Below, piece by piece: positions 1-35,111 of a stretch of DNA of 35,111 nucleotides; positions within the stretch are counted from its first letter, which is position 1, and every line of letters starts with the position of its first letter. Location of the stretch: IMG/VR virus record IMGVR_UViG_3300046751_001171, positions 1-35,111 of that record; one strand, 5' to 3'. The notes below the pieces were generated by a model. The model was not told the DNA's origin. It made no database searches and saw only the letters and a list, made by a program, of their open reading frames with translations. The translations under genes were made by a program, and so were the position numbers. This DNA comes from a virus.

Positions 1-54
1 GAAGAGCTTGAGGAATCCGTATGGGCGAAGAAACCTGAGGAGGCCGCGGTATGA
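1..54 (+). CDS. C-terminal end of an upstream gene (partial)
   Basis: An open frame runs from the window edge to a TGA at 52-54 and encodes the last 17 residues, EELEESVWAKKPEEAAV. The tail is acidic and helical in character. Its stop overlaps the next start in an ATGA arrangement (51-54), the usual sign of translational coupling in this operon. Function cannot be told from this fragment. Confidence 0.55.
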   Translation, partial: EELEESVWAKKPEEAAV

Positions 55-257
55 AATATCTATTAGTATTACCCACCCTCTGGCTTTCGTCCTGCGGCCA
101 TAGACCAGGAGCCGATGGCCAAATCTCATATCAGAGAATTCCTGAGCATATTCCTGGGCTTAGTTGTCCGGCTGCGGATGGTAGCCATGGGCCCTGCCCT
201 TTTGGCTGCACGGCTGAGGAGAAGAGAGTATGGAAAGGATGGTTGGTCTCCCGATGA
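51..257 (+). CDS. Possible small lipoprotein
   Basis: A 68-residue product that opens with a short lipoprotein-type signal: a Lys, a hydrophobic run, then LSSC, which fits a lipobox with Cys15 as the first mature residue. The mature part has further cysteines but no domain I recognise. A strong ribosome site (GAGGAGG) lies about seven bases before the ATG, and the start overlaps the upstream stop as ATGA. The end overlaps the next gene by 28 bases. Small phage lipoproteins can act in lysis (spanin type) or in superinfection exclusion; neither can be assigned. The composition after the signal is unremarkable, so this could still be a chance frame. Confidence 0.5.
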   Translation: MKYLLVLPTLWLSSCGHRPGADGQISYQRIPEHIPGLSCPAADGSHGPCPFGCTAEEKRVWKGWLVSR

Positions 258-445
258 TGAGAGCAGAAGAATCCTATAATGATTTGCTTACACGGCTTGA
301 AGTATGGGCGGATGAATTGGCTGAGCGAGGCCCGAACGGCTTGCCCGAGGTTCTGCGTGAAATCTTTGAGTATGTAGAAGTCAAGCAGGGGAAGCACTAC
401 TGCGAGCCATGCATTGATTTCAATCATCAGAAAAATTACGAATGA
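230..445 (+). CDS. Hypothetical small acidic protein
   Basis: A 71-residue protein with a purine-rich ribosome site (GAGGAGAAGAGAG) just before the ATG. The middle is an amphipathic acidic helix (LLTRLEVWADELAE and LPEVLREIFEYVEV); the tail carries a Cys-x2-Cys pair (HYCEPCIDF) that might bind a metal. A second ATG at 254 is possible, but the stronger ribosome site favours 230. Its stop overlaps the next start as ATGA at 442-445. I do not recognise the family. Position at the front of the early operon suggests a phage accessory or regulatory role. Confidence 0.65.
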   Translation: MERMVGLPMMRAEESYNDLLTRLEVWADELAERGPNGLPEVLREIFEYVEVKQGKHYCEPCIDFNHQKNYE

Positions 446-717
446 AATTTTATAAGAATAGTTATACCGATAAGCATACAGGATATCATGCCGGTAATGA
501 ATGGTTCGGGTCTCAGGCTGAAGCCGATCGTGTATGGGTTTTGCGTCATCGCCGGGGTGAAGTAGTCGATGGTAATTACAGCATCCGCGCCCTGCGGGTT
601 ACGATTGATACCCGAAAGGCCGGGCTTGTGAAAGCCTTCAATGATTGGGGGGCGTATCCATATTTTGAATATCAGGATGCGGCACCTTATATCCCGGGGG
701 AAGATCAGCATGATTAG
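442..717 (+). CDS. Hypothetical small early protein
   Basis: A 91-residue protein of unknown family. It is rich in aromatic residues and begins MKFYKNSYTDKHTGYHAGNE; the centre, with the segments SQAEADRVWVLRHRRGE and YSIRALRVTID, looks like a small alpha/beta fold. No signal peptide or membrane segment is visible. It starts on the ATGA overlap with the preceding gene, and its stop lies inside the ATGATTAG (710-717) that also holds the next possible start. The tight packing supports it being real; function is unknown. Confidence 0.65.
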   Translation: MKFYKNSYTDKHTGYHAGNEWFGSQAEADRVWVLRHRRGEVVDGNYSIRALRVTIDTRKAGLVKAFNDWGAYPYFEYQDAAPYIPGEDQHD

Positions 718-1036
718 ATCGGGATTGTCTTTAATTCTGCTGGCCGGGTGTGGTCAGCCAACAACAAATTTAAAATACAAAATAGGAGAATGTACATATG
801 CGGGAAATGGAACGGATTGGAAATCAGATAGAACAAATACAAACAGCGATGGACGGGTTGGTCGAGCGTCTGGCGAAACTCGAGGGAGCGATGGTGGCAC
901 TGAAACAAGATCAATCGAGGCAATCCTGCGTTTACATCGACGAGTCCACAGCCCTGATGAGTTCGGAATCTTCGGACATCGAGTGGGTGAGGAACAAAAT
1001 TACGGAGACGGAGCTGGCGCTCTGATTAATCGATGA
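710..1036 (+). CDS. Possible lipoprotein with a second gene nested in it
   Basis: A 108-codon frame starting MIRSGLSLILLAGCGQ: a short hydrophobic signal ending in the lipobox LAGC (Cys14). The next residues (NLKYKIGEC) resemble the mature start of small phage lipoproteins. From 798 the frame runs under a different, better-looking gene. In its favour, the ATG overlaps the previous stop by 8 bases (ATGATTAG) and its TGA overlaps the next ATG by 4 (ATGA, 1033-1036), the same junction types used elsewhere here. Against it, the second half is low-complexity and reads like an off-frame translation. It may be a real nested pair or a decayed lipoprotein. Confidence 0.4.
   Translation: MIRSGLSLILLAGCGQPTTNLKYKIGECTYAGNGTDWKSDRTNTNSDGRVGRASGETRGSDGGTETRSIEAILRLHRRVHSPDEFGIFGHRVGEEQNYGDGAGALINR
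798..1025 (+). CDS. Small coiled-coil protein
   Basis: A 75-residue protein with a good ribosome site (TAGGAG, about eight bases before the ATG). Residues 1-40 form a heptad-patterned helix (IGNQIEQIQTAMDGLVERLAKLEGAMVAL) expected to form a coiled coil. The tail is acidic. There is no membrane segment, so it is not an Rz-type spanin. It lies in the +1 frame inside the possible lipoprotein gene 710-1036 and ends seven bases before the zinc-ribbon gene. Likely a small oligomeric phage protein; function unknown. Confidence 0.62.
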   Translation: MREMERIGNQIEQIQTAMDGLVERLAKLEGAMVALKQDQSRQSCVYIDESTALMSSESSDIEWVRNKITETELAL

Positions 1037-1263
1037 AATGTAGCTGTGGAGAAAAAACTTTAATACTTGAGACCCGACATGGAAAAGACTTTAAAAAAAG
1101 AAGACGGCACTGCCCTGCCTGTGGAAATCGATTCACTACTAAGGAAAGTTACGCCGAAAGATTCGACCTCATCAAAGAGCTCGAAGAAAAGCTCGAAGCC
1201 GCGAATTCCGAAATCGCAAAGCTTACGAAGCTCCAAAAAACCATCCTTGGTCTCGCCCAATAA
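1033..1263 (+). CDS. NrdR-like zinc-ribbon protein with coiled-coil tail
   Basis: A 76-residue protein whose first 40 residues look like the zinc ribbon of NrdR, the repressor of ribonucleotide reductase genes: a first Cys pair (CSCG), a basic run (KKRRR), a second pair (HCPACG), then RFTTKE, which matches the NrdR signature CxxCGxRFTTxE closely. The ATP-cone that gives NrdR its nucleotide sensing is absent; a short coiled coil (residues 44-70) replaces it. It may bind DNA as a dimer. The start overlaps an upstream TGA as ATGA. Its 3' half overlaps a second open frame that leads into the next gene. Zinc-ribbon assignment is firm; the DNA target is inference. Confidence 0.8.
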   Translation: MKCSCGEKTLILETRHGKDFKKRRRHCPACGNRFTTKESYAERFDLIKELEEKLEAANSEIAKLTKLQKTILGLAQ

Positions 1264-1309
1264 TACCAAGCGTGATCAGACCAATGCGGATATTCGACTT
1301 AATGAATTC

Positions 1310-1573
1310 ATGTGCGGTAAGCGTTCGATTCTGGTTGATGGGCAGAAGCATTATTATGATCCGGAAGAGGGTCGCCAATATACTTTGGAAGAGATTGGTT
1401 CGGCGATGGGCGTTACCCGTGAGCGTGTTCGTCAGGTTGAAGAGATGGGCCTGCGTAAGATGTGGAGAGCTTTTGATTCGATGAGTCGCCGGGAGAATAT
1501 AACTCCTGATGAATGGATGCAGATACTAACCGATAGCCATGCCGGAGAAGACACAGTTTACATCCCTTCCTGA
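1310..1573 (+). CDS. Sigma-70 region-4-like helix-turn-helix protein
   Basis: An 87-residue product from ATG 1310. Residues 24-55 (YTLEEIGSAMGVTRERVRQV and the helix after it) are a textbook sigma-70 region 4 helix-turn-helix, the part that reads a -35 element. Regions 2 and 3 are missing, so it is not a full sigma factor; it could be an appropriator or a regulator that redirects host polymerase. The start is uncertain: the frame is open back to ATG 1079 or TTG 1067, which would add a Ser/Lys-rich segment, but that part is antiphase to the clearly coding zinc-ribbon gene. No good ribosome site precedes 1310. The 3' end overlaps the helicase start by 35 bases. Confidence 0.72.
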   Translation: MCGKRSILVDGQKHYYDPEEGRQYTLEEIGSAMGVTRERVRQVEEMGLRKMWRAFDSMSRRENITPDEWMQILTDSHAGEDTVYIPS

Positions 1574-2843
1574 TCTGTATGATTGGCAGAAGCCCCATGC
1601 TGAAAAGATTGGGGATGCGCTGATCAAATATGGCTATGCGAAGGATGGTAGTGATACCGGAACCGGTAAAACAATTGTGGCTATGAATGTGGCCAAAGAC
1701 CTACGACTTGAACCCTTCGTGGTATGTCCAAAGTCTGTTATTCCTGCATGGAAAGAATTTTGCCCTCATGTCTACAACTACGAAAAACTGGTGCGTGGAA
1801 AGACAGAATACTATACCCGTAAGGGATCGCAGAGATTTTGGACTCTGCATCCCGAGCGGGTGTTATTAATTTTTGATGAGGATCATAGATGTAAAGGATC
1901 CAAATCGGAGAATGCAAAGATGATGATTGCGGCTAAAAGGAGAGGGCTTCGTATCCTTCTTTTGGGAGCGACATCGTGTGCCAACCCGACAGATATGCGA
2001 GCCCTTGGTTATGTTTTAGATATGCATAATGATAATGGCTGGTGGGGTTGGTGTTTAAAGAATGGATGTAAGCGTGGAACCTTTGGAGGCTTGGAGTTTA
2101 AAGGAAGCAAGCCGGCATTGAAAAGGATTCATGATCACATCTATAAGAATGGCCGGGGGAGTAGAATAAGGATTAAGGATCTACCCCCCGGTTCGTTCCC
2201 TGAAACTACAATCTCTGCCCATGGATATGATGTCGGCTCAGCGGATGAGATTGATGATATTTATGAAGATCTACGGGTTCAGCTCGATGAATTAAAACAA
2301 AAGACAAGTGATGATGATAGTGCACTTGTCGCACAGATGCGGGCCCGGCAACAGGTAGAATTGTTAAAGGTTCCGGTATTTGAAGAATTGGCGCGGGATG
2401 CAGTAGTGGATGGAGCATCGGTCGTAATCTTCGTAAATTTTAGAGACACATTAGAGGCTCTGCTTAAACGGCTGGCTGGCTTGAGTGAAATCAGTGTAAT
2501 CTCAGGATCGCAATCAGGGGTGGTTCGCGAGCAGGAGATTAAACGATTTCAGCGTGATGAGTCCCGTATATGTCTGGCGATGACGCAGGCAGGCGGGACA
2601 GGGTTGAGTCTGCATGATGAGCACGGTGAGCATCCTCGCGTCTCTTTAATTTCGCCCAGCTTTAGCGCGATAGATTTGCGCCAGGCATTGGGTCGTATTC
2701 ATCGAGCATCCGGTTTATCCCCGAGCGTTCAGAAGATAGTCTTTGCTGAAGGGACGGTTGAGATGCGTGTCTGCAAGCTCGTCCGCAAAAAACTAAACAA
2801 CATCGATCTCATCAATGACGATGAGATGAATCCGATATTATGA
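1539..2843 (+). CDS. SNF2-type superfamily 2 DNA helicase
   Basis: A 434-residue ATPase of the phage SNF2/SF2 group. Visible motifs: Walker A in GSDTGTGKT (residues 37-45), motif Ia VCPKSV (62-67), motif II as DEDH (113-116) in the SNF2-like setting FDEDHRCKGSKS, motif III LLLGATS, and motif VI QALGRIHRASG (382-392). The length is at the short end for the family, so it is a core motor with little extra. It probably remodels DNA at replication forks or during recombination. The start lies inside the end of the HTH gene; tRNA genes follow six bases after the stop. The family call is secure, the exact role inferred. Confidence 0.93.
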   Translation: MPEKTQFTSLPDLYDWQKPHAEKIGDALIKYGYAKDGSDTGTGKTIVAMNVAKDLRLEPFVVCPKSVIPAWKEFCPHVYNYEKLVRGKTEYYTRKGSQRFWTLHPERVLLIFDEDHRCKGSKSENAKMMIAAKRRGLRILLLGATSCANPTDMRALGYVLDMHNDNGWWGWCLKNGCKRGTFGGLEFKGSKPALKRIHDHIYKNGRGSRIRIKDLPPGSFPETTISAHGYDVGSADEIDDIYEDLRVQLDELKQKTSDDDSALVAQMRARQQVELLKVPVFEELARDAVVDGASVVIFVNFRDTLEALLKRLAGLSEISVISGSQSGVVREQEIKRFQRDESRICLAMTQAGGTGLSLHDEHGEHPRVSLISPSFSAIDLRQALGRIHRASGLSPSVQKIVFAEGTVEMRVCKLVRKKLNNIDLINDDEMNPIL

Positions 2844-2848
2844 TATTT

Positions 2849-2924
2849 GGGGCCATAGCTCAGCTGGAAGAGCGCCTGATTTGCATTCAGGAGGTCGTCG
2901 GTTCGATCCCGTCTGGCTCCACCA
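2849..2924 (+). tRNA. tRNA-Ala (TGC)
   Basis: A 76-base cloverleaf ending in an encoded CCA. Acceptor arms GGGGCCA/TGGCTCC pair with one G-T; the anticodon stem CCTGA/TCAGG encloses TTTGCAT, giving anticodon TGC (Ala). The T loop is TTCGATC. The T stem GTCGG/CCGTC has one T-T mismatch. It lies in the plus-strand operon directly after the helicase gene, so it is probably cut from the early transcript. Confidence 0.96.
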
Positions 2925-2932
2925 TTTTTACT

Positions 2933-3008
<76 letters not shown>

Positions 3009-3013
3009 TAATC

Positions 3014-3027
3014 AAAACCACACACCA
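3014..3027 (+). promoter_or_regulatory. Conserved leader AACCACACACCA, copy 1
   Basis: AAAACCACACACCA abuts the ATG at 3028. The same 12-base core precedes three other starts in this window (3193, 6107, 11791), all lacking a GGAGG-type ribosome site. It is probably a translation-start or mRNA-leader signal. Confidence 0.6.
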
Positions 3028-3129
3028 ATGAAAAATAAAATAATCGCTTACATCCTCCGGCCTTTGACCTTACTCCTTCGACGCAAGGAAGTTAAGAAAA
3101 TGCCTGAGATTCGCAGACCCTATCTGTAA
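3028..3129 (+). CDS. Small basic 33-residue protein
   Basis: A short gene encoding a peptide that begins MKNKIIAYILRPLTLLLRRK: a short hydrophobic stretch followed by a strongly basic tail (RRKEVKKMPEIRRPYL). It could sit at the membrane or bind nucleic acid. It lies between the tRNA pair and the next gene. The main support is the AACCACACACCA leader directly before its ATG, the same as for the polymerase and the integrase. No family recognised. Confidence 0.5.
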   Translation: MKNKIIAYILRPLTLLLRRKEVKKMPEIRRPYL

Positions 3130-3139
3130 AAATAAATCC

Positions 3140-3166
3140 TTGCATGCGTATGCCATTTGTTATACA
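3140..3166 (+). promoter_or_regulatory. Weak candidate promoter before the 3193 gene
   Basis: TTGCAT (3140-3145) and TATACA (3161-3166) resemble -35 and -10 boxes, but the spacer is only 15 bases. A start about seven bases downstream would put the AACCACACACCACCT leader at the very 5' end of the mRNA. Low confidence because of the short spacer. Confidence 0.3.
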
Positions 3167-3176
3167 TATGCATAAC

Positions 3177-3192
3177 AAACCACACACCACCT
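3177..3192 (+). promoter_or_regulatory. Conserved leader AACCACACACCA, copy 2
   Basis: AAACCACACACCACCT directly before ATG 3193. The last 15 bases and the ATG are identical to those before the integrase ATG at 11791, 8.6 kb away, although the genes are unrelated. No purine-rich ribosome site is present. Confidence 0.65.
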
Positions 3193-3501
3193 ATGAGAAT
3201 AAATCCCGAATTTTTTGGGGATGCCGATAACGATGAAGAATTTGATCCGGCATCCAAATTTAAAACAATTGAGAACTTACAGGATCTACCCGACGATGTA
3301 CTGACTGATTTGACACGGACACTGACCAAGGTTCGTTCGATGTTAAAATATCAGGAGGAAGAAGTCGGAGACACGGATTCCCTGCTTAGTTTTATTGCAT
3401 TCCAGCAGTTACAGATTCATCGGCTACAGGCTGAGATTGTGACAGTGCATGAAATGCTTCTGGTTATTGCATCTGGCTTGGATGGAAAGGCGGATAAATA
3501 A
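3193..3501 (+). CDS. Hypothetical acidic helical protein
   Basis: A 102-residue protein. The N-terminus is acidic (FFGDADNDEEFDPASKF); the rest is helical, with a heptad-like run (LLSFIAFQQLQIHRLQAEIV) that may form a coiled coil. The start at ATG 3193 was chosen over an upstream in-frame codon because it sits exactly at the end of the AACCACACACCACCT leader; the upstream extension simply translates the leader. The stop overlaps the next ATG by one base. Gene content downstream suggests a role linked to replication or recombination; no family recognised. Confidence 0.75.
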   Translation: MRINPEFFGDADNDEEFDPASKFKTIENLQDLPDDVLTDLTRTLTKVRSMLKYQEEEVGDTDSLLSFIAFQQLQIHRLQAEIVTVHEMLLVIASGLDGKADK

Positions 3502-3731
3502 TGGATCTAGAAAAGATAAAAGATTTACCAATTATTAAGATCCTTGAGGAGCGCGAGGTTCCTTATGTCGAATGGGATCTTGAGATGGAGGATGATACTC
3601 ATGCCATGCTTGTTAAGTGGGGCAAGGAGGGTGCGACCGATGATGATTTTGTAAACATAGCAGTCCGCGAAGGATTAAAGGAATTTATAGCTAGTAAGGA
3701 GGAGGAGAAGTCTGATGAAGATAACAATTAG
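3501..3731 (+). CDS. Hypothetical small acidic protein
   Basis: A 76-residue, strongly acidic protein with a mixed N-terminal half (IIKILEEREVPYVEWDLEME) and a charged C-terminal tail of Glu, Asp and Lys. No cysteines, membrane segments or known motif. The ATG shares one base with the preceding TAA, and the 3' end overlaps the next gene by 17 bases, so it belongs to the tightly packed operon that feeds into the nuclease genes. Function unknown. Confidence 0.72.
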   Translation: MDLEKIKDLPIIKILEEREVPYVEWDLEMEDDTHAMLVKWGKEGATDDDFVNIAVREGLKEFIASKEEEKSDEDNN

Positions 3732-3891
3732 TGATTCCGACAGCGAGTATTCGGCTGAAATACAGGATGGGTGCACATTGGACGAAGTTGTTACCGAGCT
3801 TAAAGGTCTGCTTGTTTGCGTCGGCTTCAATCCGAAAAGCGTGGATGAACATTTAAATACCGGAGAGTGGGGGCTTGCTTCCGATGAGTAG
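3715..3891 (+). CDS. Small conserved-type phage protein (58 residues)
   Basis: A short gene starting at ATG 3715, behind a strong ribosome site (GGAGGAGGAG). It encodes MKITISDSDSEYSAEIQDGC, then TLDEVVTELKGLLVCVGFNP and a short acidic tail. The pattern of a beta strand, an acidic turn, then a helix with LL..xGF resembles small proteins often found beside phage replication genes, of unknown function. Its stop lies inside ATGAGTAG (3884-3891), which also contains the start of the nuclease N-terminal gene. Confidence 0.72.
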   Translation: MKITISDSDSEYSAEIQDGCTLDEVVTELKGLLVCVGFNPKSVDEHLNTGEWGLASDE

Positions 3892-4150
3892 TCCGGAACA
3901 GCATCACGAGCTCGGGCCGAGCACATTAAAATATGTGGAGATTTGTCCGGCATATCGCAGTAGTAATGAGACCAATATTTTTGCTGAGGAAGGAACCATG
4001 CTCCACAGCGCGGCTGAGACGGGGAATCTTGATGGTCTTGATGAGGAACAGATCAAGGCGGTTGTATCGTGCCTGGATTATTTAAAAGATATGGAATCCA
4101 ATGCGGATGAAGTGCACAAGGAATTGAGAGTCGAGATTCGTCATGGATAG
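3884..4150 (+). CDS. N-terminal piece of a RecB/Cas4-like nuclease (DUF2800-like)
   Basis: An 88-residue product matching the first part of phage PD-(D/E)XK nucleases of the DUF2800 / Cas4-RecB group. It has ICPAY, with Cys21 at the place of the first cysteine that binds an Fe-S cluster in this superfamily, and EEGTMLH, the RecB motif I (G37xxxH41). The catalytic D-x-K and the other three cysteines are missing; they lie in the gene at 4363-5208. The frame ends at TAG (4148-4150), just where family members continue into the GT-x-D strand. A separate 75-residue gene follows in the +1 frame. The domain call is good; whether the piece works with its partner is inference. Confidence 0.8.
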   Translation: MSSPEQHHELGPSTLKYVEICPAYRSSNETNIFAEEGTMLHSAAETGNLDGLDEEQIKAVVSCLDYLKDMESNADEVHKELRVEIRHG

Positions 4151-4370
4151 TGTAAAGGAAGGATCTATTCGTCAGAGCACTGACAACCCTCTGGCCTACG
4201 AGCTTCGGATGTTGACCAGCGGGGACAAGGTTATGGGTCGAGGAGTCATTAAGCGGGGTGACATGGTCTATATAAAAACTAATTTCGAGGATATTCCGAT
4301 CTATGCATTTAAAATGAACGGGAATCTCATGAAAGTATTACAGCAAAACCGTGGTGATTGGTATGAGTAA
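4143..4370 (+). CDS. Small gene inserted within the split nuclease
   Basis: A 75-residue frame lying exactly between the two nuclease pieces. It overlaps the first by 8 bases (ATGGATAG, 4143-4150) and the second by 8 (ATGAGTAA, 4363-4370). The protein looks beta-rich (VMGRGVIKRGDMVYIKT) with a basic-acidic mix and no HNH, GIY-YIG or LAGLIDADG signature, so it is not a recognisable homing endonuclease; inteins are excluded because the frames differ. No good ribosome site is present; coupling to the upstream stop is likely. It may be a mobile or co-opted insert, or a domain joined by +1 frameshifting. Function unknown. Confidence 0.62.
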   Translation: MDSVKEGSIRQSTDNPLAYELRMLTSGDKVMGRGVIKRGDMVYIKTNFEDIPIYAFKMNGNLMKVLQQNRGDWYE

Positions 4371-5208
4371 AACAATTTTTGGTACAGTAGATAGGGTTGT
4401 AATTAAGGGTACGCATGTCGATCTCGTCGATTTTAAGTTCGGGCGTGGCGAGATCGACGATGCAGAGATAAATATTCAGGGTCAGGCATATTTGCTTGGT
4501 GTGATGGATAAATTCCCTGAGCTCGAGACTGCGACTGTTCATTTTATAATACCTAGGCGTGATGAGGTATTGACTGCTGAATACAAACGGAAAGATATGG
4601 AAGGGATTCGTCTCCGCATCAATTTGATCGTTGAAAGAGCGATGGCGGAGAATGCGGAGACAATCCCTAACACCGAGGGGTGCCGGTACTGTAAGCATAA
4701 GCTTTCATGCCCTGCCCTATCGGATAAGCTTTTACCCTTGGCCAAAAAATATTCTCAGTCGGTTGATGATTTCGAGATGACACTTTGGGGTAGCTACTCT
4801 CCTGAAAAGGTTGAGGATCCCTTGGTTCTTGGAAAGATGCTCAATGTTGCACAGGTCATTGACCGATGGGCGGAAGCGGCCAAGAAGCAGGCAACCCATC
4901 TTGCGGTTGAAAAAGGTGAAGAGATCCCGGGATATGATTTAAATTTCCGTACGGTCACTCCGAAGATTGATAATGCACAGGATGCCTATGATGCGGTTGA
5001 ACATTTATTAACCCCGGAAGAATTCATGAGTGCATGCAGTGTCACGCCTGCCAAGATTGCGAAAGCTTATTCTGCCAAGCTTGAACGGGGTGAGAAAAAG
5101 AATGCCCGGGCAGCTACGGATGGGGCCTTGGAAGAGGCTGGGATTATTCTTTCAGAGGAGGAGCGTTCGATGACTCCATTTTTACGGAAGTCAAAAAATT
5201 TGAAGTGA
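4363..5208 (+). CDS. C-terminal catalytic piece of a RecB/Cas4-like nuclease
   Basis: A 281-residue product from ATG 4363 carrying the catalytic half of a PD-(D/E)XK nuclease. It starts at the GTVDRVV strand, followed by LVDFKFG (motif II/III, Asp23 and Lys25), then Q-G-Q-A-Y (Gln41, Tyr43; the RecB Q-x-x-Y-type helix) and a C-x2-C-x5-C cluster (Cys107, 110, 116). In Cas4/AddB relatives those three cysteines plus one N-terminal cysteine hold an [4Fe-4S] cluster; here the fourth is on the separate product of 3884-4150. A GTG at 4351 is in frame, but the ATG inside the 8-base overlap is the better start. Probable role: DNA end resection in recombination-dependent replication. Confidence 0.85.
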   Translation: MSKTIFGTVDRVVIKGTHVDLVDFKFGRGEIDDAEINIQGQAYLLGVMDKFPELETATVHFIIPRRDEVLTAEYKRKDMEGIRLRINLIVERAMAENAETIPNTEGCRYCKHKLSCPALSDKLLPLAKKYSQSVDDFEMTLWGSYSPEKVEDPLVLGKMLNVAQVIDRWAEAAKKQATHLAVEKGEEIPGYDLNFRTVTPKIDNAQDAYDAVEHLLTPEEFMSACSVTPAKIAKAYSAKLERGEKKNARAATDGALEEAGIILSEEERSMTPFLRKSKNLK

Positions 5209-5233
5209 GTGTATAACATTATTCTACACTCGC
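5205..5233 (+). promoter_or_regulatory. Perfect-stem inverted repeat after the nuclease gene
   Basis: GTGAGTGTA (5205-5213) and TACACTCGC (5225-5233) form a 9-pair stem with one G-T and an 11-base loop. It begins on the nuclease stop codon. No T-run follows, so it is not an ordinary terminator; it could be a protein-binding site or an mRNA processing/stability hairpin ahead of the abundant downstream protein. Confidence 0.4.
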
Positions 5234-5279
5234 GTTACATAACAACAATAACCAATAGAAGACAGGAGATATAAATAAG

Positions 5280-6008
5280 ATGGCAAAATCATCATTATCA
5301 GAGTCAAAAAGTGAAGCAACCGCGGTAGTCGAAGCTACCGGAGATATAATCGAAGGCGCACCTACCGGTAGCCTTGCAGTGTCAACATCAGGAGCCGGCA
5401 TTACCGGAGATCTTGATGCATCCGATATCCAATTCCCAAAACTTGGGATCGCCCAGGGGGTAGGCCCATTGTCCGAGAACTTCCGTAAGGGAGCGATCGT
5501 GCTCGATGGTGAATTCGAGATTAGTGATGGAACGACCGAGGTTGAGTTCACTGTTTTGCGAATCGGAAAATTCTTTGAGGAGAATATTCCCTTCGGCGAG
5601 GGCGAGATTCCAAGAATCGTAACCCCGGCTGAACAGAAAGAAATCGGAGGTACCACCGTGGGACATCGTGATGATGCCGGTGGATGGGTACAGCCCGATT
5701 GGAAACCAATGGCGGATGCATTGATCTGCATCAAGGGAGGATCTCCCGATGAAGCATTTCCTTTTGAATACAACAAGGAAAAATATGCATTCGCGCTGTG
5801 GAGAATCAAAAGAACAGCATATGACAAAGGAGCAAAACCGATCTTTTCGGCTGGAGCTACCTATTATCGGAATGGCTTGAAGCACGGCAGCTTTACATTG
5901 ACGACTGAGAAATATCAGTTCGGAAGCAATGTCGTTCATGGGCCTAAGATCCGTAAGGGTAAGCTGCATGATGAGAAGTTCGTAAATTGGCTCAGCGAAT
6001 TTTGCTAA
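5280..6008 (+). CDS. Putative single-stranded DNA-binding protein
   Basis: A 242-residue soluble protein with a low-complexity N-terminus (residues 1-45, Ser/Glu/Ala/Gly) and a beta-rich core containing LRIGKFFEENIPFGEGEIPR, GGWVQPDWKPMADALICI and FALWRIKRTAYDKGAKPIF. The aromatic-rich core and its place between a recombination nuclease and PolA fit the ssDNA-binding-like proteins common at this position in phage replication clusters. It does not show a classical OB signature or the acidic C-terminal tail of bacterial SSB. A good ribosome site (AGACAGGAG) lies 11 bases before the ATG. A strong terminator follows at 6022-6084. Function is moderately supported by context only. Confidence 0.8.
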   Translation: MAKSSLSESKSEATAVVEATGDIIEGAPTGSLAVSTSGAGITGDLDASDIQFPKLGIAQGVGPLSENFRKGAIVLDGEFEISDGTTEVEFTVLRIGKFFEENIPFGEGEIPRIVTPAEQKEIGGTTVGHRDDAGGWVQPDWKPMADALICIKGGSPDEAFPFEYNKEKYAFALWRIKRTAYDKGAKPIFSAGATYYRNGLKHGSFTLTTEKYQFGSNVVHGPKIRKGKLHDEKFVNWLSEFC

Positions 6009-6021
6009 TCCATATTGATTA

Positions 6022-6084
6022 GCTGTGGTGTGGAGGGAGTCCGTTTTAGGGTTTCGGGCTCCCTCACTACCGCAGCCATTTTTT
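6022..6084 (+). terminator. Rho-independent terminator
   Basis: Two 22-base arms (6022-6043 and 6055-6076) pair with two mismatches and a few G-T pairs around an 11-base loop; the inner part GGGAGTCCG/CGGGCTCCC is unbroken. Six T follow at 6079-6084. It ends the unit from the tRNAs to the putative ssDNA-binding gene; the polymerase leader begins directly after the T-run. Confidence 0.88.
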
Positions 6085-6097
6085 AACCACACACCAC
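6085..6097 (+). promoter_or_regulatory. Conserved leader AACCACACACCA, copy 3
   Basis: AACCACACACCAC follows the terminator T-run and lies nine bases before ATG 6107 of the polymerase. CACACCAC (6090-6097) is fully complementary to GTGGTGTG (6025-6032) in the terminator's 5' arm, so the leader could pair with it when the terminator is not formed. Confidence 0.6.
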
Positions 6098-6106
6098 AAA
6101 AACAGT

Positions 6107-8002
6107 ATGGAAAAATTTGCAGCATTAGATTTTGAAACCTACTACTCTAAGACCTATTCGATTCAGGGTAGTAGTACATATCAGTATGTTAATCATCCTG
6201 AATTCGATGCCTATCTTGTAGCGATATGGAGCCCGGATCTTTCCTATGTTGGAAAGACATCAGATTTTAAAGATTGGAAAAAATTTGATGGGTATACCTT
6301 TATCGCGCACAACGCATCGTTCGATCAGCGATGCTTTGAGAAATGCGTTGAGCAAGGCATCATCCCTGACATCAAAGTAGATTGGATCTGTACCGCGGAT
6401 ATGTGCGTATATTTTCAGTATCAGCGGAATCTAAAGGGTTCAGCTAAGGAGATATTGAATGCAGACATGGACAAGGCTGTCCGTGAAAACATGAAGGACA
6501 AGACTTGGGAAGATATGATTGCGATGGATGAATCCAAGCAGGTTCTTGAGTACGCATTGGATGACGCGAAATATACTTATCAAATATTCCAAGAGCTCTA
6601 CGACCATTGGCCTGAGACCGAGCGGCTATTGTCCAGATTAACGCGGGCAATGTCATGGGAAGGATTACCTATCGATGTAAACAAGCTAGACGATGGGATT
6701 AATCGTTTGGAAGAAACTTTATTCCAGGCGAAGAAAGCATTGCCCTGGTATGGAGAGATCGATCCGGATACGAAAAAGGAATATGTAATATATTCGAAGA
6801 AAGCGATGGCGATAGAATGCCGGAAAGCAGGGGTTGAGCCTCCCAAGAGTCTCGCCAAGGACAGTCCAGCGCTAGCCGATTGGATTGCTGAGCATGGAGA
6901 CAAGCTGACCTTTGTATCAGCTATGCAGAATCATAATCGGATCAATATGCATTTACAGCGATTGAAATCGGTCAGGGATCGTCTGACCACCGAAGACAGA
7001 ATGTCATACAATCTGAAATATTTTGGTGCGGATGCCACCGGAAGATGGAGTGGGGATGCCGGTTTCAATGTTCAGAATATGCCTCGGGAGACGAAGTACG
7101 GGGTAAACATTCGAAATGTTATTACCGCACCTGAGGGTAAGACATTTATTGTCTCCGACCTTTCACAGATTGAGCCTAGGCTTACTGCCTTTATCGCAGG
7201 CGACATGGATTTCCTAAAATTGATAAAGCAGGGAATGAGTCCATATGAAGCGCATGCTCGACAGACGATGGGATGGACAGGCGGGAAATTGAAGGATGAG
7301 GATCCTGAGCTTTATCTTTTGGCTAAGGTTCGTGTTCTTCAGCTTGGGTACGGCTCCGGATGGCATAAGTTCGCAGAGACTGTTAAACAGTATGGTCAGC
7401 AACAAATTCTGGACATGGATTTCAGTCGTAAGGACGAAGTAAAATTCCAGAATTTTGCGAATACATATCAGCCGGGCAAAGGATCTATGTACCCTACCCT
7501 TTCGACCTACGACCGTAGACAATGGGTTAACGCCTACATTCAAGTCCAGGATTTTCGGGACAAGAACCCAAAGATCACACATCAATGGAAGAGTCTTGAT
7601 CGTCAATTAAAAGAGGCAGCGGGTGCGGGTGATGATTTTGATAATGAGATCCCGAGCGGTCGTCGTTTAAAATACTTCCGTTGTCGCCACGAGACTGACG
7701 GGGTAACAGTAGCTACACAAAAAGGTAGTGTCCGTCGGGTAAAGATGTACGGAGCTAATCTTTTTCAGAACAGTGTTCAGGCAACTGCCCGTGATTGCTT
7801 CGGTCATATACTTAAAAATCTGCATGAGCATGGATTCAAAGTTGTTCTTCATGTTCACGATGAAGTCGTCGTGGAAGTAGATGAGGAGAATGCCCTGCAT
7901 GCCAAGGCGGACATACAGGAATTGATGAAGCAAGGTCCCGAGTGGATGAAGGATGTACCGCTCGATTCAGAAGCAATTATAACCAAGGAGTACACGAAAT
8001 GA
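6107..8002 (+). CDS. Family A DNA polymerase with 3'-5' exonuclease
   Basis: A 631-residue replicative polymerase of the phage PolI type. The N-terminal DnaQ-like exonuclease is intact: Exo I DFET (Asp8, Glu10), Exo II AHNASFD (Asp73), Exo III YALDDAKYTYQ (Asp152/153, Tyr157). The polymerase domain has TGRWSG (311-316), motif A DLSQIEPR (351-358), motif B around AKVRVLQLGYGSG (406-418) and motif C HVHDE (583-586) with the two catalytic acids. There is no 5'-3' exonuclease domain, as usual for phage enzymes. The start follows the AACCACACACCA leader rather than a ribosome site. Its end overlaps the kinase gene as ATGA. Proofreading and polymerase sites all look functional. Confidence 0.97.
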   Translation: MEKFAALDFETYYSKTYSIQGSSTYQYVNHPEFDAYLVAIWSPDLSYVGKTSDFKDWKKFDGYTFIAHNASFDQRCFEKCVEQGIIPDIKVDWICTADMCVYFQYQRNLKGSAKEILNADMDKAVRENMKDKTWEDMIAMDESKQVLEYALDDAKYTYQIFQELYDHWPETERLLSRLTRAMSWEGLPIDVNKLDDGINRLEETLFQAKKALPWYGEIDPDTKKEYVIYSKKAMAIECRKAGVEPPKSLAKDSPALADWIAEHGDKLTFVSAMQNHNRINMHLQRLKSVRDRLTTEDRMSYNLKYFGADATGRWSGDAGFNVQNMPRETKYGVNIRNVITAPEGKTFIVSDLSQIEPRLTAFIAGDMDFLKLIKQGMSPYEAHARQTMGWTGGKLKDEDPELYLLAKVRVLQLGYGSGWHKFAETVKQYGQQQILDMDFSRKDEVKFQNFANTYQPGKGSMYPTLSTYDRRQWVNAYIQVQDFRDKNPKITHQWKSLDRQLKEAAGAGDDFDNEIPSGRRLKYFRCRHETDGVTVATQKGSVRRVKMYGANLFQNSVQATARDCFGHILKNLHEHGFKVVLHVHDEVVVEVDEENALHAKADIQELMKQGPEWMKDVPLDSEAIITKEYTK

Positions 8003-8571
8003 TTATTGGATTAACAGGATTCAAGGGCTGCGGAAAAAGTACTGTGGCTGAAATTTTAGAGGAGCGAATGGGATATAAGATTAGAAGTTTCGCGACTCCG
8101 ATTAAAGATATGCTTCAGGCAATGGGTTTGTCCCGCGAAGAATTATATGACCCAGAGATTAAAGAACGGGTGATTGAGGATTTTGAAAAAAGTCCAAGAG
8201 AAATGATGCAAACGCTAGGCACGGAATGGGGGCGCATGTTAGTGTCGTCAGACATATGGGTCACGGCTTTGATGAGACAGTTAAACGATGAAGATAATTA
8301 TGTCATTGATGATGTCCGATTTCCGAATGAGGCGGCCGCGATTCATGCAAGAGGTGGAAAGATTGTTCGCGTCGTGCGTCCGGCTGATCCATCCAAAGCG
8401 GATAATCACATATCCGAGCAGGGGCTCAACGCTGAGCAGATAGATTATGAATTACAGAACCTGAGCTGTTATCGCACAGATCTGGAATTCGCAACAATTA
8501 GAACATTAGAAGAGGTACTTTATTATGGAGCTATTTTCGATCCCGAATCTAAGCGCATCTCAAGTCAGTAA
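7999..8571 (+). CDS. Deoxynucleoside monophosphate kinase
   Basis: A 190-residue P-loop kinase. Walker A is GFKGCGKST (residues 7-15) after a beta strand at the very N-terminus; YVIDDVRFPNEA is the signature of phage T4 gp1-type dNMP kinases. Such enzymes phosphorylate dNMPs to dNDPs to feed phage DNA synthesis. The ATG at 7999 overlaps the polymerase stop (ATGA) and gives the expected short strand before the P-loop; a longer in-frame upstream start would only add off-frame polymerase sequence. The 3' end overlaps the primase-helicase gene by 47 bases. The family call is good; substrate range is inferred. Confidence 0.9.
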   Translation: MIIGLTGFKGCGKSTVAEILEERMGYKIRSFATPIKDMLQAMGLSREELYDPEIKERVIEDFEKSPREMMQTLGTEWGRMLVSSDIWVTALMRQLNDEDNYVIDDVRFPNEAAAIHARGGKIVRVVRPADPSKADNHISEQGLNAEQIDYELQNLSCYRTDLEFATIRTLEEVLYYGAIFDPESKRISSQ

Positions 8572-10621
8572 GATCAAGCCATGGGAGCTTGATTTTGAGT
8601 TGCCGGAATTTAAAAATTCCAACGATTACAAATCATGGGCGGCCAGACCGACCACAAAATATAACGCATATTCTACCGCTGAGGGAGTAGATCCAAATCA
8701 GCGGGTAAGCTCACAAAATCCTGCACAGTATCTTCATGGTGTCTGCGTCGATTGGGATGCCACATTTACGGATGAGCAATTCGAGGAGATTGTCAGACGA
8801 TTGATCGACCACGAATATCCGGTGAATTATATCAGCCGGAGTTACAATGGTGGAATCCATGCTGTTTGGTTTTTCGAGGAGAAGATATTTCTTCACGGGC
8901 CAAAGAGTAATGTTCGATTCCTGAAACGCCTGGCCAAGGAAATGAAACTTGATGGACGGGATGCACTGGCTCGCGGATTCGACGCGGGTAATTTTGAGAG
9001 ACAGCATTATCTCCTGCATGGCACAGATTGGCGCCCGGTTAGTCCTAATGCTAGAATTGCAACCAGCCTCTTAAATTATTGGCAGTACGAAGAATCAAAA
9101 TCTTCTGACTTCACAGGACAGGGCCCAGCCATACCTCTCGATGTTGTATTTGAGGAAGTAAAAAAGGTTTGGCCTGATCATCAATGGCCGGGTGAGTTTG
9201 TGGAAGGAAGTCGTGGACCTACTTATTGGGATCCGGGCGGGCAACATAAGAGCGTTAACTCAGCGATTGTTCGAGAGACCGGCATGCAGGTATTCAACAT
9301 GCCGAAAGGTTTCTATACATGGGCTGAGATTTTATCACCCGGATTTGTTCAGGAATTCGAGGTCGGCAGAATTGGCGAAGCAATTAAGGATTACTGGACG
9401 GATGGTAGAAATTACTTCATCGAGGATGGAAGAGGCGGGTTCTATATTAATTCAAAAGAGGATGCCCTACTCGATCTGCAATGCAGATATAATTTAGGAT
9501 CCAGACCCGGTCGGCATGAGAATGTTTCTGAATCCCGTCGAGCCCTTCATATGATTAATTCCAACAAGCGAATTGATGCGGGCATCCCATTTTGTTTTAC
9601 GAAAGCAAGGATCGTTAAGCATGAGAATGGTTTATACTTTAACACTGCAAAGATTCGCCCGATCGCACCTGCTGATGATAGTGGTTCATGGGGCGAAGGC
9701 TTTCCGACAATTGCGAGTTGGATGGAGCATATGCTTGGTGAGGAGCAACTGAAGTATGAATTAGCATGGTTGGCCTATGCGTACGCAAATGCGTACGCTG
9801 GAGTTCCCAAGCGAGGGCATGCGCACTTTCTTGTCGGTCCTCCTAATTGCGGGAAAACTTTGTATAACAGTGTAATACTCGGAGGTTTGTTGGGTGGAGG
9901 TATTAAGGCTTCCGATTATCTCACAGGCAAAGAGGAATGGACGGAACATTTATTTGAGTTTGGGGCTTGGTTAGTCGATGACGAAGCACCAACCGCATCA
10001 TCCGCGATGCATACAGCTTTTACAGCCCGTCTAAAAGAGCATACCGCCAATGATACATTTCTGATTAAGGGTAAGTTCAAGAAATCAGGACGGGCTTATT
10101 GGAGAGGTAGAATTAGTATTACACTCAATTCTGATCCTGTTTCCATGCAGTTACTTCCAGATCTGGACATGTCCATTCGAGATAAGCTTATGATCTTTCA
10201 ATGTAATAACGGATTTCCGTTCACATGGGAGACCAAGGGTGAAGCAATGAAAGAACTTCCGGCCTTCGCCCGCTGGCTTCTGAACTACGAGATACCATCT
10301 GAAATGGCTGATCTAAGGTTCGGGGTTAAGGCATTTCTGAATGAAAACATACAACTTCTTGCATCTGCGGACAGTCGTTATTCTCACATCATTGAGCTCA
10401 TTCAGATGTTCAGAAAGACTTTGAAAGATGAATCATGGGAAGGCACATGCTCCGAACTTTTGGTTGTACTCTCAGCAAATGATAACAACCGGGTTCTGCT
10501 CAAAGATCTAAATTCAAAGAAGCTTGGGTGGGGGTTGAAGCATATGATTTCCAAAGGATTTAATTTCATTGAGCGATCAGCTAAGGAACAGTACGGCTGG
10601 AAAATCCTCGGCTCGGGATGA
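8525..10621 (+). CDS. Primase-polymerase / SF3 helicase fusion
   Basis: A 698-residue replication protein. The N-terminal part looks like an archaeo-eukaryotic-type primase (AEP/PrimPol): VDWDAT gives the D-x-D pair (Asp76, Asp78) and GGIHAVW the s-x-H motif (His112). The C-terminal part is a superfamily 3/D5-like helicase: Walker A VGPPNCGKT at about 437-445, Walker B WLVDDEAP near 481-488, and the sensor-type strand ISITLNSDP near 530-538. The protein would unwind and prime at the fork alongside the PolA upstream. A GAGG ribosome site precedes the ATG, which lies inside the kinase gene; the stop overlaps the next ATG. The helicase is certain; the primase call is by motif order. Confidence 0.92.
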   Translation: MELFSIPNLSASQVSKIKPWELDFELPEFKNSNDYKSWAARPTTKYNAYSTAEGVDPNQRVSSQNPAQYLHGVCVDWDATFTDEQFEEIVRRLIDHEYPVNYISRSYNGGIHAVWFFEEKIFLHGPKSNVRFLKRLAKEMKLDGRDALARGFDAGNFERQHYLLHGTDWRPVSPNARIATSLLNYWQYEESKSSDFTGQGPAIPLDVVFEEVKKVWPDHQWPGEFVEGSRGPTYWDPGGQHKSVNSAIVRETGMQVFNMPKGFYTWAEILSPGFVQEFEVGRIGEAIKDYWTDGRNYFIEDGRGGFYINSKEDALLDLQCRYNLGSRPGRHENVSESRRALHMINSNKRIDAGIPFCFTKARIVKHENGLYFNTAKIRPIAPADDSGSWGEGFPTIASWMEHMLGEEQLKYELAWLAYAYANAYAGVPKRGHAHFLVGPPNCGKTLYNSVILGGLLGGGIKASDYLTGKEEWTEHLFEFGAWLVDDEAPTASSAMHTAFTARLKEHTANDTFLIKGKFKKSGRAYWRGRISITLNSDPVSMQLLPDLDMSIRDKLMIFQCNNGFPFTWETKGEAMKELPAFARWLLNYEIPSEMADLRFGVKAFLNENIQLLASADSRYSHIIELIQMFRKTLKDESWEGTCSELLVVLSANDNNRVLLKDLNSKKLGWGLKHMISKGFNFIERSAKEQYGWKILGSG

Positions 10622-11034
10622 ATAAAAAACGAGGAGTCTTTTACGAGTACCGGTTTTTCTCGAACATTTTAGACCGGGGGTATGAGCTTTTCATACCTGC
10701 CGGCGAGGACCTACCGGTTGATTGCGTGGTCCAGAACCGTGCAGGAAAGCTCTTTAGAGTGCAAATCAAGGGAACAAGCAGCCCGGAGACCAAAAGCCGC
10801 AAAGAGCCCCGCTATAAGGTTCTGGCAGGAACGGGCCGAAAATCTAAAGTGTCGATAGATTGCACAAAAGTCGACATACTTTGTGCTTATGTCGAACCGG
10901 TCGACGCATGGTACATAATACCGTGCATGGAGCTTAATAACACTTTATCGGTTTGGTTCTACCCCCACAGCGGACAGTCCACGGCTCACACCGAGCAATT
11001 CCGCGAGAATTGGGATTTGTTTAAGACTGTGTAA
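10618..11034 (+). CDS. PD-(D/E)XK nuclease, probable Holliday-junction-resolvase type
   Basis: A 138-residue small nuclease. It has Glu10 in an N-terminal helix, Asp35 in DLPVDCVV, and Gln49-x-Lys51 in RVQIKGTSS, the E...D...QxK layout of resolvase-like and group-I-intron-endonuclease-like PD-(D/E)XK proteins. The length fits a minimal single-domain resolvase. The ATG overlaps the helicase stop (ATGA). It is the last gene of the plus-strand replication operon and its 3' end meets a convergent gene with a 14-base overlap. It likely resolves branched replication intermediates before packaging; a restriction-like role is possible but less likely here. Confidence 0.85.
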   Translation: MNKKRGVFYEYRFFSNILDRGYELFIPAGEDLPVDCVVQNRAGKLFRVQIKGTSSPETKSRKEPRYKVLAGTGRKSKVSIDCTKVDILCAYVEPVDAWYIIPCMELNNTLSVWFYPHSGQSTAHTEQFRENWDLFKTV

Positions 11035-11308
11035 AAAAGCCTGAGGCCCGAAGCCTGACTCTTACGGATTCCTCGGATACACCAATAGCCTTGGCAATTG
11101 TCTTCGGATGAACACCTGCCTCGTAACGCGCAAATATCAAATTTTTACATTTACGCATACGGTTGGACATCTTCCTCTGTTCCGCCCGATAGAGGTAATT
11201 CTTTTTCTTCTTAGGTTTTTTTGGGGCGGGTACGGAGAACGCAGCTCGTACCTCATCTACCTCCAGACCTAGTTTTTCAAGAATCGGATTCTTCTTTATC
11301 TTCCCCAT
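11021..11308 (-). CDS. Helix-turn-helix DNA-binding protein (candidate repressor)
   Basis: A 95-residue, very basic protein. Residues 25-55 form a Lys/Pro-rich arm (APKKPKKKKNYLYRAEQRK); residues 63-93 contain a helix-turn-helix (RYEAGVHPKTIAKAIGVSEE, then a recognition helix SVRVRLRASGF). It is transcribed leftward with the gene at 11277 from the promoter at 11604-11632 and overlaps that gene by 32 bases. A perfect 11-base palindrome overlaps the promoter -10, which would suit autoregulation. Position next to attP and integrase fits a lysogeny regulator, although it lacks the peptidase domain of CI-type repressors. Regulatory target is inferred. Confidence 0.8.
   Translation of the reverse strand: MGKIKKNPILEKLGLEVDEVRAAFSVPAPKKPKKKKNYLYRAEQRKMSNRMRKCKNLIFARYEAGVHPKTIAKAIGVSEESVRVRLRASGFFTQS
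11034..11058 (-). terminator. Possible weak terminator at the convergent junction
   Basis: On the minus strand AGGC-TTCGG-GCCT is followed by CAGGC and a run of six T. The stem is only four pairs. It lies inside the end of the HTH coding region, facing the replication operon. Confidence 0.3.
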
Positions 11309-11558
11309 AGCCGATCGAGAAACATTCCGATACTGATTGCTTTGGGGGAAAGTCTACTGCGCCTTCACTCCAAATTTCAGTATTCTTCTCATTGAATTCA
11401 AAATGTACCTTGATCATTATATCAGCGCACATTTCATTTTCTAATGCACACAATCTGATCTGAGGAATCAATTCTTCCGAGATCTGCTTCGCTTGAATAC
11501 TAACTGACTCAAGCATGTCGTTTTCCACTTCTTTTTGCTTATCTAACCAATCTTTCAT
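11277..11558 (-). CDS. Hypothetical protein, first gene of the leftward unit
   Basis: A 93-residue acidic protein, helical in the first two thirds (VENDMLESVSIQAKQISEEL), with two cysteines (RLCALENEMC) and a C-terminal beta stretch ending in an acidic tail. I recognise no domain. It is the promoter-proximal gene of the leftward unit, about 40 bases after the expected transcription start, and it overlaps the HTH gene. Such small partners of a phage DNA-binding protein can be antirepressors, toxins or antitoxins; nothing here decides between these. Confidence 0.72.
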   Translation of the reverse strand: MKDWLDKQKEVENDMLESVSIQAKQISEELIPQIRLCALENEMCADIMIKVHFEFNEKNTEIWSEGAVDFPPKQSVSECFSIGYGEDKEESDS

Positions 11559-11603
11559 TTTACTTGCCTATGCGCATATTAGGCGCCATATCGTATAATA
11601 TAC

Positions 11604-11632
11604 ATTGTATAGACTTGCACTACACTTGTCAA
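11604..11632 (-). promoter_or_regulatory. Strong sigma-70-type promoter with palindromic operator
   Basis: Minus strand: TTGACA (11632-11627), a 17-base spacer, then TACAAT (11609-11604), five of six bases of TATAAT. It points at the genes 11558 and 11308. A perfect palindrome around one central base, ATACA-T-TGTAT (11600-11610), overlaps the -10 box and is a natural operator candidate. Confidence 0.75.
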
Positions 11633-11766
11633 CTTACTGTAAATCAACACTTTGCCCGGATGGCGGAATTGGTAGACGCGCCGGATTCAAAATCTTGATT
11701 TAGGGTACTAGATATAGTGTAGGTCCCGCATAAACACTGGACTTTATGAAAAACCCACACTACATC
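11618..11766. repeat. Inverted repeats around the candidate attP (arm-site-like)
   Basis: The octamer CACTACAC (11618-11625) recurs inverted as TAGTGTAG (11715-11722) and in direct orientation within CCCACACTACATC (11754-11766). The last two belong to a larger inverted repeat, GATATAGTGTAGGT (11711-11724) against ACCCACACTACATC (11753-11766), 12 of 14 paired, with CATAAA/TTTATG (11729-11734, 11743-11748) nested inside. Sites of one sequence flanking a recombination core are typical of integrase or excisionase arm sites. Confidence 0.5.
11654..11694 (+). other. Candidate attP core: 5' half of a tRNA-Leu(CAA) gene
   Basis: About 41 bases read as the 5' half of a bacterial tRNA-Leu: acceptor arm GCCCGGA, D arm TGGCGGAATTGGTAGACGCG, anticodon stem CCGGA and loop TTCAAAA (anticodon CAA). 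The match stops two bases into the 3' side of the anticodon stem (TCTTG instead of TCCGG), and no variable arm, T arm or acceptor 3' strand follows. It is therefore a tRNA identity segment, not a tRNA gene. It lies just upstream of the integrase, the normal place for attP. Unusually, the phage carries the 5' half, ending at the anticodon loop. Confidence 0.75.
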
Positions 11767-11775
11767 AAGAGAATG

Positions 11776-11790
11776 AACCACACACCACCT
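11776..11790 (+). promoter_or_regulatory. Conserved leader AACCACACACCA, copy 4
   Basis: AACCACACACCACCT directly before the integrase ATG at 11791; identical through the ATG to copy 2. It fixes the integrase start, since no ribosome site is present. Confidence 0.65.
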
Positions 11791-12921
11791 ATGCGCAAAT
11801 TAAGCGCTAAATCCCGAGTAGGCACACGCATATATCGTAAGAATGCGAATAGTGTTTTCTTCTACCGTCCGATGGTCGATGGAAAGCAATATTACTTCCC
11901 TCTCGGATATGATAAACGCCAGGCATTGGATCTTGCTGATAAGATTCGTGCAGCCAAAACATTGCACCCTATAAAAGAGGTGATCGAGATGTTTAACCGA
12001 AAACGGTTTCAGGCAGAGAAAGATCCGACTCCAAAAGTCTCGGATGTTGAAAAACGATTGCGTGAAAATCAGGCAGCTCTCGGGCTAGCCCCAAAAACGG
12101 TTAAAGATTATTTGGATAACCTGAAACGGGTGATCCGTGTCGTTACCAATAAAAAGGATGTCGATAATTTCGACTGCGGAGAATTGAATGAGAGTTTTAT
12201 CAATGGATATAAAACACTAGCTCTCCACGGGCTGACCGATGAAGGGGAGATTCAGTCGAGAAAAAGAACAATCAATGCGAAGCTGAGAGCCACGAAAGCG
12301 ATATTTAACCATAAGATATTTGATGGTTTTTGCGTAGATTTTAATGAATCACTTCAGGAAGCTGATTTCTTTAAAAAGCTGGGCAAGCAGTATAAACTAC
12401 CGCCAATGGATTTAATCCAAAAGACCTTCGACCTTTGGCATACGACCAATGGGGATGTCCATACGCTTATGGGATTGTCCCTGATTTTTGGACTGAGACG
12501 AAATGAAGTATATCATTCCAGAAGATCATGGTTTAATCTCGAAGGGGACAAGGCGCGGGTGAATGTCGAAGCGGAAAAAAAGTTTCGACCTAAAGGTGGA
12601 CACGAAGGACACAGCATGGGGAACAAAGCATTAGCCAAAAGAATTCTTAATAAAGCGTCGGGCGACGACTATTTAATTAAGAATCGTGCGGATAATGGAC
12701 GACCGGTATATAGCGAAGCCTTGGAATTATTGCGGGATATCGGCTGGGACAGACCGAGCCCATTGCATGAACTGCGAAAACTGTTTGGGTCCTATGTTTC
12801 TACGACCGAGAGTCTGTATACCTCGCAAAAATATTGCAGGCATGCCGATTCAAAGACTACTAGCGAAAGCTACAGCGATCTGATCGAAGATAAAAAAGTA
12901 ATCGCCTGCTGGGCTGCTTAG
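11791..12921 (+). CDS. int: Tyrosine recombinase (phage integrase)
   Basis: A 376-residue integrase. The catalytic set is visible: box I Arg in FGLRRNEVY, a beta-hairpin Lys region in EAEKKFRPKGG, HELR (His326, Arg329), the second His in CRHAD (His351) and the nucleophile in SESYSDL (Tyr361). The first 60 residues look like an AP2-type arm-binding domain (FYRPMVDGKQYYFPLGY), followed by a core-binding helical domain. The start at 11791 was preferred over an in-frame ATG 45 bases upstream because it abuts the AACCACACACCACCT leader. It lies next to the tRNA-Leu fragment and inverted repeats, so it probably inserts the phage at the host tRNA-Leu gene. Confidence 0.94.
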   Translation: MRKLSAKSRVGTRIYRKNANSVFFYRPMVDGKQYYFPLGYDKRQALDLADKIRAAKTLHPIKEVIEMFNRKRFQAEKDPTPKVSDVEKRLRENQAALGLAPKTVKDYLDNLKRVIRVVTNKKDVDNFDCGELNESFINGYKTLALHGLTDEGEIQSRKRTINAKLRATKAIFNHKIFDGFCVDFNESLQEADFFKKLGKQYKLPPMDLIQKTFDLWHTTNGDVHTLMGLSLIFGLRRNEVYHSRRSWFNLEGDKARVNVEAEKKFRPKGGHEGHSMGNKALAKRILNKASGDDYLIKNRADNGRPVYSEALELLRDIGWDRPSPLHELRKLFGSYVSTTESLYTSQKYCRHADSKTTSESYSDLIEDKKVIACWAA

Positions 12922-12922
12922 C

Positions 12923-13603
12923 CTAGAAGCTCTTCCCGTAAAGATGCCCGATGGACATTTCTCGGAGTGCCCACGGGTATTCTTTATGGGTTGCGACCAT
13001 TAAGCATATCTTAAAGCTTCGGCCACGGATATTGGTAAAGACTTTCATATGTTCTTTTACCATACCTTTATATTGGCCTTTGGTTTTACCCTCTTCGTTT
13101 TGGACATACAGAAAAATATGCCCGCAGGAATTTTTGTGGAATCTTAGATCAACCCGGTGAATTTGTTTTTCATTATGCTCATCGCCAAGATGCATCCAAT
13201 GGGTTTCCGCGATTGATAAGTAGGAATCTCGAAAATACAGAGGATCGGTAACCGTACCCTCCCCGATCACAGAATCCGCGAATGGACTAGCTTTATACCG
13301 CCCACGATATAAATAGCCTTGTCCTGATGTAGATAGGACTACTCCTCGATCGCTTTCTGTAAATTCCGTGTCAAGATCCGTAAATGGGTCAGTGAATTGC
13401 GGGAAATTTGGGTCGTTAAAGTCGGTCAGTACCGTCTTCTTTATGTCGTTCTCCCGGGTAACACAGAACATATCTGAAGAATTATCCCGTGTTGTGATCG
13501 AAGTAATGTCTTCGGCATCAAAAGGACCCGCAAGTGCGCTCATGCGCTCATTAAAAACATACCCCTTAAACTTTGAGGCAGGTACTGATCCGGTGAATGT
13601 CAT
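12923..13603 (-). CDS. Hypothetical tail-region protein
   Basis: A 226-residue protein, the last gene of the leftward structural run and convergent with the integrase (one base between stops). It is beta-rich with many aromatics; recognisable stretches are FTDPFTDLDTEFTESDRG and the C-terminal HKEYPWALREMSIGHLYGKSF. Repeated short strands suggest a tail adhesin or a cap-like protein that closes the tail tip, but no family is certain. A small hairpin (GGGC-GTA-GCCC) lies immediately before its ATG and no ribosome site is evident. Confidence 0.75.
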   Translation of the reverse strand: MTFTGSVPASKFKGYVFNERMSALAGPFDAEDITSITTRDNSSDMFCVTRENDIKKTVLTDFNDPNFPQFTDPFTDLDTEFTESDRGVVLSTSGQGYLYRGRYKASPFADSVIGEGTVTDPLYFRDSYLSIAETHWMHLGDEHNEKQIHRVDLRFHKNSCGHIFLYVQNEEGKTKGQYKGMVKEHMKVFTNIRGRSFKICLMVATHKEYPWALREMSIGHLYGKSF

Positions 13604-13622
13604 GGGCTACGCCCGAAAAGCG

Positions 13623-13916
13623 TTATGCCGTTACTGTATCGTGTGGTACCGCACTGGTTATACCTTCCCCAGCTTCATTGAATGCAACAACAGCGTAGGT
13701 GTAGGTACTTCCTGATTGAGCGGTATTGTCTACACCTGAATTAGAAGCTCCTGGGGATGTGTGACTCACCGATCCACTGAGTTTTGTCATATTAGAAAAT
13801 GCTCCATTAGATACCGAGGGAGTAACATCTCCGTTGGCGCGATAGATATAGTATCCTTCAGGTGTACCTCCTGAAGAGGCAGAAGGATTAGTCCATGATA
13901 AATTTACTGTAGCCAT
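13623..13916 (-). CDS. Single fibronectin-type-III-like domain protein
   Basis: A 97-residue protein that is essentially one FN3-like beta-sandwich: NLSWTNPSASSGGTPEGYYIY at the start and TYTYAVVAFNEAGEG towards the end, matching the B/C and F/G strands of FN3. A second, diverged copy of this one-domain gene is at 31480-31764, with the same SWTNPS opening. Free-standing FN3 proteins decorate phage heads or tails and bind host-surface sugars. The gene is preceded by a CAACCGCTTGA motif (13951-13961) in an AT-rich leader and follows the large tail gene. Confidence 0.8.
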   Translation of the reverse strand: MATVNLSWTNPSASSGGTPEGYYIYRANGDVTPSVSNGAFSNMTKLSGSVSHTSPGASNSGVDNTAQSGSTYTYAVVAFNEAGEGITSAVPHDTVTA

Positions 13917-13950
13917 AGTTTTTTTATTTTTAAGATTTAATTTAGTTTGT

Positions 13951-13961
13951 TCAAGCGGTTG
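13951..13961 (-). promoter_or_regulatory. CAACCGNTTGA motif, copy before the FN3 gene
   Basis: Minus strand CAACCGCTTGA, one base from the CAACCGATTGA seen at 27154, 30541 and 31823. An AT-rich stretch follows 17 bases downstream. Possible phage promoter element for the gene starting at 13916. Confidence 0.45.
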
Positions 13962-13964
13962 GTT

Positions 13965-16900
13965 TTACTCATCCACATATAATTCAAAAGTTTCTCCATT
14001 CGAATGCTTAGCCGCCATACGATTAGCTCCTGGCGAATAAGGTCGTAGACCCACATAAATCCAATAAACCCCGGAATTGATTTCTACATATTTACCCGTT
14101 ACTCGACACGGATCTGTGTTATCGCTTTTCACAAAGCTCATATCAATAATAACCCCCCTCCTTATATTGATCCCCATATTTCCGGTAGCCAAATTCCTGA
14201 ATAACTCTATTGTTTGATTCCTGTTATAAAAACCGGGAGATGCTGCTCCTGTATAATCAGCAGAATATTCTCTCATACCGTCAGAATCTAAAGCTCCGGG
14301 TTTTAAAGCATGCCACATTTGATATATAGGCCCGGTGCCAGAGCCCGACCCAACTGTACTGTGATTCCAAGCAATCGAACGGCCGCCGTTCCACGGAACT
14401 GTCGTTGGCGAGGAGCCCCAGAAAATATTTGTATCACTGCTACCGGAGCCTTCATAAGATTCAGCCAGGGCCTCAGTATTGGGGAATGGGCCACCGTTTA
14501 AATGCACACCATTCCAGGGAGTCTGTGCGTGTTTAAATGGGTGTACATAAGTATAGAACAGCGTGTTGTTTAGATCGAAGTCGGCATTGGTTCCCGCGTC
14601 AATAAACTTAGTACCTGTCCATGACCAGCGCCAACGGTCATTTACAGGGCAAGAGAGCCCGGTATCCTCTGCTTCAACATTAAGATTTGTTATAATCCCG
14701 GGCACTACAATTTCAGGTTCAGGAGCCGCCGTAGTTGTAACCGATACCACATTCGAGTACTCCGAATCTCGCCAACTGGTTTCGGGCCAACTAATATGCG
14801 CTTTAACTTTAAAGAAGTAGGTCGTGCCAGAAGCAAGCCCTCGATATACAAACTCTCTGATGTTACTTGGGGTAGTTGAAAAATCGCGATCAGTCGTAAA
14901 ATCGCTGCTGGTAGATCGTTGTACAGTATAAACCTCAGCCATAGGCACCTCAGTATAACTGACTTTTATTGACTCCTTATCGGAGTCGTTAATCGCCGGC
15001 ACCTGAACTGCCGAGATTACGGGTGCATCGAGCTGATCAAGAGATTCTGTCGTGTAACTCACAACCTCAGACCATTCCGAATCAAAATAATTATCAGCCT
15101 TTGCCTTAACACGAGCCCAGTAAGTTGTTGAGCTCATCTGGTTAATAAAAACAGCCACATTGGAATCTCCTTCAACGGTTTGCACGAAACCTGAGAAGTC
15201 TTCAGTCGTACTCACTTCTCTTACATAGCTCGTAGCATTCGGAACCTCGTCGACTCTTACAGTGAACTCGCGCGTAGAGTCAGTATTACCCATATTTGGG
15301 TTAAAGGTGACCGTTAAATTATCGGGGTTAGCCAGCCAAGATTTTTCTTTTGTGAATGAAATTTCCGCCCATTCAGAGTCAAAGTATTTTGAAGAGCTAC
15401 TCTCAAACCGAGCACGGAAGTGGTAAGTTGTTCCGATATTTACATTTATTAAAAGATTAGAAAATCCGGTGCTATTGACGAAAGGATTACTAAAATCTGC
15501 GTTTTCTGATACTTGTAGACGAGTAATGTAAAGATCATGCTCTGCACCGGGATTGACGAATTCTTTATCAAATTCTGTCGCTGAGTAGAAGAAGCTAATT
15601 TCATCGGGCGGGTCGTCAGAATTTCCGACTACTATTTCCGGAGGTATTAACTCTACGGGTATTGCAAAGTTGGTAACTAAACCGGGTAAAGCAGGCTTAG
15701 CATCAAGAGTTGATACCACTCCGACGGAATCCGGTGCAGTATTAAAACTACTCACTTGGCCGGGTAAAGCAGGTTTAGCGTCAAAATTAGAGACCTCGCC
15801 TGGTCTTGCTTCGGTGCTTAAATTAGATACCAAACCGGGAAGTTCAGGTTTCGCATCCAGATTTGATACGACCCCAACAGTTTCAGAAACTACATTGAAA
15901 GTACTTACGATTCCGGGTAACTCCGGTGTAGCATCCAGATTTGATACTACACCAACAGTTCCAGAAACTGCATTGAAATTACTTACGATCCCGGGTAACT
16001 CCGGTGTAGCATCCAGATTTGATACTACTCCGGGTTTCATTTCCGTAACAAAATTAGATACGACGCCAGGAAGCTCCGGTAATGCGTCAAAATCGGAAAC
16101 ATTTCCAGGTAGTGCGGGCGTAGCGCTAAAATCACTGGTGGTTCCAGGCATTTCCGGCACCGCATCTAAATTATCTATTAAACCAGCGATATCGGGAAGT
16201 GCTGCAAAATTTCCTACCGCGCCCGCTAGTTCCGGATTTGCAGCAAAATCTGCCACCACCCCTGGTACAGTAACAACCTCAAAATTAGTAACGAGCCCGG
16301 GTATTTCAGGTCTAGCGTCTAACCTTGAAACAACCGAAGGGATATCATTCTCAATACTTTTTAAGTATTCCGGAGAAATAACATAGAACCAGTACATACC
16401 GGACTGAGGATCATAGGTTGCGAAAGCTTCCCGAAGATCGATCGGTAACTCTTTCTCCCAAAGACCTTTGGCCTTCCAACTCGCCTGATCAGGATCAGCC
16501 TGCGATTTTTTATCCTCCGCCCCACGGGTTGCGGATTCATCCTTGTAGACCTGACCATCGTGCCCGAGCCAATAGCTCATCGTCCCACTCTCTCCACCCA
16601 CGACCTGAGGATTTACGGCGGCGGAAAAATTGGTTGCGGGTGCCTGTTCAACACGGTAGCCGGTTTCCGCCTGATCCGAGGATGGTGCATATAGAACATG
16701 GCACCCTTTGTCGGTATGTACTACTACCTGATCACCACGGGTGGAAAGTGCGGTAATTACACTAGCATTTGATCCAAGAATATCGACCGTCGACATAGAG
16801 CCGGCGTTTTCGTTTGTATCGCTTGTCGAATACGGGGTATCTCTATAGGGGCTGGTTTTACCGGCAGGCTCGGATATGTAGATTGTTAGTGGTTTAGCGG

Positions 16901-17444
16901 GATTCCCTGATGCAAAAATTGTTTTTTTAGGTCCTTGAACAAAGAACTTACAGTCCGGAAACCTTGACCATTCGTAACTGTAAAGACTCTCGTCAGGGAA
17001 GACTGATGCCTCTGCGGCCGGAGGACCTTTTCCTATAAAGACTGCTTCTCCATCGCCATCTCCAAAGGAGAATAAACGATTACCTACAGGACTAATAACA
17101 GCTCGTTCATTTCGATAAATATCGAGCGGATCAACCACTGAATATGTGGATACAAAAAAGGACACTTCTACATGCTCAGCGGTACTGAGCATCATATCAT
17201 GAACCTCACCCATTCTTGATACAAACAGAGCGGAATTTCCATTCCCATCGTCCGATGCCGTTAACTCATTTTCAAGATTGTCAGAAACCATACCAACGGA
17301 CCCGGCATCTTGCCACACAGGACCGGAACGCAGGCCGCCCGACCCAAACGGCAAACAACCTTCGACTACACGAAGAGAGCCGCGATCGGCGTCATCGCGA
17401 TGCGTCTCGATCCCGGTGAAGGATGGTATCCGGAAAAACCTCAC
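13965..17444 (-). CDS. Large tail protein with 13-residue repeats and three FN3 domains
   Basis: An 1159-residue virion protein, starting with GTG (17444) that overlaps the small upstream gene by four bases. The N-terminal third (1 to about 365) is beta-rich and recalls tail-hub or stabilisation proteins (RGSLRVVEGCLPFGSGGL; VVHTDKGCHVLYAPSS). Residues about 370-595 are some sixteen copies of a 13-residue unit like GVVSNLDATPELP. Then come three FN3-like domains (about 600-915; TTYHFRARF, TTYWARVKAKAD, TTYFFKVKAH) and a C-terminal 240-residue domain rich in Trp, Gly and Asn, probably carbohydrate-binding. The layout, anchor then flexible stalk then adhesion domains, suggests a receptor-binding tail protein. 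Confidence 0.9.
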   Translation of the reverse strand: MRFFRIPSFTGIETHRDDADRGSLRVVEGCLPFGSGGLRSGPVWQDAGSVGMVSDNLENELTASDDGNGNSALFVSRMGEVHDMMLSTAEHVEVSFFVSTYSVVDPLDIYRNERAVISPVGNRLFSFGDGDGEAVFIGKGPPAAEASVFPDESLYSYEWSRFPDCKFFVQGPKKTIFASGNPAKPLTIYISEPAGKTSPYRDTPYSTSDTNENAGSMSTVDILGSNASVITALSTRGDQVVVHTDKGCHVLYAPSSDQAETGYRVEQAPATNFSAAVNPQVVGGESGTMSYWLGHDGQVYKDESATRGAEDKKSQADPDQASWKAKGLWEKELPIDLREAFATYDPQSGMYWFYVISPEYLKSIENDIPSVVSRLDARPEIPGLVTNFEVVTVPGVVADFAANPELAGAVGNFAALPDIAGLIDNLDAVPEMPGTTSDFSATPALPGNVSDFDALPELPGVVSNFVTEMKPGVVSNLDATPELPGIVSNFNAVSGTVGVVSNLDATPELPGIVSTFNVVSETVGVVSNLDAKPELPGLVSNLSTEARPGEVSNFDAKPALPGQVSSFNTAPDSVGVVSTLDAKPALPGLVTNFAIPVELIPPEIVVGNSDDPPDEISFFYSATEFDKEFVNPGAEHDLYITRLQVSENADFSNPFVNSTGFSNLLINVNIGTTYHFRARFESSSSKYFDSEWAEISFTKEKSWLANPDNLTVTFNPNMGNTDSTREFTVRVDEVPNATSYVREVSTTEDFSGFVQTVEGDSNVAVFINQMSSTTYWARVKAKADNYFDSEWSEVVSYTTESLDQLDAPVISAVQVPAINDSDKESIKVSYTEVPMAEVYTVQRSTSSDFTTDRDFSTTPSNIREFVYRGLASGTTYFFKVKAHISWPETSWRDSEYSNVVSVTTTAAPEPEIVVPGIITNLNVEAEDTGLSCPVNDRWRWSWTGTKFIDAGTNADFDLNNTLFYTYVHPFKHAQTPWNGVHLNGGPFPNTEALAESYEGSGSSDTNIFWGSSPTTVPWNGGRSIAWNHSTVGSGSGTGPIYQMWHALKPGALDSDGMREYSADYTGAASPGFYNRNQTIELFRNLATGNMGINIRRGVIIDMSFVKSDNTDPCRVTGKYVEINSGVYWIYVGLRPYSPGANRMAAKHSNGETFELYVDE
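15660..16335 (-). repeat. Tandem 39-base (13-codon) repeat array
   Basis: About sixteen in-frame units encoding G-[VIL]-V-[ST]-[ND]-[LF]-x-A-x-P-x-[LM]-P. Two adjacent 78-base blocks (about 15868-16020) are nearly identical in DNA, indicating recent duplication of a two-unit block. Length variation between strains is expected. Confidence 0.85.
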
Positions 17445-17602
17445 TTCTTATCTTTAGAACCGTTCTTGTACGGGAACAATCGGTTGAGTTTTTGCTGCCT
17501 ACGCTTGCAGGCTCCGCATTGAGGAATGCGTAAGGCATCCGTTACTTTTTTAATCGAATCTCCAAGACCTTTGGAGGGGGTTTCATTTTCGTTCTCTTTC
17601 AT
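17441..17602 (-). CDS. Small Cys-pair phage protein (53 residues)
   Basis: A short gene encoding a 53-residue basic protein: GLGDSIKKVTDALRIPQCGA, then CKRRQQKLNRLFPYK. This pattern, GLGDxIKKVTxAxGI..CxxCKxRQxKLN, is one I recognise from many tailed-phage genomes, where it sits among tail or lysis genes with unknown function; the Cys-x2-Cys pair may bind a metal. Its TGA overlaps the GTG start of the 1159-residue tail gene. A CAACCGATTG motif (17477-17486) falls inside its coding region, in the KLNRLFP codons. Confidence 0.78.
   Translation of the reverse strand: MKENENETPSKGLGDSIKKVTDALRIPQCGACKRRQQKLNRLFPYKNGSKDKK
17477..17486 (-). promoter_or_regulatory. CAACCGATTG motif inside coding sequence
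   Basis: Exact ten-base match to the recurring motif, here within the 53-residue gene and 33 bases before the GTG of the large tail gene. TAAAGAT lies about 17 bases past the TTG. It may be chance because the codons are constrained. Confidence 0.25.
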
Positions 17603-17606
17603 AATT

Positions 17607-18089
17607 TTACAGAGTTTCAAAAGTCCAATTTCTATCTTGCGGTATTGTGACGATCACTTTTTGCTCACCAACATTGCATGAACATTCGCTAGCCTGGAGC
17701 GCGGCCTTCGTTGTATAAGACTCGGTTCTAGCACCCTCTTTAACATAGATAGTCACATCCGGATTTGGGTCTGGTATGTCGTCAAACCAGTGGATCGATA
17801 CAATAATTTGCGGATCCTCATCCCCGCCAAGATCAGTGTTTTTTACAGATACATGATGAATCTCCTTAAGATCTGTACCTTGAGTTACGTCATTGCTCTG
17901 GAAAAAAGGATTAGCGTCGTTATCACAACTAAAACCTGATGTTTTGTCGTTAGCTGTATATACGACTCCTGTGTCCAAATCTTTTTCAGGCCAGTGGATC
18001 TCGACAATAAAATGCATGTCACAGGGTGAGTAGTCAAAGCCACTTGGCGGGCAGGGGCCATCGCAAGGTTTTAACCTGTATATTGCCAT
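17607..18089 (-). CDS. Cys-containing tail-region protein, hypothetical
   Basis: A 160-residue beta-rich protein with an internal two-fold resemblance: HFIVEIHWPEKDLDTGVVYT (residues 26-45) and QIIVSIHWFDDIPDPNPDVT (about 94-113). Cysteines cluster at the N-terminus (CDGPCPPSGFDYSPC) and near the end (CSC), which suggests either metal binding or disulfides in an exposed virion protein. It ends four bases before the next gene and starts one base after the 518-residue gene ends. Role in the tail is inferred from position only. Confidence 0.78.
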   Translation of the reverse strand: MAIYRLKPCDGPCPPSGFDYSPCDMHFIVEIHWPEKDLDTGVVYTANDKTSGFSCDNDANPFFQSNDVTQGTDLKEIHHVSVKNTDLGGDEDPQIIVSIHWFDDIPDPNPDVTIYVKEGARTESYTTKAALQASECSCNVGEQKVIVTIPQDRNWTFETL

Positions 18090-18090
18090 A

Positions 18091-19647
18091 TTACGGCTCC
18101 TCAGACGGGTATACTTTAATTCTCAAGTCCTGCTCTTCCCCGCTTTCATTACAAACTTGCAGTGTATGATATGTCCCGGCGTCGCTACCACCCTCGCATA
18201 TATCCACCGTAGCTGCCGTACCGTCTACCCATTCTGAACCGCTTTCAGGCTCTATTACCTCTGTCAAAATACCTGAATGAAACTTTAGCGTGGTGTTCTT
18301 TAACTGCGGGGTAATTGTTATACGCTTACAGTCTTCTTTCCCTTCAACCTGTATACTAGCTTCTTCAATCTTAAGTTTTAACTCGCTTACATATTCAACA
18401 TCTTTTGTTGCTGATATTTTATCGATCGTCGCAGTGCCTGGAAGTCTTGGAATAAAAAAGGGAGGGTCGGCCCCCTGATTTCCGTCAATTGGTCCAATAT
18501 CCGCTCGTACTAAGCTGTCTAATGTTAATACATTTCCCAGGCTTACATCAGCACTACCACCGGTCTCGTTTCTCAAACCGGTAAGATTGAAAGTGGATGA
18601 AGACCCCTCTATTTCCTCAGCTACCAAAACCGTGTGTGTGTTAATAATTGGTTCTTCAGTTTCAGGGTCCTTAGAAGCTTCAATTTTTAACTCCCCACAA
18701 CTATTTGATTCAATGCTTTGTGTATGAATCTCAAGATCTGTATTTTTATATTCCGACAAAGTGCCTTCTGCATTCGTGCCGAACAAAGTGGTTTCATCAA
18801 CTTTACCCTTATAATCATACACATGATTTTCATATGTAAAATTTTTAGATATAAAACACTGCATTCCAACATTATTGGGAACCTCCTCAGAATTTTTAAA
18901 AAATGCATATGTGTCAGGTTCCGGAGCGTCAATACCACCAGATTCTTCGTCAGGCTCCTGCTTTGTTATCGTAAGTTCTGTGAGTTTTCCGACTTTAACA
19001 AGCTCCTGCTCATCCTCCGGGGTGCTAATGGTAATACCGTATTTAGTTTCTGAATCGCCTGGCGACTCGGGAAATTTTAACTCACCAATCTCAATTTTTT
19101 CTGGCTCTTCCGGGCAGGATTCTCCGCCGCAGGAACTCCAGGTTATAAACTGTTTAATCGTAGTATCACCCGCTTTTTGGGAAGTACCAATTTTTTCAGT
19201 CTCGTCGTGATTATTAACTTCTTGAGTCACACCATTGGTGACAAAACACATACCGATATAGTAGCAGGCATCTGGGTATGTAACTACTTCCGCCCCCTCG
19301 TCATCTTCTTCGGTTTCCTTAGCAGTATTACATAGGAGAATCATCACATCTCCATGTAGTATCTCCCTTTTGTCCCCGCCGGGAAGACGGGATTCGCTTA
19401 TTTCTCTAAATATATTCTGAGCATCCTCGTTGGATTCTATGTCATCGCAATTGGTAATAGAGGTGGCTTCATCGATAGAAACCCAATGGGCTATAAAAGT
19501 TTTATCAGCGCTTTGAAACTCAATAGAGACAGGTGTTGAGCTTTGGTTTACTGGCGAGGAATCTTGTTCAAAAGCAAGGTTCTCAAGCTCTTGCTCAATA
19601 ACCTTGATCTTATCTTCTAGCTCATCAATCTTTACCTCATCCTGCAT
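18091..19647 (-). CDS. Acidic tail fibre-like protein, hypothetical
   Basis: A 518-residue, strongly acidic protein. Residues 3-30 form a clear coiled coil (VKIDELEDKIKVIEQELENL), as expected for a trimeric fibre or an attachment stem. The rest is beta-rich, with scattered cysteines and a proline-rich turn (GADPPFFIPRLPGTATI) near residue 390-410. Its start overlaps the preceding gene by 11 bases. The neighbours on both sides are tail proteins, so it is likely part of the tail tip; it is not similar to any fibre I can name. Confidence 0.8.
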   Translation of the reverse strand: MQDEVKIDELEDKIKVIEQELENLAFEQDSSPVNQSSTPVSIEFQSADKTFIAHWVSIDEATSITNCDDIESNEDAQNIFREISESRLPGGDKREILHGDVMILLCNTAKETEEDDEGAEVVTYPDACYYIGMCFVTNGVTQEVNNHDETEKIGTSQKAGDTTIKQFITWSSCGGESCPEEPEKIEIGELKFPESPGDSETKYGITISTPEDEQELVKVGKLTELTITKQEPDEESGGIDAPEPDTYAFFKNSEEVPNNVGMQCFISKNFTYENHVYDYKGKVDETTLFGTNAEGTLSEYKNTDLEIHTQSIESNSCGELKIEASKDPETEEPIINTHTVLVAEEIEGSSSTFNLTGLRNETGGSADVSLGNVLTLDSLVRADIGPIDGNQGADPPFFIPRLPGTATIDKISATKDVEYVSELKLKIEEASIQVEGKEDCKRITITPQLKNTTLKFHSGILTEVIEPESGSEWVDGTAATVDICEGGSDAGTYHTLQVCNESGEEQDLRIKVYPSEEP

Positions 19648-21487
19648 AGCTTATACGAACTCTCCAAATTCTTTTTGTTTCATTCGGGTCTCCGCTGGTA
19701 AATATAGGATCGGTTTTTGCGGTTATGGGGCTTGCTGTTGTGGCTTCTGAGTCAGGTGCCGCAGCTGTAAAAGTTATAGTACCCCCACCATCCGCAATTC
19801 TCATATTCTTAAAAACAGGAAGTCCTGAAGGATCGTCGCCATTGTAATATCCTCCGGTAAATCTAAAACCGTTGGTTACACCCTGACCGGTAGCTAAATC
19901 CGCAAGATTAGCACTGCCCACATTAGCAAATACAGCGTTATCTATGACAGAGTTAAAACTTATAGCTTTAGACCCGTCGTACGGGATTAAATAAAAATCC
20001 AAGCACACAGAGGGATCAGAATTAGAAACTCCCTGCCAATTACTCGAAAGATTTGTTGTAACAACCTCCCCTACCACAAAAAATGATATCGTCGCGACCT
20101 GCCCTATTAAATTACCTCGAACTTCCGCATCTGTTGAGTAGACCTTTAAACCATCCCTATCGAAATCAACAGTTTTTGGAGATTTGGAGTTTACAGATCC
20201 GAGTGTTTTCTCCCCACCCGCTGACCAATACGGATTAGTGTGGGTAGCCCAAGAAACGGTCCAGACATCAACGCCTGGTTGGCTAAGCCTAACGCTTGCC
20301 GATCCTTTTAACCATTCACCGCTATTTGCTTCGCTGTATTGATTTATCACATCATTAATCCCAACCTCTCCGAGAAGTGCGGATACATTCATCGGGGTCG
20401 ATTGAGGCATGCTACGAGCTACAGTTGTGGGAGGTTCGCTTACAGGATGCGGTGCATATTCCCACGGCTCATAACCTGACGCTTGGCTAGGATGTTTATC
20501 CCAAGTGCTTGTTTGTCCGGTTGGAGAGTATCCTTTTGCATGATCCGCTCTAAGTACAACAAAGTAACGGGTAATTTTTCTTAAATCATTAGCGACTGTT
20601 ACACTCTCCTGAAAAGCTGTGTCCCTAATTTCTACAAACTGCCTAGTTAAAATAGCTAAATCCTCTACAGTGTCATCACCCTCTTTCTGCATGTTAAGCA
20701 TGGGCTTAACACCCTGATTTACTAGATAATGGTCGGTGTATTCGTGATCTGCGGTTCCTACATCAAGAAATAATGGATTAAGTCCATCAAACATATTTGC
20801 CTTGGTGTAATAATCACCGGTGATTACATACGACCGAGTAACTGTTTGAAAACCGATCTGAGAATCTTTGGTAATCGTGGGCTCACCTTCTGGACGGATA
20901 GGCGCGGTCCATGAAACACTCCACACATCAACGCCAGGATTCTTGGAATCAACTGATATCGTGCTGCGATGCCATTTTTGATTAAATTCAATGTTGATAG
21001 GGATGTTGAACAGTTCAGAAATTTCAGGCTCTGAATCAGCAACAACCGTCGGTAAATATTTCCACGGGCTATACTCTTTATTGGCTGTATTTACAGGGTG
21101 ATTATTAAAAGCTGCCGCAGTATATCCTAAAGTATGCTGAGCCCTAAGAACTACGAATTGACGAGTTATCTTTTTGAATCCTCTGCTCTGACTGAAATTT
21201 TCAGTGCTCCAGGTATCTCGAACCTCAACAAATTCACGAGTGAGATAGGCTACATCAACAGAACCCTGCTTCGGGCTTATTTTTTGATTTACTAAATAAT
21301 GACCTTCAAATTCTTCGTCCTCAGTACCAACTGCCAAAAACAAAGGGTTTGTCGCATCAGTAATACCGCTATAACCAGCCCTATAGCCTTCGACCACATA
21401 CTGCCGGCTTATGCGCTGATAACCAACTTGATCATCCTTAGTTACCTGTGGACGACCGAGAAGCCTGATTGTCAGGTCTTTGGCCAT
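19637..21487 (-). CDS. Tail protein with a 190-residue internal duplication
   Basis: A 616-residue protein. Residues 11-200 and 201 to about 418 are two copies of the same domain; matching landmarks are NPLFLAVGT/NPLFLDVGT, HYLVNQ/HYLVNQ, LTREFVEVRDT/LTRQFVEIRDT, KITRQFVVLRA/KITRYFVVLRA and PGVDVWSVSW/PGVDVWTVSW. The last 200 residues are a different, Ser/Gly-rich beta domain. Tail-tube or baseplate proteins are often built from duplicated beta domains, so a structural ring component is likely; a tail-hub subunit is the other option. It starts four bases after the adaptor gene ends and overlaps the coiled-coil fibre gene. Confidence 0.85.
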   Translation of the reverse strand: MAKDLTIRLLGRPQVTKDDQVGYQRISRQYVVEGYRAGYSGITDATNPLFLAVGTEDEEFEGHYLVNQKISPKQGSVDVAYLTREFVEVRDTWSTENFSQSRGFKKITRQFVVLRAQHTLGYTAAAFNNHPVNTANKEYSPWKYLPTVVADSEPEISELFNIPINIEFNQKWHRSTISVDSKNPGVDVWSVSWTAPIRPEGEPTITKDSQIGFQTVTRSYVITGDYYTKANMFDGLNPLFLDVGTADHEYTDHYLVNQGVKPMLNMQKEGDDTVEDLAILTRQFVEIRDTAFQESVTVANDLRKITRYFVVLRADHAKGYSPTGQTSTWDKHPSQASGYEPWEYAPHPVSEPPTTVARSMPQSTPMNVSALLGEVGINDVINQYSEANSGEWLKGSASVRLSQPGVDVWTVSWATHTNPYWSAGGEKTLGSVNSKSPKTVDFDRDGLKVYSTDAEVRGNLIGQVATISFFVVGEVVTTNLSSNWQGVSNSDPSVCLDFYLIPYDGSKAISFNSVIDNAVFANVGSANLADLATGQGVTNGFRFTGGYYNGDDPSGLPVFKNMRIADGGGTITFTAAAPDSEATTASPITAKTDPIFTSGDPNETKRIWRVRISYAG

Positions 21488-21491
21488 GCTA

Positions 21492-22244
21492 TTACCAGCC
21501 GAATCGGCGGTTTAAACGAAGCGAGCCTTTATGCTTTTGCGGGGTGACTAATGTCCGTAATCTTTTCCTAGCCTCCTCCGCCATACGCGCGATAAACTCT
21601 TTATTTGCGCCATTATATCTGGGATCAGAAAGTAGTTTTGCCTGGGCAATCGGATACATAATATCCCACACAAGTTCCCCAGGAATTCTAGGCTTATCAA
21701 CATCCACGTCCAATGGATCGGGAATGATATTTGCATAGACTTCAACATCATAATCCTTATCAGGGATCGGATATAAATAAAATCTAGGGATTACTTCTTC
21801 GTCACTCCCATCATCACGATTATCGAGATAATACCATACTGGACGGCCGACTTCTGCTTCGTTCTCCTTGTACATGGGGAAGCTTAATCCTCGACCGGAT
21901 GGTGCTCGAAAATCCCATGAGAAAATTGAACGCGCACGGATCTCAGCCTCAGGCCCTGTCATTGGAGATAATGGGCCCTCCCCTACTAATACAGGAATCT
22001 TATCAACAGATGTTACCTGCCTAGGGAGAGAAACTCCTGCCTGCATTTCAGTAAAGGACAGAGTAAATTTCTTCTGTGCCCACATCGGACGCTTACCATC
22101 AATTGGATTGTAGCATTCACGATATGCCTGATTGATACATATCTCCAAACGGTTCTCATCGACCGGTGGAAGATCGGCAGCTTCGTCCGCTCCAAGCATA
22201 GACGCAAGCTGATCCTTGAGAGCTTTGAAAGTGATATCGATCAT
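21492..22244 (-). CDS. Probable head-tail adaptor (connector) protein
   Basis: A 250-residue mainly helical protein. The N-terminus MIDITFKALKDQLASMLGAD and the segment LEICINQAYRECYNPIDGKR resemble phage adaptor/tail-tubular-A-type proteins, as does the closing helical pair (LVWDIMYPIAQAKLLSDPRY, then ANKEFIARMAEEARKRL). Such proteins dock under the portal and join head to tail. Its place between the capsid genes and the long tail genes fits that role. The family assignment is by pattern, not search. Confidence 0.75.
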   Translation of the reverse strand: MIDITFKALKDQLASMLGADEAADLPPVDENRLEICINQAYRECYNPIDGKRPMWAQKKFTLSFTEMQAGVSLPRQVTSVDKIPVLVGEGPLSPMTGPEAEIRARSIFSWDFRAPSGRGLSFPMYKENEAEVGRPVWYYLDNRDDGSDEEVIPRFYLYPIPDKDYDVEVYANIIPDPLDVDVDKPRIPGELVWDIMYPIAQAKLLSDPRYNGANKEFIARMAEEARKRLRTLVTPQKHKGSLRLNRRFGW

Positions 22245-22253
22245 TAAAAAATA

Positions 22254-22559
22254 TTAGGAAACCGCCAGCTCTTCCGCTACCGGTTGACTTTTGACCTTCG
22301 ACTTACGGCTTTTGGCCTTTGGCTTTTCTTCTTGGGCTTTGGTCTCAGGTTCTAAGTAGACGGAAAAGAACATTGTCTTATACAGTTTACCCTGCGTACG
22401 GAAGATATCATCTATCTGTTTCTGGTTCTCAGGCTCGAAAGCAAAATGTCTGATCTCTTTGTCCCAAATGAAATTGTATCTCACTTGGCTCATACCTTTA
22501 ACACGAATATTGGGTGTAGCACCCATTTGATTACTTTTTCCTAATATTATGATCTTCAT
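22254..22559 (-). CDS. Small protein following the major capsid gene
   Basis: A 101-residue protein: a beta-rich first half (RYNFIWDKEIRHFAFEPENQ) and a Lys/Glu-rich, disordered C-terminal tail (KAKSRKSKVKSQ). It lies between the capsid terminator and the adaptor gene, a slot often used by head-completion or decoration proteins in this kind of phage. The basic tail could contact DNA at the head vertex. Function not recognised. Confidence 0.72.
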   Translation of the reverse strand: MKIIILGKSNQMGATPNIRVKGMSQVRYNFIWDKEIRHFAFEPENQKQIDDIFRTQGKLYKTMFFSVYLEPETKAQEEKPKAKSRKSKVKSQPVAEELAVS

Positions 22560-22565
22560 TTTATA

Positions 22566-22601
22566 TAAAAAGCCTCTCCCCAGCGGATGCCGAGGAGAGG
22601 C
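22566..22601 (-). terminator. Rho-independent terminator after the capsid gene
   Basis: On the minus strand GCCTCTCC (22601-22594) pairs with GGAGAGGC (22579-22572) across a 14-base loop and is followed by TTTTTATA. It lies 38 bases past the capsid stop and would limit transcription into the tail genes, so the capsid is made in excess. Confidence 0.82.
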
Positions 22602-22639
22602 CGGTTTGATTGGTTATGGGGAGGGAAAAATCCGTTCCA

Positions 22640-24130
22640 TTACGCTTGGGTCAAGGACAACCCAGGAACCTGACGAACAACTTCAACGAGTTGTACGGAA
22701 GGAATCCGTCCGCGGGTGTCATGACGGGCAGCCATACCATAGACAGACTGAACACCGACAGCGCTCAAGTGAGCTTCGTTGCCGCTGTTTGCGAAGTCGT
22801 CATAGTGGAAGATTTGCTCGCCGTAGATCTTGCCTTTTGCCATGTACATAGCGTCTTTACCCATCGCAAGGGCATAGCCTATTGGTGTACCAAGAGCATT
22901 AGCTTGTACGAACAACGCACCGGCGTTGAAAGCGTTTCCGACTTTAACATTTCCGGCCAATCCTCCATCATCACCAACACGGTTCAATGTGATTGCTCCA
23001 AGAGATGCTGAGAAGTCGTTTTGATCGTAGCTGTACAATGCAACAGTTCCGTCGGTATCAATACCAAGGATGAAGTAATCTCCGTCGTCATTTGCTCCCA
23101 TTGCAACTCCGCCTCCACCAGGGATGCGAACTTCTGCACCGCGGAAGTTAGCTGCGTAATCTCCATCGGTTCCACCAAGAGCACCAGCCGCAGTCGCATT
23201 AGCGATTGCTTCATATGCGTAGAAGGTAGGAAGAAGAGGAGAACCTTGACGGCCACGAGCGGTGTCAATGATCACATTGTGATTAGCAATGATGTTGTTG
23301 TCCCATTTTGCATAGCTTCCGCTGTACAGTTTGTTGTCTGCACTGCGAACATCAGCAGATGTGATAGCTTCGAGGTAGTCGGGGTCAGAACGCAAGGGGC
23401 GTAAGCATGCGTCAGGTGCGAAGAACAAGTAACCAGGAATATCTTGGTTAGCGTCACCGCCGGTTTGCATAGGCTCTGCACCGTTAGCGATAAGAGCTTG
23501 TTTCGCTTCTTGGATGATGTCGGTACTCAATCCGTCGACATACCTAAGAGCTCCGCCTGCACCGGTTCCGTATCCAGAAATGAAGTTGGATCCGGTAGCG
23601 TTTTTCAAGCAGATTTGACGAAGTGCGTATTGGATTTGGTCCTGCTCGGTACGACTCATCCACTCGGACATAACCTCAGCAGAAAGCTGATCGATGGTTT
23701 TGCCGGTGAATCTCATGAGCTTAAGAACTTGAGTCCAGGATACTGCATGACGAACGAGATCAACCTCAACGGAGAAAGTTCCGAAGTCGAGGGTATCAGT
23801 CGCATTCTTGAGGATTTCTTCCCCACGAACACCTTGTCCGCGGATAGGAGCAACAGTAGTGAAAGTCACTTTGTCGCTTCCGCCTGCGGATAAGTCGCGT
23901 TTTTCAGTTATTGGAGCTCCGCTTCCTTCGCCACCGATGAACTTTGAAAAGATGTTCTTTTCTCTAGCGTCACGGGATACGAGCTCAGACCAAAGTCTTG
24001 AACGCAAATCGGAGTTAGGTCCATCAAGTAAACCCTGATAGGAAGTTGTGTTAGATACGAGATCCACATTGCCAGCAGCTTGTGCTGCCGCGATTGGATT
24101 GGGGTTTGCTGGGATGCTTTTAATAGCCAT
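22640..24130 (-). CDS. Major capsid protein (N4-gp56 / DUF4043 type)
   Basis: A 496-residue protein. The segments REKNIFSKFIGGEGSGAPIT, EKRDLSAGGSDKVTFTTVAP and IRGQGVRGEEILKNATDTLD are the signature order of N4-gp56/DUF4043 major capsid proteins, HK97-fold shells with an N-arm and an E-loop. The following SVEVDLVRHAVSW and MSEWMSRTEQDQI fit the spine helix. It lies directly after the scaffold gene and is followed by a terminator. An extended Gly/Ala-rich region near residues 315-400 (RIPGGGGVAMGANDDGDYF) looks like an inserted surface loop or domain. The call is secure at family level. Confidence 0.92.
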   Translation of the reverse strand: MAIKSIPANPNPIAAAQAAGNVDLVSNTTSYQGLLDGPNSDLRSRLWSELVSRDAREKNIFSKFIGGEGSGAPITEKRDLSAGGSDKVTFTTVAPIRGQGVRGEEILKNATDTLDFGTFSVEVDLVRHAVSWTQVLKLMRFTGKTIDQLSAEVMSEWMSRTEQDQIQYALRQICLKNATGSNFISGYGTGAGGALRYVDGLSTDIIQEAKQALIANGAEPMQTGGDANQDIPGYLFFAPDACLRPLRSDPDYLEAITSADVRSADNKLYSGSYAKWDNNIIANHNVIIDTARGRQGSPLLPTFYAYEAIANATAAGALGGTDGDYAANFRGAEVRIPGGGGVAMGANDDGDYFILGIDTDGTVALYSYDQNDFSASLGAITLNRVGDDGGLAGNVKVGNAFNAGALFVQANALGTPIGYALAMGKDAMYMAKGKIYGEQIFHYDDFANSGNEAHLSAVGVQSVYGMAARHDTRGRIPSVQLVEVVRQVPGLSLTQA

Positions 24131-24167
24131 TGTATTTTGTAATTATGAGATGATAGTTGATCTCCAA

Positions 24168-25232
24168 TTACCTCAGGGGTGTCGCTCCTCCTGGACTTCC
24201 CAGCAATTTGTAAAGATCATCATTACTCATTTGAGGAAGTTGTTGAAGCAAGCCGTCTGCGGTAACCGGAGTGTTTACAGGTTGTGCCGTAGTCCCAGTC
24301 GTCAATACCTTCGCTTGAGTTCCCATCTGTGGAGCCTGCGGCTGAGGAGCCGGAGCTGGGGCCGGAGCCTGAGCCGTTTCGGGCTGAGCCGGCACTGCCA
24401 TAGATGCGAATTCATTGGCCAAAAGTTCTGGCCAGCGGGGTGAGTCAAAGACTGCGGCGTAGTCGGGGTCGGACTGAGCCTGAGATACATAATCATCGAA
24501 CTGCTTTCTAAGAACACTGTTCTTATCCTTCAGATCGGGAAAACGCTCGTAGACTCGGTCACGGCTTTCCATCGCTTTACTGCGATGGGTTTGATAAACC
24601 GCCTGCTCTCTTTCCTGCACCATTTGCTCTTTACGGAGAGTGAGAGTCTGCAACTGAAGCTCTTGTTTCATAATCTCCCGCTGAAGCCTTAGGGCTTCCG
24701 TGGTTTCAAGCTCTTCTGCTGCTTTTTCTACTTTTCCTTCAAGCTCAAGGATGGATGCACGGATGTCGTCAGTCTGTTTATCAATGCCACTGATTGGGTC
24801 GGGCTCGGTCGCCTCGACTTGCTCCTGATTGGGCGTAATTGATTGCTGAGCGGGTTGTTGCGCTTCCTGACCGTAGATGATTCTCGAAGCATCGGCGAAA
24901 GATCCTTGGAATCCTTCAGATCTGTACAAATCAATGACTTGCTGATCCAATTCGTTGCGAGGACGAATCCTACGCTTTCCAAGCTTCTCCTCCTCCTCGT
25001 CCGATTCAGTTTCCTCGGCCTGAGCCTCTTCGGCTTGCGGCTCCGGACTTTGACCTTCGGCTTCCGGCTCTGGGACTGAGTCCTCAGGCTGAACTTCTTC
25101 GGTCGCGGGCTGAATTTCTTCGGTCGCTGGCGTTATACCCAAAGCATTGCGAAGATCGTCCGTAGACGCATTCTCAATGCTAAACTCTGATTCTGTTTGC
25201 GGGGAGTCAACCTCCGCAGTAGCTGTTTCCAT
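24168..25232 (-). CDS. Scaffolding protein
   Basis: A 354-residue protein with the composition of a phage scaffold: acidic, low-complexity N-terminus with PATEE-type repeats (residues 35-85), a long coiled coil (about 145-215; DIRASILELEGKVEKAAEEL onward) and a Pro/Ala/Gln-rich linker (PAPAPAPQPQAPQ) before a short helical C-terminus (LLQQLPQMSNDDLYKLLGSP) that may bind capsid. It lies immediately upstream of the major capsid gene, the conserved position for scaffolds. No protease domain is visible, so shell maturation would rely on another factor or scaffold exit. Confidence 0.85.
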   Translation of the reverse strand: METATAEVDSPQTESEFSIENASTDDLRNALGITPATEEIQPATEEVQPEDSVPEPEAEGQSPEPQAEEAQAEETESDEEEEKLGKRRIRPRNELDQQVIDLYRSEGFQGSFADASRIIYGQEAQQPAQQSITPNQEQVEATEPDPISGIDKQTDDIRASILELEGKVEKAAEELETTEALRLQREIMKQELQLQTLTLRKEQMVQEREQAVYQTHRSKAMESRDRVYERFPDLKDKNSVLRKQFDDYVSQAQSDPDYAAVFDSPRWPELLANEFASMAVPAQPETAQAPAPAPAPQPQAPQMGTQAKVLTTGTTAQPVNTPVTADGLLQQLPQMSNDDLYKLLGSPGGATPLR

Positions 25233-25246
25233 ACTGCGAAGATATA

Positions 25247-25274
25247 CACCGGGTTACAAAAAAGTAACCGGTTG
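25247..25274. promoter_or_regulatory. Inverted repeat with T6 loop before the scaffold gene
   Basis: On the minus strand CCGGTTAC-TTTTTT-GTAACCCGG folds with a single bulge. The T-run is in the loop, not after the stem, so it is not a standard terminator. CAACCGGTTAC overlaps it and partly resembles the recurring CAACCGATTGA motif. Confidence 0.35.
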
Positions 25275-25280
25275 CGGAAC

Positions 25281-25412
25281 TTATCCGTAAGTACCCTTAC
25301 GAACCGGTTTCTTGTCGCCTTTTTTACTCTGCTCACCCAGGCAAGTTTTGAACTTGGTGCACAGGGCTTTTTTATTATCGGGACAACCTTCGCATGGTTT
25401 AAATTCTGCCAT
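25281..25412 (-). CDS. Small four-cysteine protein (43 residues)
   Basis: A short gene encoding MAEFKPCEGCPDNKKALCTK, FKTC and a basic tail. The pattern C-x2-C-x7-C-x5-C suggests a single zinc-binding knuckle; the tail is Lys/Gly-rich (KKGDKKPVRKGTYG). It lies between the holin and scaffold genes, starting four bases after the holin stop. Many phages carry such tiny Cys-rich proteins here, of unknown function. Confidence 0.65.
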   Translation of the reverse strand: MAEFKPCEGCPDNKKALCTKFKTCLGEQSKKGDKKPVRKGTYG

Positions 25413-25416
25413 CGTT

Positions 25417-25569
25417 CTAGTCTTTCTTTCTGAGTGTTTGGATTAATTTTGTGGCCATGTATACAGTCGTTACTACTCCGCATACTACCGCGATGATTTC
25501 ATTCCATTGACCAAGGGATACTGTGGCCAAGGTTCCGCTCCAACCAATAATCATAGGCGTGTCATTCAT
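25417..25569 (-). CDS. Holin-like small membrane protein
   Basis: A 50-residue protein with a polar N-terminus (NDTPMIIGWSGTLATVSLGQ), one clear membrane helix (WNEIIAVVCGVVTTVYMATK) and a basic end (LIQTLRKKD). Size and layout match small phage holins, which form inner-membrane holes that time lysis. Its ATG overlaps the stop of the upstream lipoprotein gene (ATGA). No endolysin gene is visible in the window, so the lysis set is incomplete here. Confidence 0.75.
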   Translation of the reverse strand: MNDTPMIIGWSGTLATVSLGQWNEIIAVVCGVVTTVYMATKLIQTLRKKD

Positions 25570-25985
25570 GAGGTTTCTTGTTTAGATAGTTTTTTTACAA
25601 AGTGTCTGCCGTACCAAAAATGGAAGATAAAATATAGTCCTGTGGCTAGTGCGGAAATCATCAGTATGTCATATATACCATCCACAGTCTTTTCGAACCA
25701 CCCCTTGTGCTCATCCATTTTACTTTTTACAAGCGCTTCAACATCTCCTTTGCTAATTGCTTCAACTGTTTTTAGCGCTTCTTTTACTTCGGCTTCTGAT
25801 TTTAATACTTCCCCACTGGCCGATCCAGCAAATGCTCCCAAAGCGCCTCCGGCCGGTCCGCCAATCAGTGCGCCGGCGCCCCCTCCTACCGTGGCTCCCG
25901 CAACCGGGTACAGCGATTTCATACTACAGCCCCCCAGCAATGCCAGGATAATGACCAGAAATATGTAAATTAGAACTATACGCAC
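25566..25985 (-). CDS. Lipoprotein with glycine zipper and C-terminal membrane helix
   Basis: A 139-residue protein from a GTG start. The N-terminus is a lipoprotein signal ending in LGGC (Cys20). Residues 29-58 are a glycine zipper (VGGGAGALIGGPAGGALGAF). A helical charged middle (residues 60-100) precedes a second membrane helix (ILMISALATGLYFIFHFWYG) and a basic-acidic end. A lipid anchor at one end and a membrane span at the other is the layout of a one-piece spanin, which joins inner and outer membranes at lysis. It is directly upstream of the holin. The GTG start is chosen because the next ATG would remove the signal. Confidence 0.75.
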   Translation of the reverse strand: MRIVLIYIFLVIILALLGGCSMKSLYPVAGATVGGGAGALIGGPAGGALGAFAGSASGEVLKSEAEVKEALKTVEAISKGDVEALVKSKMDEHKGWFEKTVDGIYDILMISALATGLYFIFHFWYGRHFVKKLSKQETS

Positions 25986-25990
25986 GGGAG

Positions 25991-26026
25991 AAAAAAAGGG
26001 GTCAGAGGATTACCCTCCGACCCCTT
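25991..26026 (-). terminator. Rho-independent terminator after the coiled-coil fibre gene
   Basis: Minus strand: GGGGTCGGAGG (26024-26014) pairs with CCTCTGACCCC (26008-25998) with one G-T, loop of five, then a run of seven T. It separates the fibre gene (26054-27058) from the lysis genes, whose GTG start is only five bases further on. Confidence 0.88.
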
Positions 26027-26053
26027 AAGAGATTCAATAGGCGATTGTTACGC

Positions 26054-27058
26054 TTATGCGTTCAATGCTGATGTGAATTCTGCTAACGATCCAAGATTGT
26101 CAGCTCCGATGAAAACATCATTTACTTTGATGTCCATAAGCTCAGCGTTTGCGTCGTCGCCAGAGATGTCGACAGAAGAAGCACTTGCGCTAGTTTTGTA
26201 GCATACGAACTTGTCTTCACCTTCGTCGAATACCAAGGCAACATTGTCTTCGCTGGATCCACGCTCCATGATCAATCCAACATCATTTGCGTTGTTGGAG
26301 CTGTCGGCTGCTCCGTCATTGAGAAGCATGATGGAATCTTTAACCTGAGAGTTAACGGTTTCCAAGCTGGTGGTTGTACCTTGAACGGTCAAGTTACCGC
26401 TAAGGGTAAGATTGGTTCCGGAAACATCACCGGTGAAAGAAGCACCTGCAAGGTCAGCCTTGATGTTATCAAGGTTGGTTACGGCTGCTGCACGGGTAGA
26501 AGCTTCAGCGGAAACTGCGGTCTGACGGTCGGTAACTTCTTGAGCAAGGTTGGTTGTAAGAACACCTTCAGCAGCTTGTGCGCGGGCTTCTTCAGCGTCG
26601 ATTTCACCTTGAAGTGCGGTGTCAGCAGAAGCTCTGGTGCTTGCTTCAGAAGAAACAGCATTTGTACGGTCGGTGACTTCTTGAGCCAGATTCGTGGTAA
26701 GAGTTGAGTCAGCGGCGATACGAGCAGTCTCTTCATCATCGATGTTACTTTGAAGAGTAGTATCAGCAGATGAACGCGCGGTTGCTTCAGCAGAAACTGC
26801 GTTGGTACGATCAGTAACTTCTTGAGCGAGGTTAGTGGTTAATACACCTTCAGCTGCGGTTGCACGAGTTTCCTCGTCGCTGATTGCGGTTGCATTAGCT
26901 GCTTCAGCTGCACGAGCGGTGCTCGCTTCGGTTGCAAGATTAGTAGTAAGAGTGCTGTCAGCGGCGATACGAGCTGCTTCTTCAGCAGAAATCGAAGAAT
27001 TTACTTCGTCGATTTTACCTTTAACTGCACTACCGATTTGTGAGAGAATATTTGACAT
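26054..27058 (-). CDS. Repetitive coiled-coil tail fibre protein
   Basis: A 334-residue fibre protein. It opens with MSNILSQIGSAVKGKIDEV, an N-terminal tag shared with two other proteins here. Residues 20-200 are about four repeats of a helical unit (LTTNLAQEVTDRTNAVSAEA plus an acidic EEARIAAD segment), predicted to form a long trimeric coiled coil. Residues 200-334 are a beta domain with GDVSGTNLTLSGNLTVQGTT, common in phage fibres, and a short head domain. It is preceded by a CAACCGATTGA/GAATATT element and followed by a strong terminator, so it is probably a one-gene unit. Confidence 0.85.
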   Translation of the reverse strand: MSNILSQIGSAVKGKIDEVNSSISAEEAARIAADSTLTTNLATEASTARAAEAANATAISDEETRATAAEGVLTTNLAQEVTDRTNAVSAEATARSSADTTLQSNIDDEETARIAADSTLTTNLAQEVTDRTNAVSSEASTRASADTALQGEIDAEEARAQAAEGVLTTNLAQEVTDRQTAVSAEASTRAAAVTNLDNIKADLAGASFTGDVSGTNLTLSGNLTVQGTTTSLETVNSQVKDSIMLLNDGAADSSNNANDVGLIMERGSSEDNVALVFDEGEDKFVCYKTSASASSVDISGDDANAELMDIKVNDVFIGADNLGSLAEFTSALNA

Positions 27059-27127
27059 AACTTATTTAGATATGGGTTAGATTAATCTGGGTTAAAAGAG
27101 ATGAAGTTGCTCATCCCCGAGTGATCT

Positions 27128-27164
27128 AATATTCGGCCAAACCGCCTTCATTCTCAATCGGTTG
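27128..27164 (-). promoter_or_regulatory. CAACCGATTGA ... GAATATT promoter-like element (copy A)
   Basis: Minus strand CAACCGATTGAGAA (27164-27151), then GAATATT (27134-27128) with 17 bases between TTGAGA and GAATATT. The same pair at the same spacing occurs at 30515-30551. It faces the fibre gene starting at 27058. The + strand CGGTTGCAACCG (27159-27170) makes it part of a palindrome in a divergent intergenic gap. Confidence 0.6.
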
Positions 27165-27206
27165 CAACCGGTCGCGAGAACCGGAAATGAGTATTACTAA
27201 TCGTTT

Positions 27207-27389
27207 ATGGTCGCAAAAGAAATTCGCTACCTTTCACCAAGAAAGATCCGTGAACGCATGGATGTTTCCGCTGGCACTGTTCGTAGATGGGCAAAACAAT
27301 ACGGATGGGAAAGGAAAAATATTAATGCTCGTGTGATCCGGTATTTGGCAACAGATGTTGAGCAAAGCCTGGGGGTATCTTTCGAATGA
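27207..27389 (+). CDS. Small helix-turn-helix protein on the opposite strand
   Basis: A 60-residue protein that is almost all one HTH domain: LSPRKIRERMDVSAGTVRRW then AKQYGWERK, the pattern of terminase-small-subunit, MerR or transposase-type DNA-binding heads. It is one of only two plus-strand genes in the minus-strand structural region, divergent from the fibre gene at 27058. The 148-base gap between them holds a palindromic CAACCG element, a natural binding site. It could regulate the fibre genes or be a relic of a mobile segment. The ATG has no clear ribosome site. Its stop overlaps the next ATG by four bases (ATGA). Confidence 0.72.
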   Translation: MVAKEIRYLSPRKIRERMDVSAGTVRRWAKQYGWERKNINARVIRYLATDVEQSLGVSFE

Positions 27390-27580
27390 GCAATCTCGCC
27401 AGTCTTATTGGAAGCTCAGTAAATTCCAGCAAAGGCGTTGTTAAAATAGTCGCATCCGAGGGTATTATAAAAGCAAGAAATTCCGATCCATTAGGATCTC
27501 TCGCATTAGGGACAGATACCCATAAGCTCTACATATATACCGGGGCCGGTTGGTATGTTATAAATACCAGCCCTGCGTAA
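27386..27580 (+). CDS. Short fibre-type protein in reversed orientation
   Basis: A 64-residue protein combining two modules seen in the minus-strand fibre genes: an N-terminal tag MSNLASLIGSSVNSSKG (compare MSNILSQIGSAVKGK at 27058 and MANILSSLGSAVATK at 30489) and a C-terminal LALGTDTHKLYIYTGAGWYV that matches the TDTxxLYxYxGxxW module of other fibre proteins. It is thus a miniature fibre gene inserted backwards, coupled to the HTH gene before it. Its 3' end overlaps a convergent gene by 23 bases. Whether it is made into virions is unknown. Confidence 0.7.
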   Translation: MSNLASLIGSSVNSSKGVVKIVASEGIIKARNSDPLGSLALGTDTHKLYIYTGAGWYVINTSPA

Positions 27581-27881
27581 GCGAACGCATTGCGGATACC
27601 GCAAAAGGGAGAGACCGGGCGTCTAATCGATCGACCCGGATATTTGCATTCTTTGTCCCCATTCTTGGAGTTCCCTGTTCCTCATAAGGATATATAAGAT
27701 CACGCACAAAATCATGAGCACCATTTCTTTTTAACCAACTCCAATATGAGGATCGTGTACCCTCTTCGCATTCAAGCAAAACATCGAGTTGTCGGAATAC
27801 TGTCGCGTAAAGCGTTGCATCCCGAAAGGCTGTGATTGAGGACGGAGGCTCACAGAGTGTGGCCTCGATCCTCAGGATCAT
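27558..27881 (-). CDS. Hypothetical protein downstream of the LamG cassettes
   Basis: A 107-residue mixed alpha/beta protein (FRDATLYATVFRQLDVLLEC; YWSWLKRNGAHDFVRDLIYP) with no motif I recognise. Its ATG lies one base after the stop of the 76-residue gene, so it belongs to the same leftward unit. The C-terminal 8 codons overlap the reversed mini-fibre gene, as if that gene had been inserted over its end; the original C-terminus may have been altered. Possible chaperone or assembly factor by position only. Confidence 0.6.
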   Translation of the reverse strand: MILRIEATLCEPPSSITAFRDATLYATVFRQLDVLLECEEGTRSSYWSWLKRNGAHDFVRDLIYPYEEQGTPRMGTKNANIRVDRLDARSLPFAVSAMRSLTQGWYL

Positions 27882-27882
27882 G

Positions 27883-28113
27883 TTATTCTACAGGAAGCTC
27901 CTCGGTCCACTCAGAACCTGAGAGAATCTCTATTATCTCGGAATGAGAATGTGCAGGCTTTCCCGCAAGAAATGCTGGAGTCGATCCCTCGAATTTTACA
28001 AATGTCTTAGATCCATCAAGAGAGTATCTTAAAGTATCCTCACTGGTTTCCATTACTTGATTAAAATCAACGGAACTTACTTCCGATGCTTCAATGATTA
28101 CATAGTTTCTCAT
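27883..28113 (-). CDS. Small fibre-associated protein, copy 1
   Basis: A 76-residue protein: NYVIIEASEVSSVDFNQVME, then SEDTLRYSLDGSKTFVKFEG and a short tail. I recognise the pattern NYVIxxxSEVxxVDFxxVLETSxxTLRxSxDGxKTFVK from many aquatic tailed phages, where it accompanies tail fibre genes; the role is unknown (possibly a fibre assembly aid or fibre tip). A close paralogue lies at 28930-29163. The two genes share long runs of identical DNA, so the duplication is recent. It follows its LamG partner by five bases. Confidence 0.85.
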   Translation of the reverse strand: MRNYVIIEASEVSSVDFNQVMETSEDTLRYSLDGSKTFVKFEGSTPAFLAGKPAHSHSEIIEILSGSEWTEELPVE

Positions 28114-28118
28114 AGTTA

Positions 28119-28925
28119 TTAAGAGGGTACGGTGGTTGAAAAGGTAGGACCATTGACAAGCGTACCGTCATAACCACCGCTACCTTGATCCGTGATTGTA
28201 GTTCCTGTTCCACCGTCATTGTCTCCCATACGCCACCAATGTACTAAATTAGAAGTACGGTCGGTGTCATATGAACTAGCGTTTGATAGATCGTTAGGTA
28301 CTCCACTGTTGTAAATAGCAGTCACATCATTAGCTGAAAGTTCCGCATCCCATACAGCTACTTCATCCATAAGTCCGTCAACAAAACGAGAACCACCTAC
28401 ACTATCTCCTGCAAAACGATCCAAACCTAAAGGAGTAACATCCCCGCCTGTGCCGATAGATGCTCCATTTTTATACAAAACTGATGTACTTCCGTTACCT
28501 GTTATCACTATATGTTGCCAGCCCCCAGTAGAAATAGCATCAGAAACGGATATATTAATAGCTGGAGCTGAACTACCATTGTACTTATACATAGTTCTAC
28601 CATCAGAGGTTAAATATGAATAATACGAAGAACTATTACCAAATAGATAAACTCCCGCTGAACTTATGCTGTCTAACTTTATCCAAAAACTAACTGTTTT
28701 ATTAGTGGTAAGATCAAATGATGAAGTGGATACAAAGTCATCAGTACCGTCAAAATCTACGCTATATTGGTTAAAAGGTGCTGCCGCCCCTGTGCCATCG
28801 CTCTGGAGCTCGACCCAGCCGGAACCATTATATACGATAAAGGAATTCGTGTCTGTTTCGAAGTATGCCTTGCCGAGGATCTCGGAGGCTGTGCTTCTGT
28901 TTGCTATTACATCTACTGTTGCCAT
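28119..28925 (-). CDS. LamG/concanavalin-like fibre tip protein, copy 1
   Basis: A 268-residue protein. The N-terminal 45 residues carry the fibre module ETDTNSFIVYNGSGWVEL. The rest is a LamG/concanavalin-A-like sandwich: FNQYSVDFDGTDDF at the start, VSFWIKLDS, a central GGWQHIVITGNGSTSVLYKN, DEVAVWDAELSANDVTAIYN and a C-terminal HWWRMGDND. Such domains bind glycans, and on phage fibres they usually mediate host-surface contact. It pairs with the copy at 29170-29967; the cores diverge while the C-terminal WWRMGDND..GTTITDQGSGG part is conserved, the pattern expected from selection on binding specificity. Confidence 0.87.
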   Translation of the reverse strand: MATVDVIANRSTASEILGKAYFETDTNSFIVYNGSGWVELQSDGTGAAAPFNQYSVDFDGTDDFVSTSSFDLTTNKTVSFWIKLDSISSAGVYLFGNSSSYYSYLTSDGRTMYKYNGSSAPAINISVSDAISTGGWQHIVITGNGSTSVLYKNGASIGTGGDVTPLGLDRFAGDSVGGSRFVDGLMDEVAVWDAELSANDVTAIYNSGVPNDLSNASSYDTDRTSNLVHWWRMGDNDGGTGTTITDQGSGGYDGTLVNGPTFSTTVPS

Positions 28926-28929
28926 GATA

Positions 28930-29163
28930 TTATAATTCCTCCATTGGTGCGGTCCATTCGGATCCGGATAAAATTTCTAAAATTTCTGCGTGATCATAAG
29001 ATTGCTTTCCCGCAAGAAATGCTGGAGTCGATCCCTCGAACTTTACGAAGGTCTTAGATCCATCAAGAGAGTATCTTAAAGTATCTGCCGAGGTTTCAAG
29101 AACCTGATTAAAATCGACCGAAGAAACTTCGGGTGCGTCAATGATTACATAATTCCTGCTCAT
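28930..29163 (-). CDS. Small fibre-associated protein, copy 2
   Basis: A 77-residue paralogue of the 27883-28113 product, with SRNYVIIDAPEVSSVDFNQV and the identical stretch TLRYSLDGSKTFVKFEGSTP. The C-terminal halves differ most (SYDHAEILEILSGSEWTAPM here). The gene starts six bases after the stop of the upstream LamG gene (29170-29967) and ends four bases before the start of LamG copy 1. Being duplicated together with its LamG neighbour suggests that the two work as a matched pair, for example as fibre and cognate assembly factor. Confidence 0.85.
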   Translation of the reverse strand: MSRNYVIIDAPEVSSVDFNQVLETSADTLRYSLDGSKTFVKFEGSTPAFLAGKQSYDHAEILEILSGSEWTAPMEEL

Positions 29164-29169
29164 AGTATT

Positions 29170-29967
29170 TTAAGTTGGTACGTCAGTTGAAAAAGTAGGA
29201 CCGTTAACAAGCGTTCCGTCGTTTCCTCCGCTTCCTTGGTCTGTGATTGTTGTGCCTGTTCCGCTGTCGTTATCGCCCATACGCCACCAACCTACTGGAC
29301 TCAGTGATGATATATCTCCAGGTACTCCGCTGTTGTAGATAGCTGTTGCATCTGATGCGGATAAAGCGGTGTTGAAAAGAGCAAACTCATCGACTTTACC
29401 TTCTAAAAAATTAGATGCCCCGTTGAAACAGGATATTACAGGATTTGATACAGTAGTTAGTTGAGGTATGTTAGATGTTACAGAATCAGACAATGAGCCA
29501 TTTATATACATATAACTCGTCCCGTTAGTATCTACAGAAATTACAGCGTTTATCCATGTTTGTAACGGACTGTAAGGTGAATTTTCATACAGGTAAGAAT
29601 TGCCATTCACATATAACTCAAGACCAACCGCTCCGCTCCGTGGTCTGAAGAAAACTTGAAGATTACTACCTGCCGTAAATAACTCTTGGTAATTACCTCT
29701 CGCATCGAGATTATACCACGAACTAATAGACCAAGCTGTTCCTTGAAGTGTGCTTAAAACTCCGTTAGGTAGTTGTATATAATCATTAGTACCGTCAAAT
29801 TCAAGGCTGTATTGATTAAAAACTGGCGATACATCGGAATTGAAAATCTTCCATGCTGATCCGTTCCATAATTGGACGGCATTATCGTCAGTATTTAAAA
29901 CGAGATCCCCGGATTGAGGCGTTAAATTGGCAATTTCTGCCGTGGTATATGTGTTAATATCGGTCAT
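29170..29967 (-). CDS. LamG/concanavalin-like fibre tip protein, copy 2
   Basis: A 265-residue paralogue of 28119-28925. Its N-terminus has LVLNTDDNAVQLWNGSAWKI, the shared fibre module. The core is a LamG-like sandwich: FNQYSLEFDGTNDYI, WSISSWYNLDARG, TWINAVISVDTNGTSYMYIN and DEFALFNTALSASDATAIYN, closing with GWWRMGDNDSGTGTTITDQG. The ends match copy 1 closely, while the middle, which would carry the ligand-binding loops, differs. It is directly downstream of the 171-residue fibre gene. Likely part of the receptor-binding tip. Confidence 0.87.
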   Translation of the reverse strand: MTDINTYTTAEIANLTPQSGDLVLNTDDNAVQLWNGSAWKIFNSDVSPVFNQYSLEFDGTNDYIQLPNGVLSTLQGTAWSISSWYNLDARGNYQELFTAGSNLQVFFRPRSGAVGLELYVNGNSYLYENSPYSPLQTWINAVISVDTNGTSYMYINGSLSDSVTSNIPQLTTVSNPVISCFNGASNFLEGKVDEFALFNTALSASDATAIYNSGVPGDISSLSPVGWWRMGDNDSGTGTTITDQGSGGNDGTLVNGPTFSTDVPT

Positions 29968-29973
29968 AACTAA

Positions 29974-30489
29974 TTAGGAATCGTTGTTATAAATATGCCA
30001 GTCGGATCCGGAGTAGACATAAAGATCATCGGTATCCGTTCCGTACATGATATCTCCGGCGGATGGGCTATCGGTCGCCACGATATTTGATTCTGTATCG
30101 CCGGATAAATTAATGGTTGCGGTGATGGTTAGAAAATCATCACGAACATCATCAATGCTTGATGCTGCCCAGGAAGATCCGTTCCATACATAAATATTAC
30201 TGGTATCGCTAGCGACTGCGACTGCTCCGAGAGCACTGCTTGTGTTTGCTAAAATGTTTGCCTGTGTATCATCAAGATTAACCGTTACATCAGCAAAGGT
30301 TGCCACATAACTGGCATAACTTCCAATTTTAGATTCCAGGCTTTCAACCTGACCTGAACTTGCTGCGTGATTAGATGCTGATGGATCTTGAACAATTAAG
30401 GCTCCGGTCATGGTACCGCCTTCAAGCGATAATTTTTCCCCAAGTTTTGTTGCTACTGCTGATCCTAAAGATGATAAAATATTAGCCAT
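29974..30489 (-). CDS. Tail fibre protein with two surface modules
   Basis: A 171-residue protein. It starts with MANILSSLGSAVATKLGEKL, the tag shared with 26054-27058 and 27386-27580, followed by GGTMTGALIVQDPSASNHAA, a common phage fibre motif, and a short coiled coil. Then two copies of the module seen in neighbouring proteins: SDTSNIYVWNGSSWAAS and TDTDDLYVYSGSDWHIY. This looks like a connector that joins the tail to the LamG tips encoded next. A CAACCGATTGA/GAATATT element lies about 25-60 bases upstream of the ATG, so it may begin a transcription unit. Confidence 0.83.
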   Translation of the reverse strand: MANILSSLGSAVATKLGEKLSLEGGTMTGALIVQDPSASNHAASSGQVESLESKIGSYASYVATFADVTVNLDDTQANILANTSSALGAVAVASDTSNIYVWNGSSWAASSIDDVRDDFLTITATINLSGDTESNIVATDSPSAGDIMYGTDTDDLYVYSGSDWHIYNNDS

Positions 30490-30514
30490 AGAGATGTGTG
30501 ATTAAGGTTTAACG

Positions 30515-30551
30515 AATATTCAGGGATATCCCGGACTTTCTCAATCGGTTG
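30515..30551 (-). promoter_or_regulatory. CAACCGATTGA ... GAATATT promoter-like element (copy B)
   Basis: Minus strand CAACCGATTGAGAA (30551-30538) and GAATATT (30521-30515), with 17 bases between TTGAGA and GAATATT, exactly as at 27128-27164. The spacer contains the palindrome GGGATATCCC. It faces the fibre gene starting at 30489. Confidence 0.6.
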
Positions 30552-30560
30552 GAGGATTTT

Positions 30561-30824
30561 TTATTCTTCGCCCTCTAATGCAGCGAGAAATGATCCAACA
30601 TCCAGATTATCAGAGACTTCCTTGAAAGAGTTTAAACTGACGGGCGCATCCTGTACCATTTCGGTCACGGTTTGTGAGTTGGCTGTTACCTGATTATTCA
30701 ATTCCTCCATCTCCTGCTTGGTCATGAATAGATCAATTACGCGGCCTACTGTATTATTTACACTTGTAACCGTCTGCGAACTGTCGTTCACACCGGCACT
30801 GTTGTGTACTTTAATATCTCCCAT
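30561..30824 (-). CDS. Small coiled-coil structural protein
   Basis: An 87-residue protein, mostly helical, with polar Asn/Thr/Gln-rich heptads (MEELNNQVTANSQTVTEMVQ) and an acidic end. The segment PVSLNSFKEVSDNLDVGSFL resembles phage fibre coil ends. Its ATG overlaps the stop of the collagen-like gene by one base. Probably an oligomerisation or fibre-base protein; no enzymatic motif. Confidence 0.75.
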   Translation of the reverse strand: MGDIKVHNSAGVNDSSQTVTSVNNTVGRVIDLFMTKQEMEELNNQVTANSQTVTEMVQDAPVSLNSFKEVSDNLDVGSFLAALEGEE

Positions 30825-31477
30825 TATGCGCCGTTAATGTTATGCCACTCGGTTCCGTCATGAATATAAAGATGATCGCCGTTTTTATCAGAATATTTAA
30901 AAGCTCCGGCCGATCCTGAAGTCGGATCATCCGCAAAAGAGCTATCCCCAATCTCAAGAGAATCAACCGCGAGAGGTTCTAATGCTTTTCCAAATTCTAC
31001 AAAGCCTACACCTTTCCAGATCTTATAGGCTCCATTATCGGCAACAAAGAAAGAATCTCCGACAGAAAGTTCAGCAACATTGTGCACATGATCGCTTGTT
31101 ATTGTTTCTGAAGATGCCTGTAAAGATGCGAGCCATTCGGCTTCGGTTCCAACAAACCCACTTTCTACGGCAACCTCAAAGGCTGATTTACCGTCGACTC
31201 CGGCGGCTCCCTCGGCTCCCTCGGCTCCGGCGGGTCCGGCGGGTCCTTGCGGCCCAACATCTCCATCGGCTCCGGCTGCTCCGGCCAATGAGGCTAGCCA
31301 CTGAGCTTCCGTTCCAACGAACCCATTATCTACGGCAATTTGAAAAGCAGATTTACCGTCTGCACCCGCCGGTCCGGCAGGTCCTTGCTCGCCAGTACCG
31401 CCCCCGCCTCCGCCTCCGCCAGTATCCTGGGCTTCGCCGACATAGGAGACGGTGTCTATGCTGCTTCCGTAACGCAT
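30824..31477 (-). CDS. Collagen-like tail fibre protein
   Basis: A 217-residue fibre. After a poly-Gly hinge (residues 20-27) come G-x-y collagen stretches (GEQGPAGPAGADGKSAF and GPQGPAGPAGAEGAEGAAG), interrupted twice by the phage fibre unit GKSAFxxAVxxGFVGTEAxW. The C-terminal domain ends in HLYIHDGTEWHNING, the WxxxN-type module also present in neighbouring fibre genes. Collagen triple helices give phage fibres stiffness; the DNA in this part is GC-rich and repetitive, prone to slippage. It is preceded by the small FN3 gene with two bases between. Confidence 0.87.
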   Translation of the reverse strand: MRYGSSIDTVSYVGEAQDTGGGGGGGGTGEQGPAGPAGADGKSAFQIAVDNGFVGTEAQWLASLAGAAGADGDVGPQGPAGPAGAEGAEGAAGVDGKSAFEVAVESGFVGTEAEWLASLQASSETITSDHVHNVAELSVGDSFFVADNGAYKIWKGVGFVEFGKALEPLAVDSLEIGDSSFADDPTSGSAGAFKYSDKNGDHLYIHDGTEWHNINGA

Positions 31478-31479
31478 TA

Positions 31480-31764
31480 TTATGAAACAGTTAACACCGA
31501 GTCAGTCAGATCACCGGGACCAAAACCTCCGGCGTTTTTAGAAAATGCACCGTAAGTATATTCCCCGGCTGCAACGGATGCATCCGTATACTCCTGAAGC
31601 GCGTTTGCGGATCCTACAGCAACAGAAGCTATGGCAGTACCAGCCGTCCTGAAAGCTTCGTCAGAAGCACTGGTATGATTGCCGCTTGCACGAAATATTT
31701 CAATAGTGTCTATATCACTAACGGTACTCGGGTTTGTCCAAGATAGTTTAATGTTTTTAGCCAT
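31480..31764 (-). CDS. Single fibronectin-type-III-like domain protein, second copy
   Basis: A 94-residue FN3-like sandwich: KLSWTNPSTVSDIDTIEIFR at the start and GEYTYGAFSKNAGGFGPGDL near the end. It is a diverged relative of the product of 13623-13916 (shared SWTNPS, TYTY/EYTY strands and similar length). It lies among the fibre genes and may be an adhesive decoration protein. A CAACCGATTGA motif lies about 60 bases upstream of its start. Confidence 0.8.
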   Translation of the reverse strand: MAKNIKLSWTNPSTVSDIDTIEIFRASGNHTSASDEAFRTAGTAIASVAVGSANALQEYTDASVAAGEYTYGAFSKNAGGFGPGDLTDSVLTVS

Positions 31765-31822
31765 GGTACTAGTATTTAAAGGTTAGATGTATTCTACAGT
31801 CTGTATCCGCCCGAAAATCTTA

Positions 31823-31833
31823 TCAATCGGTTG
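31823..31833 (-). promoter_or_regulatory. CAACCGATTGA motif at the end of the 31823 gene
   Basis: Exact copy of the 11-base motif on the minus strand; here its last three bases are the TGA stop of the gene 31823-32113. No GAATATT is found at the standard spacing, but TAGAAT lies 24 bases past the TTGATA. It precedes the FN3 gene at 31764. Confidence 0.45.
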
Positions 31834-32113
31834 CAGTTCTCTTAATTTTAAATAGTTCAGGGTGTTTTACTTTACGGTTCTTTGCCTCAACCTTAAGCGT
31901 TTTCTCCGCGAGAGCCATCGGCGATAGCGTTTCCATTGCGTTAATGATTGCTTTGATCTGAAGAGTTTCTTCCGGGCTTGTATCTCGGTCGAGAAGTTTT
32001 GCGAGATAGCGGGCTCTTTCTTTTTGAAAGCGTTTTTCAAGATGGATAAAAGCTTCATCGGTCGTTAATTTTTTTATATCTGCGAGTTGGTCGAATATTA
32101 CTATGTCTGTCAT
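31823..32113 (-). CDS. Hypothetical helical protein
   Basis: A 96-residue, highly charged helical protein (LADIKKLTTDEAFIHLEKRF; QIKAIINAMETLSPMALAEK) with a basic C-terminus. No HTH or other motif is clear. It sits between the beta-propeller tail gene and the fibre bank. The shape, a helical bundle with a basic tail, is reminiscent of small structural or chaperone proteins; a terminase small subunit is conceivable but no DNA-binding head is visible. Confidence 0.72.
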   Translation of the reverse strand: MTDIVIFDQLADIKKLTTDEAFIHLEKRFQKERARYLAKLLDRDTSPEETLQIKAIINAMETLSPMALAEKTLKVEAKNRKVKHPELFKIKRTATD

Positions 32114-32128
32114 TTTAAATCTTCATTC

Positions 32129-33739
32129 CTAGGCTATAGCGGTCCAACTTTTACTCAGGCGTCCTATATGTGAATCGTAATATCCTGTATCAACGCGACC
32201 GACATATTCCAGTGTGTTACTATCGTTTAGCTGGTAGTGGTAAAGCTCACCCTGTGGGTAGTCCTGGTGCGCATAACCTAGTACAATAAAATTGTTTCTG
32301 TCTATTATTTGTAAACCGCGCCCATGATTGTAGTAGGCTTTAAATTTATTGTCATACGCCAAACTTGCAAGTACTTCATACTCCAGGGTTTCCGCATTCC
32401 ACTCTAAAAGTTTATACCCTTCTACATCGCTAGCGGTAACCATGTGATTACCATCTTTTGACATCGATACGCCTAAACCCCCGCTATTTGCTATGGTCTG
32501 GGTGTGAGTTGCGCTATTATAACCCGTTCGATCATCGAGTGGCGTATCATTCCCCCATATGTTCGCCTCCCTGTCGCCCATGCTAGTTTCAAAGGTTTTC
32601 GTCTCGGCCGTATAACTTGAAATTTTAATGTCTGTCCCTTCTCCCCGTACATACACTATTTTAAGCACATCATTATCTCTATCAAAGTGTGCCTCATGCA
32701 TATCATCATAATTATCCATGTCAGGGAACTGTACTTGATTTTCAGACCAGTTATTAGCTAAACTTTCATATGAGTTGTTATAAGTTTCGTAAATTTCTTC
32801 CGTCTCGTTCCATTCGAAAACTACTACTCCAAGGAATCTGTTATGGATGCCGCCTGCAGTGTAGTAGAAACAGTGAGTTATGTATTTAAAGTCATCTGAC
32901 ACATGGATTGCGCGCTTCGTATAATGGTCGGACCCGGCGAGATAGGACTTGCCAGTTTCCGGACCTACGATAACCCACTCTCCATCAGTAAATTTGTAGC
33001 GTACATAACTCAAAATACGGGTACTGCCGTACATGTCGTACAGACCGTAACTGAGTAATTCTGTACCATCCTCATTTAACCATACTGCAGCTCCCCACAC
33101 TGACATATTAATAGTAGATTGCAGCTGCCAATTACCACCAACTTTATTGTAGATGTTAATTACATAAGTATTAGAACCTGAAACATATTTACGGGTTCGT
33201 TCTGCGTATGTTGAACCATCTTTTGAAAGAGCGACATGCTCAGCATCATAAAGTTGAGCTTCTTTATACTGAGTGCTAGTCGAGGGGTAATCAGCTTTTG
33301 CAAACTCAGTAGTTCCGGTGATCTGCAAGTCCCCATCAATCAAATCTAAATCAAAAACACCGTTTCTGTAATAATCCGTATTTTGCCCCGTTTCATAAAA
33401 AAACCTATGGACAATAGCCGCGGTTCCTTCTGTAATTTCTGGAGCTTCAACAGCTTCAAGATCTGCGGGACCGATTTCTGGAGCTGTTTGGGAAAGATCT
33501 TTCGGCCCGAAGACAGGAGCAAAATTTGAGACGGTTAAACAATCATAATTTTTTCGTACAGCGGGGCTGCGTCTTTTTGTAAAAAAAACTTCGGCCTCCT
33601 CATCTCTATCTATGTCGCAGTATGCTTTTTTAACTGAGCCCGGAAACCTTTTTGCTTGTAGGCCGAAATATTTAGGACTTACACCGAATTTGATGTAGTT
33701 ATCCTTATTATACTTCTTATTTTTATATGCTCGGCTCAT
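32129..33739 (-). CDS. Beta-propeller-like receptor-binding tail protein
   Basis: A 536-residue protein. The N-terminus carries CDIDRDEEAEVFF (Asp42, Asp44, Asp46, Glu50), a D-x-D-x-D-x3-[DE] calcium-type loop that is also at the N-terminus of the next upstream gene. Residues 70-100 have two GP repeats (FGPKDLSQTAPEIGPADLEA). From about 110 the chain is a run of four-strand blades with SKDG, SDDF and SKDGNHMV turns, as in a seven-bladed propeller of the YncE/WD type. It probably recognises a host surface structure. Its ATG overlaps the stop of the preceding gene by four bases. Confidence 0.83.
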   Translation of the reverse strand: MSRAYKNKKYNKDNYIKFGVSPKYFGLQAKRFPGSVKKAYCDIDRDEEAEVFFTKRRSPAVRKNYDCLTVSNFAPVFGPKDLSQTAPEIGPADLEAVEAPEITEGTAAIVHRFFYETGQNTDYYRNGVFDLDLIDGDLQITGTTEFAKADYPSTSTQYKEAQLYDAEHVALSKDGSTYAERTRKYVSGSNTYVINIYNKVGGNWQLQSTINMSVWGAAVWLNEDGTELLSYGLYDMYGSTRILSYVRYKFTDGEWVIVGPETGKSYLAGSDHYTKRAIHVSDDFKYITHCFYYTAGGIHNRFLGVVVFEWNETEEIYETYNNSYESLANNWSENQVQFPDMDNYDDMHEAHFDRDNDVLKIVYVRGEGTDIKISSYTAETKTFETSMGDREANIWGNDTPLDDRTGYNSATHTQTIANSGGLGVSMSKDGNHMVTASDVEGYKLLEWNAETLEYEVLASLAYDNKFKAYYNHGRGLQIIDRNNFIVLGYAHQDYPQGELYHYQLNDSNTLEYVGRVDTGYYDSHIGRLSKSWTAIA

Positions 33740-35111
33740 GGATCGCTTATCTCTAAGGGCGGAGATACTTCTCTGACCTTATAATAACCTACGGCATCGG
33801 ACGGCCGGACTCCTACTTCAGCTAGTTTATCGAGAATAGCCCCCCACTCATGTAAAGGCTGAAAAACATTTGCATTTCTATTAGCTGGAGCATCGTTCTC
33901 AATTTCCCAACTCTCGTTCTCATCTTGTACCATCGGCAGAAGTTGCGTGAAGCTATCGCCGATTCTATCCCCGCCTGTGGCTATTCTATTCGTAGCAAAA
34001 CTGTAGTTACCAGGAACCACTGTTTTAACCGATCCAGAATCATCGACCCAATTAAATTCTGCTAACTGCTCGGCACTTAAAGTCCAAACTGAGAGACCTC
34101 TGAAAGGGATTTCAACATCCCAATAACCCACAATATCATCATCTGTAATACCGGATGTTTCTAGGTATTGTTGTACAGCTTCCGGCGTCTGATACTGCTC
34201 TCTTAACTGTGTGCCATTGGGAAGTCCGCTATTATTTATCCAGGTGACGAGCTGATCATAGTGCTCTGTGAGCGACCAATGTTGGTCGCTGTCTACTCTG
34301 AAAAAATCAAGCGCAATAACCGCTGGGTATACGGAATGGTACTGCTCGGCGTACCACCTCGAATTATCAAAACTAAAATCAAAGCTGTAGTAACTCTTAA
34401 TGAACCAGCTTTCGGGATAACCCGTCAATTCCACCCACTGCGTACTTGATAATTTGTATATAGGTTTAAGCGCTAAAACTATTTCGTGTTGTAGGTCTGT
34501 TACCCCAAGAACCGGTTTTTCTACCTCGATATTCAGACTTTCAGGCCCTGCATGAGGGACTGCTATGTTGGCGTTGAGGTTAGAAACACCTCTTAACGGA
34601 TTAGTAATAGCACTCACTTGACGGGGTCCATCACCGGGTACAACTACGGTCGAACTTAAGCTTGAGGGTCCAACCTCGGGGGGAGTACTTACAAATCCTA
34701 AAGAAATCGGTCCTGCCTGCGGAACGATCACAGAAGAAGTAATACTAGCGGGTCCTAGAGCTGGTTCAACGATACTAGATGTTACACTACTAGGTCCGGA
34801 AGTGGGGATCGCATTAACAGCGTTTATCGAGCTTGGCCCTAGGGCGGGCGTAGCAATACTAGATGTTACACTATTCGGACCCTGTGCTGGCTTAACAATA
34901 CTAGATGTTAAACTATTAGGGCCCGCTTCCGGTCTTATCGGTAACGCTTGTACATTCTCCGGACCAAAAGTAGGTGAAGCCGCACCCTTTAATTTACGAA
35001 GGGTGCCTCTTGGGGGGTTTACATGAAGACCCGGTTTTTCCGCCACGCCTGCCCGCTGCTTGGGGTATAGACCATCCAAGTCACCGTCACCGTCAAAATC
35101 GCCAAACCCAA
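33736..35111 (-). CDS. Tail protein with GP repeats (5' end outside the window)
   Basis: The frame is open to the window edge, so the start is missing; at least 457 residues are present. The visible N-terminal part has GDFDGDGDLDGLY, a calcium-binding D-x-D-x-D-x3-D loop typical of VCBS/dockerin-like repeats, matching the same position in the 32129 gene. Eleven or so 14-residue units follow (like GPSSVTSSIVEPAL), then a 220-residue C-terminal domain (WVELTGYPESWFIKSYYSFD onward) of unknown fold. A TTG at 35079 could serve as a start, but the calcium loop upstream argues against it. Likely a stalked tail or adhesin subunit. Confidence 0.82.
   Translation of the reverse strand, partial: GFGDFDGDGDLDGLYPKQRAGVAEKPGLHVNPPRGTLRKLKGAASPTFGPENVQALPIRPEAGPNSLTSSIVKPAQGPNSVTSSIATPALGPSSINAVNAIPTSGPSSVTSSIVEPALGPASITSSVIVPQAGPISLGFVSTPPEVGPSSLSSTVVVPGDGPRQVSAITNPLRGVSNLNANIAVPHAGPESLNIEVEKPVLGVTDLQHEIVLALKPIYKLSSTQWVELTGYPESWFIKSYYSFDFSFDNSRWYAEQYHSVYPAVIALDFFRVDSDQHWSLTEHYDQLVTWINNSGLPNGTQLREQYQTPEAVQQYLETSGITDDDIVGYWDVEIPFRGLSVWTLSAEQLAEFNWVDDSGSVKTVVPGNYSFATNRIATGGDRIGDSFTQLLPMVQDENESWEIENDAPANRNANVFQPLHEWGAILDKLAEVGVRPSDAVGYYKVREVSPPLEISDP
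34500..34970 (-). repeat. Tandem 42-base (14-codon) repeat array
   Basis: About eleven in-frame units of G-P-x-S-[LVI]-[TS]-S-x-[IV]-x-x-P-x-x. DNA copies stay close: GTAACATCTAGTATT-like blocks recur near 34770, 34860 and 34905. The unit resembles the 13-residue unit of the 1159-residue tail protein. Confidence 0.8.

Follow-up and report, generated by a model that had tools for sequence, protein, structure and literature searches.

A DUF2800 phage exonuclease encoded in two parts around a small conserved gene and probably acting as a heteromer

In the stretch of DNA analysed here, a virus record of 35,111 bases (the window), the gene for a DUF2800 / RecB-Cas4-like PD-(D/E)XK exonuclease is divided into a first part, N, and a remaining part, C, with a small gene, S, between them. 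The same arrangement recurs throughout a group of uncultivated phages. We consider it likely, with a probability of roughly 0.8, that the two separately translated chains make up one functional DUF2800 recombination/replication exonuclease. According to this explanation, the motif-I helix (G37xxxH41, E45) and the core strand beta1 would come from N, along with the first of the four staple cysteines. C would provide the remaining three cysteines, the metal-binding Asp-x-Lys, the helix with the Q/Y residues and the strands from beta2 on. The chains would assemble non-covalently through strand pairing in the beta1-beta2 hairpin and through a common four-cysteine metal site. The stop and start codons of neighbouring genes overlap, and this, together with a ribosome-binding site before C, would lead to co-translation of the three genes and favour this assembly. 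The split would have arisen in the ancestor of the clade once S came to sit in the hairpin turn, where it would have been kept under purifying selection; in the lineage of one relative, L134, N and C would later have been re-fused and S lost. The analysis shows how the genes are arranged, their conservation and selection, the phylogeny and where the break falls; from there on, assembly, the metal cluster, enzyme activity and the part played by S are inferred.

Gene layout and identity of the nuclease

All three genes are located on the plus strand of the window. N (positions 3884-4150, 88 aa) was recognised as an open reading frame with nuclease motifs and profile matches, S (4143-4370, 75 aa) is the open reading frame between N and C, and C (4363-5208, 281 aa) was assigned by its reading frame, its motifs and the DUF2800 profile. 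Neighbouring genes overlap by 8 bases on this strand: at 4143-4150 the ATG of S lies within the final codons of N (CATGGATAG), and at 4363-4370 the ATG of C lies within those of S. An earlier note on this DNA had given the same coordinates and overlaps. N carries Cys21, motif I (G37xxxH41), E45 and strand beta1 (KELRVEI), and its C-terminus reads RHG followed by the stop codon. C carries FGTVD, VDFK with the Asp-x-Lys pair (D23xK25), QGQAY (Q39/Q41/Y43), Cys107, Cys110 and Cys116, and the C-terminal domain.

DUF2800 is a recognised PD-(D/E)XK nuclease within a duf2800-gp2.5-polA module (PMC8093625). In the window, a gene for a 242-aa protein 3' of the nuclease (5280-6008, plus strand), kept in all clades, occupies the Gp2.5/DUF2815 place of this module and is followed by a family A DNA polymerase gene (6107-8002, plus strand). 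The 242-aa protein had no DUF2815 match and matched no known family in Pfam or PHROGs; it is a candidate ssDNA-binding or annealing protein. Upstream lies an SNF2/DEAD-like helicase gene (1539-2843, plus strand); in a sister clade it forms a fusion with the nuclease or with the N-part. Two tRNA genes (2849-3005) are situated right behind the helicase gene, ahead of small genes upstream of N. On the minus strand, positions 13965-17444 encode a 1159-aa protein with many PELPGxVSNFxA-type repeats that is probably structural or tail-associated.

C matched Pfam DUF2800 at 1.2e-21 and 77.7 bits (cut-off 21), starting at profile position 116, and N gave a weak match to positions 25-78 of the profile. 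Against the PHROG exonuclease profile phrog_69, N alone scored 15.7 bits and C alone 108.6 bits, while the joined N+C sequence scored 127.6 bits (1.4e-36) in a single continuous stretch, 95-435, slightly more than the sum of the separate scores. The natural single-chain relative L134 scored 150.3 bits. In alignments, the Gly/His/Glu residues of motif I, the Asp-x-Lys pair and the Q/Y residues are invariant and spread over two chains. Across the split rows, little or no variation is seen at Cys21, Gly37, His41 and Glu45 of N or, in C, at the Asp, Asp-x-Lys, Gln/Tyr and CxxCx5C positions. The iron-staple pattern of one N-terminal and three C-terminal cysteines is likewise present, with C21 in N and C107/C110/C116 in C. 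The window shares domain, motifs and the place upstream of polA with members of the DUF2800 / phrog_69 family such as BPP-1 Bbp38 and phiFL4A gp15, and N and C together cover the profile end to end. In contrast to the annotated members compared, which are single ORFs, it encodes two chains with a third gene between them; a single polypeptide is found in L134 and in the group of L061. These data bear out the claim of the earlier note that a formerly single nuclease of the DUF2800/Cas4 group now exists as two pieces on either side of a small gene, the active site and the four metal-staple cysteines being divided between N and C: both pieces and their fusion match DUF2800/phrog_69, intact homologues exist (L134, the L061 group, BPP-1 and phiFL4A), and the residues at the verified motif positions are kept in relatives.

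The intact DUF2800 exonuclease gp15 of Enterococcus phage phiFL4A (L164, 2141-3313) has kept the N-terminal cysteine and lost the three C-terminal ones, so that not every DUF2800 member has the metal staple.

Distribution, break position and selection

IMG/VR was searched with C, S and profiles of both, and every junction was read. The order N, S, C was found in 41 records including the window, with C identities to the window's C from 100% down to 45% (L079). This recurrence goes far beyond chance and excludes an assembly error, which the earlier note had raised as a danger to its reading, and the presence of the split in relatives with a C only 45% identical indicates that it is old. A Rickettsiales MAG contig (L161), the sole locus from a genome-collection scan, has the N-S-C arrangement too and may be phage. 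A limited literature search turned up no description of a DUF2800 nuclease in split form.

The ATG of S overlaps the stop codon of N in 28 of 29 non-redundant loci, the overlap between S and C measures 4-59 bases, and the distance from the N stop to the C start is 101-215 nt. Stop codons at both junctions vary between TAA, TAG and TGA. Relative to N, C lies in frame +2 in 36 of 37 loci; in the exception, L055, N and C are in the same frame. The earlier note had proposed insertion of 215 bases flanked by GG/GG. Excising 4147-4361 from the window does restore the reading RHG-MSK, but GG/GG is a 2-base match, and the relatives differ in their junctions, in insert length and in the N-terminus of C. 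With 101-215 nt between N stop and C start among relatives, an exact 215-base excision between GG repeats was rejected. In L042, L045, L051, L052, L053, L055 and L056, C starts with an extra ~6-12 N-terminal residues, helix-like in sequence, which look as if the broken end had been remodelled.

The AlphaFold2 model of the intact L134 nuclease is of moderate confidence (pLDDT 72, pTM 0.48), and of low confidence at residues 1-25, where Cys21 lies. Strand beta1 was modelled at 76-87 and strand beta2 at 93-104, which places the focal break in the beta1-beta2 turn. Using Foldseek and VIA-align, the model matched the nucleases AdnA, AddAB, RecB, Cas4 and MGME1 (E down to 1e-4, Z about 9-11), and the matched region spans residues of both the N and the C half; C would thus be completed by N, which would bring in the motif-I helix and one core-sheet strand. 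In Cas4, AddB, RecB and MGME1, a single chain carries motif I, the metal site and the full set of four cysteines, whereas in the window these are distributed over two. The N-terminal cysteine plus CxxCx5C staple pattern of Cas4 and AddB is likewise present in N and C together. On this same four-cysteine pattern, Cas4 and AddB hold an iron-sulfur cluster and DUF3799 holds zinc (PMC3466216), and by analogy the metal of the split enzyme could be [4Fe-4S] or zinc, as in DUF3799. Judging from the conservation of the cysteines, this site would bridge N and C.

Median pairwise dN/dS, computed with the overlaps left out, was 0.065 for N, 0.13 for S and 0.05 for C, and all three genes are under purifying selection. 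C starts with ATG in all 29 loci checked, and in 21 of these the start is preceded by an SD-like stretch of at least 4 bases, compared to 12% at internal Met codons. At the C start of the window only GGTGA and no strong SD is present, so that coupling of C to S is likely there. Taken together, the dN/dS values, the conserved residues and the start signals of C itself speak against a dead enzyme and against a frameshift fusion. Of the three outcomes that the earlier note had offered, these two are thus disfavoured, and the heteromer is favoured.

Breaking up its core sheet would normally inactivate an enzyme, and the pieces could then be decaying or have been reused otherwise. Given the low medians for N and C and the invariance of the motif-I Gly/His/Glu, the Asp-x-Lys pair and the four cysteines across the split lineages, we regard such a loss of function as highly improbable. 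It also appears very unlikely that two +1 frameshifts, or a translational bypass of the insert like that of T4 gene 60, fuse the three frames into a single product. The +2 offset in 36 of 37 loci would suit such a fusion, and in the window N ends with GGA-TAG, a sequence also present at the take-off site of T4 gene 60. However, the constant offset results from inherited overlaps plus whole-codon indels, and the shared frame of N and C in L055, the variable stop codons and the variable gap (101-215 nt) argue against joining, as do the own ATG of C everywhere and its SD in 21 of 29 loci. Moreover, S is conserved as a protein and is therefore not a skipped spacer. We give next to no credence to a self-splicing intron or split intein, by which the insert would be removed from the RNA or the chains would be ligated. 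The insert does sit within a conserved gene, and phages are known to carry introns and split inteins that come with homing endonucleases, but a search of the window for Rfam introns found nothing at E-values up to 10 around the site. In addition, insert length varies, S is selected at the protein level, and the end of N and the start of C are only a few residues from the conserved core, too close for intein halves to fit in.

The small protein S

S is about 60-80 aa long and combines a variable N-terminus with a conserved core, IPIYAFKM...L..L....W. AlphaFold2 gave a confident core (ten-residue blocks at 89-94) with five strands and a C-terminal helix, and S is accordingly predicted to be a small five-strand beta-barrel plus C-terminal helix. 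The model resembles small barrels of the Hfq/Sm, SH3 and Tudor types, none of them at a significant level (best Foldseek E 0.18, VIA Z 4.1). No family match was obtained in Pfam or PHROGs, where homing-endonuclease families gave no match either, no credible match among PDB sequences, and no match in annotated phage records. Matches to designed repeat proteins were rejected; they were summed over repeats, and no single stretch was significant. All 32 loci found with the S profile are on contigs in which the split nuclease had been identified before, and none is elsewhere. Distances between S sequences follow the phage backbone (Mantel rho 0.49, p 0.001). A different contig of the Rickettsiales MAG (L172) gave a weak match (E 4e-4) that covers only the start of S, EGxIRQSTDNP, in an 82-aa frame elsewhere; this motif may be older than S.

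With odds slightly better than even, we think that S is a small binding subunit of the nuclease complex: it occupies a fixed place in every split member of the clade, is under purifying selection, is found nowhere outside the split gene and has no match to a homing-endonuclease family. These observations weigh against S being an unrelated passenger, a mobile-gene relic or moron in a permissive turn of a nuclease that is a plain N+C dimer. To that account we give a chance just short of even: a sister clade splits the gene at a nearby site around changing, unrelated cargo, S evolves faster than N and C, L134 lacks S, and selfish insertion is a known cause of such splits (PMC2988022). A bolder version of the subunit reading is possible but doubtful. 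The nuclease would then consist of three subunits: a core beta strand and motif I would be supplied in trans, two chains would share the metal cluster, and S, a small beta-barrel protein that began as an insert, would have become an obligate assembly or control subunit, dispensable only upon re-fusion. In these phages, the hairpin region would then be prone to repeated fission, having been used twice independently.

Intact relatives, a second split and known genes in pieces

The earlier note had proposed a search for relatives with and without the insert, and both were found: 41 split records including the window on the one hand, and intact L134 on the other. Four states of the locus were distinguished, all with the order helicase, nuclease, 242-aa gene, PolA and primase-like gene. 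In the first, L134 carries an intact nuclease in the gene order of the split clade, and S is present nowhere in its 54-kb record. In the second (L061-L065, L070, L071, L073, L077), the SNF2-like helicase and the DUF2800 nuclease form one ORF of 819 aa or more (L061, 2363-4822). The third is the focal N-S-C arrangement. In the fourth (L066-L069, L072, L074-L076, L078), the helicase is fused to the N-part, followed by one to four unrelated small genes and then by a C-part starting with MTTIAKDLREIRVKIDLG or similar. This cargo encodes an HTH protein, a C4 zinc-finger-like VTEPRDF protein and coiled coils. It spans 3320-3944 in L066, 3252-3944 in L074, 2937-3944 in L075, 3024-3944 in L078 and 3158-3944 in L072; the gap is a gene-acquisition hot spot inside the split gene. 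The break lies before strand beta1 in the fourth state and after it in the focal arrangement, and on the backbone tree (PolA, 242-aa protein and helicase; 1306 columns) the fourth state is one clade adjoining the second (100/99). The different break sites and this position in the tree indicate that the two fissions are independent.

On the backbone tree, L134 pairs with L139 (contig of L059) at 100/100, nested in the split clade, and a topology holding the split rows together without L134 was rejected (p-AU 0.001). The C-part tree gave L134 the same neighbours (93/93). The N+C nuclease tree is poorly resolved there, and a placement of L134 outside the split clade was not rejected with it (p-AU 0.056). 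The simplest history is probably one split in the ancestor of the clade, with later re-fusion and loss of S in L134. Alternatively, L134 could have taken over an intact gene through recombination with a lineage lacking the split, or homing of S could have produced the split several times. The N+C nuclease alignment allows the split rows as one clade without L134, but the C-part and backbone trees agree on its neighbours and S distances track the backbone; we therefore consider this alternative unlikely.

Genes in pieces caused by homing endonucleases include Aeh1 NrdA, the phage 25 DNA polymerase and the T4 topoisomerase (PMC2988022). The split Aeh1 NrdA is fully functional, and the pieces of the phage 25 polymerase co-purify with activity (PMC2988022), a precedent for an N+C heteromer. 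As in Aeh1 NrdA (mobE insertion) and phage 25 43A/43B, a conserved phage replication enzyme is in pieces around an inserted gene, and reassembly is expected. The insert of the window differs in being a conserved non-endonuclease gene of 60-80 aa kept over a deep clade, and the DUF2800 nuclease shows a second, independent split and a probable re-fusion. In T4 topoisomerase gp39/gp60 (mobA-associated), too, a mobile gene has split an enzyme subunit, which has stayed functional (PMC2988022); in the window, however, it is the catalytic beta sheet that is interrupted, and the gene in between does not code for a homing endonuclease. As for the class as a whole, an intact relative with the same gene order exists (L134), and the inserted gene is without homing-endonuclease identity.

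Split phage enzymes have so far been described as isolated cases due to selfish endonucleases. Here, a single nuclease is seen at one locus in four states: as an intact gene, as a fusion with the helicase, in two parts with a conserved small gene between them, and in two parts that enclose changing cargo, one of them being fused to the helicase. Gene callers will label such nucleases truncated, and annotations should be read with this in mind. With two independent fissions and one probable re-fusion, the question of how an enzyme withstands a cut within its catalytic sheet can be put to a direct test, and the same locus allows one to test whether an inserted gene turns into a subunit.
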